A stretch of DNA of 64,000 nucleotides from Nocardioides yefusunii (lineage in GTDB: Bacteria; Actinomycetota; Actinomycetes; Propionibacteriales; Nocardioidaceae), in contig NZ_CP034929.1 of NCBI RefSeq assembly GCF_004014875.1, positions 930,001 to 994,000 on the forward strand. Direction: 5' to 3'. Made by a program: the position numbers and the translations under genes. This document shows positions 1-64,000 of this stretch, piece by piece. Each line of letters opens with the position of its first letter. Within the stretch, counting starts at the first letter, position 1. The notes below the pieces were generated by a model that saw only the letters and a list, made by a program, of their open reading frames with translations, was not told the DNA's origin and made no database searches.

Positions 1-2927
1 ACCGGGACGGTGCCACCGGTGCTGAGCTTCTTGCTCACGGCCAGAGACGGAGCAGCCTTCACGTCCAGGACGAACTGGGTGTCGATCGTCTGCTCGGCGC
101 CGTCCCGGGCCGAGCAGGAGACGATCGTCTCGCCGGTCGGGAACACGCCGGTCGCGTCGGGGGAGCACCCCGTCACCACCGAAACGGTGGAGTCGGCACG
201 CGGGAGCTGGAACGGCACGCTGATGCCGCCTTCGCTGCCGGTGGCGCGGGCGTCGAGGACCGTCACCTTCGACGGCACCTCGACCCAGCGCGGGGCGGCC
301 GGGGTGGTGGAGCGGTTCACCGAGAAGGTGCCGAAGTCGGTGACGTTGCCGGCGAGGAAGGTGTTGCCCGCGGCGTCGTTGACGACGACGGTGGAGAGCG
401 CGGCGTCGTCGGCCTTCTTGCCCGCACCCACCGAGGTGGCGAGGGTGAACGACGCGGTGGCCGGGCTGGCCAGACCGGAGTCGGCGTCGGTCGAGGTGCA
501 GGCGACGACGACCTCGGCAGCGAAACCGGCCTCGCGTGCGGCATCGCTCGGCATCTCGCAGGAGACGGCGGGAACGACACGGTCGATCTTCGCCGGAGCG
601 GGTGCCGGGACCGGGGTGCAGTTGCCGGCTGCGTCACACACGTCGGCGTGGGTGGAGAAGGCGACCTTGTCGCTGCTCTTGCCGTCCTCGAGTGAGGCGG
701 TGAGGGTGAAGTCAGCCGTCTTCGCCTCGACCAACTCGGACCCGGCACCGGGGTCGGAGACGCACTCCACGACGACGTCGGTGTTGGTCCAGGTCTGGGG
801 CGTCTGCCCACAGGTCACGTCGGGGGCGCGGTCGTCGAGACCGAACCCGCTGACGTTCGGCGCCTGGGCACAGTTGCCGACGGTGTCGCACAGCTTCGGC
901 ATCTTCACGTCGAGGTCGAACGACTCGGTGCCGGCCGGGACAGAGGTGGCCACGGTGACCTTCTGCTCGGACTTGCCGTCGAGACCGGAACCGGCGTCGA
1001 CGACGGTGCAGGACACGTCGTGGCGAGCACCCTTGAGCCACGAACCGGCGGCGGGGACGTCGCAGGAGACGGTCGGGGCGCTGCGGTCCACCTTGAAGCC
1101 GGTGAAGGGACCGGCGGTGGTGCAGTTGCCGGTGAGGTCGCAGACTGCCACGGAGTTGGTGGAGGCGTCGGCGTCCACCGAACCCTCACCGACCAGCGTG
1201 GTGAGCTGGAACTCGCTCGCCGAACCCTCGGCGATGCCCGAACCGGTGTCGGTGGCGGTGCACTCGACGATGGCGTTCGCTGCGACCCAGCCCCGGGTGC
1301 GGGGCTGCTCGCAGGTGACCTCGGGGGCGGTCAGGTCGAGTTTGGCGGTCGCGGGCTTGCCCGCCTCGGTGGCGTCCGCGGTGGGGACGACGATCGCGGC
1401 ACAGTTGTCGACCGCGTCGCAGACCTGACCCAGCGGCGCGTTCTTGGTGCTCTTGCCACGCGGCTCGAACGGCACGCTGTCGCTCTGCTTGCCCGCGGTC
1501 ATGGCCCGCGTGCTGAGGGTGAACGAGGCGTCCTCGGCCGAGGCGAGACCACTGCCCGGGTTCTCGTCGGTGCCGTCGGCGGCAGTGCACTCCACCTGGA
1601 CCGACGTCGTGTTCTGCCACGTGGTGGGCACCGGGGCGCAGGCGACGACCGGGGGAACGGTGTCGATCATGATCCCGCCGACCGGGCCGGCGGTGGTGCA
1701 GTTGCCGTCCTGGTCGCAGACCGAACGCTGCGCGCTGGTGGCGTTGGTGGTGACGATGCCGTCGATGGTCTCGACCGCGAGGGTGAACTCGGCGCGGGTC
1801 CCGTCCTCGGAGAGGGTGAGGCCCTTGGCCTTCTCGACACCGGAACCGGTGTCGGTGGCGGTGCACGTCACCGATGCCTTGCGGGCCCAGCCCTTCGGCT
1901 GGTCACAGGTGACGACGGGGGCGGTGAGGTCGCGCTCCTTGAATCCGGTGCGGGTGGCGGTGAGGGTGAACGACTGCTGGGAACCGGAGACGCGCAGCAG
2001 GACGCTCGAACCGGCCGGGCCGGACAGGGTCGTGGACGCACCGGGGGCGCCGACCCGTTCCAGACGCGGGAACGGCGCGGTGGTGGCGTCGGGGTCGACG
2101 TCGGGCTGCTTCTCGGCCATCGCGTAGCCGGTGAGCTTCACTCCGCCGGTGCCGGTCACGGCCAGTTCGGCGCCCTTGTTGGGAACGGTCCACGCGTACC
2201 AGACCGAGCTGCTGCCGTGACCGGTGTCCTCGCCGTCCTCCAGCGTGGCACCCGCCAAGGAGCCCTCGCCGAGAGCGGCGTCGGCGGAGTCACCGGTGCG
2301 GGTGACGACCTGGTCCAGGGAGACGGCCGAGGCCACGTGGTCGTTGGCCGGGCCGCCCGGGGAGGTCTGCCAGATCGTGTAGACGAAGGCGCTCGAGGCG
2401 CCGTCCTTCGCGGCTGCGGCCACGCTGAAGACGTAGACGACGTCCTTCTGGGCGGTGAAGGAAGCGGCCGCGGCCGAGCCGGCCCCGCCGGTCGACGTCG
2501 TGACGTCGACAGCGACAAGGTCGGACTCCTTGGCGTCGGCCAGGAGCACGCCTGCGGGCAGGGCGCGCACCTGGACCGACGTGGCCGCCTGGCCGGTGCT
2601 CTGACCGGGGACCAGAAGGGTCTGACCGGCCTGCGGGGCAGGCCAGGTGAACCAACCGGTGCTCCCCGAGGGGAGGGTGCCGGAGAAGCTCTGGTCGCCG
2701 CGCGGGCGCTGCGTGGTCTCGCCCGGGGCGGGCGTCGCGACAGCGGTGATCAACGGGGTGGAGCACACCAACGTGGTGTTGGTGGTGCAGCCCGTGACCG
2801 GGTCAGGGTCGGACGCCTGCATCTGCGCGACGACCGCGGTGCTCAGGCCCCCGACGAGCAGCGCGCCGGCCGCGAGCGCGACCAGGCCGCGCCGGGCCCC
2901 GCGAGCGGGGGAGAGAGGGAGTTTCAC
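1..2927 (-). CDS. Secreted Ig-like repeat protein with PPC-like N-terminal region (partial, 3' end outside window)
   Basis: The gene runs off the left edge with no stop; 975 codons are visible. A GTG start at 2927 follows an AAAGG ribosome site. Residues 1-35 form a signal peptide (basic n-region, then VALAAGALLVGG). Residues about 60-290 look like bacterial pre-peptidase C-terminal (PPC) beta-sandwiches, with WFTWPAP and SVWYAWTVP segments. From about residue 330, about six units of 85-107 residues begin near 332, 425, 532, 615, 699 and 785. Each opens with a D-x-x-x-P-x-V-x-C strand, then C-T-A-T-D-x-G-S-G and ends with VCD-x-x-GNC. The regular Cys pairs suggest disulfide-stabilised extracellular Ig-like domains. 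It is the last visible gene of a three-gene exported-protein operon, 52 bp after the 3006-residue protein. Binding or adhesion is a guess; no enzyme motif was seen. Confidence 0.8.
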   Translation of the reverse strand, partial: MKLPLSPARGARRGLVALAAGALLVGGLSTAVVAQMQASDPDPVTGCTTNTTLVCSTPLITAVATPAPGETTQRPRGDQSFSGTLPSGSTGWFTWPAPQAGQTLLVPGQSTGQAATSVQVRALPAGVLLADAKESDLVAVDVTTSTGGAGSAAAASFTAQKDVVYVFSVAAAAKDGASSAFVYTIWQTSPGGPANDHVASAVSLDQVVTRTGDSADAALGEGSLAGATLEDGEDTGHGSSSVWYAWTVPNKGAELAVTGTGGVKLTGYAMAEKQPDVDPDATTAPFPRLERVGAPGASTTLSGPAGSSVLLRVSGSQQSFTLTATRTGFKERDLTAPVVTCDQPKGWARKASVTCTATDTGSGVEKAKGLTLSEDGTRAEFTLAVETIDGIVTTNATSAQRSVCDQDGNCTTAGPVGGIMIDTVPPVVACAPVPTTWQNTTSVQVECTAADGTDENPGSGLASAEDASFTLSTRAMTAGKQSDSVPFEPRGKSTKNAPLGQVCDAVDNCAAIVVPTADATEAGKPATAKLDLTAPEVTCEQPRTRGWVAANAIVECTATDTGSGIAEGSASEFQLTTLVGEGSVDADASTNSVAVCDLTGNCTTAGPFTGFKVDRSAPTVSCDVPAAGSWLKGARHDVSCTVVDAGSGLDGKSEQKVTVATSVPAGTESFDLDVKMPKLCDTVGNCAQAPNVSGFGLDDRAPDVTCGQTPQTWTNTDVVVECVSDPGAGSELVEAKTADFTLTASLEDGKSSDKVAFSTHADVCDAAGNCTPVPAPAPAKIDRVVPAVSCEMPSDAAREAGFAAEVVVACTSTDADSGLASPATASFTLATSVGAGKKADDAALSTVVVNDAAGNTFLAGNVTDFGTFSVNRSTTPAAPRWVEVPSKVTVLDARATGSEGGISVPFQLPRADSTVSVVTGCSPDATGVFPTGETIVSCSARDGAEQTIDTQFVLDVKAAPSLAVSKKLSTGGTVP

Positions 2928-2979
2928 CGAAAGACCTTTCAGAGGTGAACGGGAGGAACGAGAACGGGAACGGTCCATG

Positions 2980-5900
2980 TCAGGCCCAGCTCAGGGATGC
3001 CGGCGGGGTGTAGCAGATGCCCTCGCCGAACGCGGTCGCGCAGAACCTGGTCGGGTTGTACGAGATCGAGGCACCCATGTGGATGGAGCCGCAGCCGGCA
3101 ACGCAGACCTTGAGGTAGGCGTTGGCGACGCCGGCCACAGCGATACCGCTGCCGACGTTCCAGTTCTGGCCACCCGCGGAGAAGGAGCGCGGCTGGCTGG
3201 AGATCGAGAGCATCACGGTGCCGTTGAGCGCCCCCTCGGCGCCGCCGCAGATCCTGCCCCATGCCCAGCATTCGATGCCGCCGATGGAACGGTGGGGGAG
3301 CGACGCCGTGCCGTACACGTGGAACCCGGAGGCGTCGGTGATCTGGACACCCAGGTTGATCGTGCCGTTGAACGCCGAGGCGTTCGCCTTGAAGCCTGCG
3401 GCCTGGTTGGGCACGCCTGTCGTGCAGACCGAGGCCGCGACGTCAGCCAGGTTCGGTGCACCCGCACCGACGGGAACGTTGAGCGAGCCCCTGCCGGACA
3501 GGCAGGTCGCGCCGGTCGTCGTGAACGTTCCCGAGACACGGGCGTTGACGAACTGGCCGATGTTGGCGTTGACGTCGGCGCTGGCCACGATCACGCCGGC
3601 ACCCTGGGTGCTCCGGTTGGTGACGAGCACCGCTGCGTCGACACCGGTACCGAGCAGGGTCATCCGGCCGCGGCCCTGGACGGTGAACGAGAAACCGTTC
3701 GACCATGCGAGGTCAGCGTTCACGTCGGCCTGGACGATCCCGGCGTCGAGCGTGCCGGCAGCGGTGAAGCCGGACGGCTTCAGGCTGAAGCTGGCGCTCG
3801 CGACGCGGTAGCCGTTGACCCATCCGTTGCCGCTCCGGGTACCGCCCAGGATCAGGTCGGACTTGCCCGCCATCGCCCAGTCGTAGGTGTTGCCGGTCTT
3901 GGCGAAGTTGCCGTCGAGCTTCAGGTCGGCGTGGATCGGGGACGAGGCGGACTGCAGCAGACCCACCGCCAGCGTTCCCTTGGCCCACACGTCGCTGGCT
4001 GCGCCGATGCGACCCACGTCCACCTGGAGGTCGCCCTCCACGAAGCCGGCGAGCTTCACCGCGGCCGCACCCTGGAGACGGAAGTCTCCGTTCTGCACCG
4101 GGTGCGAACGTCCGGTGACCGGCGAAGTGATGGTCGCGCCACCGAACGTGTTGGTGGGGGAGAAGTACAGACGCGAGTTGTGGATCGTCGCCGTTGCCTG
4201 GTCGGTCAGCTGGACCTGCGCGGTGTTGATCGCGACGCCAGTGGCGTCGACACTGCCGTCGAGCTCGACGGAGAGCCCCGTCACGGCCACCTTGGCGCTG
4301 ATCGCGATCATGACGGGAGTCGTGGTTCCGGGGTGGACACCGACCTGCAGGCAGGGACCGGTGGCCGGGAACGTGATCTTGTCAGGGCCGCTGGTGAGGC
4401 TCACCGGCAGCGACTTCAGGGCGGTCGGCGAACAGCCGTTGCCGGTGACCTCCAGGCCTCCGAGCGAGAACGGGTCGGAGGCGGCGACGGCGTCCAGGGA
4501 CTGCAGCGAACCGCTGGAGTAGACGACCGATCCGCCGAGGACGAAACGCTTGTCCAGGACCTTGATCTGGCCCGAACCGTCGAGGGAGAAACCGTTGCGC
4601 GCGGCGTCGGTTCCCTTGGCGAGCTTGACCGAGGCGTTGAGCGCGAGGTTCTCGATCGTGGCGACGGTGCCGAGCGGGATGTTGCGACCCGCTGCGGAGA
4701 ACGCCAGGTTGAACGAACCCGACGCGAGGGCTTCGACGTCGACCTTCGCCGTGACGCGGGTGGCGGAGGTCGAGGCGTTGCTGCCCGGGGTGGCGTTGAT
4801 CGTGAAGCCACCGGTGAAGGTGAACTTCAGTTCCTTCGGGGCGACACTCAGGTGGACCGTCGTCTCGTCCAGGGCCACCGGTCCGACGCTGAAGGCGCCG
4901 ACGTTGGCGTCCGCCTCGAAGGACGGGGTGGCCATGTCGAGGGCGGCGTTGAAGTGCACGCCCACACCCAGCACCTGGGTGTCGAAGGAGACCGTGAAGC
5001 CGGCCGGGAAGACGACCTCACCGATCTTCCCGCCGAACGGCGCGATCGTCAGCTGGGCTGCATCGATCTGCAGCGCATCAGGAAGACCCGGGACGGGCTT
5101 CATGAACGTGCGGCCGTCCTGCTCACCCAGCGTCAGCGAGACGATGGGGGAGTCGACGGAGATGTTGAGCGCGAAGGAGACCTTCTCGTCCGCCACGACG
5201 CCGAGGGCGTTCTTCCACTGCGTGGGCAGCTTCGTGGCGGTCGCCGCGATGCCGACCGACGGAGTCGGGATCGCGGAGAACACGACGCCCACCTGGATGG
5301 CGGCCCGGGAGAGGGTCAGACCCTCGATGCCCAGGGCGTTCGTCCAGTTGTCGCCGTCGACGGTCAGCGCAGCGGTGACGCTGGGGACCCCGGCGAGCCT
5401 GATCGACAGGCCGGCCGTGGCGTCGAGGCGCGCGAGGTTCTTGCCCCCCACCTCGTCGGGGCGAGGCATGAAGAGCGAGGAAGCACCCAGGATCGAGAGT
5501 GATCCGTCGGTGGCCAGACGCAGGGACGCAGTGTTGAGCTGCAGGCGCGTGCCGTCGGACTTCTCGAAGATCTTCACGCCGTTCTTGCCGGCCGAGAGGG
5601 CCAGCTCGACGGTGCGGGTGGTGCCGCTCAGCGAGACCGTCGCGACCACGTTGGTGGCGGCGGGGAAGTCCAGCTTCTTCGACAGGAACTCGCAGGCGTC
5701 CTGGCCGAGCGAGAACTGGCCGATCGCGGTGAAACCGGCCGGCACCTTCATGCCGTTCACGGTCGGGTTGCTGGTGCGGTCGGCGCAGCTGGCCGCGTCC
5801 TTGGCGACGCCGCCGAGACCGGCGTTGAGGACGGAGGAGCCCAGGTCTGCGATCGGCTTGCTGGTGTAGATCACGCGTCCGGTGCCACTGAGGGCGCCGG

Positions 5901-8900
5901 TGATGTCGCCGAGGTTGACGGTGACGCTGGCGGCGAGGTCAGTGCCCTCGGCGTCTGCGTCGACGGCCACGACCGCGGCACCGCGGACACCGACGACGGA
6001 GCCGGACGCAGCCAGCGAGATCGAGGTGGTCTTCGGCTTGGCGGTGTGCTGGGCGGCGAGTTGGACCGAGGTCAGGGTGAGGCCCTGGACCGGGGTCAGG
6101 GACGGAGCGCTGGCGGTGGTGACCGCACGCCACGACGTGCCGGGCACGACGCAGAACTCGGCGCCGATGTCGACCGCTGTGCTGCCGGTCTTGACGTTGG
6201 CGACACCGTCGACGGCGAAGTAGACGTCGTCGACGACGGTGTCCTCGTCGAGGCCACAGACGACCGGGGCAGCGGCGCGCAGGCCCATCTGGACGCCCAG
6301 ACGCTCGACGCTCATGGCGCCGACCTTCCAGCGACCCTCGTAGGCCAGAGCGAGGGACATCGAGAGGGTGGCCTCGACCTCGTCCTCCTCGCAGTCGTCC
6401 TTCGTGCCGTCCTTGGCGTCAGCGTCCTTCTTCTCGTCGTCCTCCTTGGGGGAGGGCGCGCAGTCCTTCTTCTCGTCGTCCTTCGCGTCGTCGTCCTTCG
6501 CGTCGACGTCCTTGGCGGGGGCAGCAGCCGGCGCAGCGTCCGCGTCCTCCTCCGCGTCCTCCTCGGTGGAGCTGGCGATGGTTCCGGTGACGGAGGCTCC
6601 GGTCTTCGCCTCGGCGTCGTACTTCGTGAACTTCAGGCCGGGAGCGGCCTCCCAGTCCTCGGCGAGTCCACCGGTGACGGTCGCGGACCAGTTGTGCTTG
6701 TCCTCGAAGCTGCCCTCGATGCTGATCGCGGCCTTGGACGCCACGACACCGGAGAGCTCGAAGCCGAGCTCCTTCGGGGTCCACTCCAGGGAGGCGCCGT
6801 CGATGACGACGGCGTCGGTGCCGAGCTCGACCTCACCGTCGCTCAGCTCCAGAGAGACCGAGCCGGTGGTCCTGCCGGTCGTGTGGCGCAGCAGGCCCGT
6901 GCCGCCGAACGCGGCGTCGAAGGCCTCGAAGTCCTCGGCGGAGACGTGGACGAAGAGCTCGCCGGGAACCAGGTCCCCGCTCAGGTCGTCGTCCTCATCG
7001 TTCTTCTCCTCGGAGCCTTCGTCTTCAGCGGTCTCCTCGGCGTCCTTGATCAGTCCGGGGATGTCACCGCAGCCCTCGGAGTCGGGCCAGCAGTAGGCGC
7101 CGGTGACGCCTGCCTGGCCAGAGCCCTCGACCTGGGACACCGAGGCCTGCATCAGCAGGGCGTCCTCGCGGAGAGTGAGGGTGGTGGTGACCGGGCTCAG
7201 GTCGAGACCGGTGTCGGAGAGCAGCGGGAGGTCAGCGGCGCTGAGGGTGCCGGTGACGGCGTAGTCCTCGAAGGAGATCTTGACCTCGGCCAGGGTCACC
7301 GAGCCGAGGTTCCAGGCCGACGGGAGTGCGACCGTGCCCTCGTCGAGGGTGATGCCCTCGGTGCTGAGGGAGCCCTTGAGGCCGGTGAGGCCGATGCCTC
7401 GGTAGGTCATGCCCGCATCGGTGAAACCGATCACGAGCTCGTCGTTGCAGACGACCTTGTCGGGGAGACCGGACAGCAGTGCGCCGGCCTCGCCGAAGTC
7501 GACCACGGCGTCGCCGTAGGTGACGACCACGTGGTTGGTGACGTCGACGCCGGTCTCGACGAAGGAACGAGCCATCGTCAGGACCATGCCCAGCGGGCCG
7601 TCGGTGGCGCAGGCGGGGGAGTCGGGTTCGGGTTCGACGTACTCGCCGACGGTGAACTCGACGACCTGGCCGCTGGTCTGTCCGATGGCGTCGGTGACGT
7701 CGAGCTGGAAGGCGGCCACGCCGACGGGCAGCTCGGCGGTGGTGGCGCGGACGAGGGAAACGTTGCCCTCGCCCTCGTCGTCGGTGACGGCCTCGATCTC
7801 GGTGTCGCCGATGATGGTGGACCACTCGGTCTCGTAGGGGGCCACGCCACCGGAGATCTCCACCGCGAAGGTGGCGGCGTCGCCCTCGACGAACTCGTCG
7901 TCCTGACCCGAAGCTCCCTCGAGGGAGAAATCGCCGATGGCGATCGGGTCCGGGGCCCCGACGGTCACCGTGGTGGTGTCGGTCGCGGTGGCGGAGGCAG
8001 AGCCCGAACCACGACGGGCGTGGGTGCGCACGGTGATCTCGTCACCGGGCCGCGCGGTGGCAGGCACCGTGAGAACGGCGGTGCGGCCGTCCTCGTCGGG
8101 CGTGAGCGTGCCCCGGGCACTGGAGGACTGGGTGCGGGAGACCTGGCTCCAGGTCAGCTGCGTGCTGGCACCTTCGAAGGTGTCATTGACCAGGTCCACG
8201 GTCAGGTCGACCGAGGCACCGGGGGAGACGGTCTCGACGGGGCCCGCGACCGAGATGCCCAGGGTGCTGGCGTCCGGGCCGATCGCGAAGTCCGCGCGGG
8301 TGCCCGACGACGTGCCGGAGGTGTCGACGGTGCCGTCGCTGGCCTGCACGGAGAGGGCGAGACGCTGGACGTCGCGGGGCCACACGAAGCGGTAGGTCGC
8401 CCGTCCGGTCATGCCGGTCTTGGCGTTGGAGAGCTCGGAGAACGGGAGGTTCGCGAGCTCGGCGGGAACCGCGACCTTCGGGGTGACGGTGACGAGGTCG
8501 CTGTCGGCGTCGTTGTAGCGCACCGCGAGGGTGAGTTCGGTGCCGGCCTCAGGAGTCTTGAGCGCGTTCAGTTCGCGCGCTCCCTCGGCGTCGAGCAGCG
8601 TGATCTGGTTGATCACCGGAGCGCTGGGAGCAGCCGGGTTCACGACCACGTTCACGGTGTCGGTGCCGGTGGCCGGCCCCTGGGAGTCCTTCGCCAGGAG
8701 TGAGAAGGTCAGGGCGGTGGGGGAGGAGACGCCGGGCGCCAGGAACGAAGGACGTTCACCGGTGGCGCTCTTCGGCTTCTCGTCGGTCGCCTTCCCGTCG
8801 GTGTCGAGCCAGGTGACGGCCGGGCCGGCGACCTGGGTCCAGGTGTAGGTGAAGGGGCGTCCGATCGAGACCGATGCGGAGGCGTCGAGGTTCACCTGGG

Positions 8901-11900
8901 TCGGGTTCGGGAGACCGTCCTCGTCGGGGGTGGAGGCCTCGACCTCTTGGTCCTCACCGGCGGCGGGAGCGATCAGCACGGACTCGGCGCTCAGGACGCT
9001 GGAGCTCTGGAGCGCGGAGGCGCCTCGGGCACGCAGCACGTCCCAGGCGGCGATGAACCGCTCGGCGGGGGTGTCGCCGGCCACGTCGAGCAGGCCGATC
9101 GGGAACTGGAGCGCACCGGCGACGTTGTCTCCGACGGTGATGCCCACGCTTGCGTCGCCCTGGCTGCCCGAGGGGATCACCTGGTCGAAGTCGCACAGGA
9201 CGACGCCCTCGTGGCCGCCGGGGAAGGTGTCGCCGTAGGACTCGCAGACCGGCTGCGGCGCGTCGTCGGCGAACCCGGTCATGGTGATCGCGGGCTTGTC
9301 GGCGTCGTCGTCGAGGGTGACCTGGCTCGGGACGAGGAACGCGAGCACGCCCGCGTCGACGTCACCGAAGGTCGGGTGTCCCTTGAGTGAGAACGTGGCC
9401 TCGGTGTGGAAACCGGGCGTCAGCGGAGCGGACTCGAGCGTCCCCTGCGTCGAGAGCGGGGGGATGGCCTGACCGGCAGGAGTGCTGAGATCGGTGGTGA
9501 TCGGCGTGCTGTGCGTGGCCGACTGGCCGGTGGCGACGGAGATCGTGTGCAGCGAACCGGCGAAGGCCGAGGCCGGCATCACCGGGGCGGTGGAAACGGG
9601 GCTGACCACGAGGGTCGGACCGGTGACGGTGCCACCGGCCTTGACCTCGACGTCGTCGTCGGTGCAGGTGACGGTGGTCGCGTCACGGTCGCAGGACCAC
9701 CCGCCCGTCTCGACCAGACGGACCTCGGAGGCCATCGGGACGGTCTCGACGAAGGTGAGGGCTCCGGAGAAGGCGACCTGGCCGCTGTTGGTGGCGCCCA
9801 GGGTCAGGACGGCGCTCTCGGAGAGGGCTGCGGTCCGGCCCTCCTCGGGAAGGGTGACGTTCGTGGTGGACGCCATGTCCACCAGGGCGCCCTCGGGGGT
9901 CCACTCGGCGACGTCCTGCTTCTCGGCGTTCGGCAGGAGGAGCGCGGGGGAGAGGACGGGGAGCTTGACCGAGGCACGGGCGGGGGCGGCCACCGGACCG
10001 AAGGCGTCGGTGGACTCCACCTGGACGGCCAGGTCGTAGGGGGCGGTGCCCTCGGCGACGGGGACGGCAGCCAGCGGGAGGAGCAGGTCGGGAGTGGCGG
10101 ATCCAGCCAGGACTGCTGCGTCGGTGACGCACGTGACGCTCTGCTCGGCATCGCTGAGCGCGGCGGAACAGGTCCACCCCGGCGTCGGGTCCTTGACGTC
10201 CTCCTGGGCGTTCCATGCGACAGCACCGGGGCCGGCGACCACGGCGCCTGCGGACTTCTCGTGCGGGAACGCCAGCGGGACGGTCACGGTGACCGGTCCG
10301 GTGGTCTCGGCCTTGCCGTCGTTGGCAACACGGACGGTGACCGGCTCCCAGGCGGTCTTGCCGCCCTCGTCCAGGGCCGGGAGTTGCCCGGGGACGCCGA
10401 CCTCCGCGCTCAGGTGGGCGCGGTGGGGCTCCAGGACCTCGAACCCGATCGGCACCTGGCTCGACAGCGGCATCGGGGTGGTGACACCGTCGACGTCACG
10501 GGTGGTGGTGGCGGAGTAGTTGACGTCGAACGTCGTGAGCGCGGCGTCCTTCGGGACGTCCACGTGGAGGCTGAGCAGCGGGTAGGCACGGCCGGCGTTG
10601 AGCTTGGCCGGGTTCGAGCAGTTCACCAGCGTGTACTGATCGGGGATGACGGCGGTGGTACAGGTCCATCCGCGGTCCGTCGAGCCGTCGGAGGGCAGGA
10701 GGTCCTCGGAGACCGGGAGGGTCTGGAAGGAGTTCGCGGGCAGGGCAACGGTGACGTCGACGGTGCCGAAGCGCTCCTTGCCGGAGTTCACCACGCGGGC
10801 GTCGATCGGGACCGTCAGGCCGGGGCGGGGCGTGGCACGGGTGGAGACGCTGACCTCGACCTTGCCGTCCTCGACGATCTCTGCGTTGACCGGCGCGGAC
10901 TCGGCGCTCTGTTCGGTCGCGGTGCGGGTGCGCACCGTGTAGTAGTACGAGGCGAGCGGGTCGAAGAGGATCGGCTCGGCCACGCTGCCCAGGACGATCT
11001 TCGCGGAGTCGGTGACCTCGTACCGCTTCGGTGCCTTGTCAGGTGCCAGGACGAGTGGCTGGCCGGAACCGGAGACGACCGAACCATCCACCGAGACCAC
11101 AGCGAGCTCGACACCGGTCGCGGCGACGGGGAGGCCGTCGTCGTCGACGTCGGTGTAGCGGGTGACGAGGTAGTCGCGGATCACCGAGGAGTCGGTGGGC
11201 TCGTTCACGGGAGCTTCGAAACTGATCGTGATGCCGGAGTCGCCGGCCGCGGCCTTCACGGCGCGCGGAGCCTCGACGACCGGTGCGGTGGATCCGTCAC
11301 AGTCGTAGGTCGGCTGGGTGCCGTCGAGCACCAGCACCGAAGAACCGGACGTGTCGCTCTCGAGGTGGGTGTACTCGTCCTCCAGGTCGGTCTCGGTCCA
11401 GGGGCAGGCCTCCTGGAGGACCAGGCCGGAGAAGCTGCCCTTGTTGATGAGGTGGGTGTAGGTGGTGAGCGCCGACTTGGTCAGCGTCAGGGTGCCCTCG
11501 CCCTCCACGCTGCGGATGACGGTGCGACCGGTCACGGCGTCCGAGGGCGCGAGCAGCTGGGTCGAGACACGGACCTGGGCCGGGGTTTCTCCCTCGTCCT
11601 CGCCGTTGCCGGTGAGCTCGACCTCCTCGACGACGATGCTGCCGCCCGAAAGAGTGACGTCGCCGACGGTGACCAGGCGGTCGATCTGTGGCGGCGCGGC
11701 GGCGTCGACGCGGACCCGTGCGGTGGGCCCGGAGAGTCGGCTGGCGTCGATGCGCACCGCGTCCTGGGACGCGGAGCCGGCACCGGGCGCGATGGTGGGA
11801 ACCACGATCTCGGCGTCGGGGGACGAGAGGTCCCCGACGTTCCAGTTCTTCGGGTTCGACCACGTGTTGTCGCCGGACTGGTTGGTCCAGGCGTACCACT

Positions 11901-12000
11901 GGACGACGTCGTCGGCCTGGGCCGGTGCGGCCGAGATGGTCAGCGCACTCGAGACCAGGGCCACCAATGCTGTGGCGAGGGTCGTGGAACGGCGCATCAT
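2980..12000 (-). CDS. Giant secreted multidomain protein, 3006 aa (Fn3, CARDB/DUF11-like, PKD-like, acidic tract, beta-rich C-terminal half)
   Basis: The ATG at 12000 overlaps the upstream stop as ATGA and follows AAGGAG at good spacing, so translational coupling is likely. Residues 1-29 are a signal peptide cut after AQA. Around 240-330 is a fibronectin III-like domain. Around 380-900 are beta-sandwich repeats of CARDB/DUF11 type (ARVVNSGKERFG, VRVANDGKAE). Around 1040-1560 are PKD or Ig-like units (YTWTQVAGP). Two acidic low-complexity stretches lie near 1650-1670 and 1810-1870 (KDDDAKDDEKKD). Residues about 1870-3006 are a long run of short alternating beta strands rich in Gly, Ser, Thr, Ala and Val, ending in a Cys-containing tail. 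There is no LPXTG and no C-terminal membrane segment, so it is probably released or held non-covalently. I do not recognise the C-terminal half. The function is unknown; a surface fibre, adhesin or scaffold is inference. Confidence 0.88.
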   Translation of the reverse strand: MMRRSTTLATALVALVSSALTISAAPAQADDVVQWYAWTNQSGDNTWSNPKNWNVGDLSSPDAEIVVPTIAPGAGSASQDAVRIDASRLSGPTARVRVDAAAPPQIDRLVTVGDVTLSGGSIVVEEVELTGNGEDEGETPAQVRVSTQLLAPSDAVTGRTVIRSVEGEGTLTLTKSALTTYTHLINKGSFSGLVLQEACPWTETDLEDEYTHLESDTSGSSVLVLDGTQPTYDCDGSTAPVVEAPRAVKAAAGDSGITISFEAPVNEPTDSSVIRDYLVTRYTDVDDDGLPVAATGVELAVVSVDGSVVSGSGQPLVLAPDKAPKRYEVTDSAKIVLGSVAEPILFDPLASYYYTVRTRTATEQSAESAPVNAEIVEDGKVEVSVSTRATPRPGLTVPIDARVVNSGKERFGTVDVTVALPANSFQTLPVSEDLLPSDGSTDRGWTCTTAVIPDQYTLVNCSNPAKLNAGRAYPLLSLHVDVPKDAALTTFDVNYSATTTRDVDGVTTPMPLSSQVPIGFEVLEPHRAHLSAEVGVPGQLPALDEGGKTAWEPVTVRVANDGKAETTGPVTVTVPLAFPHEKSAGAVVAGPGAVAWNAQEDVKDPTPGWTCSAALSDAEQSVTCVTDAAVLAGSATPDLLLPLAAVPVAEGTAPYDLAVQVESTDAFGPVAAPARASVKLPVLSPALLLPNAEKQDVAEWTPEGALVDMASTTNVTLPEEGRTAALSESAVLTLGATNSGQVAFSGALTFVETVPMASEVRLVETGGWSCDRDATTVTCTDDDVEVKAGGTVTGPTLVVSPVSTAPVMPASAFAGSLHTISVATGQSATHSTPITTDLSTPAGQAIPPLSTQGTLESAPLTPGFHTEATFSLKGHPTFGDVDAGVLAFLVPSQVTLDDDADKPAITMTGFADDAPQPVCESYGDTFPGGHEGVVLCDFDQVIPSGSQGDASVGITVGDNVAGALQFPIGLLDVAGDTPAERFIAAWDVLRARGASALQSSSVLSAESVLIAPAAGEDQEVEASTPDEDGLPNPTQVNLDASASVSIGRPFTYTWTQVAGPAVTWLDTDGKATDEKPKSATGERPSFLAPGVSSPTALTFSLLAKDSQGPATGTDTVNVVVNPAAPSAPVINQITLLDAEGARELNALKTPEAGTELTLAVRYNDADSDLVTVTPKVAVPAELANLPFSELSNAKTGMTGRATYRFVWPRDVQRLALSVQASDGTVDTSGTSSGTRADFAIGPDASTLGISVAGPVETVSPGASVDLTVDLVNDTFEGASTQLTWSQVSRTQSSSARGTLTPDEDGRTAVLTVPATARPGDEITVRTHARRGSGSASATATDTTTVTVGAPDPIAIGDFSLEGASGQDDEFVEGDAATFAVEISGGVAPYETEWSTIIGDTEIEAVTDDEGEGNVSLVRATTAELPVGVAAFQLDVTDAIGQTSGQVVEFTVGEYVEPEPDSPACATDGPLGMVLTMARSFVETGVDVTNHVVVTYGDAVVDFGEAGALLSGLPDKVVCNDELVIGFTDAGMTYRGIGLTGLKGSLSTEGITLDEGTVALPSAWNLGSVTLAEVKISFEDYAVTGTLSAADLPLLSDTGLDLSPVTTTLTLREDALLMQASVSQVEGSGQAGVTGAYCWPDSEGCGDIPGLIKDAEETAEDEGSEEKNDEDDDLSGDLVPGELFVHVSAEDFEAFDAAFGGTGLLRHTTGRTTGSVSLELSDGEVELGTDAVVIDGASLEWTPKELGFELSGVVASKAAISIEGSFEDKHNWSATVTGGLAEDWEAAPGLKFTKYDAEAKTGASVTGTIASSTEEDAEEDADAAPAAAPAKDVDAKDDDAKDDEKKDCAPSPKEDDEKKDADAKDGTKDDCEEDEVEATLSMSLALAYEGRWKVGAMSVERLGVQMGLRAAAPVVCGLDEDTVVDDVYFAVDGVANVKTGSTAVDIGAEFCVVPGTSWRAVTTASAPSLTPVQGLTLTSVQLAAQHTAKPKTTSISLAASGSVVGVRGAAVVAVDADAEGTDLAASVTVNLGDITGALSGTGRVIYTSKPIADLGSSVLNAGLGGVAKDAASCADRTSNPTVNGMKVPAGFTAIGQFSLGQDACEFLSKKLDFPAATNVVATVSLSGTTRTVELALSAGKNGVKIFEKSDGTRLQLNTASLRLATDGSLSILGASSLFMPRPDEVGGKNLARLDATAGLSIRLAGVPSVTAALTVDGDNWTNALGIEGLTLSRAAIQVGVVFSAIPTPSVGIAATATKLPTQWKNALGVVADEKVSFALNISVDSPIVSLTLGEQDGRTFMKPVPGLPDALQIDAAQLTIAPFGGKIGEVVFPAGFTVSFDTQVLGVGVHFNAALDMATPSFEADANVGAFSVGPVALDETTVHLSVAPKELKFTFTGGFTINATPGSNASTSATRVTAKVDVEALASGSFNLAFSAAGRNIPLGTVATIENLALNASVKLAKGTDAARNGFSLDGSGQIKVLDKRFVLGGSVVYSSGSLQSLDAVAASDPFSLGGLEVTGNGCSPTALKSLPVSLTSGPDKITFPATGPCLQVGVHPGTTTPVMIAISAKVAVTGLSVELDGSVDATGVAINTAQVQLTDQATATIHNSRLYFSPTNTFGGATITSPVTGRSHPVQNGDFRLQGAAAVKLAGFVEGDLQVDVGRIGAASDVWAKGTLAVGLLQSASSPIHADLKLDGNFAKTGNTYDWAMAGKSDLILGGTRSGNGWVNGYRVASASFSLKPSGFTAAGTLDAGIVQADVNADLAWSNGFSFTVQGRGRMTLLGTGVDAAVLVTNRSTQGAGVIVASADVNANIGQFVNARVSGTFTTTGATCLSGRGSLNVPVGAGAPNLADVAASVCTTGVPNQAAGFKANASAFNGTINLGVQITDASGFHVYGTASLPHRSIGGIECWAWGRICGGAEGALNGTVMLSISSQPRSFSAGGQNWNVGSGIAVAGVANAYLKVCVAGCGSIHMGASISYNPTRFCATAFGEGICYTPPASLSWA

Positions 12001-13259
12001 GCGCGCTCTCCTTGGGGACGACGGGAACGCAGCCACCAGACGGCGCCTGCGCAGGGAAGAAGAAGGAGGGTCAGCCACCAGGGGCTGAGGCCGCCGTCGT
12101 GCTGGTCGTCGGACATGGCAGAACCGCCTCCGAAGGAGACGGTCGTGGTGTCGACGGCGCTGGACGGGACAGCCGGGATCTCGAGCGTCGGGGTGCGGTC
12201 GTCCACGTCGCCGTGGCCGAGCTTGCCCCAGGCACCGTCGCCCCAGCAGAGGAGCGCGGAGGAGGTGGTCACGGCACAGGCCGACGTCGAGGTGACGCTG
12301 AGGGAGACCGCCTGCACCCCGGTGTCGGAGGCGTCCTCGCCCGAGGCCCAGCACCAGACGTCGCCCGCGCCGATCACGGCGCAGGACTGCTCGTCCGCGA
12401 CGGAGACGGCGGCGGCCGCGTGGGGGAGGGGCTGGGAGACGGCGTCGGAGCCGCGGGTCCAGCACTCGACCTCGCCGCCGTCGAGGACGGCGCACGCGGA
12501 GGAGTCACTGACGGACACGCTCGCGGCGGTGTCGCCGAGGGTGACCCGCTGCGGGGCACGCCCCGGCAGCCAGCACTCGACGGTTCCGTTCTCGAGCACG
12601 GCGCAGGACTGCTGCGCCGAGGCGTCGAGCGTGGTGGCCGGGCCGGAGAGAGCCACCGGCCGGGGCCCGGAGGTGCGTCCCCAGCACTCGACGTCGCCGC
12701 CGGCGAGGACGGCACAGGTGGCGTCTCCTCCTGCGGCGAGTGCGGTCGCCCGGCCACTGAGTGCGACCCCCGGTGCCTGGGTGACGGAGTGCGCGGAGGA
12801 GTCCCCGACGTGGTGTGTGCCGCGTCGTCCGAGGCGGGAGTCGTTGCCCTTGCCCCAGCAGTGGACGCCACCCTTCGACGTCAGGGCGCAGGAGTGGAGG
12901 TCGCCGACGGCGACGGCGGTGACCTTGCCGGGCAGGGCCACGGGCGCGGTCGCGTCGAGCGCGGGGCCGATGCCGTCGCCGATGCTCTGGTCGGAGTCCT
13001 GGCCGAGTTGGCCGACGTGGCCGCGACCCCAGCAGGTCACCTCGTCGGGGGAGAGGACGCCGCACGTGTGCTCGGGTCCGGTGGCGACCAGTCCGGGGAA
13101 GACCTGGGCGTCAGCGTCCTGGTCGCTCGCAGGTGCGGCGTGGGCCGGGGACGCGCCCAGGACCAGGGCGAGCAGCACGACCAGGAGGGGGAGTACGTGT
13201 CGGGGGGCGGTGTCGCCCGAAGGCATGACCGACTGCGGAACGGGGAGGAGGGAGAACAA
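11997..13259 (-). CDS. RCC1-repeat beta-propeller protein, secreted and membrane-anchored
   Basis: 420 residues. A TTG start at 13259 has AAGGGA seven bases upstream; an ATG at 13226 (residue 12) is an alternative without a clear ribosome site. A signal peptide spans about 20-41 and is cut after AHA. Then come seven RCC1-type units, each with C-A-V-L-x(4-5)-V-x-C-W (first pair C66/C76, CWGRG), enough for one closed seven-bladed propeller. The cysteine pair in each blade suits an oxidised extracellular location. The C-terminus has a Trp/Leu-rich membrane segment (WWLTLLLLPCAGAVWWL) followed by an Arg-rich tail, so the propeller should face outward. It is first in an operon with two larger secreted proteins; its stop overlaps the next start. 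It has no sortase motif. The partner is unknown. Confidence 0.85.
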   Translation of the reverse strand: MFSLLPVPQSVMPSGDTAPRHVLPLLVVLLALVLGASPAHAAPASDQDADAQVFPGLVATGPEHTCGVLSPDEVTCWGRGHVGQLGQDSDQSIGDGIGPALDATAPVALPGKVTAVAVGDLHSCALTSKGGVHCWGKGNDSRLGRRGTHHVGDSSAHSVTQAPGVALSGRATALAAGGDATCAVLAGGDVECWGRTSGPRPVALSGPATTLDASAQQSCAVLENGTVECWLPGRAPQRVTLGDTAASVSVSDSSACAVLDGGEVECWTRGSDAVSQPLPHAAAAVSVADEQSCAVIGAGDVWCWASGEDASDTGVQAVSLSVTSTSACAVTTSSALLCWGDGAWGKLGHGDVDDRTPTLEIPAVPSSAVDTTTVSFGGGSAMSDDQHDGGLSPWWLTLLLLPCAGAVWWLRSRRPQGERA

Positions 13260-13749
13260 AGCGGTGTCCCTTGTCGTGGGTCACGCTTGGCGCTCCCCGG
13301 GGGGCTCGTGGTGCTCGTGTGCGGCATCAGTTGGCGGAATGCGGCACAGCCACGACTGCCGGCGAAGTCTATAACTTGAGGACTAAATTATCCATTCAGT
13401 CCGATTTATTACAGGAGTCATCGGAGGCGCTTTCTTCTGTCCCATTCTTGACCGTTCTCGGCGGTTTCCGGCCATTCGCATCGACACCGTCAGTGGCGTC
13501 GGCGGGTGGGTGACGCGCTGTGTCTGGGGCCGGGCGGAACGAGTTTCGCGGGTCGAGTTGAAGGACTTGACTGCACCGGAGACAATTCTCGATACGGGAA
13601 CCGACGTGTCCCGAGACGTTGTCACGCCGAGACGTCCCCCCAGTCCAGAGAAGAGAGATGGATCAACATCAAAGACCCGGGTACAGGCCCGGGCCAAGCG
13701 CAGCCCCTGACGAGTCGAGTGCGGTCCGCCCGCTGACGGAGGCACGCGC
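13260..13749. other. Intergenic region between divergent operons, with AT-rich island
   Basis: 490 bases without a convincing gene. Positions about 13365-13420 are clearly AT-rich against the GC-rich surroundings and lie 100-160 bases before the RCC1 gene, the likely promoter area of the minus-strand operon. I could not fix a good -35/-10 pair there. The right half holds a plus-strand promoter candidate and the leader of the CNNM operon, including CCCGGG-N6-CCCGGG at about 13677-13694, which can pair with itself. Confidence 0.5.
13567..13596 (+). promoter_or_regulatory. Promoter candidate for the CNNM operon
   Basis: TTGACT (13567-13572) and GATACG (13591-13596) are separated by 18 bases. 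A transcript starting near 13603 would have a leader of about 147 nt before the ATG at 13750. No riboswitch consensus that I know (M-box, yybP-ykoY) was recognised in this leader. Confidence 0.4.
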
Positions 13750-15210
13750 ATGATGTCGCTGCTGTCCCTCGTCGCAGGCCTCGTGGTGATCGTCGTGATC
13801 ACCGCAGCCACCGCGTACTTCGTGGCGCAGGAGTTCGCCTACATGGCGGTCGACCGCTCCACGCTGGGTGCCGCTGCGAGCGAGGGCGACTCGGTCGCCG
13901 AACGCACGCTGGCGGTCACCCGTCGCACTTCTTTCATGCTGTCCGGTGCCCAACTGGGCATCACCGTGACCGGCCTCCTGGTCGGTTACGTCGCAGAACC
14001 GCTCGTCGGTCAGGCACTCGGTGACCTCCTCGGAGGCGTCGGCGTGCCGAAGGCCGTCGGCATCGCGGTGGGAACGGTGTTCGCACTCGTCCTCTCCACC
14101 GTGGTGCAGATGATCCTCGGCGAGCTGTTCCCCAAGAACCTCGCGATCGCCCGGCCCGAGCCCGTGGCCCGGTGGCTGTCGCGCTCCACGCTGGTCTACC
14201 TCAAGGTGATGGGTCCGGTGATCTGGTTCTTCGACCAGGCCTCCAACCTGCTCCTCAAGGCGATCAGGATCGAGCCGGTCCACGACGTCGAGCACGCGGC
14301 CAACGCCGCGGACCTCGAGCACATCGTGGCCCACTCCCGCGACACCGGCGACCTGCCCCCGGGCCTGTCGCTGCTGCTCGACCGCATCCTCGACTTCCCC
14401 GAGGAGAGCGTCGAGCACGCCATGGTGCCGCGTGTGCGGGTCGACACCGTCGACCCCGAGACCACCCTCGCCGAGCTCCGCGTCGAGATGTCGGGCGGGC
14501 ACTCGCGCTACCCGATCCTCGACGACGAGGACCACATCGTCGGGATCGTCGACCTCGTCGACGTCCTCGCGGCGCGCGACGAGACGCTGACCGCAGCCGA
14601 CCTGGCACACCCAGCACTGCTCGTCCCCACGCTGATGCGTCTGCCCGAGGCGGTGGGCGAGTTCGCCCGCGCCAAGCAGCAGATGGCCTGCGTGATCGAT
14701 GAGTACGGCGGCTTCGACGGCGTCATCACCATCGAGGACCTCGCCGAGGAGCTCATCGGTGAGATCACCGACGAGCACGACGACGACACCGTCCAGCCCT
14801 ACGTCAAGGCGTCCGAGGACGGCTGGCTCATCTCCGGCGTCACCCCGGTCGACGAGGTGGAGCGAGCCATCGACCGCGACCTGCCCGAGGGCGACTACGA
14901 GACGGTGGCCGGTCTGGTCATCGACCTCCACGGTCGTTTCCCCGACATCGGCACCGTTGTCCGTGTCGACCTGGGCGAGGACCTCGGTCTGATGCCCGGT
15001 GAGCCGGACTGGCGCGAGGCCGAGATCGAGGTCATCGAGCTGGACCGTCACATCCCCGGCATGGTCAGGCTCCGTCTGGTCTCCGCCGAGGAGTCCGCTG
15101 CCCACGTCGAGCCCGAAGGCCCCGACGAGGAGCCCGAGGCGCACATGACCGGCGGCTCCGACGCATGGCACGCCGAGCACGCGCGCGCCGAGAAGGAAGG
15201 GGACGCCTGA
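13750..15210 (+). CDS. HlyC/CorC (CNNM) family transporter, three-domain form
   Basis: 486 residues. The start is ATGATG at 13750, with GGAGG about 8 bases upstream. Residues 1-195 are the DUF21/CNNM membrane domain (first segment at 4-26; GELFPKNLAIARPE near 123). A CBS pair spans about 205-335 (MVPRVRVDTVDP, RYPILDDEDHIVGIVDL) and ends in the family signature VIDEYGGFDGVITIEDL. A CorC_HlyC domain covers about 350-440. The acidic, His-containing tail is variable. The family is linked to magnesium or divalent cation export and homeostasis; the substrate here is not determined. The stop overlaps the start of a second, shorter CNNM protein by one base, so the two probably form a heteromer, as is usual for these paired actinobacterial genes. 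Confidence 0.92.
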   Translation: MMSLLSLVAGLVVIVVITAATAYFVAQEFAYMAVDRSTLGAAASEGDSVAERTLAVTRRTSFMLSGAQLGITVTGLLVGYVAEPLVGQALGDLLGGVGVPKAVGIAVGTVFALVLSTVVQMILGELFPKNLAIARPEPVARWLSRSTLVYLKVMGPVIWFFDQASNLLLKAIRIEPVHDVEHAANAADLEHIVAHSRDTGDLPPGLSLLLDRILDFPEESVEHAMVPRVRVDTVDPETTLAELRVEMSGGHSRYPILDDEDHIVGIVDLVDVLAARDETLTAADLAHPALLVPTLMRLPEAVGEFARAKQQMACVIDEYGGFDGVITIEDLAEELIGEITDEHDDDTVQPYVKASEDGWLISGVTPVDEVERAIDRDLPEGDYETVAGLVIDLHGRFPDIGTVVRVDLGEDLGLMPGEPDWREAEIEVIELDRHIPGMVRLRLVSAEESAAHVEPEGPDEEPEAHMTGGSDAWHAEHARAEKEGDA

Positions 15211-16223
15211 TGGAGAACCCGTGGGTGGTGCTCGCCGCCACCGTCATCATCATCGTCCTGTCCGCGTTCTTCGTCGCAGCCGAGTTCTCCCTGATCTCGG
15301 CCCGACGCCACCGGCTGGAGGACGCCGCGGCCACCAGCGCCTCGGCCCGTGCTGCCCTGCGCAGTTCCTCCGAGCTCACGATCCTGCTGGCTGCCTCGCA
15401 GCTCGGCATCACCGTCGCCACCCTGGCGCTCGGTGCGATCACCAAGCCCGCCGTGCACCACTGGCTCACCCCCGTCCTCGAGGGCTGGGGCATGCCGTTG
15501 TGGCCGGCCGACGTGGCGGGCTTCGTGCTGGCGCTCTTCATCGTCACCTTCCTGCACCTGGTGATCGGTGAGATGGCGCCGAAGTCGTGGGCGATCGCGC
15601 ACCCGGAGAAGTCCGCGATCATGCTGGCCCTCCCGATGCGTGCCTTCATGTGGATCTTCCGCCCCGTCCTGAAGGCGCTCAACGGGATCGCCAACTGGCT
15701 CCTGGGCAAGGTCGGGGTCGAGGCCGCCGACGACCTCGAGGCAGGTCAGAGCCCCGCTGCGCTGCTGCACCTGGTGGAGCACTCCGCCGAGGTCGGTGCC
15801 CTGGAGGAGGAGTACACCGCGCAGCTCACCGGTGCCCTCCAGCTCGAGAAGCTCACCCTCGGCGACGTCGTCCGCCACAGCCGCCTCACGACCGTGCCGC
15901 GTGTCGCCACGGTCGGGGACGTCCAGGCCGCGTCGCTCTCCTCGGGCCACCTGCGGATCCTCGTGGGCGACCAGCACTCGGTGGTCGGCATGGTCCACGT
16001 GCGGGACACGCTCACCGTGAACCCGGCCGAGGGCCTCAGCCCGTACCTGCGCAAGGTGCAGCACCTGGGCCTGGACACCAAGGTCTACGACGCCCTCGCC
16101 CACATGCGTCGCACCAAGAGCCAGCTCGTGCTGGTCGACGACGCCGAGGGCAAGGCGATCGGTGTCATCACCATGGCGGACCTGCTCAAGGGACTGTTCC
16201 CGATCGCGCAGACGATGAACTGA
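15210..16223 (+). CDS. CNNM/CBS-domain membrane protein lacking the CorC_HlyC domain
   Basis: 337 residues. ATG at 15210 overlaps the TGA of the preceding gene by one base, and GGAAGGGGA lies just upstream. The CNNM membrane domain occupies about 1-190 (first segment PWVVLAATVIIIVLSAFFV; GEMAPKSWAIAHPEKSA near 119, the same position as in its partner). A CBS pair covers about 220-335 and ends with VITMADLLKGLFP. There is no C-terminal CorC_HlyC domain, unlike the upstream paralogue. It is probably the regulatory or partner half of a two-subunit cation transporter. A strong hairpin follows the stop. Confidence 0.9.
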   Translation: MENPWVVLAATVIIIVLSAFFVAAEFSLISARRHRLEDAAATSASARAALRSSSELTILLAASQLGITVATLALGAITKPAVHHWLTPVLEGWGMPLWPADVAGFVLALFIVTFLHLVIGEMAPKSWAIAHPEKSAIMLALPMRAFMWIFRPVLKALNGIANWLLGKVGVEAADDLEAGQSPAALLHLVEHSAEVGALEEEYTAQLTGALQLEKLTLGDVVRHSRLTTVPRVATVGDVQAASLSSGHLRILVGDQHSVVGMVHVRDTLTVNPAEGLSPYLRKVQHLGLDTKVYDALAHMRRTKSQLVLVDDAEGKAIGVITMADLLKGLFPIAQTMN

Positions 16224-16248
16224 TCCACTGCACTGCTCAGCACTGCGT

Positions 16249-16283
16249 ACGACGGCGTGATCCCATCGGGGTCACGCCGTCGT
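16249..16283 (+). terminator. Hairpin after the CNNM operon
   Basis: A 16-bp stem (16249-16264 with 16268-16283, one G-T pair) closes a three-base ATC loop. There is no U-run, as is common in GC-rich actinobacteria. Confidence 0.7.
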
Positions 16284-16318
16284 CGCGTCCACCGCCGGAC
16301 GGCTCACCCCTGCGCGAC

Positions 16319-16330
16319 TACGATGACGGC
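16319..16330 (+). promoter_or_regulatory. Leaderless-type -10 (TACGAT) before the membrane protein gene
   Basis: TACGAT at 16319-16324 ends six bases before the GTG at 16331. No ribosome-binding site is present, so transcription probably starts at the G of GTG. Confidence 0.5.
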
Positions 16331-17062
16331 GTGGACCTGAGCGGACGACCCACCTCTGGTGGAGCAGCCCTCACGCCGGGACTGGTGTGGGGTCGTGCTG
16401 CCGTGCTTGCGTCCGTCGCGCTCCTGGCCGGGGTGGTCTCGCACGCCCTGGCCGACGGTCGTCTTCCCGGGGCACTCGCGCTCACGCTGCTGTGGGGGAG
16501 TTGCCTGCTCGGGTCGGCCCTGCTGCTGATGGTGCGGGCCTCCGCACCCCGGATCGTCGTGATGCTCCTGGCCGGGCAGACCTGGGTGCACGGTGTGCTC
16601 TCCGCGACCGCTGGTCACCGTGGCGAGGTGGCGGAACAGTTCCCGCCGCTCGCACCGGCGTCGCTGGGGGCACCGACCGGTGGAGGAAGCCTCCTGGAGC
16701 GCTTCCGGGCCAGCACCGACGCCGCCAACACCTACGCACCCGACGACTGGATCCCGCACCAGGTCGACCACCTCACCGCCCAGGGCCCGTTCATGCTCCT
16801 GGCCCACGTGGGGGCGGCAGCAGCGATCGGCCTGTTCCTCGCTGTGGGGGAGGACGCTCTGTGGCGCCTGCTCGCCCTCGCGGCGGTGCGTGCCGATGCC
16901 CGTGCGCGGTACGCCCTGCGTCGGGCCAGTGTCCTCGCCGCCGCATGCGGAACCCGTGCCCGCCGTCCACTCCACACCGAGGGACCGCAGACCTTCGACT
17001 CCCAGGTCCTCGCCACCGGCGTCGACCGTGGGCGTGCTCCGCCGTTCGTGCTCGCTGCCTGA
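16331..17062 (+). CDS. Polytopic membrane protein of copper/heme-peroxidase operon
   Basis: 243 residues, GTG start at 16331 chosen because a leaderless -10 sits directly before it. There are about four membrane segments: near 18-40 (VWGRAAVLASVALLAGVV), 45-65 (ALALTLLWGSCLLGSALLL), 68-90 (PRIVVMLLAGQTWVHGVL) and 145-170 (PFMLLAHVGAAAAIGLFLAV). Histidines lie in or near membranes (WVHG, HQVDH, LLAH), which could bind metal. The C-terminal 70 residues are Arg/Ala-rich and probably cytoplasmic. It lies 78 bases before a PCu(A)C copper chaperone and a Dyp peroxidase, an arrangement repeated in actinobacteria. I cannot name a family. A role in copper or heme handling at the membrane is inferred from context. 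Confidence 0.75.
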   Translation: MDLSGRPTSGGAALTPGLVWGRAAVLASVALLAGVVSHALADGRLPGALALTLLWGSCLLGSALLLMVRASAPRIVVMLLAGQTWVHGVLSATAGHRGEVAEQFPPLAPASLGAPTGGGSLLERFRASTDAANTYAPDDWIPHQVDHLTAQGPFMLLAHVGAAAAIGLFLAVGEDALWRLLALAAVRADARARYALRRASVLAAACGTRARRPLHTEGPQTFDSQVLATGVDRGRAPPFVLAA

Positions 17063-17140
17063 GGCCTGCCCTCACGCGCCCGCACTCACACCTGCACGCC
17101 CGTTCGCGCGCCTCGTCGCGCCCGCTCCACGGAGACGACC

Positions 17141-17725
17141 ATGAAGACGTTCATCCAGATCGCCCACTCCACCCGTAAGTCCACCGCACGCCGCCTCAGC
17201 GCGATTGCGCTCGGACTGACCCTCGCGACCACCGTCGCCGCGTGCGGTGAGGAGGAGAAGGACGACACACCCAACGCCTCTGCCACCCAGACGACGAACC
17301 AGTCGAGCGTCGAGGTCAGCGACGCCTGGGTCCGTGCCACCGCCGGCGCGAAGGACACCACCATGAGCGCCGCGTTCATGGTCATCGACAACACCGGCGA
17401 CACCGACGTCACCCTCACCGGTGCCCGCACCGAGGTGGCGGGCCGGGCCGAGATCCACGAGATGGTGATGGTCGACGGCAAGTCCGTCATGCAGCAGGTC
17501 GAGGACGGACTCCAGGTCCGCGCCGGCAGCGCCCAGCTGCTCCAGTCCGGTGGCAACCACGTCATGTTGATGGACATGCAGACCGAACTCGCGCCCGGCG
17601 ACGAGGTCGCGCTGACGTTGGAGTTCTCCGACGGCTCCACCGTCGCCGTCGACGCCCCGGTGAAGGCGTTCACCGAGGAGGAGGGGCACTACCACGCCCC
17701 CGGCACCGCCGAGCACAGCCACTGA
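17141..17725 (+). CDS. PCu(A)C-family periplasmic copper chaperone, lipoprotein
   Basis: 194 residues; ATG at 17141 preceded by GGAG. An N-terminal export signal ends in a lipobox (TTVAAC), so the mature protein is probably lipid-anchored outside the membrane. The DUF461/PCu(A)C cupredoxin-like fold spans about 55-180. Copper-binding residues match the family: H106, M117, H140 and M142 (spacing H-x10-M-x22-H-x-M). The His-rich C-terminus (HYHAPGTAEHSH) adds metal ligands. The family carries Cu(I)/Cu(II) outside the cytoplasm, often for cytochrome oxidase CuA assembly. It is followed after one base by the Dyp peroxidase gene, so the two are co-transcribed. Confidence 0.93.
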   Translation: MKTFIQIAHSTRKSTARRLSAIALGLTLATTVAACGEEEKDDTPNASATQTTNQSSVEVSDAWVRATAGAKDTTMSAAFMVIDNTGDTDVTLTGARTEVAGRAEIHEMVMVDGKSVMQQVEDGLQVRAGSAQLLQSGGNHVMLMDMQTELAPGDEVALTLEFSDGSTVAVDAPVKAFTEEEGHYHAPGTAEHSH

Positions 17726-17726
17726 C

Positions 17727-18956
17727 GTGAGCACTGAACTGGACAGCAGCGGGGTGCGTCGTCGCGGGTTCCTCGGCTACCTCGGTTCCGCGACGGCGGG
17801 TGCCGTCGTCGGCGCCGGAGCGGGCTTCGCGACCGCGCGAGCAGGCGAGGAAGGACGGGTCAGTACGTCGGCGCCGTCCGGCCTCGGCCGCGAGATCAGT
17901 CCGTGGGGCGCGCACCAGCCCGGTGTCGCGGCGCACCCGTCGTCGTTCACCGAGCTCGTCGCCCTGGACCTGACCTCCGAGTTGCGCCGCAGCGCCGACG
18001 TCGACGCCCTGGCGCGGCTGCTCCGGGTGTGGACCGGAGACGTGGAGGCGTTCACCCGAGGACGAGGTGCTCCCGGCGACACCGCCCCTTGGCTCGTGGC
18101 TGCCGACACCGACCTGACGATCACCGTGGGGCTCGGGCCGCGCCTGTTCACCACCGCCTGGGGGATCGAGGCCCCGGCCGGGTTCGGTCGGGTCCCGGCG
18201 ATGAAGCACGACGAACTCGACGACGCCTGGAGCGGCGGCGACCTCTTCGTTGCGGTCTCCGGACGTGACGGCACCACCGTCGGGCACGTGGTGCGTCGCA
18301 TGGTCGCCGACGCCACTCCGTGGGCACGTCAGCGGTGGCGTCAGAGCGGTAGTTGGAACGGGTACACGCCGTCGGGTGAGGAGATGACCGGACGCAACGT
18401 CTTCGGTCAGGTCGACGGTTCGGCCAACCCACGTCCCGGCACCGACCTGTTCGACACCACCGTCTGGATCCGCGACGGTGTCTGGGCCGGAGGAACCTCC
18501 CTGGTGGTGCGCAGGATCCGGATGGACCTGCCGGTCTGGGACACCCTGACCCGCTCCGAGCAGGAGGGGTCGGTGGGACGCGACCTGCCCACCGGGGCAC
18601 CGCTGACCGGTGGGGAGGAACTCGACGACGTCCGGCTCTCGGCCAAGGACGGCGAGCGCTACGTCATCAACCCGCTCGCGCACGTGCGTCGCTCGCACCC
18701 CTCCACCCACGGCGGCCGACGGATCTTCCGCAAGGGCGCCAACTACGAGACGACCGACGGGCGGACGTCCGAGGCAGGGCTGATCTTCAGCTCCTACCAG
18801 GCCGACCTGCTCGACCAGTTCGTCCCGATCCAGCAGATGCTCGACGAGGGCGACGAACTCAACGAGTGGACCACCGCGATCGGTTCGGCAGAGTTCGCGG
18901 TGTTGCCCGGCTTCGTCGAGGGGGAGTGGCTGGGGCAACGCGTCCTGGGACTCTGA
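17727..18956 (+). CDS. Dyp-type peroxidase, Tat-exported (EfeB-like)
   Basis: 409 residues, GTG at 17727 one base after the copper chaperone stop. The twin-arginine signal R11-R12-R13-G-F-L-G is followed by an Ala/Gly-rich hydrophobic stretch, so it should be exported folded with heme. Dyp hallmarks are present: G227-x-x-D230-G231 (GQVDG) with the distal Asp, the probable proximal heme ligand H319 in AHVR, and RRIFRKGANY near 335-344. Length fits the EfeB/DyP-A class. Known activities are peroxidation and possibly heme deferration. The neighbouring copper chaperone suggests a shared export or metal-stress function, although no efeU/efeO genes are here. A strong hairpin follows. Confidence 0.93.
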   Translation: MSTELDSSGVRRRGFLGYLGSATAGAVVGAGAGFATARAGEEGRVSTSAPSGLGREISPWGAHQPGVAAHPSSFTELVALDLTSELRRSADVDALARLLRVWTGDVEAFTRGRGAPGDTAPWLVAADTDLTITVGLGPRLFTTAWGIEAPAGFGRVPAMKHDELDDAWSGGDLFVAVSGRDGTTVGHVVRRMVADATPWARQRWRQSGSWNGYTPSGEEMTGRNVFGQVDGSANPRPGTDLFDTTVWIRDGVWAGGTSLVVRRIRMDLPVWDTLTRSEQEGSVGRDLPTGAPLTGGEELDDVRLSAKDGERYVINPLAHVRRSHPSTHGGRRIFRKGANYETTDGRTSEAGLIFSSYQADLLDQFVPIQQMLDEGDELNEWTTAIGSAEFAVLPGFVEGEWLGQRVLGL

Positions 18957-18980
18957 CCCCGCGGCGAACCGTTCCGTGCA

Positions 18981-19013
18981 GAGAGGGCCGTACCCGATGG
19001 GTACGGCCCTCTC
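18981..19013. terminator. Bidirectional terminator hairpin
   Basis: A perfect 15-bp stem (18981-18995 with 18999-19013) closes a GAT loop. It lies between the converging Dyp peroxidase and LCP genes, so it can serve both. Confidence 0.85.
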
Positions 19014-19045
19014 GTCGTGCGTGCTGCCCGAGCAGTGCAGGTGTC

Positions 19046-20272
19046 TCAGTCAGGGAACCCCGACGGCGTGCAGAGCTCCTTCGGCATGTCTCCGGTCCTG
19101 TCGGCACGGAGGTAGGAGAAGTACTCCTCCGAACGCTTCGCGTCCCAGCGGACGCTGAGGTCGGAGAGCGGAACCCCGCAGCTCATCTCCGCACGGGTCA
19201 TCGCGATCCCGAACTTGCCGATCGACAGCGCGCTGCTGCCCTCGGAGACGGTGAACGACGACGCCGTCGCGGTGGCCAGGTTGAAGTAGCGGACCGGGTT
19301 GACCACAGTCATCGGCGAGAGGGCCTTCTTGCCGAGGGCTGCGACCACCTCACGCTGGGCCTTGGCGCGGTCGACGTCACCGAGCGCCTTGTAGGTCTTG
19401 CGGCTGCGGGCGTACCCGAGCGCGGTCGCACCGTCGGCCTCCTGACAGCCGGCCTGGATGTTCAGGTTGGCCTGCTTGTCCTTCATCTTCTTGGCCGGGC
19501 AGATCTCGACGCCGCCGACGGCGTCGACCATCTTCACCAGACCACCGAAACCGATCTCGACGTAGTGGTCGACCCGGATGCCGGTGGAACGCTCGACGGT
19601 CTCCACCAGCAACGGCGCGCCGCCCCAGGCGAAGGCGGCGTTGATCTTGCTCCGACCGTTGCGCCCGGGCACCTCCACCAAGGAGTCGCGTGGGATCGAG
19701 GTCAGCACGTTCGGACCCGAACCGGTGTGCAGCAGCATGATCGTGTCGGTGCGCTGACCGACGTCGTCAGGTCCGGTCCCGAGCTCCTTCTGCTCGGCCT
19801 CGGTGAGTCCGGCACGGGAGTCGCTGCCCACCACGAGGTAGGTGGTGCCGCCCTGCTCGGCCGGCCGCCCCTCGTAGACGCTGAAGGCCTCGACCCGGTT
19901 GATCTTCGACCATGCGTAGAACGGCACCGCGACCAGGAAGACCAGCCACAGCAGGAGCGCGATCTTCACGATCCGCCAGACCGGGGGACGCGAGCGGCGG
20001 GCCTCGCGGGGCTCGACGGGTGCGGTCTGTCGCTGAGGTGCTGGACGCTGAGGTGCTGGACGCTGGGGTGCCCGCGGAGCCTGGGGCGCCCGCGGAGGCT
20101 GGGGTGCCCGCGGCGACTGGTGTGCCGGGGGAGCGGGCTGCTGCGAGGGCGGTGGGGTCCGCAGGTACTGGGTGCGTTCGGCGTCGTCGGGAGTCTTCCC
20201 GTCGCCGTAGAGCCACCGGTATTCAGGGGTCCCCTCTGCGGGGGACGAGCCGGGGCGGGGTCGTTCTGCCAT
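19046..20272 (-). CDS. LytR-CpsA-Psr (LCP) family protein
   Basis: 408 residues from ATG at 20272; an in-frame GTG at 20293 is an alternative. ATG was chosen because TACGTT ends six bases before it. The first 95 residues are cytoplasmic and Pro/Arg/Gln-rich with PAPQR-type repeats. One membrane segment lies at about 100-121. The LCP domain at about 145-310 holds the expected residues: VGSDSR, the Arg/Asp pair in QRTDTIML, SIPRDS, and RSKINAAFAWGG. LCP enzymes transfer undecaprenyl-linked glycopolymers to peptidoglycan on the outer face of the membrane. It is divergent from a second LCP gene and close to the galactofuranose cluster, which suggests ligation of that polymer to the wall. Confidence 0.92.
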   Translation of the reverse strand: MAERPRPGSSPAEGTPEYRWLYGDGKTPDDAERTQYLRTPPPSQQPAPPAHQSPRAPQPPRAPQAPRAPQRPAPQRPAPQRQTAPVEPREARRSRPPVWRIVKIALLLWLVFLVAVPFYAWSKINRVEAFSVYEGRPAEQGGTTYLVVGSDSRAGLTEAEQKELGTGPDDVGQRTDTIMLLHTGSGPNVLTSIPRDSLVEVPGRNGRSKINAAFAWGGAPLLVETVERSTGIRVDHYVEIGFGGLVKMVDAVGGVEICPAKKMKDKQANLNIQAGCQEADGATALGYARSRKTYKALGDVDRAKAQREVVAALGKKALSPMTVVNPVRYFNLATATASSFTVSEGSSALSIGKFGIAMTRAEMSCGVPLSDLSVRWDAKRSEEYFSYLRADRTGDMPKELCTPSGFPD

Positions 20273-20284
20273 GGCAAGAACGTA
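20273..20284 (-). promoter_or_regulatory. Leaderless-type -10 (TACGTT) before the LCP gene
   Basis: On the minus strand TACGTT (20284-20279) and CTTGCC lead directly into the ATG at 20272. No ribosome-binding site is visible. Confidence 0.45.
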
Positions 20285-20417
20285 CCCTCGCACGGGTCAG
20301 GACTCGTGTCCGTCATCCAACACGCCGGGTCTCTGTCCGCGCTCGGCCACGATTGCTGGTGATACTTGCTTCGGCGTCGGCACACCGGCGTCGTACGACG
20401 TACCCCGGAGAACCGCA

Positions 20418-21875
20418 TTGTCCGCGCCCACTGAACGCATCGACCTCGACGTCCCTGAACGGGCCGCCCGGGTCCGCTACCGCCGCGCAATGGCGATGGC
20501 GTTCATGACACTGCTCGTTCCCGGATCGGCCCAGCTCTTCGCCGGACGCCGTCGTCTGGGCACGGTCGCCCTGCTCACCTGGTTCCTCTGCGTCCTGGCG
20601 CTCGTGGCGATCGGGGTCACCGCCCTCGTCTCGCCCTCGACGCTGCTGTGGATGGGGACCCGCGAGTGGCTGATGCTCACCCTGCGGGTCGTGCTGGTGC
20701 TGCTGGCCCTGGGCTGGGCCTACCTCTTCGTGGACGCCTGGCGAGGCGGACGCCCGGAGTCGTTGCGCCGCCAGCACCGGTTCGCGGTGGTGCTCACCAA
20801 CGGTGTCGCCCTCACCTCGGTCATGTCGGTGCTGCTCTTCGCCGCGCACCTGGCCGGCATCCAGCACGCCTTCCTCGACGAGGTCGGCGGCACCGCCGGC
20901 AACAAGGCCGCCGTCGAAGGTCGTTTCAACGTCCTCCTCGCGGGCGGCGACGCCGGCGACGGGCGCGTCGGCCTGCGCCCCGACTCATTGACGGTGGCCA
21001 GCATCGACGCTGCGACCGGCCGCACCGTGCTGATCGGCCTGCCCCGCAACATGTCCAACTTCCCCTTCGCCGAGGGATCGACGATGGCCGAGCAGTTCCC
21101 CGACGGCTGGAACTGCGACGAGTGCATGCTCAACGGCGTCTCCACCTGGGCGTTCGACCACCCCGACCTCTTCGGCGACGTCGACAACGTCGGCATGGAG
21201 GCCACCGTCCAGGCCGTGGAAGGCATCACCGACCTCGAGATCGGGTACTGGGCGCTGGTCAACCTCAAGGGATTCTCCAAGCTCGTGGACGCCTTCGGTG
21301 GCGTCGAGCTCAACGTCCGTGACCGGATCCCCGTCGGCCTGCCGAACGTCGACCCCTGGTTCCGCTGGATCGAGCCGGGCATCCGCACCCTCGACGGTGA
21401 GGACACGCTCTGGTTCGCACGCGCCCGCGAGGGCTCCGACGACTACTCCCGCATGGCGCGCCAGAAGTGCGTCATGGCCGCGATGCTCGCCCAGGTGGAC
21501 CCGACCAAGGCCGTCCGCAACATCGGCAAGATCGCCGAGGCGTCCTCGGAGATGCTCTCCACCTCGATGCCGTCCTCGAAGTTCAACACCTTCGTCGAGC
21601 TCGCCCTCCAGGCGCGCAACGAGAAGGTCTCCACCGTTTCGCTGGTTCCGCCGGCGATCAACACCGGTAACCCCGACATCGGCAAGGCCCAGCGCATGGT
21701 CGCCAAGGCGATCGACCGTTCGGAGAACCCGAAGAAGAAGGCCAAGAAGAAGGGAAGCGGAACGTCCGTCTCTCCCTCGCCTGCGGGCCAGCCGACCGTC
21801 ACCGGCGGTTCCAAGGGTTCGCAGAAGCAGGGGTACGAGGCCAACGAGGCCGACGACCTCGCTGCGTCGTGCTGA
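20418..21875 (+). CDS. LCP family protein with four-segment N-terminal membrane domain
   Basis: 485 residues. TTG at 20418 is preceded by GGAG seven bases upstream; the longer upstream reading lacks support. The N-terminal 175 residues hold about four membrane segments (MAFMTLLVPGSAQLFAG, VALLTWFLCVLALVAIGV, LMLTLRVVLVLLALGWAYL, TNGVALTSVMSVLLFAAHL), more than the single one of classical LCP proteins. The LCP domain follows at about 185-375 (LRPDSLTVASID, GLPRNMSNFP, the WFARAREGSDDYSRMARQ signature). The Lys-rich C-terminus (PKKKAKKKGSG) probably lies on the wall side. It likely acts as a glycopolymer-peptidoglycan ligase with a role overlapping its divergent neighbour. Confidence 0.9.
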   Translation: MSAPTERIDLDVPERAARVRYRRAMAMAFMTLLVPGSAQLFAGRRRLGTVALLTWFLCVLALVAIGVTALVSPSTLLWMGTREWLMLTLRVVLVLLALGWAYLFVDAWRGGRPESLRRQHRFAVVLTNGVALTSVMSVLLFAAHLAGIQHAFLDEVGGTAGNKAAVEGRFNVLLAGGDAGDGRVGLRPDSLTVASIDAATGRTVLIGLPRNMSNFPFAEGSTMAEQFPDGWNCDECMLNGVSTWAFDHPDLFGDVDNVGMEATVQAVEGITDLEIGYWALVNLKGFSKLVDAFGGVELNVRDRIPVGLPNVDPWFRWIEPGIRTLDGEDTLWFARAREGSDDYSRMARQKCVMAAMLAQVDPTKAVRNIGKIAEASSEMLSTSMPSSKFNTFVELALQARNEKVSTVSLVPPAINTGNPDIGKAQRMVAKAIDRSENPKKKAKKKGSGTSVSPSPAGQPTVTGGSKGSQKQGYEANEADDLAASC

Positions 21876-21938
21876 CCTCGGGCCGGGGACGCGCCGCCCG
21901 GGGAGGGGCACGAAGCGGCTCCCTCACCCCCGTGGGCC

Positions 21939-21950
21939 TAGGCTGAGCAC
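21939..21950 (+). promoter_or_regulatory. Leaderless-type -10 (TAGGCT) before the galactofuranose operon
   Basis: TAGGCT at 21939-21944 ends six bases before GTG 21951. The same hexamer at the same spacing precedes at least three other genes here. Confidence 0.5.
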
Positions 21951-22883
21951 GTGACTTCGTCCCACCCTGTCGGAGCCGCGCGCGTCGTCGCCGCGGTGGT
22001 GACGTTCAACCGCATCGCTCTGCTGCGCGAACTCGTCGACCGTCTCCGTGAAGTGCCCGGCCTGGCCGAGATCCTCGTCGTCGACAACGCCTCGACCGAC
22101 GGCACCGGCGACTGGCTCGCCGCCCAGGCCGGCGTGGGCGGAACGCCGGTCGTGGGCCGCACCCTGGCCGACAACCTCGGTGGTGCCGGCGGATTCGACA
22201 CGGGTCTGCGCTGGGCCGTCGATCGTGACGCCGACCTGGTCTGGTTGATGGACGACGACGGTCTGCCCGACGTCGACACCCTGTCCCGGCTGCTCGAGTT
22301 CGAGGGTCAGCTCGACTTCTGGGGCCCTGCCGTGGTCGACAAGGACGCCCCCGAGCGTCTGGTCTTCCCGATCCGGCTGCCGAACTCGGCCCGGGTGCTG
22401 ACCAGTACCACCGAGCTCGCCGCCGCTGCACCCGACGGGCTCCTGCGCGACGTCGTGATCCCGTTCAACGGTGTGCTGGTCACCCGCGAACTCGTCGAGC
22501 GGATCGGTTCGGTGCGCGCCGAACTCTTCATCTGGGGAGACGACCACGAGTACCGTCTGCGCGCCGAACGCGCCGGTGCCCGGATCGGCACGGTCGTCGA
22601 CACCGTCGTGCGTCACCCGTCGGTGGGCGAGCTCGGCACCCCCACGCTCGGAGGGACGTACAACCACTCCGACTCCGACCTCAAGCACTACTGCATGGCG
22701 CGCAACAACCTGCTCAACCTGGCCGAGTACCGCAGCAAGCTGCACGCGCTCGCCTTCGTCGCCAAGACGGTCTGGTTCTACACGTTCACCAAGCCGTCGC
22801 TCGCCCGCCTGCGCCTCAGCTTCTCCGCGTTCGCCGCAGCGGTGCGTGGCGACTTCACCGGCCACCGGAGGTTCCTCGCATGA
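21951..22883 (+). CDS. GT2 glycosyltransferase, GlfT1-like
   Basis: 310 residues, GTG at 21951 with a leaderless-type -10. A GT-A fold is indicated by the start VVAAVVTFNR, ILVVDNAS, NLGGAGGF, and the metal-binding triad D101-D102-D103 (WLMDDDG). An acceptor-side acidic pair D197-D198 (FIWGDDHEYRLRAERAG) and the later RHP and NHSDSDLKHYCMARN motifs resemble GlfT1, which adds the first galactofuranose units to the lipid-linked primer. It has no membrane segment and is probably peripheral. The ATGA overlap with the next glycosyltransferase and the downstream glf support a role in galactofuranose polymer priming. The exact donor is inferred. Confidence 0.85.
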   Translation: MTSSHPVGAARVVAAVVTFNRIALLRELVDRLREVPGLAEILVVDNASTDGTGDWLAAQAGVGGTPVVGRTLADNLGGAGGFDTGLRWAVDRDADLVWLMDDDGLPDVDTLSRLLEFEGQLDFWGPAVVDKDAPERLVFPIRLPNSARVLTSTTELAAAAPDGLLRDVVIPFNGVLVTRELVERIGSVRAELFIWGDDHEYRLRAERAGARIGTVVDTVVRHPSVGELGTPTLGGTYNHSDSDLKHYCMARNNLLNLAEYRSKLHALAFVAKTVWFYTFTKPSLARLRLSFSAFAAAVRGDFTGHRRFLA

Positions 22884-23830
22884 CCGCCCAGCCCACTGAG
22901 CGCAGCAACGAGACGGGCACGCACGAGACCGTGGCGGTCGTCGTGGTGACGTACAACCGTTCCGAGCTGCTCACCCGGATGCTCGACGGACTGGCCGCCC
23001 AGACGCACCGCCCCGACGCCGTGATCGTGGTCGACAACGCCTCCACCGATGACACCGCCGCCGTGCTCGCGGCCCGTGCCGAGGTCGGCGACCTGCCGCT
23101 GCAGGTGATCACCTCTCCCGACAACCTCGGTGGCGCCGGTGGCTTCCACCGCGGCGCGCTGGAGTCCTTCGACGGCGGCTTCGACCGCACCTGGCTGATC
23201 GACGACGACGTCGTCCCGGCCCCGGACTGTCTCGCGGTGCTGATGGCGGCCGACGAGGACACGCTGATGGTGGTCCGGGAGGACCTCACAGGTGCGCTGT
23301 GCGAGAAGGCTGCGATCCGCTTCGACCTCACCAACCCGCTCGCGATCCGCCCCAAGACCGCCAGCGTCGACAGCGTCCACGCCTCGCGGGCCGAGATGCC
23401 CGAGCGCGTGGCGGTCGAGAACGTGGCCTTCGAAGGCTTCATGTACCGCCGCGTCGTCGCCGAGACGATCGGTCTGCCCGACCCGTCGTTCTTCATCTTC
23501 TACGACGACGTCGACTACGCCGTGCGGGCCCGAGCCGCCGGCTTCACGATCTGGGCGCTGCGCGACGCCGTCCTGGTGCGCCAGCTCGACTTCAACCAGC
23601 AGCACGACCTGGCGGGCTGGAAGGGGTACTACATGTACCGCAACCTGTTCGTCGTCCACCTGCGCCACGGGACCAACCCGTTGGTGCGCCTCAAGCCGTG
23701 GCTGATCACCGCTGCCGTCGTCGCCCTGAGCCCCCTGCGTGGTGGCCGGGCGGAGGCGGGCAACGTGATCCGAGCCATGAGGGACGCTCGCGGCATGCGC
23801 GCCGTCCCGGCCGAGTCCCGACCCCGCCGG

Positions 23831-23833
<3 letters not shown>
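22880..23833 (+). CDS. GT2 glycosyltransferase, second GlfT1-like paralogue
   Basis: 317 residues, ATG at 22880 overlapping the previous stop by four bases. The GT2 features are TYNRSELL, IVVDNASTDDT, NLGGAGGF, the metal triad D108-D110 (IDDDV) and an acidic pair D209-D210 (FYDDVDYAVRARAAG). The late motif WKGYYMYRNLF matches acceptor-binding segments of galactofuranosyl or rhamnosyl transferases. It resembles the gene before it but has diverged, so the two probably add successive linker sugars. UDP-Galf as donor is likely from the adjacent glf but is not proven. Confidence 0.83.
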
Positions 23834-27140
<3,307 letters not shown>

Positions 27141-27141
<1 letters not shown>

Positions 27142-28031
27142 TGAGCTCGGTCGTCACCGACGAGCAGGACCTCCCGCCGCTCGCGCCTCCGGCGCCGGGC
27201 GGCGGGTTGTTCGAGGTCTTCCGGCAGCGTTACCTGCTGAAGACCTTGGTCAAGAACACCCTGCAGTCGAGCTACCAGGGAACGTTCCTGGGATGGTTGT
27301 GGAGCTACGTGCAGCCGGGCATCCGGTTCGCGATCTACTACTTCCTTTTCCAGGTGATGATGGCGCGCGGCGGGGAGGACCTGCCCAACTTCGCCATCCA
27401 CATGGTCTGCGGCATGGTGATGGTCCACTTCTTCACCGAGGCCTTCAGCGGCGGCACGCAGTCCTTGCTGCGCAGCCGTCGACTGTTGTCGAAGCTGCCC
27501 ATGCCGAAGGCACTGTTCCCGGTCGCGAAGACGATCGTGGCTCTGTGGCACACCTTCCCGATGCTGGTCATCCTCGTGGTGATCGACGTCCTGGTGGGGT
27601 GGCGTCCCGACATGGTGGGCATCGGCGCGGGTCTGCTGGGCTTCGCGATCCTGTTGCCGCTGGGTCTGGCCCTGGCGATGTTCTTCAGCATCCTCAACGT
27701 CTTCTGGCGCGACTTCGGCAAGCTGATCGGCACCATCACCCAGTTGGTGACCTTCAGCGTCCCGATGATCTACCCGTTCACGTTCATCACCGCCCACGGT
27801 GAGACCTGGACGCAGGCCTACCTGCTGAACCCGGTCGCTGAGGCGGTGCTGCTGATGCAGCGTTGCTTCTGGGTCGGCTCGACCCACGACCCGGCCGGCT
27901 TCACCGAGCGGCACATGCCGTCGGACCTGTGGGAGCGCGGCTTCGTCATGCTCGCCGTCAGCCTGCTGATGCTGGCTCTGGCGACGCTGTGGTTCAAGAA
28001 GTACGAGGCACGAGTGGTGGAGAGACTCTGA
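27141..28031 (+). CDS. wzm: ABC-2 type polysaccharide exporter permease (Wzm-like)
   Basis: 296 residues. ATG at 27141 overlaps the previous TGA by one base, with GGAGG just upstream. A short cytoplasmic N-terminus leads into an amphipathic segment (LKTLVKNTLQSSYQGTFLGWLWSYVQPG), typical of O-antigen/teichoic ABC-2 permeases. About six membrane segments follow (IRFAIYYFLFQVM, MVCGMVMVHFFTEA, FPMLVILVVIDVL, and later ones). It corresponds in context to Rv3783, which with Rv3781 exports lipid-linked galactan. It should pair with the ATPase encoded directly after it. Confidence 0.92.
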
Positions 28032-28837
28032 TGGCAGCCAACTTCATCGAGGTGCGCAACGCCACCAAGACCTTCCGCATGCAGTACCACCGCTCCATGA
28101 AGCAGATGGCGATCGCGAAGGTGAAGGGTCAGCGCACCCACGACGTCTTCAACGCGGTCGACGACGTCAGCTTCACCGTGGAGCAGGGCGAGGCGATCGG
28201 CCTGATGGGACTCAACGGTTCGGGCAAGTCGACGCTGCTCAAGCTGGTCTCGGGCGTGATGCGACCCGACGCTGGTTCGGTGCTGACCCGTGGACGCATC
28301 GCCGGCCTGATCGCCACCGGTGCCGGGTTCGACCCGCTCCTGACGGGACGCGAGAACCTGTGGCTCCAGGCGGCCATCCTGGGCATGAGCGAGGCGGAGA
28401 CACGTCGCAAGTTCGACGAGATCGTCGCTTTCGCCAATCTCGGGAAGTTCCTCGAGACCCCGGTGACGTACTACTCCTCGGGCATGAAGGCCCGTCTGGG
28501 ATTCGCGGTGGCGATCCACGTCGACTCCGACATCTTCATCGCGGACGAGGCGCTGGCGGTCGGTGACCGTCCCTTCAAGCGCAAGTGCAAGAAGAAGATG
28601 GACGAGATCAAGGCCTCGGGCACCACGATCTTCTACGTCTCCCACTCGCCGGGTGCGGTCCGTGACCTGTGCTCGCGTGTCCTGGTCCTGGAGAAGGGCC
28701 GTCTGGTCTTCGACGGGGGAGTGGACGAGGGAATCCAACTGCTCAAGTACGACGACAAGCCGAAGAAGGGCGCTGCGGCCACGGCTGGCGGCGCGACGGT
28801 CACGAACGTCAACGGAGACCTGGAGGAGGACGTCTGA
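28031..28837 (+). CDS. wzt: ABC polysaccharide exporter ATPase (Wzt-like)
   Basis: 268 residues; ATG at 28031 overlaps the permease stop by one base. Walker A is G60-LNGSGKS-T68, with K66. The signature is degenerate (YSSGM), as in Wzt/TagH-type ATPases. Walker B ends IADEA with catalytic E173, and the H-loop is YVSHS. The Gly/Ala-rich tail (GAAATAGGATVTN) is short, with no C-terminal carbohydrate-binding domain of the Escherichia coli O9a type, so substrate is probably recognised through the lipid carrier. The enzyme powers flipping of the lipid-linked galactofuranose polymer to the outside, for attachment by LCP enzymes. Confidence 0.93.
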   Translation: MAANFIEVRNATKTFRMQYHRSMKQMAIAKVKGQRTHDVFNAVDDVSFTVEQGEAIGLMGLNGSGKSTLLKLVSGVMRPDAGSVLTRGRIAGLIATGAGFDPLLTGRENLWLQAAILGMSEAETRRKFDEIVAFANLGKFLETPVTYYSSGMKARLGFAVAIHVDSDIFIADEALAVGDRPFKRKCKKKMDEIKASGTTIFYVSHSPGAVRDLCSRVLVLEKGRLVFDGGVDEGIQLLKYDDKPKKGAAATAGGATVTNVNGDLEEDV

Positions 28838-29176
28838 GACGTCCTGGCAGGTCAACGCGCGCGAGCCGGTCCCGACGGGGCCGGCTCGCGGTGTCTTGGC
28901 GGACGGGGTGCGTGAGCGTTGCACGTCGTTGACCGGTGACGTCCCGGTGCAGACCAGTGGCCTTGCGGGGCGGAGATGTGTGAATCTCGCCGCGAAATGG
29001 GTTTCGAACGCTCAAGATGGGGTGATTCTCCTCTCTGGAACGCAGTGTTCTGAGTCTGCCCGGCGTGTCGGCTGGAAATTACACCGTTGTAGTTACTCAC
29101 TTTGGTTTACGAAACGGGTGGGGCAGATGTGAAACTTGTGTTCCGTGTGAATCTTCCCCCGCACTGGAGTACCCAA
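28838..29176. other. Intergenic region between wzt and the amidase gene
   Basis: 339 bases. It holds a hairpin near the left end and a more AT-rich stretch at about 29075-29145 that is the likely promoter area for the amidase gene. No coding signal was seen. Confidence 0.5.
28861..28889 (+). terminator. Hairpin after wzt
   Basis: A 9-bp GC-rich stem (28861-28869 with 28881-28889) encloses an 11-base loop that can pair further. It lies 23 bases after the stop codon. Confidence 0.55.
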
Positions 29177-32047
29177 ATGAGCATCATCAAGAACCGGTTG
29201 AGCACCGCCTGCCAGCGCACGCTGACAGTCGTGGCAGCCGTTGCCCTGATCGCACCCGCAGCGACCGTCATCGAACTCGACGTCGTCACCTCCGGGCCGG
29301 ACGCACCCTCCTCGTCGGCGACGGCCGGCGCGGTCCTGAGCGCTGCCGTGCCCGTCGAGAGCGTCGAGCCGCAGGTCAACGACTACGCGATCGAGATCGG
29401 CGAGCAGGCGGACGCCCTCGCGGCCGAGTCCCTCCCGGTCGAGGCGCACGCCGACCACGACCACGGCGATCACGCCGACGAGACGGACGCCCACGCAGGG
29501 CACAGCCACGGCTTGCCTTCCGACGTCGCGCCGGACGAGGTCGTCACGGCTGCGGTGTCCGCACCCGTCGAGGGCTACGGCGCCGTCGGTGTCACCTGGG
29601 GTGGCGACGCCGTCGTGTCCGACGCCGAGATCGCGCTGCAGGTCCGCACCCGCGTCGGTGAGGAGTGGAGCGACTGGGACGCGCTGGCCTACCACGACGA
29701 GCACGCCCCCGACCCCGAGAGCGCGGAGGGCCAGGGCATCCGCGCCGGCACCGAGGCCACCGTCGTCGGCAACGTCGACGAGGTCGAGGTACGCGTCGAC
29801 GGTGTCGGTGCGCTCCCCGAGGACCTGACTCTCTCGGTCGTGGACCCGGGCGCCGTCGAGACCCGCACCGAGGCCCCGGCGATCGACACCGCCGACAGCG
29901 CTGCCGCCCCCGTCGCGGTCCCGGCCGCCGAGAGCATCGCGCTGAGCAGCGGATCCGTCGCCTCCGACGTCCCTCTCGTGGCGGCTGCCGCCGTCACCGC
30001 ACCCAAGCCGCTGATCTACTCGCGTGCCCAGTGGGGTGCCGACGAGTCGATCCGCGACAAGTCCTCGCTCCACTACGGCAAGGTCCAGGCCGGCTTCGTG
30101 CACCACACGGTGAACGCCAACGACTACACCTCTGCCGAGGTGCCGGGCATCATCCGCAGCATCTACGCGTACCACGTGAAGTCCAAGGGCTGGAGCGACA
30201 TCGGCTACAACTTCCTGGTCGACCGCTTCGGCCGCATCTGGGAAGGCCGCTACGGCGGGGTGGAGAAGGCCGTCGTCGGTGCCCACACCGTCAACCGCAA
30301 CTCCAACTCGTTCGCCGGTTCCGCGATCGGCAACTTCGAGACCGTGCAGCCCACCAGCGCGATGATCGACGCCTACGCCTCCCTCTTCGCCTGGAAGCTC
30401 GGCCTCAACGGCGTCGCCGCCGACGCGAAGAACATCAAGATCAACGGCGCCACGTTCCAGGCCATCAGCGGCCACCGCGACTCCGCCGCGACTGCCTGCC
30501 CCGGCCAGCACCTCTACGCCAAGATCGGCGACATCCGGAAGAAGGCCAAGGCACTGCAGGGAACCACCGGTTCCACCAACACCCCGCAGACCCCGGCACC
30601 GACCACTCCGGCACCGACCACCCCGGCCGTCCCGCAGTTCGCCGACCCGGTGATCCAGTCCAACCTGATCGGCACCGCGCACCCCGACATCCTGGTGCGC
30701 CGTACGTCGGACAAGAAGCTCTTCGCGATCCCCACCGGTGGCCTCTCCGAGCTGGCAGCCCCCACGACCCTCTACAAGTCGATGGCGACGACCACCCGCG
30801 TCTTCACCACCCCCGACATGAACGGCGACGGCAAGGCCGACCTCGTCAGCATCTCGGGCAAGGGCGCCACCACGGTTCGGTACGGCAACGGCAAGGGCAA
30901 GTTCACCGCCGGCAAGTCGACCCACGCCGGCACCGCCGGGTACAGCCTCCTGGTCGCCGCCGGCGACATCAACCGTGACGGTCGCGCGGACCTCGTGGGC
31001 CGCGACGCCAAGGGCCAGGGAATCGCCTTCCTGCGCAACAAGCACAACAAGTTCGCACGGGTGAAGCTGAACCGCACGTTCAAGACCGTGAGCGCTCTCT
31101 ACCCCGTGGGCGACGTGACCGGCGACGGTTACCCCGACCTTCTGGCACGGCGCAAGAAGGACAAGGCCCTCGTCATCATCCGCAGCACCGGCTCGCGCAG
31201 TTACGCCCCGGCCAAGAAGTTGGCCGGTGACTGGAGCAAGCTCCGCGACATCGTCGGCGGCGTCGACTTCGACAAGGACGGCAAGACCGACATCGTCTTC
31301 CGCAACACCGATGGCAACGTCTGGGTCCTGCCGGGTCTCGGCAACGGAACCTTCGAGAGCGCCGCTCTGGGCCCGATCGCCAAGAACACCGCCGTCAGCG
31401 CACTGAGCACCGCCCCGCTCAACGGCACCTCCAACCCGGACGTCCTGGGCCGCGTGGGCAAGTCGGTCGTCGTCCTCAAGAACACCGGCAAGTTCGAGCT
31501 CGGCACCCCGGTCAGCCTCAAGATCTCGATGCCGACCGCCACCGCGATCGTCAACGCCGGCGACTTCAACAAGGACGGCAAGGGCGACGTCATGGCCGTG
31601 CGTGAGAACGGTCAGCTGATCCTGCGCACCGGCGACGGGACCGGCGGTCTCTCCAAGGCGATCGTGATCGGCTCCGGTTTCACCGGCGTCACCAACATCC
31701 AGGCCGTCGGCGACGTCACCCGTGACGGTCACCCCGACCTGATGGGCACCCAGGGTGGCGTCACCAAGATCTGGCCCGGCCAGGGCACCGCGAAGCTGAA
31801 GGCGGCCATTGCCGCACCCAACTTCAAGGCGCCGCTGGCCCGACTGAAGACGGCCTCGGCCTACGACCCCACCCAGTACGACTGGAAGCTGACGGTCAGC
31901 GACCTTCGCCTGGGCGCCGGCACCACGGACCTCGTCGTCCGTGAGCGCACCACGGGCCGCCTCCACGTCTTCGAGAACACCGCCAAGGGCATCGGATCGC
32001 GCCGCTACCTGGGTCGTGGCCTCGGGGTCTACGACCTGGCCGGGTGA
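29177..32047 (+). CDS. Secreted PGRP-type N-acetylmuramoyl-L-alanine amidase with FG-GAP/VCBS repeats
   Basis: 956 residues from ATG at 29177, with GGAG seven bases upstream; the longer reading from 29102 lacks a site. A signal peptide covers about 1-35 (VVAAVALIAPAA). A His/Asp-rich stretch lies at about 90-112 (HADHDHGDHADE, HAGHSHG). The amidase_2/PGRP domain spans about 275-460 with zinc ligands H309 or H310 (FVHHT), H433 (GHRD) and C441 (ACPG). A Pro/Thr linker follows (about 470-485). From about 535 are FG-GAP repeats with Ca-binding-type loops (DMNGDGKADL, DVTGDGYPDL, DFNKDGKGDV), forming a predicted propeller. The context resembles Rv3811 beside glf in mycobacteria. It probably cleaves peptidoglycan stem peptides, perhaps during polymer attachment. 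Confidence 0.9.
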   Translation: MSIIKNRLSTACQRTLTVVAAVALIAPAATVIELDVVTSGPDAPSSSATAGAVLSAAVPVESVEPQVNDYAIEIGEQADALAAESLPVEAHADHDHGDHADETDAHAGHSHGLPSDVAPDEVVTAAVSAPVEGYGAVGVTWGGDAVVSDAEIALQVRTRVGEEWSDWDALAYHDEHAPDPESAEGQGIRAGTEATVVGNVDEVEVRVDGVGALPEDLTLSVVDPGAVETRTEAPAIDTADSAAAPVAVPAAESIALSSGSVASDVPLVAAAAVTAPKPLIYSRAQWGADESIRDKSSLHYGKVQAGFVHHTVNANDYTSAEVPGIIRSIYAYHVKSKGWSDIGYNFLVDRFGRIWEGRYGGVEKAVVGAHTVNRNSNSFAGSAIGNFETVQPTSAMIDAYASLFAWKLGLNGVAADAKNIKINGATFQAISGHRDSAATACPGQHLYAKIGDIRKKAKALQGTTGSTNTPQTPAPTTPAPTTPAVPQFADPVIQSNLIGTAHPDILVRRTSDKKLFAIPTGGLSELAAPTTLYKSMATTTRVFTTPDMNGDGKADLVSISGKGATTVRYGNGKGKFTAGKSTHAGTAGYSLLVAAGDINRDGRADLVGRDAKGQGIAFLRNKHNKFARVKLNRTFKTVSALYPVGDVTGDGYPDLLARRKKDKALVIIRSTGSRSYAPAKKLAGDWSKLRDIVGGVDFDKDGKTDIVFRNTDGNVWVLPGLGNGTFESAALGPIAKNTAVSALSTAPLNGTSNPDVLGRVGKSVVVLKNTGKFELGTPVSLKISMPTATAIVNAGDFNKDGKGDVMAVRENGQLILRTGDGTGGLSKAIVIGSGFTGVTNIQAVGDVTRDGHPDLMGTQGGVTKIWPGQGTAKLKAAIAAPNFKAPLARLKTASAYDPTQYDWKLTVSDLRLGAGTTDLVVRERTTGRLHVFENTAKGIGSRRYLGRGLGVYDLAG

Positions 32048-32053
32048 GGTCGA

Positions 32054-32073
32054 GGGCCTGCTGAGGCAGGCCC
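32054..32073 (+). terminator. Hairpin after the amidase gene
   Basis: A perfect 8-bp stem (32054-32061 with 32066-32073) closes a TGAG loop directly after the stop. The converging gene ends at 32131. Confidence 0.5.
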
Positions 32074-32130
32074 CACGCACGTGTGGCTCGGACCGGGCGG
32101 GGAAGACCGACCGTCTCTGGGCGCCCGGCC

Positions 32131-32889
32131 TCAGGAAGGATTGACCAGGACGCTGGTCGTCCGCTCCTGAGCAGCCACGGCGTCGAGACGGTCGGCGTCC
32201 GGACGAGCCACCAGAACCACCGAACCCGCTCGCACGAGCGGCTCGGTGAAGACGTTGACACCTGATGGGGAAGTCGGGTTCAGCGTCGTCAGGAGACGGC
32301 CGCGGTCGGTGAGGAGACTCCCGGACGCGGCCGTCTCCCACGTCTGCGCCTGGGTGAGGGTCCCCGCAGCGGTCGTGACGGCTGCGTCGGCGCCCGTGGG
32401 GGCGTCCCATGCGGTGAACGCGTCGGGCTGGCCCCACACCTCCACGCCGACGTCGTGGACACCGGCGGGGAGCGGCTCACGGAAACGCACGCCGAGGGGG
32501 AGCAGGCTGCAGGCCAGCACCGGGACGTCGTCGGCGATCTCTGCCCAACGCTCCAGGGAGTCGGGGCCGCAGACCACGGCGTCGAGCTCGGAGTCGGCCA
32601 CGGAGTCGTCCAGGACCACGTCGAGTCCGACCGTCCACGCCGCACCCAGGAAGACGGTGCCGAGCCAGTGCGTGGGCAGGTCGAGACGGATCCGGGCGCC
32701 ACGCTCGAGATCGTGCTCGTCGGCGAGCAGTCCGGCGGCCTTGGAGACCCAGTTGGCGTAGGTGATGACGGAGAGCTCGACGCGCTCGAAGGTGGAGTGG
32801 TCGTAGAAGGTGACCAGCGGTTCGCCGGGGGAGAGCCGCATGACACTGGACAGGGCGGCGGAGAAGGTGGTGGGGGCTGAGGCGCTCAT
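32131..32889 (-). CDS. TIGR03089 family protein (AMP-binding-like)
   Basis: 252 residues, ATG at 32889 with TAGGCT six bases before it (leaderless). The sequence resembles the N-terminal part of acyl-CoA synthetases (LVTFYDHSTFERVELSVITYANWVSKAAGLL; LPTHWLGTVFLGAAWTVGLDVVL) but lacks the phosphate-binding loop and the C-terminal lid of active adenylating enzymes. It matches the actinobacterial TIGR03089 group, Rv3268 in M. tuberculosis, and has the same neighbour order. It is probably not a catalytic ligase. It is divergent from the GDP-mannose pyrophosphorylase gene, with 57 bp between start codons. Confidence 0.88.
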   Translation of the reverse strand: MSASAPTTFSAALSSVMRLSPGEPLVTFYDHSTFERVELSVITYANWVSKAAGLLADEHDLERGARIRLDLPTHWLGTVFLGAAWTVGLDVVLDDSVADSELDAVVCGPDSLERWAEIADDVPVLACSLLPLGVRFREPLPAGVHDVGVEVWGQPDAFTAWDAPTGADAAVTTAAGTLTQAQTWETAASGSLLTDRGRLLTTLNPTSPSGVNVFTEPLVRAGSVVLVARPDADRLDAVAAQERTTSVLVNPS

Positions 32890-32946
32890 GCCGTCAGCCT
32901 AGGCAGCACGCGGGGAATGGCGTGGGCGTGGTCTACCCTCGCGGAC
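32890..32946. promoter_or_regulatory. Divergent leaderless promoter pair
   Basis: On the minus strand TAGGCT (32901-32896) ends six bases before ATG 32889. On the plus strand TACCCT (32934-32939) ends seven bases before ATG 32947. Neither gene has a ribosome-binding site, and the two -10 boxes are 32 bp apart, so polymerase binding at one could affect the other. Confidence 0.5.
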
Positions 32947-34053
32947 ATGACCGACACGCAGCAGCTCCCCGACCTGTGGGCCGTGGTGCCCGCCGGTGGC
33001 GCCGGGACCCGCCTCTGGCCGCTCTCGCGCAGGACCGCCCCCAAGTTCCTGCTGGACCTCACCGGTGCCGGCCGCACGCTCCTCCAGAGCACCGTGGACC
33101 GTCTGGCCCCCCTGGCTGGCGACCGCGTCATGGTGGTCACCGGCGCGGTGCACGCCGACGCCGTGCGCGCCCAGCTCCCCGAGATCGACGGCGACCGTGT
33201 GGTCGCCGAACCCTCCCCGCGGGACTCGATGGCAGCGATCGGTCTCGCGGCCGCGTTCCTGGAGGCCAGTGAACCCGACGCGGTGATGGCCTCCTTCGCC
33301 GCCGACCACGTCATCACCGACACCGCCGGTTTCCAACGTGCCGTCACCGAGGCCGTCGAGGCCGCACGCCTCGGTTGGCTGGTGACCATCGGCATCCAGC
33401 CGACCGGCCCCGCCACCGGCTTCGGCTACATCCGCTCCGGCGCTGACATCGCGGGCACCGCAGCCCGCGTCGTCGAGCAGTTCGTCGAGAAGCCGAGCCG
33501 AGAGGTGGCCCAGGGGTACCTCGCCACCGGCGCCTACCGCTGGAACGCCGGCATGTTCGTGGTGCGCCCCGGGGTGCTGCTGGAGCTGCTGGCCGAGACC
33601 GACCCGGCGTTCGCCAAGGCCCTTCGCGGCATCGCCGCCGACCCGTCGACGCTGCCCGAGGTGTGGCCGACGCTGCCCAAGATCGCGATCGACCACGCCG
33701 TTGCCGAACCCGCAGCCGCGGCCGGACGTGTCGCCAGCGTCACTGGTGGCTTCGGGTGGGACGACGTCGGTGACTTCGCCTCCCTGGGCGACCTGCTCCG
33801 CGACCTGCGTGCGGGACAGGGACAGCAGGCTCCTGACGTCGAGGTGATCGGTGACGCGGCGCTGGTGCGCACCGTCGACGCCGGTGGCCTCGTCGTTCCT
33901 GCCTCCGGTCGCACGGTGGCCGTGATCGGCCTCGACGACGTGGTCGTGGTCGACACCCCCGACGCCCTGCTGGTCACCACGCGTGAGCGGGCCCAGGAGG
34001 TCAAGGCGATCGTCGCCGGTCTCACTGCCGACGGACGCGCCGACCTGACCTGA
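32947..34053 (+). CDS. manC: Mannose-1-phosphate guanylyltransferase (GDP-mannose pyrophosphorylase)
   Basis: 368 residues; ATG at 32947, leaderless. The nucleotidyltransferase signature is G17-G-A-G-T-R-L-W-P-L-S-R, with K33 in PKFLL. Further motifs are SFAADHVI, GYIRSG, FVEKP near 182 and YRWNAGMFVV. A left-handed beta-helix-like tail follows (about 290-360, VVDTPDALLVTT). It converts mannose 1-phosphate and GTP into GDP-mannose and PPi in the cytoplasm, for cell-wall mannosides. It corresponds to Rv3264c (named manB there). The phosphomannomutase that makes its substrate is encoded at 43222-44601. Confidence 0.93.
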   Translation: MTDTQQLPDLWAVVPAGGAGTRLWPLSRRTAPKFLLDLTGAGRTLLQSTVDRLAPLAGDRVMVVTGAVHADAVRAQLPEIDGDRVVAEPSPRDSMAAIGLAAAFLEASEPDAVMASFAADHVITDTAGFQRAVTEAVEAARLGWLVTIGIQPTGPATGFGYIRSGADIAGTAARVVEQFVEKPSREVAQGYLATGAYRWNAGMFVVRPGVLLELLAETDPAFAKALRGIAADPSTLPEVWPTLPKIAIDHAVAEPAAAAGRVASVTGGFGWDDVGDFASLGDLLRDLRAGQGQQAPDVEVIGDAALVRTVDAGGLVVPASGRTVAVIGLDDVVVVDTPDALLVTTRERAQEVKAIVAGLTADGRADLT

Positions 34054-34080
34054 GGCCTCGCAGCAGGCCACCCGTTACGA

Positions 34081-34118
34081 CGAGGGCCCGTCACCGCATT
34101 CGCGGTGACGGGCCCTCG
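34081..34118. terminator. Bidirectional terminator hairpin
   Basis: A perfect 17-bp stem (34081-34097 with 34102-34118) closes an ATTC loop between the converging manC and DUF3105 genes. It is among the strongest hairpins in the window. Confidence 0.88.
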
Positions 34119-34145
34119 CGCACGCTGCTGAGGATCGAGCCGGGA

Positions 34146-34883
34146 TCAGCCGGCCTCGGGCTCCGGGGAGTCCATGTAGGGGTAGTCCTTCATGAACTTC
34201 TCCAGAGCGGCGCCGCTCGGCTCCGAGCAGTACTGCCACACGCCGACGGTCTTGATGTCGGTGTTGTCCTGGCCGCCCTTGGACCAGTGGGTGAAGGCGA
34301 CGTGCTGGTCCTTGGGGAACGCCTCGCCGTCGGCCTTGGTCCACGGCACGGCCTTGAACTTGTTGCGCATGGAGTTGCCGTCGAACTTCGCGGCCAGACC
34401 CTTGACGGTGGCCAGCTTGTCGGCGTCGCCGGCGATGGTCTCGTCGTACCAGAGGACGGTGTAGCCGTGCTCCAGGTTGTGCACCAGGTAGCCCAGGTCG
34501 GGACGGTCGTCGGAGTAGAACTTGCGGTCGAAGTTGGTGTCCCAGGACGAGAAGTGCTGACCGTAGGCCGGCGGCGCGTCCGGGTAGTCGATCGGGGTGC
34601 CCGGCTCGACGTGGTTGCTGACGCCCTCGTCGCCGTCCTCGCGGGTGATGACCTCGCCGCACACGTCAGCCTTCGCGCCGATGGATGCGAAGTCCTTGGA
34701 GCTGAACTTCTTGCGGTCGATCGAATCCGTGACGGGCTTCCACGCAGCGGCCACGATGATGAGCAGTGCGAGAGCACTGGCCACACCGATGATCATGACG
34801 TTGCCGCGGCGAGCGGCAGACTTCTGCTGCTTGCGGATGGCATCGAGCTTCGCCTGCCGGTCGTTCTTCTCCTGCTTGGCCAC
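34146..34883 (-). CDS. DUF3105 membrane-anchored protein
   Basis: 245 residues, GTG at 34883 with GGAGAAG upstream. A Lys/Arg-rich cytoplasmic N-terminus (1-27) leads into one membrane segment (about 28-48, VMIIGVASALALLIIVAA). The rest is extracellular and matches DUF3105 (PPAYGQHFSSWDTNF; NLEHGYTVLWYDE). Conserved His residues (HFSSW, HNLEHG) could bind a metal. The function is unknown. It is 57 bases upstream of cofE in the transcription direction of its opposite neighbour and does not clearly belong to the cof operon, since that operon ends at 34941 and this gene starts at 34883 on the same strand; read-through is possible. Confidence 0.85.
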   Translation of the reverse strand: MAKQEKNDRQAKLDAIRKQQKSAARRGNVMIIGVASALALLIIVAAAWKPVTDSIDRKKFSSKDFASIGAKADVCGEVITREDGDEGVSNHVEPGTPIDYPDAPPAYGQHFSSWDTNFDRKFYSDDRPDLGYLVHNLEHGYTVLWYDETIAGDADKLATVKGLAAKFDGNSMRNKFKAVPWTKADGEAFPKDQHVAFTHWSKGGQDNTDIKTVGVWQYCSEPSGAALEKFMKDYPYMDSPEPEAG

Positions 34884-34940
34884 TGTGGCTCTTCTCCGGT
34901 GGTCGTTCGGGGTCCGCGGCGCGGACCGGTCGGGGTGAGT

Positions 34941-35936
34941 CTACGGACGAGTCGGTGAGAAGCACGCCGAAGTGACCAGAGCGGCCTCGGGCGTGGCCTC
35001 GACCGGCCGCCAACCGTGGCTGACGGCGACGGCACGCAGCACCGAGGCGGGAGCCGGGGCGGCGAGCTGGACCTCGACGAGATCCTCCTCGAGACGTGTG
35101 GTCTGCAGGTCGGGGAAGACCCGACGCAGGGCGGTCGTGAACTCCTCGCTCGCGGCGGCTGCTCCGAAGACGTGCCACCAGGTCTCGTCGGTGGCCAGGG
35201 CGGTCACCACCGCCTCGCGGGCACCGAAGCCGAACAGGTCGGCGCCCTCGCCGCGCTGCAGGGAGACAGCCCCCGGGCCGTGGTCGCCGCGCGGGAGCAC
35301 CAGGTCGGCGCGTCCCCGCACACGGGCCAGCGGACGTCCCCCGAGCTTGCCCTGGGCCAGCTCTGCGGCGCCGGCGATCTCGTCGGCCACGGCCGGGAGG
35401 GTGACGGCGAGCGGGTTGCCGTAGGAGTCGACGCTGCCCGCGAACACCTCGGCCGGGGTCAGCCCGGCGACGCCGATCGCGATGTCGGTCTGGCCGTCAC
35501 GCCAGGCTCGTCCTGCGGTGTCGGTGACGACGACCCCGACGTTGACCCCGGCCAGCTCGGCCAGTCGCTCACGCAGGGTGCGCGCGGTGGCGTCGGGGTC
35601 CGCGGGCAGCAGCACGATGGTGCCGGCCTCGACGTTGGATCGATCGATCCCGGCCGCGGCCATCACCAGACCGAGACGGTTCCGCACGATCCGGGTCATG
35701 CCCCGGCGCGCCACCACCCGGATGGTCTCGTCCGCGAACGCCTGTTCGTAGGAGGCGTCGTCGCTGGGGCGGATCCGGCCCTCGGCCTTGGAGACGATCT
35801 TGGAGGTGACCACGACGACGTCGCCGTCCATCAGGTCCATCAGGTCAGCCACGACGACGGCCAGGTCAGTGCCGGGGACGATCTCGCCGAGGCCGTCGGG
35901 TGCGGTGACGGTGATCTCGCCGCTGCGTGCGGTCAT
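34941..35936 (-). CDS. cofE: Coenzyme F420-0:L-glutamate ligase (CofE / FbiB N-terminal type)
   Basis: 331 residues; ATG at 35936 overlaps the cofD stop (ATGA). Residues about 1-245 match CofE: TAPDGLGEIVPGTDLA, DGDVVVVTSKIVSKAEGR, the VTDTAGRAWRDGQTDIAIGVAG signature and RGRADLVLPRGD. It adds gamma-linked glutamates to F420-0 using GTP. The last 85 residues do not look like the FMN-binding nitroreductase domain of mycobacterial FbiB (448 aa), which reduces dehydro-F420-0. Here a short domain (DLFGFGAREAVVTALATDE) replaces it. The reductase may therefore be encoded elsewhere. It is co-transcribed with cofD. Confidence 0.92.
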   Translation of the reverse strand: MTARSGEITVTAPDGLGEIVPGTDLAVVVADLMDLMDGDVVVVTSKIVSKAEGRIRPSDDASYEQAFADETIRVVARRGMTRIVRNRLGLVMAAAGIDRSNVEAGTIVLLPADPDATARTLRERLAELAGVNVGVVVTDTAGRAWRDGQTDIAIGVAGLTPAEVFAGSVDSYGNPLAVTLPAVADEIAGAAELAQGKLGGRPLARVRGRADLVLPRGDHGPGAVSLQRGEGADLFGFGAREAVVTALATDETWWHVFGAAAASEEFTTALRRVFPDLQTTRLEEDLVEVQLAAPAPASVLRAVAVSHGWRPVEATPEAALVTSACFSPTRP

Positions 35937-36931
35937 GCCGACACCAGCTCGATCGCGGCGGAGACCATCGCCGCCGTGGCGGTCTCGTCGGTCATCATCA
36001 GCGGCACCGCGGCGGCCGCGATCCCGGCGCCCTGCAGGGCGGGCACGGCGTCGGCGTCGGCGGTGTCGACCAGCCAGCCGTCGAGCACTCCACCGCTGCT
36101 GCGGGCACCGTAGTGCAGGCCCACGCCCGCTGCGGAGACCTCGACGCCGGTGGCGGTGAGGAGCTGGTTGGCCATGCCGCGCACGTGGCTGCCGGCCACG
36201 ATCGGGGAGAGGCCGACGACCTTGGCGGTGGTGGAGGACAGGGCCTCGCGGACGCCGGGCACGCCGAGGATGGTGCCGACCGAGACGACGGGGTTGCTCG
36301 GTGGGAGGACGACGAGGTCGGCTCCGGTGATCGCCTCGACGACGCCCGGCGCGGGGGTGGAGGAGTCGAGGCCGACGGTGAGGACGGCCTCGGCGGGCAC
36401 CTCGGCGCGCATCCGGACCCAGTACTCCTGGAAGTGGACGACGCGTCGGCCGGAGGGGGAGTCGGGGTCGGTGACGGCGACGTGGGTCTCGACCCGGTCG
36501 TCGGTCATCGGCAGCAGGGTGACGCCGGGGTTCCAACGGCGGCAGAGTGCCTCGGTGACCACCGAGAGCGGGTAGCCGGCCTCGAGCATCTGGGTGCGGA
36601 CGAGGTGGGTGGCCACGTCGCGGTCTCCCAGGCCGAACCAGGTGGGCTCGACGCCGTAGGCGGCCAGCTCCTCCTTGACGCTCCAGGTCTCCGCGCGTCG
36701 GCCCCAGCCGCGCTCGTCGTCGATGCCACCGCCGAGGGTGTACATGACGGTGTCGAGATCGGGGCAGATCTTGAGCCCGTGGAGCCACGTGTCGTCGGCG
36801 GTGTTGCCGATGACAGTGACGTGGGTGTCCTTGGTGAGCCCGGGTACGGTGGACGTGCTGATGCCGTGGAGAAGTCCGCGGAGAAAGCGGGCTCCGCCCA
36901 TACCACCGGAGAGCACTGTGACGTTGCGCAT
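35933..36931 (-). CDS. cofD: 2-phospho-L-lactate / phosphoenolpyruvate transferase (CofD/FbiA)
   Basis: 332 residues, ATG at 36931 (MRNVTVLSGGMGGARF). The N-terminal GGxGGA loop binds the FO/nucleotide substrate. Other family motifs are VIGNTADDTWLHGLKICPDLDTVMYTLGG and WFGLGDRDVATHLVRT, and LPPSNPVVSVGTILGVPG near 215. The enzyme joins an activated phospholactate or phosphoenolpyruvyl-guanosine to FO, giving (dehydro)F420-0 in the deazaflavin F420 pathway. It is divergent from whiB, the order seen in mycobacteria (fbiA/whiB2). Confidence 0.94.
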   Translation of the reverse strand: MRNVTVLSGGMGGARFLRGLLHGISTSTVPGLTKDTHVTVIGNTADDTWLHGLKICPDLDTVMYTLGGGIDDERGWGRRAETWSVKEELAAYGVEPTWFGLGDRDVATHLVRTQMLEAGYPLSVVTEALCRRWNPGVTLLPMTDDRVETHVAVTDPDSPSGRRVVHFQEYWVRMRAEVPAEAVLTVGLDSSTPAPGVVEAITGADLVVLPPSNPVVSVGTILGVPGVREALSSTTAKVVGLSPIVAGSHVRGMANQLLTATGVEVSAAGVGLHYGARSSGGVLDGWLVDTADADAVPALQGAGIAAAAVPLMMTDETATAAMVSAAIELVSA

Positions 36932-37018
36932 GCCGCATATCTTTGCCCGAGTACTCCGGGGTGTGACCAAGTGGTCCGGACCTTCGGTCACAGGCGGCCG
37001 CCAATACCACTCGTTGGC

Positions 37019-37048
37019 TTGACTTACGCGGAACGACAGGCGTGTAAT
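37019..37048 (+). promoter_or_regulatory. whiB promoter candidate
   Basis: TTGACT (37019-37024) and TGTAAT (37043-37048) are separated by 18 bases. A start near 37056 gives a leader of about 65 nt. It is the clearest two-box promoter in the window. Confidence 0.55.
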
Positions 37049-37120
37049 TCCAACTGTGTTGAACGCAGCACCACACGGATGGGGAGTGGTGTTGCTCACA
37101 GGTCGAGAGGGCGAGAACTG

Positions 37121-37375
37121 ATGAGGGAACTGTTTCTCCTGGACTCCGGCGCCGAAGAAATGGGTTGGCAGGAGCGCGCACTGTGCGCCCAGACCGACCC
37201 GGAGGCGTTCTTCCCTGAGAAGGGTGGATCCACCAGGGAGGCCAAGAAGGTCTGTCTGACCTGCGACGTCCGCACTGACTGCCTCGAGTACGCCCTGATG
37301 AACGACGAACGTTTCGGCATCTGGGGTGGCCTCTCCGAGCGCGAGCGCCGCAAGCTGAAGAAGCTGGCCGTCTGA
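37121..37375 (+). CDS. whiB: WhiB-family iron-sulfur regulator (WhiB2/WhmD-like)
   Basis: 84 residues, ATG at 37121, with GAGAGGG upstream. Four cluster-binding cysteines fit the family: C22, C45, C48 and C54 (C-x22-C-x2-C-x5-C). The turn GIWGG at 66-70 precedes a basic C-terminus (ERRKLKKL) used for DNA or sigma-factor contact. Short N-terminus and position beside the F420 genes match WhiB2 (Rv3260c) and WhmD, which act in septation and cell division. The protein is expected to bind an Fe-S cluster and to interact with the main sigma factor. Transcribed alone, with its own promoter and a hairpin after it. Confidence 0.94.
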   Translation: MRELFLLDSGAEEMGWQERALCAQTDPEAFFPEKGGSTREAKKVCLTCDVRTDCLEYALMNDERFGIWGGLSERERRKLKKLAV

Positions 37376-37410
37376 CCCGTCGCACCCGTGCGACGACGCC
37401 GACGTGTCAG

Positions 37411-37442
37411 GGCCCTGACCCTCCTGGCGGAGGATCGGGGCC
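37411..37442 (+). terminator. Terminator after whiB
   Basis: A stem of about 14 bp (37411-37424 with 37429-37442, one mismatch) closes a TGGC loop and is followed by a T-rich stretch (TTCTGCATTTT), one of few T-tailed hairpins here. Confidence 0.7.
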
Positions 37443-37586
37443 TTCTGCATTTTCCGCGAGTGCTGCCCGGCCCCCGTGTGACGAAGAAAATCGATGCCGC
37501 GCCATCCCGGGCGTGTCGCCAGCGTGACGCGGGTACTCCTCCTAGGACGGAACAACCCCCGTGTGACTTCGCCCCGGGAGCGGTCC

Positions 37587-37599
37587 TAGAGTCCTCCGA
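37587..37599 (+). promoter_or_regulatory. Leaderless-type -10 (TAGAGT) before the GT2 fusion gene
   Basis: TAGAGT at 37587-37592 ends seven bases before ATG 37600. No ribosome-binding site. Confidence 0.45.
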
Positions 37600-40515
37600 A
37601 TGATCGTCTCCGCGGTTCTCGTCACCCACGACGGCGCGAGGTGGCTGCCCCAGGTGCTGGAGGGGCTCGCGTCCCAGACGCGCCCCGTCGACCGAGTGGT
37701 CGCCGTCGACACCGGAAGTCGTGACGAGACTCCCGAACTCCTGCGTCCCGTGATCGGGGAGTCGCGCACCGTCACCGCCCCCGTCGACACCGGTTACCCC
37801 ACCGCCGTGCGCCTCGGCCTTGATCTCCTGGGGCCTGCCGAGCGTCCCGAGGACGAGTGGGTCTGGCTGCTGCACGACGACTCCGCGCCCGCGCCCGACG
37901 CCTTGGAGCAGTTGCTCCGGGTGGTGGCCGAACGCCCCGAGGCCGACGTCCTCGGACCGAAGCTGCGCGAGTGGCCCTCGCTGCGCCGCCTCCTCGAACT
38001 CGGGGTCACGATCTCCGGCACGGGGCGTCGCGAGACCGGCCTCGAACTCGGCGAGTTCGACCAGGGACAGCACGACGACGTGCGTCAGGTCCTCGCCGTG
38101 AACACCGCCGGCATGCTGGTGCGTCGTGCCGTCCTCGACGAGCTCGGTGGCCTCGACGAGGCGATGGGCGTCTTCGGCAACGACCTCGACTTCGGCTGGC
38201 GTGCCGCTGCCGCCGGTCACACCACCCTGGTCGCGCCCGGCGCGGTCGTCTTCCATGCCGAGGCCGCCCACCGCGGCCTGCGCCGGACTCCGCTGACCGG
38301 CAAGCACACCCACTACGCCGAGCGCCGGGCCGCGCTGCTGGTGCTGCTCTCGAACGTGGAGTCGCGACGCCTGCTCTGGACCACGTTGCGCCTGGCCGTG
38401 GGATCGGTGCTCCGTGTCCTCGGCCTGCTGCTGACCCGTCAGGTGGGGCAGTCCCTGGACGAACTCGCAGCGCTCGTCAACGTCTACGCCCGCCCCGGTA
38501 CCGTCCGGGCGGCCCGGGCCCGCCGTCGTGCTGCCCGTGGCGGCAGCGCCGAGGCCGTCGACGCCCTGCGTCCGCCCTGGTGGCTCCCGTACCGGCACGG
38601 CCTCGACGCCGTCCAGGAGATCGCGAGCGCCGTGGTCGGTCAGGCCCACGACGTCGCCGACCGTCGGCGCGCCGCGAAGGCGGAGGAGGCAGCGGCCCAC
38701 GGGCCCGCTCCCGTCGTCGCACCGCGCACGGCTCCCGGGCTCGACGCCGCGGACGACGACGAGGACATGTACGACGACACCGGCATCGTGGTCCGGTTCC
38801 TCACCAACCCGATCGCCGTCCTGGTCTCTCTCTTCGTCCTGGTCAGCCTGGTGGCGGCACGTGCTGCCGTCGGCGACATCTCCGGCGGCGCGCTCTCGCC
38901 GGTCCCGGCCGGCGGCACTGCTGACTGGTGGCGTCTGCACGTCGAGAGTCGGCACCCGCTCGGCACCGGCACCGACGTGCCTGCACCCGGGTACGTCGCG
39001 GTGCTCGCACTGGCCGGGATCTTCACCGGCGGCAACGCCGTGGCGGTCATGAGTACGCTGATGCTCCTCGCCGTCCCGGTGGCGCTCTGGGGGGCGTGGC
39101 GGTTCCTGCGCCTGGTCGGACGCCTTGTCGACCCTGACGGCATCAACCGGTGGGTCCTGACGTGGGGGTCGGTCACCTACGCCCTGCTCCCGGCGACCTC
39201 GGGGGCCTGGGGAGAGGGCCGGTTCGGCACCGTCGTCCTGGCTGCTCTGCTGCCGTGGCTCGCCCACGCTGCCCTCGGGTTCGCCGATCCTGAGCCCGCA
39301 CGCCGCTGGCGCGCGGCCTGGCGTACCGGCCTGCTGCTGGCCCTGAGCGCCGCCTTCGTCCCCGCGGTCTGGCTCTTCGCCCTGCTCGCCGCGGCGATCG
39401 TGGTCGCGGCAGGCTTCGCGATCGCTCCGGCACTGCTGCGCGAACGGTCGGCCTGGGGTCCGCCCGCGTTGGCGCTCGGCCTGGTTCCGCTGCTGCTGCT
39501 GCCCTGGCTGCTCTCGCTGGTGGCCACCGGTTCGTTCGCGGGCCTCTTCTTGGAGGCGGGCCGTCTGCCGGTCGCCGCCGTCGACTTCACCGACCTGCTC
39601 TCGGGCCGTCTCTCCTCCCTCGGTGCGCCCGGGTGGTTCGGCATCCCGGTGCTGGTGCTGGCGGTACTGGCCCTGGTGCCGGGCGCCACCCGGATCCCGG
39701 TCACGATCGGGTGGCTGGTGGCGCTGCCGGCTGCCGTCGTCGTCGCTGTCCTGGGTGCCGTGGTGCTGCATCTGCCGGCCACCGACACCCCGCCGAGCCT
39801 CGGCTTCTTCGTCGTCGTCATCCAAGGCGCCTTCCTCACCGCAGCCACGCTCGGCGCGGGTGCGATGGTGCGTCGCCTGCACAGATCCACCGCGTCCGGG
39901 TACCCGCTCTGGCAGCGTGGTGTCGCCGGTGTCGCGGCTGCTGCGGCCGCCGTCGTCCCGGTCGCGGGCCTCGGCTGGTGGCTGGTGGCCCCCAACTCGT
40001 TCGGCGTCGACGAGGTCGAGGTCGTCCCCGCCTACATGGCCCAGAGTTCGCTCGACGGTGACGAGCACGGCGTCCTGGTGCTGCGCGGAAGCGTCGAGGA
40101 CGGACTCACGTACCGGGTGCGCCGCGGTGACGGTGTGACCGTCGGGGAGGACGAGATCCTCGGACTGGCCGACGAGGACCAGCGCCTCACCGGCGTCGTG
40201 CAGGGCCTCGCCTCCGCGCCGGTCGCCGAGCACGTCATCGAGCTGGCCGGTCTCGGGATCGAGTACGTGGTGATGCCCGGACCGGTCGACGGCCGGGTCT
40301 CCGGTGGTCTCGATGCCGTGGACGGTCTCGTCCAGGCCAGCGCGGGGGACCGCAACACCCGTGCCTGGCGCGTCGACCACTCTCTGGACGGCTCTGCCGT
40401 CAGCAGCCACGTCGGCGTCGGTCGGGTGCTGTTGGTGGTCGTCCAGGCCGTTCTGTTCCTGGTCACCCTGGTGGCCGCCGGACCCTCCTTCCTCTCCGCA
40501 CGGAGGCGCGCATGA
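37600..40515 (+). CDS. GT2 glycosyltransferase fused to a multi-spanning membrane domain
   Basis: 971 residues; ATG at 37600, leaderless. Residues 1-240 are a GT2 domain (AVLVTHDGARWLPQVLEGLASQT; HDDS with D93-D94; NTAGMLVRR; FGNDLDFGWRAAAAGH). A linker of about 110 residues follows, rich in Arg/Ala and then acidic (DDDEDMYDD near 387). From about 400 to 805 there are roughly ten membrane segments. An outside domain of about 130 residues comes next, then a last membrane segment near 945-962. The layout suggests a processive or coupled surface-sugar transferase. It is a conserved actinobacterial gene beside whiB and a DUF5719 gene, with which it overlaps (ATGA). Donor and acceptor are unknown. 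Confidence 0.85.
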   Translation: MIVSAVLVTHDGARWLPQVLEGLASQTRPVDRVVAVDTGSRDETPELLRPVIGESRTVTAPVDTGYPTAVRLGLDLLGPAERPEDEWVWLLHDDSAPAPDALEQLLRVVAERPEADVLGPKLREWPSLRRLLELGVTISGTGRRETGLELGEFDQGQHDDVRQVLAVNTAGMLVRRAVLDELGGLDEAMGVFGNDLDFGWRAAAAGHTTLVAPGAVVFHAEAAHRGLRRTPLTGKHTHYAERRAALLVLLSNVESRRLLWTTLRLAVGSVLRVLGLLLTRQVGQSLDELAALVNVYARPGTVRAARARRRAARGGSAEAVDALRPPWWLPYRHGLDAVQEIASAVVGQAHDVADRRRAAKAEEAAAHGPAPVVAPRTAPGLDAADDDEDMYDDTGIVVRFLTNPIAVLVSLFVLVSLVAARAAVGDISGGALSPVPAGGTADWWRLHVESRHPLGTGTDVPAPGYVAVLALAGIFTGGNAVAVMSTLMLLAVPVALWGAWRFLRLVGRLVDPDGINRWVLTWGSVTYALLPATSGAWGEGRFGTVVLAALLPWLAHAALGFADPEPARRWRAAWRTGLLLALSAAFVPAVWLFALLAAAIVVAAGFAIAPALLRERSAWGPPALALGLVPLLLLPWLLSLVATGSFAGLFLEAGRLPVAAVDFTDLLSGRLSSLGAPGWFGIPVLVLAVLALVPGATRIPVTIGWLVALPAAVVVAVLGAVVLHLPATDTPPSLGFFVVVIQGAFLTAATLGAGAMVRRLHRSTASGYPLWQRGVAGVAAAAAAVVPVAGLGWWLVAPNSFGVDEVEVVPAYMAQSSLDGDEHGVLVLRGSVEDGLTYRVRRGDGVTVGEDEILGLADEDQRLTGVVQGLASAPVAEHVIELAGLGIEYVVMPGPVDGRVSGGLDAVDGLVQASAGDRNTRAWRVDHSLDGSAVSSHVGVGRVLLVVVQAVLFLVTLVAAGPSFLSARRRA

Positions 40516-42209
40516 ACACCCCGCACGACCCCACCGAACCCGGCCAGCCGATCGAACCGACCGCCCCGCCCCGCGCGCCGGGGCGTCGCCGTCGGGTGAT
40601 GCCGGGCGAGGACGGATGGACCGGCGAGATCCCGGTGGTGCAGGACGGGCCCGCGACGGAGCCCTACGAGGGGAACCACACCGGACAGTTCCCGGCGCTG
40701 ACCCCCGACGTCCTGGCGGCCCTCTCCGCCGAGTCGGAGACGCACCCCGAGCCCGCGCCCGAACCGGCCGTCGATCCCGGTCTCGACGCCGCCCAGCTCG
40801 ACGCCGCCCAGCTCGAATCAGAGCAGCCTGACGCTGAACAGCCCGGCGCCCGGCGCCGCCGCCGCGTCCCGGGCACCCGTCGAGTCGACGTGGTCGCACT
40901 GCTCTCGTTCGTCATCCCGCTGGCGACCCTCGGCGCACTCGCGACCGTCCACCCGGCCGACACCGACGCCCCCGACCGGGCGCCGGGGACGGCTCCGCTG
41001 ATCCGTCAGCTCCTGGTCTGCCCTGCTGGTCTGCCCGGCAGTGAGGACGTCTCGGCTGCGTTCGCCGACCCCGCCACCGCAGGTGAGCTCGACGTCGTGG
41101 GCGCCGATCCCCTCGCGGTCAGCGCCGGCGCCGTGGCGTCGCGCCGCACCTCCAGCACCGTCGTCCTCGAAGGCAACGACGCGGCTGCGGTCGGTCTCTT
41201 CGCCGTGCGCGGCGACGCCGACCTGGGCACCGCCTGCTCCGCTCCGCGCAGCGACATCTGGTTCACCGGTGTCGGTTCGGGACCCGAGCACACGTCGCGC
41301 CTGCGGCTGGTCAATCCCGACTCGGGTCCGGCTGTCGCCGACATCGCGGTCCTCTCCGCGGACGGCCCCCAGGAGGTGCCAGCCCTGCGCGGACTCACCG
41401 TCGCGGCCCACGACGAGATCGTCGTCGACCTCGACCAGGTGGTGCCGGCCCGACACGACATGAGCCTGCACGTCACCGTGCCCCGGGGTCGGCTCGCGCT
41501 GTCGATGACCGACACGTTCGCCGAGATCGGCAGCAACGTCAGCGCCCGGGCCTGGCTCGGCCCGCAGCGCGCGCGCGGCAAGGTCACCCACCTGCTCGGC
41601 GTCGAGAGCGGGTCGGGGGAGCGGACCCTGGTGGTCGCCAACGCCGGAGCCGACCAGGCCCGCGTCGTCGTGCGTCTGATGACGTCCGAGGGCGAGTTCG
41701 TGCCTGCAGGCGCCGCCGAGGTCGAGGTCGCGCCCGGCAGCACCACCACCGTGGACCTCTCCACGCTCCTGGCCGGTGAACAGGCCGAGGGAGTGCTCGG
41801 CGTCAGGCTCGACTCCGAGGTCCCGGTGACCGCGACCCTGCGCACCGTGCGGGGCAAGCGCGTCCAGCACACCGTCGGCGCGGGCTGGATCCGTACCAGC
41901 GCGGCCACGGTCGTGCCCGGCGGCGGAGGACACCTCGTCCTCGCCGGAGCCGCCGAGGACACCCGGGTCACGCTGCGTCAGCGCACCGGTGCAGGGAAGC
42001 AGCTCAAGGACGTCTCGGTCGAGGTCGCAGCAGGGACCGCCACCCGGGTCGATCTCTCGTCGAAGGCACGCACCTTCGTCCTCGAGGTCAGTGACGTGCC
42101 GGTCCGCGCGGCGATGGTCTCCAGTGCGGGCAACCCCGCGCAGGTGCGGGTCCTGGAGGAACTCGCCACCAGCACCTCGGTGCCTCAGGTGCGTCCCGCG
42201 CTGCAGTGA
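40512..42209 (+). CDS. DUF5719 family protein, single-pass with large outside domain
   Basis: 565 residues, ATG at 40512 overlapping the previous stop by four bases. Residues 1-120 are cytoplasmic, Pro/Glu-rich and partly repetitive (LDAAQLDAAQLESEQPDAEQ), followed by a basic patch RRRRRVPGTRR. One membrane segment lies near 126-145 (VVALLSFVIPLATLGALAT). The outside part is beta-rich with repeated units (RLRLVNPDSGPAVADIAVLS; TLVVANAGADQARVVVRLM), matching DUF5719. The function is unknown, but fixed pairing with the GT2 fusion suggests a partner or scaffold in surface-polymer assembly. The last 24 coding bases, including the stop, are duplicated in tandem. Confidence 0.85.
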   Translation: MNTPHDPTEPGQPIEPTAPPRAPGRRRRVMPGEDGWTGEIPVVQDGPATEPYEGNHTGQFPALTPDVLAALSAESETHPEPAPEPAVDPGLDAAQLDAAQLESEQPDAEQPGARRRRRVPGTRRVDVVALLSFVIPLATLGALATVHPADTDAPDRAPGTAPLIRQLLVCPAGLPGSEDVSAAFADPATAGELDVVGADPLAVSAGAVASRRTSSTVVLEGNDAAAVGLFAVRGDADLGTACSAPRSDIWFTGVGSGPEHTSRLRLVNPDSGPAVADIAVLSADGPQEVPALRGLTVAAHDEIVVDLDQVVPARHDMSLHVTVPRGRLALSMTDTFAEIGSNVSARAWLGPQRARGKVTHLLGVESGSGERTLVVANAGADQARVVVRLMTSEGEFVPAGAAEVEVAPGSTTTVDLSTLLAGEQAEGVLGVRLDSEVPVTATLRTVRGKRVQHTVGAGWIRTSAATVVPGGGGHLVLAGAAEDTRVTLRQRTGAGKQLKDVSVEVAAGTATRVDLSSKARTFVLEVSDVPVRAAMVSSAGNPAQVRVLEELATSTSVPQVRPALQ

Positions 42210-42233
42210 CAGGTGCGGCCCGCGCTGCAGTGA
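42186..42233 (+). repeat. Tandem 24-bp duplication spanning the DUF5719 stop codon
   Basis: The 24 bases at 42186-42209, ending in the TGA stop, recur at 42210-42233 with one difference (CGT versus CGG). The second copy is non-coding. Confidence 0.85.
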
Positions 42234-42243
42234 GCAGGGCGGG

Positions 42244-42711
42244 TCAGTGGTTGCGGGGGTCCACCTCGTCGACGTCCTTGCCCAGGAGGTCGGCCAGGTG
42301 GGCGACCAGCAGCGTCAGCACGAGCGCGCGCTGCTGCTGGCGTCCCGAGGAGCGACGCTCCACCGGACGTCGGTAGACCACCACGCGGTGCGGGCGCGCA
42401 CCGTGCCCGTGCACCAGCACGGAGAGCGGCACCTCGTCGTCGTCCCAGGCAGCCGGCAGTGACGGCACCTCTTCGACGGCGTACTCCACCAACGGCAACT
42501 GGTCGTGCCAGCGGTGCTCGAGCAGCTTGACCGCGGCCACGACGTCCGCGTCGAAACGGGCTCCGTCGGTGGGACGCGCCGGACGGCCGGGAGCGACGGG
42601 CATCACTCCGGGGCCTCTCATCCCACGTCCCCGACGCTCCCGACCGCGGCGGCGGACGAGCATCGGAACGACCTCGTCGCCGGTGGCGGAAACAGGTGTG
42701 GGAGCGACCAT
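42244..42711 (-). CDS. Zincin-like metallopeptidase family protein (Rv3259-like)
   Basis: 155 residues, ATG at 42711 with TAGGCT six bases before it. The N-terminal 35 residues are Arg/Gly-rich. The middle and end (RFDADVVAAVKLLEHRWHDQLPLVEYAVEEVP; RVVVYRRPVE; LVLTLLVAHLADLLGKD) match the short actinobacterial metallopeptidase group that includes Rv3259. The usual HExxH is reduced to VAHLADLLG, so peptidase activity is doubtful. It is divergent from the DUF3499 gene with a 49-bp gap, as in the Rv3259/Rv3258c pair. Confidence 0.82.
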   Translation of the reverse strand: MVAPTPVSATGDEVVPMLVRRRGRERRGRGMRGPGVMPVAPGRPARPTDGARFDADVVAAVKLLEHRWHDQLPLVEYAVEEVPSLPAAWDDDEVPLSVLVHGHGARPHRVVVYRRPVERRSSGRQQQRALVLTLLVAHLADLLGKDVDEVDPRNH

Positions 42712-42760
42712 GCCGCGAGCCTAGACCGGATCAGACCGGCCACGGGGTAACGTCACTCCC
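42712..42760. promoter_or_regulatory. Divergent leaderless promoter pair
   Basis: Minus strand: TAGGCT (42723-42718), six bases before ATG 42711. Plus strand: TAACGT (42748-42753), seven bases before GTG 42761. The -10 boxes are 24 bp apart. Confidence 0.5.
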
Positions 42761-43120
42761 GTGAGTCCCAGCCGTCGTTGTTCGCGTACCGCCTGTGGCA
42801 GTGCCGCCGTCGCCACGTTGACGTACGTCTACTCCGACCAGACCGCGGTGCTCGGCCCGCTGGCGATGTTCGCGGAGCCGCACGCCTACGACCTGTGCGA
42901 GGAGCACAGTGAGCGCCTCTCGGCGCCCCGTGGTTGGGAGGTCCTGCGGCTCAAGCGTGACCCCGTGGCGCCCGGCCCGTCCGACGACGACCTGTTGGCC
43001 CTGGCCGACGCGGTCCGTGAGGCGGCCCGACCGCAGCAGCCGGCTCCGGAGGTCCACCCTGCGGACAGCCCCTCGCGAGGTGCCCGCCGCGGTCACCTGC
43101 GGGTCCTCAGCACCGACTGA
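42761..43120 (+). CDS. DUF3499 family protein
   Basis: 119 residues, GTG at 42761 with a leaderless-type -10. Conserved cysteines C7 and C12 (CSRTAC) and a later C-x-x-H (DLCEEHSERL) suggest a small zinc site. A helix-rich acidic part (DDDLLALADAVREAA) and a variable tail follow. It is the equivalent of Rv3258c, restricted to actinobacteria and always near the phosphomannomutase gene. The function is not known. Confidence 0.88.
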   Translation: MSPSRRCSRTACGSAAVATLTYVYSDQTAVLGPLAMFAEPHAYDLCEEHSERLSAPRGWEVLRLKRDPVAPGPSDDDLLALADAVREAARPQQPAPEVHPADSPSRGARRGHLRVLSTD

Positions 43121-43208
43121 GACCGGTCGCGGCTCCCTCGGGGCCACCGCGTCGAGACTGTGACTGACGCGCCGACCGACCCTGCGTCGTGCGCGGGACG
43201 CTGGCCAC

Positions 43209-43221
43209 TAGGCTCGCCTCC
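43209..43221 (+). promoter_or_regulatory. Leaderless-type -10 (TAGGCT) before manB
   Basis: TAGGCT (43209-43214) ends seven bases before ATG 43222, which decides this start over the GTG at 43189. Confidence 0.5.
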
Positions 43222-44601
43222 ATGACTTCCGGCAGCAACACCCTGGACCCGGCCAACCTGCACGCCATCTTCAAGGCCTACGACGTGCGTGGCACCGTGC
43301 CCGAGCAGATGGACGAGGCGCTGGCTCGCGCCACCGGCAACGCCTTCGTACAGGTGCTCGGCGCGAAGACCGTCGTGGTCGGCTACGACATGCGTCCCTC
43401 CTCCCCGGCGATGGCGTCGGCCTTCGCCGAAGGCGTGATCGCGGCCGGTTCCGACGTCGTCATCATCGGTCTGGCCTCCACCGACCAGCTCTACTTCGCC
43501 TCGGGTCACCTGGGTCACGCCGGCGTCATGTTCACCGCCAGCCACAACCCGGCCCAGTACAACGGCATGAAGCTGTGCCGCCCCGGCGCGCAGCCGGTCG
43601 GCCTCGACACCGGCCTGGCCGAGATCCGCGACGTGGTCGCCGCCGGCACCTACGTCACCGCCGACCAGCCCGGTTCGCTCTCGGTCGACGACGTCCTCGA
43701 GGGCTACGCCGACCACCTGCTCGAGCTGTCCCCGGTCCGAGGCCGTGGCCTCAAGGTCGTCGTCGACGCCGGCAACGGCATGGCCGGCCTCACCGCGCCG
43801 GTGGTCTTCGACAAGATCGGCCGTGTGGTCGAGATGGTCGAGATGTACTTCGAGCTCGACGGCACCTTCCCCAACCACGAGGCCAACCCGATCGAGCCCG
43901 CCAACCTGGTGGACCTCCAGCGTGCAGTGCTCGCGGAGAAGGCCGACATCGGTCTTGCCTTCGACGGCGACGCCGACCGCTGCTTCATCGTCGACGAGGG
44001 CGGCCGCGCGATCTCGCCGTCCACCCTCACCGCGCTGATCGCGGCCCGTGAGCTCGCCAAGAACCCCGGCGCCACGATCATCCACAACCTGATCACCTCG
44101 CGTTCGGTCCCCGAGATCGTCACCGAGCTCGGCGGCAAGCCGGTCCGCACCCGCGTCGGCCACTCGTTCATCAAGGCCACGATGGCCGAGACCGACGCCG
44201 TCTTCGGTGGCGAGCACTCGGGCCACTTCTACTTCCGCGACTTCTGGCGCGCCGACTCCGGCATGCTGGCTGCGCTCTACGCCCTGGCCGCACTGTCGGA
44301 GACCGACGTGCCGCTCTCGGAGCTGATGGCGGAGTACGACCGTTACCCGACGTCGGGTGAGATCAACTCGACCGTCGCCGACCAGGCAGCCGTGCTCGCC
44401 GAGATCAAGGCGCAGTACGCCGACCGTGACGGCGTCGAGATGGACGAACTCGACGGCCTGACCGTGAGCCACGCAGACTGGTGGTTCAACGTCCGCGCCT
44501 CCAACACCGAGCCCCTGCTCCGTCTCAACTGCGAGGGCAAGGACGAGGCCACCATGGCCGAGGTCCGCGACGCCGCTCTCTCCACGATCAGGAAGAACTG
44601 A
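43222..44601 (+). CDS. manB: Phosphomannomutase / phosphoglucomutase
   Basis: 459 residues from ATG at 43222. Catalytic serine S107 lies in [11 protein letters not shown]. The metal-binding loop is D248-G-D250-A-D252-R, and the sugar-binding loop is [11 protein letters not shown]. The phosphate-binding end is [12 protein letters not shown]. The length and four-domain layout are those of the alpha-phosphohexomutase family. It converts mannose 6-phosphate to mannose 1-phosphate, the substrate of ManC at 32947. It corresponds to Rv3257c. A Trm112-like gene overlaps its stop by one base. Confidence 0.95.
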
Positions 44602-44771
44602 TGAACATCGCTCCCGAACTCCTCGAGATCATCGTCTGCCCGGCCTGCCACGCGAAGCTGGAGGCTGACGCCGCTGCGCTCGAGCTGGTCTGCACGGGCT
44701 GCGCCTACGCCTACCCGGTGCGCGACGACATCCCGGTCCTGCTGGTCGACGAGGCTCGCAAGCCCGCCTGA
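44601..44771 (+). CDS. Trm112/UPF0434-like small zinc protein
   Basis: 56 residues, ATG at 44601 overlapping the manB stop by one base, with AGGAAG upstream. Four cysteines, C13-x2-C16 and C31-x2-C34, form a rubredoxin-like zinc knuckle. The middle [13 protein letters not shown] matches the Trm112 family ending. Such proteins stabilise methyltransferases in other organisms; the bacterial partner is not known. Operon position between manB and the SIS-domain gene is conserved in actinobacteria. Confidence 0.88.
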
Positions 44772-44858
44772 CACCCCTGACGGCCGGGCCCTGCGCGGGC
44801 CCGGCCGAACTGGTTCGTCCCGGAGACGCTCCGGGCCCTGAGACCTGGAGGAACTGCC

Positions 44859-45914
44859 GTGGACGACCTGTTCGACGAGTCGAGACTCGACGACGAACGC
44901 GCGTTGGCTGCGCATGACCATGTCCTGCGTCCCTTGGCGGAGGCCGGCGCTCGTGTGCGCCGCGACCACGTCGAGGCGCTGGAGTCCGTGGTCGCCGCGG
45001 TGCTGGAACAGGCCGGCGCACGTCCGCGTGCCGTGGTCGCAGCCGGCCCCGACTCGCGCCTGCTGCGTGCGGTCCTGGAGCCCTGGTGCCCGGTCCCGTT
45101 CGTGGCCTGGCCGCACGCCGGGCTTCCCGGTTGGGTGGGAGGACTCGACCTCGTCGTGGTCCTGGCCCCGCACGGCGACGACGAGGTCGCTGCTCTGGCG
45201 GTGGCCGAGGGTGAGCGTCGTGGTGCCCAGGTGGTCGTCGCAGCCCCCGAGGGTTCTCTGGTGGCCCAGCACGCCGCCGGGCGGTGGAGCCGTCTGCTGC
45301 CGGTGGTGACCGGGGACCAGTTGGCTGCCGCGGTCGTCGTCCTCGACCTGCTCGACCGCCTCGACCTGGGGCCCGGCTGTGACCCGGAGGAGGTGGCCGG
45401 CGCCCTGGACACCGTGGCCCTGGCGTGCAGCCCGCACCGGGACCTCGCGGTCAACCCGGCCAAGGGACTCGCGATCGCCCTCGCCGATTCCCGCCCCGTC
45501 GTCTGGGGAGGCAGCGTCCTTGCAGCCCGCGCGGCGCGTCGGGTCGCGGAGGCGTTGCGGCACGCGACCGGTCACTCCGCGATTGCGGGGGAGACCCATC
45601 AGCTGTTGCCGGTGCTCGAGTCCGCTCCGCAGCGCGACCTCTTCGACGACCCCTGGGACGACCCGGACGCACCGTCGCTGCTGATCCCCAGCCTGCTGCT
45701 GCTCGACGACGGCGCCGACGACGAGCGCGCTGCCGCCGAGCGTGCCCAGCTGGTCCGCGCCGCGCACTCGCGCCGGATCCGGGTGGAGACGATCACCTGC
45801 GAGCAGGGCCGCGCAGGCGGCGTGGCACGCTACTCGTCCCTACTGTCGCAGGGCCGGTACGCCGCGGCGTACCTGAATCTCGGAAGCACTGAACCCGGAA
45901 AGACAGGGATCTGA
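44859..45914 (+). CDS. SIS-domain protein, phosphoglucose/phosphomannose isomerase-like (Rv3256c-like)
   Basis: 351 residues, GTG at 44859 after GGAGGAA. A first SIS-like lobe spans about 45-150 (VAWPHAGLPGWVGGLDLVVVLAPHGDDEVAALAVAE), and a second lobe carries SRPVVWGGSVLAARAARRVAEALRH near 210-235. The sequence resembles bifunctional phosphoglucose/phosphomannose isomerases but is divergent. I could not confirm the catalytic Glu/His set. It may supply mannose 6-phosphate, because manA is absent next to it, or may only bind sugar phosphate. It is in one operon with manB and the Trm112-like gene. Confidence 0.85.
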   Translation: MDDLFDESRLDDERALAAHDHVLRPLAEAGARVRRDHVEALESVVAAVLEQAGARPRAVVAAGPDSRLLRAVLEPWCPVPFVAWPHAGLPGWVGGLDLVVVLAPHGDDEVAALAVAEGERRGAQVVVAAPEGSLVAQHAAGRWSRLLPVVTGDQLAAAVVVLDLLDRLDLGPGCDPEEVAGALDTVALACSPHRDLAVNPAKGLAIALADSRPVVWGGSVLAARAARRVAEALRHATGHSAIAGETHQLLPVLESAPQRDLFDDPWDDPDAPSLLIPSLLLLDDGADDERAAAERAQLVRAAHSRRIRVETITCEQGRAGGVARYSSLLSQGRYAAAYLNLGSTEPGKTGI

Positions 45915-45917
45915 ACC

Positions 45918-46931
45918 ATGGCCGGTGGCCTCTTCGCTCTGCTCGACGACGTGGCCGCGTTGGCCAAGCTCGCTGCAGCATCTCTCGACGACGTCGGCGC
46001 TGCCGCGGCCAAGGCCAGCTCCAAGGCTGCCGGTGTGGTGATCGACGACGCCGCGGTGACGCCGCAGTACGTGCAGGGTCTCGCCGCCAGCCGTGAGGTC
46101 CCGATCGTGGCGAGCATCGCCAAGGGCTCGATCCGGAACAAGCTCCTGATCATCCTCCCGGCGGCCCTGCTGCTGAGCGAGTTCGCGTCCTGGCTGCTCA
46201 CCCCGATCCTGATGTGTGGCGGTACCTATCTGGCGTTCGAGGGCGCCCACAAGGTCTGGGAGAAGCTCCGGCACCGCGACCAGGAGACCAGCGCCTCCGA
46301 CCTCGTCGACGACGCCAGGACTGCGCCGGACGAGAAGAAGATCATCGGTGGTGCGGTCCGCACCGACCTGATCCTCTCGGCCGAGATCATGGTGATCGCC
46401 CTCAACGAGGTCGCCGACCAGGCGTTCTGGAGCCGGCTCGTGGTGCTGTTCGTGGTCGCTGTCGCGATGACGGTCGTGGTCTACGGCGCGGTCGCCCTGA
46501 TCGTGAAGGCCGACGACTTCGGTCTGATGCTGGCGCAGAAGGCACGCACCTCCGCGGCCCGCCGTTTCGGTCTCGGTCTGGTGCGCTCGATGCCGGCGGT
46601 GATGGCGACTATCTCCGCCGTCGGCACCGTGGCGATGCTGTGGGTCGGTGGCCACATCCTGCTGGTCGGTGTCGACGAGCTCGGCTGGCACTGGCCCTAC
46701 TCGCTGGTGCACGACCTGCAGCACGAGGTCGAGCACGCCGTGCCGTTCGCGGTGGGTGCGTTCGGATGGCTGACGAACACCGCCTGCAGCGCCGTCGTCG
46801 GCCTGCTGGTGGGGGCTGTCGTCGTGACGTTGCTCAATGTCCTGGGCGTGGGGCACGGAGCCCACGCCGACGCCGACGCCCACGAGGGTGCCGACCTGAC
46901 GGCTGACGACGCTGCCGGTGACCAGCACTGA
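45918..46931 (+). CDS. DUF808 family membrane protein (YedI-like)
   Basis: 337 residues, ATG at 45918, three bases after the previous stop. The signature start AGGLFALLDDVAALAKLAAASLDDV and ASSKAAGVVIDDAAVTPQYV are diagnostic of DUF808. About six to seven membrane segments follow (LLIILPAALLLSEFASWLL; SRLVVLFVVAVAMTVVVYG; TISAVGTVAMLWVGGHIL; others), ending in a His/Asp-rich tail. The function is unknown in any species. It is not part of the mycobacterial version of this cluster, where manA follows the SIS gene. Confidence 0.9.
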   Translation: MAGGLFALLDDVAALAKLAAASLDDVGAAAAKASSKAAGVVIDDAAVTPQYVQGLAASREVPIVASIAKGSIRNKLLIILPAALLLSEFASWLLTPILMCGGTYLAFEGAHKVWEKLRHRDQETSASDLVDDARTAPDEKKIIGGAVRTDLILSAEIMVIALNEVADQAFWSRLVVLFVVAVAMTVVVYGAVALIVKADDFGLMLAQKARTSAARRFGLGLVRSMPAVMATISAVGTVAMLWVGGHILLVGVDELGWHWPYSLVHDLQHEVEHAVPFAVGAFGWLTNTACSAVVGLLVGAVVVTLLNVLGVGHGAHADADAHEGADLTADDAAGDQH

Positions 46932-47014
46932 AAGGCTGGTCCAGAGGGTCTTACGCCCGTACCGGATCTCGGGGAGGATACGTCCCGGGAGGCCTGAGTG
47001 CGTCCCCGTGACGA

Positions 47015-47045
47015 TTGCGTGATACTCGCCGGCCTCTCCTAGTCT
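47015..47045 (+). promoter_or_regulatory. ahcY promoter candidate
   Basis: TTGCGT (47015-47020) and TAGTCT (47040-47045) are separated by 19 bases. The resulting leader of about 60 nt shows no SAH-riboswitch match that I could find. Confidence 0.35.
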
Positions 47046-47110
47046 CGACCAACGGAGGGACCGGACGCCTGTCGCGGCGCCCGAGCACACACACTTGACG
47101 AGGGGTACTC

Positions 47111-48556
<1,446 letters not shown>

Positions 48557-48586
48557 CCGCTTTCCGCACTCAACCACGGGGGAATC

Positions 48587-49315
48587 GTGGCTGGCACCAT
48601 CTCGGGCGTGAACGCCCACAGCACTGAAGCACCCGCCAAGGGCAAGATCCTCGTCGTCGACGACGACGCCTCCCTGGCGGAGATGCTGACGATCGTGCTC
48701 CGTCAGGAGGGCTTCGAGAGCCACATGGTCACCCGCGGTGACCTGGCTCTCGCGGCCTTCCGTGAGCACCGTCCTGACCTGGTCCTGTTGGACCTGATGC
48801 TCCCGGGCAAGGACGGCATCGACGTCTGCAAGGAGATCCGCGCCGAGTCCGGCGTGCCGATCGTCATGCTGACGGCGAAGTCCGACACCGTGGACGTCGT
48901 CCTCGGTCTCGAGTCCGGCGCCGACGACTACGTCGTCAAGCCGTTCAAGCCCAAGGAACTCATCGCCCGCATCCGGGCGCGGGTGCGTCGTCTGAACGCG
49001 CCTGCCGGTGAGAACCTCACCGTCGGAGACTTCCACATCGACGTGGCCGGCCACCAGGTCATGCGCGGCGACCAGGAGATCTCCCTGACGCCGCTCGAGT
49101 TCGACCTCCTGGTCTGCCTGTCCCGCAAGCCGTGGCAGGTCTTCAGCCGTGAGGTGCTGCTCGAGGAGGTCTGGGGCTACCGTCACGCCGCTGACACGCG
49201 CCTCGTCAACGTCCACGTGCAGCGTCTGCGCGCCAAGGTCGAGCACGACCCGGAGAACCCGGAGATCGTGCTGACGGTGCGTGGCGTCGGGTACAGGGCC
49301 GGCAAGTCCGCCTGA
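48587..49315 (+). CDS. mtrA: Two-component response regulator MtrA (OmpR family)
   Basis: 242 residues with GTG at 48587 after GGGGG; GTG at 48608 is a possible later start. The receiver domain (about 20-135) has acidic residues VVDDDAS, phospho-acceptor D69 (LLDLMLPGKDG), T in MLTAKSD and K in VKPFKPKEL. The winged-helix domain (about 145-240) has FDLLVCLSRKPWQVFSREVLLEEVWGYRHAADTRLVNVHVQRLRAK. Its close similarity to mycobacterial MtrA is clear. It controls cell-wall hydrolase, division and osmotic genes, and is phosphorylated by MtrB from the next gene. Confidence 0.95.
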   Translation: MAGTISGVNAHSTEAPAKGKILVVDDDASLAEMLTIVLRQEGFESHMVTRGDLALAAFREHRPDLVLLDLMLPGKDGIDVCKEIRAESGVPIVMLTAKSDTVDVVLGLESGADDYVVKPFKPKELIARIRARVRRLNAPAGENLTVGDFHIDVAGHQVMRGDQEISLTPLEFDLLVCLSRKPWQVFSREVLLEEVWGYRHAADTRLVNVHVQRLRAKVEHDPENPEIVLTVRGVGYRAGKSA

Positions 49316-49322
49316 TCCCTCG

Positions 49323-50940
49323 ATGAGTGGGCAGAACCCCAGCGCGAGCCCCCGGAGGCCCTGGCCCCGGCGCGCACTGACGTTGTGGCGACGCTCGCTC
49401 CAGGTCCGCGTGGTGGCCAGCACGGTGAGTCTCACCGTGCTGGTCACCTGCAGCCTCACCTGGTTCCTCCTCTCGAACGTCAAGGAGGGCCTCCTCGACC
49501 AGCGGGTCAACCGCGTCGTGGCCGAGTCCGTCGCCGAGGTCGAGGACGCGGTCAACCGCCTCGAGGCGTCCCCGGGCATCGGTACCGAGGTCGACGCCCA
49601 GCAGCGGGCCGTCGTCGACCCGATCCGTGAACGCGGCGCCGCGCGTGGCTTCGCGGTCGCGCTGACCCTTCCCTACGAGGAGGGGCAGCCGCTGTCCTAC
49701 GGCGGCATCGTCAAGACCGACGACCTCGACATGCGCAGCATCCCCGACGACCTGCGTCGGGCGTTCGCCAACGACCACAGCACCGCGCACGAGTTCACCG
49801 ACGTGGTCTCCACCGGTTCGGAGATCGCGGGTGTTCCCGAGGGGCCGGGCGTCGTCGTCGCCCAGCAGCTCAAGCTGCCGGCGGACGGGAAGACCTACAC
49901 CCTCTACTTCGTCTTCTCGCTGTCCCAACAGAGCGAGACGCTGGCACTGGTCACGCGGTCGGTGCTCACCGCGGGCATCTTCCTGGCCTTCCTGGTCGGC
50001 GCGATCACGTTCGTGGTGGCCCGTCAGGTCGTCGCGCCGGTGCGCCAGACGCGTGAGGTCGCCGAACGCCTCGCCTCCGGGCACCTGCAGGAGCGGCTCC
50101 AGGTCCGCGGCGAGGACGACCTCGCTCGTCTCGCGTCGTCGTTCAACCACATGGCGTCCAACCTGCAGCGCCAGATCCTCCAGTTGGAGGAACTCTCACG
50201 GATGCAGCGCCGTTTCGTCTCCGACGTCTCCCACGAGCTGCGCACCCCGCTGACCACCGTCCGCATGGCCGGCGACATGCTGCACGACGCCCGCGACGAC
50301 ATGGACCCCGTCACCGCTCGCGCAGCCGAGTTGCTGCACACCGAGATCGAACGCTTCGAACTGCTCCTGGCCGACCTGCTGGAGATCTCGCGCTTCGACG
50401 CAGGAGCCGCCGTCCTCGACCTCGACGACGTCGACCTGGTCCAGGTCGCCCACCACGTGGTGGAGGTGACCAAGCCGCTGGCCGATGCCCGCAACGTCGC
50501 CGTGCTGGTGGAGGCCCCTGACGGCCCCGGCATCGCCGAGGCCGATGTGCGCCGCGTCCAGCGGATCGTGCGCAACCTCGTCACCAACGCCATCGACCAC
50601 GCCGAGGGACGCGACATCGTGATCAGGATCGGTCACGACGCCAGTTCCACCGCGCTCACCGTCCGTGACCACGGCGTCGGCCTCGGCCCGGGGGGAGTCA
50701 GCGATGGTCTTCAACCGGTTCTGGCGCGCCGACCCGGCCCGGGCCCGCACCAGCGGCGGCACCGGACTGGGGCTCTCCATCTCGCTGGAGGACGCGCGTC
50801 TCCACGGTGGTTGGCTCCAGGCCTGGGGCCGTCGCGGAGAGGGCGCCCAGTTCCGTCTCACCCTGCCTCGCCACTCTGGACAACTGCTGCGGCACAGCCC
50901 GCTGCCCCTGGTCCCCGTCGACGAGGACGCCACGCAGTGA
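49323..50940 (+). pseudogene. mtrB: Sensor histidine kinase MtrB with frameshift at 50690-50695 (broken gene or sequencing error)
   Basis: From ATG at 49323 the protein has a membrane segment (VRVVASTVSLTVLVTCSLTWFLL), an extracellular sensor loop, a second segment near 215-240, HAMP, and HisKA with H304 (SDVSHELRTPL). The N-box (NLVTNAIDHAE) and G1 box (RDHGVGL) follow. At a run of six G (50690-50695) the frame is lost. The expected continuation [24 protein letters not shown] and the rest lie in the next frame to the stop at 50938-50940. Removing one G gives an intact protein of 538 residues. As written, the reading continues without a stop into lpqB. MtrB is needed to phosphorylate MtrA, so a homopolymer sequencing error is plausible; a real mutation or recoding is not excluded. 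Confidence 0.85.
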
Positions 50941-52718
50941 TCCGTCGCAGCAGCGCGTCCTTCGCCGTGGCGACTGCCATGGCGATGGCGCTGAGCGCGA
51001 TGGCGCTGACCGGCTGCGTCCGGATGCCCAGCGCCGGCCCGGTGGTGGAGAGCGGGGTCGACGCGTACACGATCGGCAGCAACGAGACCTCCTACCAGCC
51101 TCCCTCGCCGGCCGACAACGCCACCCGGAGCGAGATCGTCCACGGGTTCCTCCAGGCAATGCGAGCACTGCCGTTGAGCACCGACGTGAGCCGGCAGTAC
51201 CTCACCGACGAGGCTTCCGATCGTTGGGAACCCCAGTACACCGTCACCACCTTCGCCTCGGTGTCGTTGTCCTTCACCGGCGACACAGCAGTGCTGGTGC
51301 TCAATGGTGCCCACGGTTACGACGGCCACGGCGCGTGGCTGGGCCGCCTGGGAAGGAGCGAGTCGACGTTCGAGCTGCCGATGGTGCAGGAGCACGGCGA
51401 GTGGCGCATCGCCCAGGCGCCGCAGCGCCTCCTGGTCTCGGAGTCCTGGTTCGCGGAGAACGTCGAACGGGTCCAGCTCTACTTCCTCGACAGCACCTCG
51501 TCGCTGATGGTGCCCGAACCTGCCCACTACCCGGCCGGTGAGACCCAGTTGGGCTATCTCGTGCGTGGCCTCCTGAAGGGGCCCGGCCGGGAACTGACCG
51601 GAGTGGTGCGCAGCGCCCTCCCCAGTGGGTTGAGGCTCGCCCAGGAGGACGTCCGTCCCGACGAGCAGGGCAGGCTGCACCTGGCGCTGCGCGGCCCCGC
51701 CGGCGCGTTCGACGGCATCGTGGGAGACCATGCAGCAGCACAACTGGCGTGGACCCTGCGCCAGGCCGACGAGGTCGACTCCTTCAGCATCTCGTTCAAC
51801 GGTCGGCACCTGTCGTTCGCTGACGGCAGCAGCCGACGTTCGGTGAATGCTGCGACCTTGGTCGTCCCCTACGGAAGTGCGTCGGTGCCGGGCACCTTCG
51901 AGTTCGTCGACGGGCGCTTGCGCCGCGGCCTCCCCAACCGGTCCACGGTGGCAACCACCGGACCTTTCGGCTCCGGCCTCACGCCGGTGCGTTCGGTGGG
52001 TGTCAGGCTCGACGGGCGCAGCGTCGTCGCGGTCGACTCCACGGGCACCCAGGTGTACACCGGCCCTGTGGAGTCGGTCCGGCTCCCGCGGGGCGGACTC
52101 CGCACCGTGCTGTCGGGGCGCACCGACCTGCTCGAGCCCACCACCGACGCCGCGGGGCGGACGTGGCTGGTGGACCTCACCGACTCCGGCGCCGAGGTGC
52201 TGATGCTGTCCGGGAGACGGGTCCAGACCGTCGCCGTCGCCGGGGTCACCGGTCGTGACGACGTGACCTCGATCCAGGTCTCTCCGGACGGCACCCGGTT
52301 GGCGTTCCTCGCCGGGGAGCCCTCCGGGGCGCACACGACGATCTCGGTTGCCCGGGTGGTCTTCGACGCGGACCGCAACGCGCGGACCACGGCGGCCCAG
52401 CCGGTCGGCAAGCACCTGCAGGCCGAGCAGCCTGTCCTCGACATGGTGTGGACCACCGGTGCACGCCTCGGTGTCCTCCTCGACACCGGTGAGGAGGTCC
52501 TGGCCGTGCACCTGGTGGCGGCCGAAGGCGCTCCCGACGCGTTCAGCAGAATCCAGAGGGTGCGCGCCCGTCCAGGGAGCAGCGGTCTGGCGATGACCTC
52601 CATCCCCGGCGCGAAGAGCTACGTGTACTCCGGCACCGTCGTGCGCGACCTCGACGATGTGGAGCGTCCCCTCGGATCCCTGCACGAGGGAGCCGACTGG
52701 TTCGGCTATCCCGGCTGA
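50937..52718 (+). CDS. lpqB: Lipoprotein LpqB (MtrAB-associated)
   Basis: 593 residues; GTG at 50937 overlaps the mtrB stop (GTGA). The signal peptide ends in a lipobox with C27 (ALTGC), so it is anchored outside. A GerMN-type sporulation/germination-like domain (about 130-280; [19 protein letters not shown]) is followed by a beta-propeller-like domain (about 310-590; [13 protein letters not shown]). In mycobacteria LpqB interacts with the MtrB extracellular domain and modulates MtrA activity. The order mtrA-mtrB-lpqB is conserved across actinobacteria. Confidence 0.93.
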
Positions 52719-52818
52719 TCCCGTCCCCACCTGGTCCGACGTCGTCGACCTGCCCCCTCGTGCACAGCCATGCCTCGTCGCCGCCCCGGAGCGAGTCGGC
52801 TCCTGCTGGGATCCCGAG

Positions 52819-53571
52819 GTGCCTCCACCACTGACCTCCCGCCGTCGGAGTCCTCGTCCTGCCCGCCACTGGTGGCGCGAGGCGCTGGCCGACCTGGTGT
52901 GGGGGAGCAGGTGCGTGGGCTGTGCCCGTCCCGGTTCGGGGCTCTGCTCCGGCTGCCTGGCCCGGGCGCACGTCCCGCGATGGACGAGCACCCCGGCGCA
53001 CCCTCGCGTCCTGGCTGCTGGGCGCCATGCCGGAGCCTGGCGGTCCGCGGTGGTGCGTCACAAGGAGGACGGGGTGCGCGAGCTCCGTCCCGTGCTGGCC
53101 CATGTCCTGGCCGTGTCGGTGGCCGCTCTGGTGGCCGGCGTCGTGCGTGACGACCCGACCACGGCGCCGGTGGGGGAGATCGTGCTGGTCCCGGTGCCCA
53201 GCCGTGCCTCGGTACGACGCGCCAGGGGTGACGACCCGTGGCGGGGCGTGTGCGCCGAGGCCGCGGCCCGACTGCGGCGCCGAGGGATCCCGGTCCGGGT
53301 GGAGGGCGCGCTGGAGATGCGTCGCGGGGTGCGGGACCAGGCCGGCCTGAGTCGCACCGAGCGGTACGCCAACGTGAGGGGCCGGTTCCGGGTCCGGACG
53401 CCGTCGTCCGTGTGGTGGCGCCGCAAGGCTGGGGCCCTGGGCGATGCCGGGACGGCGGTGGTGCTCTGTGACGACGTGCTCACCACCGGGGCGACGCTCG
53501 GTGCCGCGGTCGCGGCACTCGCGGAGGCGGGCTGCGACGTCCTCGGGTGCGTGGTCCTCTCCACGGCGTGA
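52819..53571 (+). CDS. comF: ComF family phosphoribosyltransferase-like protein
   Basis: 250 residues from GTG at 52819; earlier in-frame starts lie inside lpqB or are only CTG, so this start is tentative. A four-Cys zinc finger (C32-VG-C35, C43-SG-C46) precedes the phosphoribosyltransferase fold. VPVPSRASVRRARGDDP and RRGVRDQAGLSRTERYANVRGRF match ComF, and the PRPP loop is VVLCDDVLTTGATLG with D218-D219. ComF proteins assist DNA uptake in competent bacteria; a role in actinobacteria is unproven. It corresponds to Rv3242c. Confidence 0.88.
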   Translation: MPPPLTSRRRSPRPARHWWREALADLVWGSRCVGCARPGSGLCSGCLARAHVPRWTSTPAHPRVLAAGRHAGAWRSAVVRHKEDGVRELRPVLAHVLAVSVAALVAGVVRDDPTTAPVGEIVLVPVPSRASVRRARGDDPWRGVCAEAAARLRRRGIPVRVEGALEMRRGVRDQAGLSRTERYANVRGRFRVRTPSSVWWRRKAGALGDAGTAVVLCDDVLTTGATLGAAVAALAEAGCDVLGCVVLSTA

Positions 53572-53902
53572 GGTCCCCACGCCGGAGGACGAATTTCGAC
53601 CACCAACTGAGCAGGTGTGGTGACGCGATCACCACCGGGGGGATAGCGTCTGTGCATGGAGTCCGTTCCGTCCGGTGGTCGTCCGTCCCAGGGGTTCTCC
53701 CTGTGCCACGGAGCGCGTCGTGCGCCTGCCGACGCCGCCGTCCGGAACGCCGCCGCCTGGCCCTCTCGGGCCACGTCGCGAGCCAGGGCCCGGGCACTCT
53801 GCCGCGGGCCCCAGCGACTCCGGCCGAGCCGTGGAGGCGTCGTCTGACGTCTGCACGTGCCGTCATCGCAGGTGAGTGTCAACGCTGAATCGGGAGGTTC
53901 AC
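53572..53902. other. Intergenic region between comF and hpf
   Basis: 331 bases. It contains a short hairpin at 53617-53635 (7-bp stem, CGCGA loop), a leaderless-type TAGCGT at 53644-53649, and a 63-codon reading frame from ATG 53656 to 53847. Third-position GC of that frame is lower than in neighbouring genes, so it may simply be a long hpf leader. Confidence 0.45.
53617..53635. promoter_or_regulatory. Short inverted repeat upstream of hpf
   Basis: GTGGTGA-CGCGA-TCACCAC is a perfect 7-bp inverted repeat. It sits just before the TAGCGT box, so it may be an operator or a weak terminator for comF. Confidence 0.35.
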
Positions 53903-54517
53903 ATGGACGTAGTGGTCACTGGTCGACAGATCGAGATCTCGGACAGGTACCGGGAGCACGTGGCTGACAAGCTCGCTCGTCTCGTCAAGCACGACGGACG
54001 GATCCAGCGGATCGCGTGCGAGGTCTCACTGGAGAAGAACCCCCGCCTGGCCGAGCAGGCCGTTCGCGTCGAGCTGACGGCCTACACCAAGGGACCCATC
54101 GTGCGCGCCGAGGCGGCTGCAGAGGACAAGATGGCCGCCCTCGACCTCTCGCTGGACAAGATGGTCACCCAGTTCCGCAAGGCCTCGGACCGACGTCGTG
54201 TGCACCACGGCCGTCGTGCCCCGGTCTCCGTGGGTGAGGCGCTGTCCGCGATGGAGACGCCGGCGGAGGAAGAGTTCGAGGACGTCGTCCCCGAGCGCAA
54301 GGAAGGTTCGATCACCGTCACCGGTGACGGCCCTCTCGTGGTCCGCGAGAAGGAGCACGTGGCTGCGCCGATGACCCTCGACACCGCCCTCTACGAGATG
54401 GAGCTCGTGGGGCACGACTTCTACCTCTTCGTCGACAAGGAGTCCGGCAAGCCCTCGGTGGTGTACCGCCGACGCGGGTACGACTACGGAGTGATCGCGC
54501 TCGACGTGGCCACCTGA
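53903..54517 (+). CDS. hpf: Ribosome hibernation-promoting factor, long form
   Basis: 204 residues from ATG at 53903, with GGGAGG close upstream, preferred over GTG at 53876. Residues 1-105 are the S30AE ribosome-binding domain (MDVVVTGRQIEISDRYREHVADKLARLVKH). A linker (about 110-150) joins the dimerisation domain at about 152-204 (MTLDTALYEMELVGHDFYLFVDKESG, YRRRGYDYGVI). Long HPF dimerises 70S ribosomes into inactive 100S particles in stationary phase or stress. It corresponds to Rv3241c. A strong hairpin follows. Confidence 0.94.
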   Translation: MDVVVTGRQIEISDRYREHVADKLARLVKHDGRIQRIACEVSLEKNPRLAEQAVRVELTAYTKGPIVRAEAAAEDKMAALDLSLDKMVTQFRKASDRRRVHHGRRAPVSVGEALSAMETPAEEEFEDVVPERKEGSITVTGDGPLVVREKEHVAAPMTLDTALYEMELVGHDFYLFVDKESGKPSVVYRRRGYDYGVIALDVAT

Positions 54518-54574
54518 GCAGATGAGGTGAAACCCGCCCGCGAGGGGCGGGGAGACAGGCCGGAGGCCGCGTGG

Positions 54575-54616
54575 GCAGACCCCGGGACGACGTAGGTGAG
54601 TCGTCCCGGGGTCTGC
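54575..54616 (+). terminator. Terminator after hpf
   Basis: A perfect 17-bp stem (54575-54591 with 54600-54616) closes an 8-base loop and is followed by TTCT. It ends only 18 bases before the next start codon. Confidence 0.85.
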
Positions 54617-54622
54617 TTCTGA

Positions 54623-54634
54623 CATGATGCGGGG
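54623..54634 (+). promoter_or_regulatory. Leaderless-type -10 (CATGAT) before the NarL-type regulator
   Basis: CATGAT (54623-54628) ends six bases before GTG 54635. The -35 position would fall inside the preceding terminator stem. Confidence 0.35.
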
Positions 54635-55315
54635 GTGAACTCCTCCTCGACCCCCGAAGCCATCAGGGTTGTCGTCGCTGACGACCAGGAGCTCTTCCGG
54701 CGTGGGCTCACGATGCTGCTCGAGCTGGAGTCGGACATCTCCGTCGTGGGCGAGGCCGGGGACGGTCTGGCCGCGGTCGACAAGGTGGCCGCCCTCGCGC
54801 CGGACGTGGTCCTGCTCGACGTGCGGATGCCCAAGTTGACCGGCATCGAGGCGTGCAAGGCGATCAAGGAGGCCAGCCCGTCGGTCCAGGTCATCATGCT
54901 GACCGTCTCCGACGAGGAGGTCGACCTCTACGAGGCCGTCAAGGGCGGCGCGGTCGGTTACCTGCTCAAGGACTCCTCGATCGAGGACGTGGCCCAGGGC
55001 ATCCGCGTGGTCGCCGAGGGGCAGTCGCTGATCTCCCCGGCGATGGCCATGAAGCTGATCGACGAGTTCAAGCAGATGTCCAAGCCCGACCGCGGGCAGG
55101 GGGCGACCGTCCGGCTGACCGACCGCGAACTGCAGGTGCTGCGTCTGGTCGCGCAGGGTCTCAACAATCGTGAGATCGCCAAGCGTCTCTTCATCTCGGA
55201 GAACACCGTCAAGAACCACGTGCGCAACATGCTCGAGAAGCTCCAGCTCCACTCGCGCATGGAGGCAGTTATGTACGCCGTGCGCGAGAAGCTCCTGGAC
55301 CTTCCCGGCACCTGA
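54635..55315 (+). CDS. Orphan NarL/LuxR-family response regulator
   Basis: 226 residues, GTG at 54635. The receiver domain (about 9-125) has ADDQE, phospho-acceptor D62 (LLDVRMPKLTG), MLTVSD and LLKDSS. A LuxR-type helix-turn-helix (about 152-215) has LTDRELQVLRLVAQGLNNREIAKRLFISENTVKNHVRNMLEKL. No kinase gene is near. The position between hpf and secA is conserved in other non-mycobacterial actinobacteria that I recall. Targets are unknown; control of hpf or stationary-phase genes is possible from location only. Confidence 0.92.
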   Translation: MNSSSTPEAIRVVVADDQELFRRGLTMLLELESDISVVGEAGDGLAAVDKVAALAPDVVLLDVRMPKLTGIEACKAIKEASPSVQVIMLTVSDEEVDLYEAVKGGAVGYLLKDSSIEDVAQGIRVVAEGQSLISPAMAMKLIDEFKQMSKPDRGQGATVRLTDRELQVLRLVAQGLNNREIAKRLFISENTVKNHVRNMLEKLQLHSRMEAVMYAVREKLLDLPGT

Positions 55316-55404
55316 GAGTTTCCCGGGGCGCTCCTCGGCGGCGCCGGGCAGAGGTCGCGAAGGCGAGAAGGCGTGGGAAACGCTCGGGCCTCGGGTGCGG
55401 TGAG

Positions 55405-55410
55405 TACGAT
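55405..55410 (+). promoter_or_regulatory. secA -10 candidate (TACGAT)
   Basis: TACGAT follows TGAG (partial extended -10). A start near 55417 gives a leader of about 47 nt ending with GGGAG before GTG 55464. Confidence 0.45.
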
Positions 55411-55463
55411 GGCAAGCGGTCATCCGGCCGCTCACCTCCGCACACGTCTGGGAGTCAACACCA

Positions 55464-58235
<2,772 letters not shown>

Positions 58236-58259
<24 letters not shown>

Positions 58260-58313
58260 GCGGCCGCACGGCCCACATCGGCTGAGCGGCCGCACGGCCC
58301 GCATCGGCTGAGC
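58236..58313 (+). repeat. Three tandem 26-bp repeats spanning the secA stop codon
   Basis: Units are 58236-58261, 58262-58287 and 58288-58313, differing at two positions. The TGA of secA is in the first unit; the other two are non-coding. Confidence 0.88.
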
Positions 58314-58326
58314 GGCCGGCTGACAC

Positions 58327-58362
58327 ACGAAGGGCGCCTCCCCGCGGGGAGGCGCCCTTCGT
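58327..58362. terminator. Bidirectional terminator hairpin
   Basis: A 17-bp inverted repeat (58327-58343 with 58346-58362) has almost no loop. It lies between secA and the converging Rv3235-like gene. Confidence 0.85.
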
Positions 58363-58388
58363 CGTTCCCGGAGACCGTTGCCCGGCAC

Positions 58389-58913
58389 TCAGCAGAAGTC
58401 GAGCGCGGTGCAGACCCAGCGCTCACGTCGCCACTCGAAGCGGGCGGCGAAGGCCCGCGACTGCTGCCCCTGGCGGACGTGGACCGAGGCCTCGACGGTG
58501 TGCTGGTCGAGGAACGAGACGTGGACGGAGCGGACCGTGGCTCGGGGGACGCCGGGGTGGTCACCGGTGCTGGCGGGAGCGGGTGCACTGGCGCCGATGC
58601 TGCTGGCGCGTGCGACGAGGTGGGCACGTCGGGTGAGGTCGTGCTGGACGGCGACGGTGGTCCAACGGGTGACCTGGGTGGCGGGGCGTTCGCCGGAGAT
58701 GATCTCCAGCACGGTGCGGGCGTACCGGTCGACCCACTGGTGGACGCTGCGGCGTCGTCGGGGGTCGATGGCGACGAGGTCGCAGACGGGTCGCTGGGGG
58801 GCGGGGTTGCCCTCGATCCGTCGCAGGGTGGAGGCGACGGTCGTGGGACGGGTGCGGTGGGTGCGTGCGGTGTCGGGGTGGTGGGCGTTGGCGGTCCAGG
58901 TCATGGCGCTCAT
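58389..58913 (-). CDS. Rv3235-like (DUF6459-type) protein
   Basis: 174 residues; ATG at 58913 overlaps the LysM gene stop (ATGA). The N-terminal 35 residues are His/Thr/Arg-rich and variable. The conserved part includes RPVCDLVAIDPRRRRSVHQWVDRYARTVLEIISGERPATQVTRWT and the end RRERWVCTALDFC. This matches the Ala/Arg/Pro-rich actinobacterial family that includes Rv3235. The beta-rich C-terminal half resembles NTF2-like folds. The function is unknown. Operon with a LysM membrane protein is seen in other actinobacteria. Confidence 0.82.
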   Translation of the reverse strand: MSAMTWTANAHHPDTARTHRTRPTTVASTLRRIEGNPAPQRPVCDLVAIDPRRRRSVHQWVDRYARTVLEIISGERPATQVTRWTTVAVQHDLTRRAHLVARASSIGASAPAPASTGDHPGVPRATVRSVHVSFLDQHTVEASVHVRQGQQSRAFAARFEWRRERWVCTALDFC

Positions 58914-59956
58914 CGGGTCTCCTCGGTGGGCTGGGGCTCTGTGGGCTGGGGCTCTGCGGGTTCGGGCTGAGCGGTCGGAGTGCGGGGGTCGGCTGTCGTG
59001 GCCTGCGCTGGGAGGGTGAGGACCTGACCGGGCAGGAGCAGGTCGGGGTCGTCGCCCACGACGGTGCGGTTGTCTCGGTGGAGCGCGGCCACCAGGGCAG
59101 CGGTCCGGGCCGCAGAGGGAGCGGCCTCGTCGCTGGGTGTGCGGCCTGCGATGCCCCAGAGGGTGTCGCCGGGGGCGACGACGTGGGTACGGAGCGCCTC
59201 GTTCGCGCCGGTGGCGGCTGGGACGGCGGTCTCGCTGGTAGCGGTGACGGCTGAGGTGGCGGTCGTGGTGGCGGTCGTCGTGGTGGCCGCGGGTGCGGCT
59301 GCCGGTGCGGTGCTGGGCGTGGGCCGTGGCGTCGACGGAGTAGGGCGGGAGGTGGCGGTGCGGGGGGCGTCTTCGGGCGTGGCCGTGCGAGGGGATGGTG
59401 CGGCGGTGGGGGCCGTCGGAGCGTCCTGCGGTGAGCTGGCGGTGGTGCTGGTCCGTTCGGGCAGCGGGAGCCCGTCGAGGGAGCTGTGGTCGGCGGCGTG
59501 GGCCGGGGCGACTGCTCCGGCGCTCAGTGCGACGCCGCAGGCAACGAGGACGAGGCGTCGGGTGTGGCTGTCGCGTCGGGCTGCCCGACCGCGCGCGGCG
59601 GAGGCGCAGGTGGTGGTGAGGATCCACCAGAGGCGCAGCGTGGCGAGGGCTCCGGCGAGTCCTGCGATCAGCAGCGCGGCGCCGGCGACGGGGGACTGGG
59701 GTTCGGTGAGGGTCGATCCCTGGGCCAGCGTCAGCAGGAGCTCGGGAAGGCCGCCGTCGATCTCGGACAGGAGCGGGGTGGCCGGCACCAACGCTGCGCT
59801 CAGGCAGAGCAGGGCCAGCGCCAGCAGCAGGGTGCTCCCGCTGGCCCAGACCAGGGCGGTACGCCAAGCCGATGCGGGCTGCTGGGTGCCCTGAGCGGGG
59901 CCGGCCAGGTGCGTCGCACCGAAGCGTGTTCCGGAGCCTCCCCATGATTGCTTCAT
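58910..59956 (-). CDS. LysM-domain membrane protein
   Basis: 348 residues, ATG at 59956 with GGAGGG upstream. Two to three membrane segments lie near 31-60 (ALVWASGSTLLLALALLCLSAALVPA), 85-110 (VAGAALLIAGLAGALATL) and 130-150 (RLVLVACGVALSAGAVAPAHA). A long Thr/Ala/Pro linker (about 155-245) leads to a LysM domain (about 255-315; HVVAPGDTLWGIAGRTPSD, PDLLLPGQVLTLP) that should bind peptidoglycan. A Pro/Glu/Gln tail ends it (PEPAEPQPTEPQPTE). It probably tethers the membrane to the wall or positions a partner such as the next gene's product. Confidence 0.88.
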   Translation of the reverse strand: MKQSWGGSGTRFGATHLAGPAQGTQQPASAWRTALVWASGSTLLLALALLCLSAALVPATPLLSEIDGGLPELLLTLAQGSTLTEPQSPVAGAALLIAGLAGALATLRLWWILTTTCASAARGRAARRDSHTRRLVLVACGVALSAGAVAPAHAADHSSLDGLPLPERTSTTASSPQDAPTAPTAAPSPRTATPEDAPRTATSRPTPSTPRPTPSTAPAAAPAATTTTATTTATSAVTATSETAVPAATGANEALRTHVVAPGDTLWGIAGRTPSDEAAPSAARTAALVAALHRDNRTVVGDDPDLLLPGQVLTLPAQATTADPRTPTAQPEPAEPQPTEPQPTEETR

Positions 59957-60141
59957 CGCTCACTGCCCTCCGTTTTTCCTTTGAGCCTTGCGTTTGCGTT
60001 CGTTTGCCTCTGTTGTCCATCGAAGTGCGACGCGTGGGGTGGGGTCAATGCTCAAGAGAGGGGGCAGGGGCATCACGCGTCGTGGATAGGGGAGGTGGGA
60101 TACCCGAGATGGGGGAGGGGTGAGGGTTGTCAGGTCCGTCG

Positions 60142-60153
60142 GCAAGCGCTTGC
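60142..60153. promoter_or_regulatory. 12-bp perfect palindrome, possible operator
   Basis: GCAAGCGCTTGC lies 8 bases before the ATG at 60162 and about 190 bases before the LysM gene start on the other strand. It may bind a dimeric regulator. Confidence 0.3.
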
Positions 60154-60161
60154 ATGCAGCC

Positions 60162-60725
60162 ATGGGTGAATCGGCCGACCAGGACGCGGCACTGCTCGGG
60201 TACCTCGACGACCTCGACGCCTGGGGCAGCGCGATGCAGCACCGTGAGCGGGTCGAAGAGGTGCGAGACCGCTCGCGCAGCGCCTACGCAGAGGTGACCC
60301 TGGCGTCGCGTCTGATGGCGACGTCGGGGCAGAGCATCGCCCTCGAGGTGCGCGGTCTCGGGCCGCTGCGTGCGGTCGTGGAGAACGTCGGCACCGGCTG
60401 GGTGGGGCTGCGTGCGGGACCGTACGCGTGGTCTGTCCGGACGGGCGCGATCAGCCTCGTCCGCGGGCTGGCTGACCGCTCGGTGCCCGAACAGGCCTGG
60501 AGCGCCCTGGCTCGCCTGGGATTCGCGGCCGTGCTGCGTCGCAGTGCGGAGGAGGCAGTGCCCTCACTCGTGGTCGTCGAGGTGGGCGCCGCGAAGGCGA
60601 TGCTGGTGGGGGACGCCGTCGTGGTGAGGGTGGGAGCCGACTTCGTCGAGTTCCGGATCGCCGGAGAACCAGGCACGACGGTCGTCGCCCTGGACGCAGT
60701 GGTGGGAATCCGTTCCCTCGCATGA
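60162..60725 (+). CDS. Hypothetical protein, no recognised family
   Basis: 187 residues from ATG at 60162. A GTG at 60120 would add 14 residues, but its GGGGGAGG is too close, and a palindrome lies between the two starts. The N-terminus is acidic and helical (DAALLGYLDDLDAWGSAMQHRERVEEV). The remainder is beta-rich (IALEVRGLGPLRAVVENVGTGWVGL; SLVVVEVGAAKAMLVGDAVVVRVG), reminiscent of an SH3-like barrel repeat. No signal peptide or membrane segment. It is transcribed alone, divergent from the LysM gene. Function unknown. Confidence 0.65.
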   Translation: MGESADQDAALLGYLDDLDAWGSAMQHRERVEEVRDRSRSAYAEVTLASRLMATSGQSIALEVRGLGPLRAVVENVGTGWVGLRAGPYAWSVRTGAISLVRGLADRSVPEQAWSALARLGFAAVLRRSAEEAVPSLVVVEVGAAKAMLVGDAVVVRVGADFVEFRIAGEPGTTVVALDAVVGIRSLA

Positions 60726-60762
60726 CGGGCGCGGCCCGCAGGAGCTCGGGCCGGCGAAAAGA

Positions 60763-60799
60763 GTTCAGCCCCCGTCCCACGCGGGGACAGGGGCTGAAC
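60763..60799. terminator. Bidirectional terminator hairpin
   Basis: A 10-bp outer stem (60763-60772 with 60790-60799) continues into an imperfect inner stem. It separates the converging hypothetical gene and tatB. Confidence 0.8.
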
Positions 60800-60822
60800 C
60801 GAGGTACGGGGTGCGCGAGGGC

Positions 60823-61182
60823 TCAGGTGGCTTCGTCGTCGAACGGCGGGACCTGCCCGGCCGGGAGACGCACCGCGTCGGGACGGGCCGGCACCGTGCG
60901 GGTGCCCGGGTAGGTCCCGGCGGCGTCGTCCTCGTCGTCCTCGATCGCGTCGAGGATGTGCTTGCGCACCAGCGTCTTCGGGTTGAGGTCGCGCAACTCG
61001 AGGTCGGCGAACTCCGGGCCGAGCTCCGAGCGCAGCTCGTCGCGGGCAGAGTTGGCCATCTTGCGTGCCTGCTTGACGAAGCCGCCCGCCTGCTTGGCGA
61101 GCTCCGGGAGACGGTCAGGTCCGAAGATCATGACTGCCACGAAGGCGATGACGGCCAGCTCGCCGAGACCCATACCGAACAT
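60823..61182 (-). CDS. tatB: Sec-independent protein translocase TatB
   Basis: 119 residues, ATG at 61182, three bases after the mrp stop. The short N-terminal membrane helix MFGMGLGELAVIAFVAVMIFGPDRLPEL has the Gly-Pro hinge of TatA/B proteins. An amphipathic helix follows (AKQAGGFVKQARKMANSARDELRSELG), and an acidic tail (AIEDDEDDAAG). Length and the DELRSEL region favour TatB over TatA. It acts with TatA/TatC to export folded proteins such as the Dyp peroxidase in this window. tatA and tatC are not here. Confidence 0.92.
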   Translation of the reverse strand: MFGMGLGELAVIAFVAVMIFGPDRLPELAKQAGGFVKQARKMANSARDELRSELGPEFADLELRDLNPKTLVRKHILDAIEDDEDDAAGTYPGTRTVPARPDAVRLPAGQVPPFDDEAT

Positions 61183-61185
61183 GGA

Positions 61186-62349
61186 TCAGAACTTACTGGT
61201 CGGAGTGAGTCCGAGCTGCAGTCCGGCGAGACCTCGTCCACGTCCTGAGATCTTGGCTGCGATCTCGTGGATCACCTTGCCCGACGGGGAGGTCGGGTCG
61301 GACTCCGCGATCGGCTTGCCGATGTCGCCGCCCTCGCGCAGGTCGACGTCGATCGGGATCGAGCCGAGCAGGGGGACGTCGTGACCGAAGCGCTGGGCCA
61401 GGGTCTCCGCGACCCGCTTGCCGCCGCCGGAGCCGAAGATCTCCAGACGGTGCTCCTTGCCCTCGGCGGTGCAGTGGGGACACGGCAGGTAGGCCATGTT
61501 CTCCACGACGCCGATGACGCGCTGGTGCATCATCGAGGCCATCGTGCCGGCGCGCTCGGCCACCTCGGCGGCCGCCTCCTGCGGGGTGGTGATGACGACG
61601 AACTCGGCGCCGGGCAGGTGCTGACCCAGCGAGATCGCCATGTCGCCGGTGCCCGGCGGAAGGTCGATGAGGAGGTCGTCGATGTCGCCCCAGTAGACGT
61701 CGGCGAGCATCTGCACGAGTGCGCGGTCGAGCATCGGGCCACGCCAGGCGATGACCTGGTCGCGGCGCGGCTTCAGCATGCCGATCGAGATCACCGAGAC
61801 GCCGGAGGCGGTCGGGACGGGCATGATCAGGTCGTCGACCTGGGTGGGGCGGGCGTCGGCCAGGCCGAGCATCGCGGGCACCGAGTGGCCGTAGATGTCG
61901 GCGTCCACGATGCCGACCTTGCGGCCCTGCGCGGCGAGGGCGAGGGCGAGGTTGACGGTGACCGACGACTTGCCGACGCCGCCCTTGCCGGACGCGATCG
62001 CGTAGACCTTGGTGAGGTTGCCGGGCTTGCCGAACGGGATCTCGCGCTGGGCCTGGCCGTCGCGCAGCTTCTCGCCGAGACCGGCGCGCTGCTCCGGCGT
62101 CATGACGCCCAGTTCGAGGTTGACGCCGGTGACGCCGGGGACGTTGCCCACGGCGGCGTTGACGTCACGGGTGATGGTGTCCTTGAGGGGGCACCCTGCG
62201 ACGGTCAGGAGGACGGTGACGTCGACGACGCCGGCCTCGCTGACCTCGACGGTGTCGACCATGCCGAGGTCGGTGATCGGACGCTTGATCTCAGGGTCGA
62301 TGACCGTGGCCAGCGCGGCCTGGATCTGCTCGAGGGTCGGGGTGCTCAT
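61186..62349 (-). CDS. mrp: Mrp/NBP35-family iron-sulfur cluster carrier ATPase
   Basis: 387 residues, ATG at 62349, with TAGACT eight bases before it. Residues 1-90 form a MIP18/DUF59-like domain (VIDPEIKRPITDLGMVDTVEV). The ParA/MinD-type ATPase domain has the deviant Walker A SGKGGVGKSS near 120, DADIYGHSVP, and DLPPGTGD. The C-P-x-C pair (CPHC, near 290) binds the shared 4Fe-4S cluster in the dimer. It carries Fe-S clusters to apoproteins in the cytoplasm; WhiB in this window is a possible client. Corresponds to Rv1229c. Confidence 0.95.
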   Translation of the reverse strand: MSTPTLEQIQAALATVIDPEIKRPITDLGMVDTVEVSEAGVVDVTVLLTVAGCPLKDTITRDVNAAVGNVPGVTGVNLELGVMTPEQRAGLGEKLRDGQAQREIPFGKPGNLTKVYAIASGKGGVGKSSVTVNLALALAAQGRKVGIVDADIYGHSVPAMLGLADARPTQVDDLIMPVPTASGVSVISIGMLKPRRDQVIAWRGPMLDRALVQMLADVYWGDIDDLLIDLPPGTGDMAISLGQHLPGAEFVVITTPQEAAAEVAERAGTMASMMHQRVIGVVENMAYLPCPHCTAEGKEHRLEIFGSGGGKRVAETLAQRFGHDVPLLGSIPIDVDLREGGDIGKPIAESDPTSPSGKVIHEIAAKISGRGRGLAGLQLGLTPTSKF

Positions 62350-62363
62350 GGTCGTTGAGTCTA
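62350..62363 (-). promoter_or_regulatory. Leaderless-type -10 (TAGACT) before mrp
   Basis: On the minus strand TAGACT (62363-62358) ends eight bases before ATG 62349. No ribosome-binding site is evident. Confidence 0.4.
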
Positions 62364-62380
62364 CGAGCCGAGGCCAGCCC

Positions 62381-62923
62381 TCACGACTTGGGCCGGTCCT
62401 CGGATGCAGGCGTGTCGTTGTCGGTGTCGTCGTCGGGGGCGAGGCGCTGGATCTCCTCGCTCAGGTCGGAGACCGTCGAGCGGAGTTCGGAGCGGATGAA
62501 GTCACGGGTGGCCATGTCGCCCTGGTTCATGCGAAGCGAGGCGACCTCGCGAGCCAGGAACTCCATGTCGGCGTGCGCGCGGGTGTTGGCCTGCCGGTCC
62601 TGCTCGGCCAGGACACGGTCGCGCTGCTCCTGCCGGTTCTGGGCGAGCATGATCATCGGCGCTGCGTAGGAGGCCTGCAGGCTGAGCATCAGCGTCAGGA
62701 AGATGAACGGGTACTCGTCGAAGCGCCAGTCCGTCGGGGCGACGATGTTCCACAGCACCCAGACGAGCACGAAGAGCGTCATCCAGAACAGGAACCGTGC
62801 GGTGCCCATGAACCGGGCCACGCCCTCGGCGAAGATGCCGAAGCGGTCGGAATCGTGGTTGCGGCGTCGGCCCAGGCGCCGCTGGTCGCGGGGCTGGTCG
62901 AGGCGGTCGATCGGGTCGCTCAC
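62381..62923 (-). CDS. DUF1003 membrane protein
   Basis: 180 residues; GTG at 62923 overlaps the upstream CBS gene stop (GTGA). Two membrane helices lie near 44-62 (FLFWMTLFVLVWVLWNIV) and 72-95 (PFIFLTLMLSLQASYAAPMIML), followed by the conserved LAQNRQEQRDR. The C-terminal half is a charged, probably coiled-coil region (AHADMEFLAREVASLRMNQGD). DUF1003 proteins are of unknown function and often linked to ion or envelope stress. The gene corresponds to Rv1231c and pairs with the MgtE-like gene. Confidence 0.9.
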   Translation of the reverse strand: MSDPIDRLDQPRDQRRLGRRRNHDSDRFGIFAEGVARFMGTARFLFWMTLFVLVWVLWNIVAPTDWRFDEYPFIFLTLMLSLQASYAAPMIMLAQNRQEQRDRVLAEQDRQANTRAHADMEFLAREVASLRMNQGDMATRDFIRSELRSTVSDLSEEIQRLAPDDDTDNDTPASEDRPKS

Positions 62924-64000
62924 AGGGCACCGCCCGGACGCGGGGCGTTGTCACGCCATCCCTCGGGGAGCATGTGGTCGAGGAGATCGTCGACCGCGAC
63001 GGCGCCGAGCAGGCGACCCTCCTCGTCGACGACCGGGGCCGCGACCAGGTTGTAGGTCGCGAGGTGGGCCGCGACCTGCTCGATCGAGGCGTCCGGACGC
63101 AGGGTGTCCATCTCGTCGTCGAGAGCGGCGGCGACCAGCGTCGAGGGAGGTTCGCGGAGCAGGCGTTGGATGTGTGCAGCGCCGAGCAGGCGACCGGTGG
63201 GGGTCTCCAACGGCTGACGACAGACGTAGACCAAGGAGGCCAGCGCCGGGGTGAGGTCGGGGTTGCGGACGTGCGCGAGCGCGTCGGCGACGGTCGCGTC
63301 GGGGGAGATGATGACCGGCTCCGGCGTCATCATCGCGCCGGCGGTGAGATCGGCGTACGACATCAGGCGGCGGACGTCCTTCGCCTCCGCGGGGTCCATC
63401 GCGTCGAGCAGGGTCGCAGCGGTCTCGGGGGAGAGGTCGGCGATCAGGTCGGCGGCGTCGTCGGGGGACATCTCCTCGAGGACGTCGGCGGCGCGCTCGG
63501 TGTCGAGGGCCTCGAGGATCTCGACCTGGTCCTCCTCGGGCAGCTCCTCGAGGACGTCGGCGAGGCGTTCGTCGGTGAGCCCGGCGACCACGGCGGAACG
63601 ACGCTCCACCGGGAGGTCGTGGATCACGGCTGCCGCGTCTGCGGGACGCAGATCGGTGAGCGCGGCGAGCAGGTGCGTGGCGCCCTGGCCGTCCTCGCGG
63701 CGGAACAGTCCGTCGACGTCGCGCCACTCGACGGTGTGGGTCTGGCCCTTGCGCCGGAAGCCCTTGCCGGGCTCCTGGACGGCGACGCGGGAGATCACCC
63801 AGTCGCGGTTGCGGGCACGTTCGAGGCCGACGTCGTAGACCGTACCGACCACCCCGGTGGGGCGGACGGTGACGGTGCGGTCGAACATCTGGCCCACGAC
63901 GAGGGTCTCGGTGGAACGCAGTTCGAAGCGGCGCATGTTGAGCAGGCCGGTGGTGTGCACCTGACCGGACTCGATCGCGGTGACGCGGGTCATCGGCACG
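62920..64000 (-). CDS. MgtE-N/CBS-domain protein, magnesium transporter-like (5' end outside window)
   Basis: At least 360 codons; the start is beyond the right edge, and the GTG at 63999 is only an edge effect. The first 80 visible residues look like a PRC-barrel unit (GVVGTVYDVGLERARNRDWVISRVAV). The MgtE intracellular N domain (about 110-215) has repeated LADVLEELPEEDQVEILEAL and AADVLEEMSPDDAADLIADL helices. A CBS pair (about 220-345) ends with AVDDLLDHMLPEGW. No MgtE membrane domain follows, so it is more likely a Mg-sensing or regulatory protein than a channel. Corresponds to Rv1232c. Confidence 0.9.
   Translation of the reverse strand, partial: VPMTRVTAIESGQVHTTGLLNMRRFELRSTETLVVGQMFDRTVTVRPTGVVGTVYDVGLERARNRDWVISRVAVQEPGKGFRRKGQTHTVEWRDVDGLFRREDGQGATHLLAALTDLRPADAAAVIHDLPVERRSAVVAGLTDERLADVLEELPEEDQVEILEALDTERAADVLEEMSPDDAADLIADLSPETAATLLDAMDPAEAKDVRRLMSYADLTAGAMMTPEPVIISPDATVADALAHVRNPDLTPALASLVYVCRQPLETPTGRLLGAAHIQRLLREPPSTLVAAALDDEMDTLRPDASIEQVAAHLATYNLVAAPVVDEEGRLLGAVAVDDLLDHMLPEGWRDNAPRPGGAL

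Follow-up and report, generated by a model that had tools for sequence, protein, structure and literature searches.

Three consecutive open reading frames (ORFs) at one end of the window, as we call the whole stretch of 64,000 nucleotides analysed here, raise the question of whether an RCC1-repeat protein, a giant of 3006 residues and an Ig-repeat protein belong to one structure at the cell surface or only adjoin each other. The window (C1:930001-994000) derives from a Nocardioides yefusunii genome that consists of one contig of 3.32 Mb.

Layout and site of the three-gene block

The ORF list and its translations place all three ORFs on the minus strand in operon order (Table 1). The first-pass annotation had described an operon-like row of three exported ORFs, which was borne out from 13259 down past position 1, and an ATGA overlap between the stop codon of gene 1 and the ATG of the giant gene, which was likewise confirmed (gene 1 ends at 11997 and the giant starts at 12000). 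Its placement of gene 3 within positions 1 to 13259 did not hold; the reading frame runs 807 bp beyond the window, to coordinate -807, and the complete gene (L003:14193-17978) encodes 1261 aa counted from the ATG. The gap of 52 bp reported ahead of gene 3 is correct for a start at GTG 2927, which has AAAGG just upstream, but shrinks to 1 bp with a start at ATG 2978. Analogy favours ATG 2978, because the equivalent start overlaps the stop codon of the giant by ATGA in three other loci.

Table 1. Coordinates of the three genes, their predicted regions and the adjoining flank, numbered within the window.
Feature	Position	Strand	Basis or remark
Gene 1, 420 aa, RCC1 repeats, putatively exported; TM-like segment and RSRR tail at the C-terminus	11997..13259	-	Pfam, hydropathy
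Gene 1, C-terminal TM-like segment WWLTLLLLPCAGAVWWL, residues 394-410	12030..12080	-	hydropathy
Gene 2, putatively exported giant protein, 3006 aa, start overlapping the gene 1 stop	2980..12000	-	ORF
Giant, fn3/CARDB-like repeats, residues ~260-1000	9001..11223	-	bounds approximate, by eye
Giant, PKD-like domain, residues 1034-1120	8641..8901	-	Pfam, sub-cut-off
Giant, low-complexity acidic/lysine linker preceding the rod	6380..6570	-	bounds approximate
Giant, predicted amphipathic beta-meander rod, residues 1880-3006	2983..6363	-	alignments, AlphaFold2 model
Giant, best conserved rod core, residues 2095-2430	4711-5718	-	alignment
Gene 3, 5' part inside the window	1..2978	-	ends at window -807
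Gene 3, order of regions: two N-terminal beta domains, Cys-pair Ig-like repeats, P/T-rich linker, basic C-terminal domain; without C-terminal TM			
Right edge of the three-gene block, presumed CBS/CorC-type flank gene	13750..15210	+	

Rfam gave no matches within the window, nor at E 1 in the promoter region, and a consensus scan of 13200-13800 revealed no sigma-70-like promoter. The GC content of the block is not distinct from that of the remaining window.

The site was compared in eight genomes of the same genus that carry an orthologue of the right-flank gene, which we take to be of the CBS/CorC type, with 10.8-20 kb covered in each. The three-gene block was absent from the compared stretch in all eight (0/8). 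Within that stretch, seven of them gave no match to the left-flank genes, and the comparison across both flanks comprises the one genome that keeps both, G156. Here the flanking genes adjoin with ~700 bp between them and the whole block is missing. The left-flank gene of G156, acyl-CoA-dehydrogenase-like by eye, is 92% identical to its counterpart, and the CBS gene lies in two frames (L141 1945-3496) that are 77% and 62% identical. Where the block would sit there is a small ORF (L141, about 3497-4211), some 155 codons long; by eye it presumably resembles a pyridoxamine-oxidase-type protein.

The giant protein, its relatives and its predicted rod

A whole-length word search with the giant returned only the protein itself, and genome contigs scanned with the single giant protein gave no matches. 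A search restricted to residues 2090-2440 disclosed four relatives (P0041-P0044). P0041, of 3015 aa, is 39% identical to the giant and alignable end to end; because this relative is full-length and collinear, the 9-kb ORF cannot be put down to chance. Conservation across the six aligned relatives peaks at residues ~2200-2300. We built a core profile of seven rows (A3), one of them the giant under study, which therefore matches A3 by construction. The profile matched 1 of 341 family genomes (the source genome only), 7 of 396 phylum genomes (the source genome and six others), 20 of 397 genomes in the order of G460 and 4 of 32 in the family of G908, these four sets overlapping; a search with a single sequence recovered 1 of 20 relatives, that of the source genome. 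No plasmid matched the giant core or the third protein, and no viral contig matched the giant core. Judged by these sequence matches, the giant family is real, wide and sporadic. The analysis outlines a family with no Pfam model for its best conserved part, spread thinly over the phylum (the source genome, Acidimicrobiales and Solirubrobacterales).

Several relatives carry additional features. In two genomes of one genus, the giant is directly followed by another very large ORF (2177 aa at L096 12332-18862 and 2579 aa at L097 5286-13022), which bears a hydrophobic N-terminal segment. The relative at L029 5916-11150 has MBG, Big_3_5 and pentapeptide repeats behind the rod core, and the N-terminus of the giant at L004 3-1000 resembles a propeller of the PD40/TolB type, with a Pfam match under the cut-off at E 0.0065.

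In Pfam, CARDB appeared in the giant at E 0.34 only, and fn3 exceeded the cut-off in the full-length relative P0041. The PKD-like domain was under the cut-off in the giant (E 0.011) and above it in P0041, P0043 and P0045. The last ~1,100 residues gave no sequence match in Pfam or the PDB, and the conserved part of the giant is its C-terminal half.

Great length and modular repeats could also indicate a secreted system of the polymorphic-toxin or enzyme type, and the literature search listed a paper on systems of this kind. The giant does match the NCBIfam M36 metallopeptidase model at residues 1013-1476, scoring 34.5 bits where the cut-off is 1500. This match is confined to the C-terminal end of the model (1193-1586 of 1604), across the PKD-like region, and no other enzyme or toxin family was found for the three proteins in Pfam, NCBIfam or PHROGs, gene 3 being searched partly as its first 992 aa. 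The polymorphic-toxin reading is disfavoured by these searches, and the location of the conserved part in the C-terminal half of the giant also speaks against a toxin or enzyme system, which we consider very improbable.

AlphaFold2 predicted the rod as an all-beta meander with strands of ~11 residues and one hydrophobic face. The model has 49 strands as counted, and it would measure ~23 nm if these were stacked at 0.48 nm each; its pTM is low (0.42), as is its confidence past residue ~2840. The alignment that was folded (A5) lacks P0041-P0044 and also L097, which aligns like L096. An alternative alignment of full-length proteins and slices (A4) was dropped for A5 (P0041 at 20% versus 37% identity). 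The best fold matches were to the apoB100 belt (9bde, 9ea7), with outer-membrane barrels also among them, all globally weak, and the best viral one was to a phage tail-fibre model (E 5e-6, TM 0.13).

The rod strands are amphipathic, with an alternation score similar to that of TamB, and this amphipathicity and the weak fold matches are what could point to a rod shaped as an open hydrophobic groove or belt that binds hydrophobic molecules such as lipids, at the cell wall or across it. TamB, YhdP and VPS13 are not among the fold-search matches listed for the rod, an absence that does not exclude a groove protein. None of 21 rod slices matched an AsmA/TamB-type Pfam family at E 0.1, and the comparison with the single sequence of E. 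coli TamB gave an hhalign probability of 1.4%. We regard a groove or belt as unlikely. Slightly more unlikely again is its most elaborate form, a bridge-like hydrophobic conduit in single-membrane bacteria, in which a propeller-TM base would fix one end to the membrane and an amphipathic beta-groove of ~1,000 residues would cross the wall and carry lipids or hydrophobic molecules to or from the surface. Should the sheet prove to be an open groove, the protein would resemble a lipid bridge placed outside the cell, in bacteria taken to have a single membrane.

Partners of the giant

A scan of genomes for gene-3 relatives yielded 15 loci. At the two best, L004 (an Acidimicrobiales MAG) and L005 (a Solirubrobacterales MAG, class Thermoleophilia), a giant ORF longer than 3100 aa lies directly upstream of gene 3, and a third paired locus, L087 in genome G908, was reached by searching from the giant. 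The stop codon of the giant and the start of the third gene overlap as ATGA in all three. Near-complete third genes, defined by a coverage of 805 or more of the 1133 profile columns (next-best coverage, 468 columns), have a giant of the same family adjoining upstream at 4 of 4 loci, namely the locus under study, L004, L005 and L087. Giant and near-complete third gene thus form a conserved adjacent pair. The third gene of L005 ends at profile column 808; its product, P0022 (8900-11626), ends with the Ig repeats and has neither P/T linker nor TM segment.

Viewed from the giant, the pairing is rarer. Gene 3 accompanies 4 of the 24 giant loci (the locus under study, L004, L005, L029-L036, L087-L097, L132 and L133) and none is seen at the other 20, where the downstream view is limited in three cases (none in L088, <1 kb in L091 and L034). 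The four giants that bear gene 3 are the strongest four core matches, and three of these are rows of the profile. The gene-3 profile itself matched 91 of 396 phylum genomes, partially in all but the source genome. G616 has Ig-repeat matches at E 5e-54 and is not among the seven genomes listed with the giant core.

Residues 1-1000 of gene 3 retrieved 36 proteins, 15 of which were aligned with the query (A1, 16 members). The members share the N-terminal region and the Cys-pair Ig-like repeats, and hydropathy places a C-terminal TM segment in 13 of the 16, as well as in L004 and L087. The segment is missing from the protein under study (P0001), from P0005 and from the shortened P0022, and the first two of these have a basic C-terminal domain of ~110 residues. 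The absence of a sortase signal from the three proteins of the block agrees, by eye, with their lack of an LPxTG end, but it does not extend to the family, as LPxTG-like C-terminal segments occur in 6 of the 16 A1 members (P0024-P0029). For residues 52-1130, AlphaFold2 gave a string of beta domains, at a mean pLDDT of 75.7 and a low pTM of 0.35. Its top PDB matches are alpha2-macroglobulin and complement chains (TM <=0.09). DSCAM Ig domains (3dmk), an ice-adhesin stalk (4p99; TM by target 0.15) and the ColG tandem collagen-binding domain (5iku) rank lower, the last with a TM by target of 0.33, the highest among the best 50 matches listed.

Gene 1 begins with TTG and has a signal-peptide-like N-terminus. 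Its RCC1 repeats scored above the Pfam cut-offs (PF13540, 72.2 bits against 22; PF00415, 52.1 against 21.7), and the RCC1-like domain PF25390 reached 86.6 bits, under its cut-off of 150. At the C-terminus, the KD maximum over 17 residues is 1.58, and no window of 19 residues attains the threshold of 1.9. A search of the 24 giant loci with this protein (P0003) found an RCC1 gene at the locus under study and at none of the 23 others; in L004, L005 and L087 the giant reaches the contig end and its upstream side lies outside the sequence. At least 83 of 245 family genomes have RCC1 matches to P0003, none of those listed being a full-length relative, and the best listed match outside the source genome scored 95.9 bits over residues 59-197. 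G236, also of this genus, has several frames with RCC1 repeats, 871-1154 aa long, inside ~62 kb of its contig 3 (216-279 kb).

A Kelch propeller follows the rod in 4 of the 24 giants (L088, L090, L093 and L132), and in all four it is followed by a C-terminal TM segment and a basic tail. Because other giants join the rod to an anchored propeller, the separate anchored RCC1 protein may be the natural equivalent of the fused Kelch propeller; the argument is one of analogy, since Kelch and RCC1 are different propeller families.

The isolated position of the RCC1 gene would also suit another account, in which the giant would be a large secreted adhesin of the ordinary kind with a closed, dry-cored rod, and the RCC1 protein an unrelated neighbour sharing its transcript. 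Adhesins often contain Ig, fn3 and PKD modules, as these proteins do, and the low-charge amphipathic sheet could equally bury its own core. The account fits less well with the ATGA overlap of the RCC1 and giant genes, with the loss of the block as a whole in G156, and with the existence of rod-propeller-TM fusions; we regard it as doubtful, though a serious contender.

A candidate surface assembly and its known counterparts

The reading that we prefer, with a probability of roughly one half, is that the operon encodes a single envelope-anchored surface apparatus in which the propeller holds the rod end at the membrane. The giant would be exported, with its variable head and fn3/PKD-like stalk directed outward and its C-terminal rod, the long amphipathic beta-meander, turned to the cell. 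A propeller with a C-terminal TM segment would keep the rod end at the membrane, here as the separate RCC1 protein; in other lineages, the Kelch propeller fused to the rod would take this anchoring role. The third protein would be a second stalk of two N-terminal beta domains followed by Ig-like repeats, probably TM-anchored in most relatives and carrying the basic C-terminal domain instead in the present genome and in P0005. The apparatus probably serves adhesion or surface attachment. The sequences themselves show the ORFs, the gene pairing, the missing block, the fusions and the predicted folds, and from these we infer export, complex assembly, orientation and adhesion alike, the orientation because of the fused rod-Kelch-TM relatives and adhesion because of the domain types.

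The first-pass annotation had already proposed a surface structure or secreted complex, which the giant-gene 3 pair at 4 of 4 loci and the block absence in G156 support; no RCC1 gene was found at the 23 other giant loci, three of which (L004, L005 and L087) are cut on the upstream side. Its suggestion that the anchored propeller may hold the giant gains from the rod-Kelch-TM fusions, but among the 24 giant loci RCC1 adjoins the giant in the source genome only. Linkage of the homologues held for the near-complete gene 3 and its giant, but was not seen for RCC1 at the other giant loci as far as their sequence reaches, nor for gene 3 at 20 of the 24. The association of the giant with a membrane-anchored propeller, RCC1 when separate and Kelch when fused, provides a concrete, testable assembly model.

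A full-text literature search, covering titles and the starts of abstracts with most subscription papers outside it, returned no recognisable description of this gene set, and the papers listed on groove proteins included none on a lipid-bridge-like protein outside presumed single-membrane bacteria. ApoB100, whose belt gave the best fold match to the rod (9bde, 9ea7), shares with it a long antiparallel strand run; the two differ by a very large rmsd and are 6-9% identical, and ApoB100 is a eukaryotic lipoprotein. The repeating beta-groove/AsmA proteins TamB and YhdP resemble the rod in their long amphipathic strand run with one hydrophobic face, and PMC11014939 defines the groove and gives a modelled TamB length of 17.8-24.6 nm. 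The likeness lies in the amphipathic strands, whereas groove geometry was not seen in the rod, there is no sequence match, and the giant is putatively exported and bears Ig/PKD modules ahead of its rod.

RCC1-repeat surface proteins with LPxTG wall anchors are described in bee Bifidobacterium, and gene 1 resembles them in the actinobacterial surface display of RCC1 with a C-terminal anchor, which is predicted here (PMC4449606). Those proteins have 2-4 RCC1 domains and LPxTG motifs, occur in tandem gene clusters and are mentioned without a giant partner in the available parts of that source (PMC4449606), whereas gene 1 has one small RCC1 region without LPxTG and shares an operon with a giant. 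The third protein, finally, resembles Ig-stalk adhesins and collagen-binding-domain proteins, with 5iku and 4p99 among its fold matches though not top-ranked; unlike them, it forms a pair with a giant and, in the present genome, has a basic domain at the C-terminus where an anchor would be.
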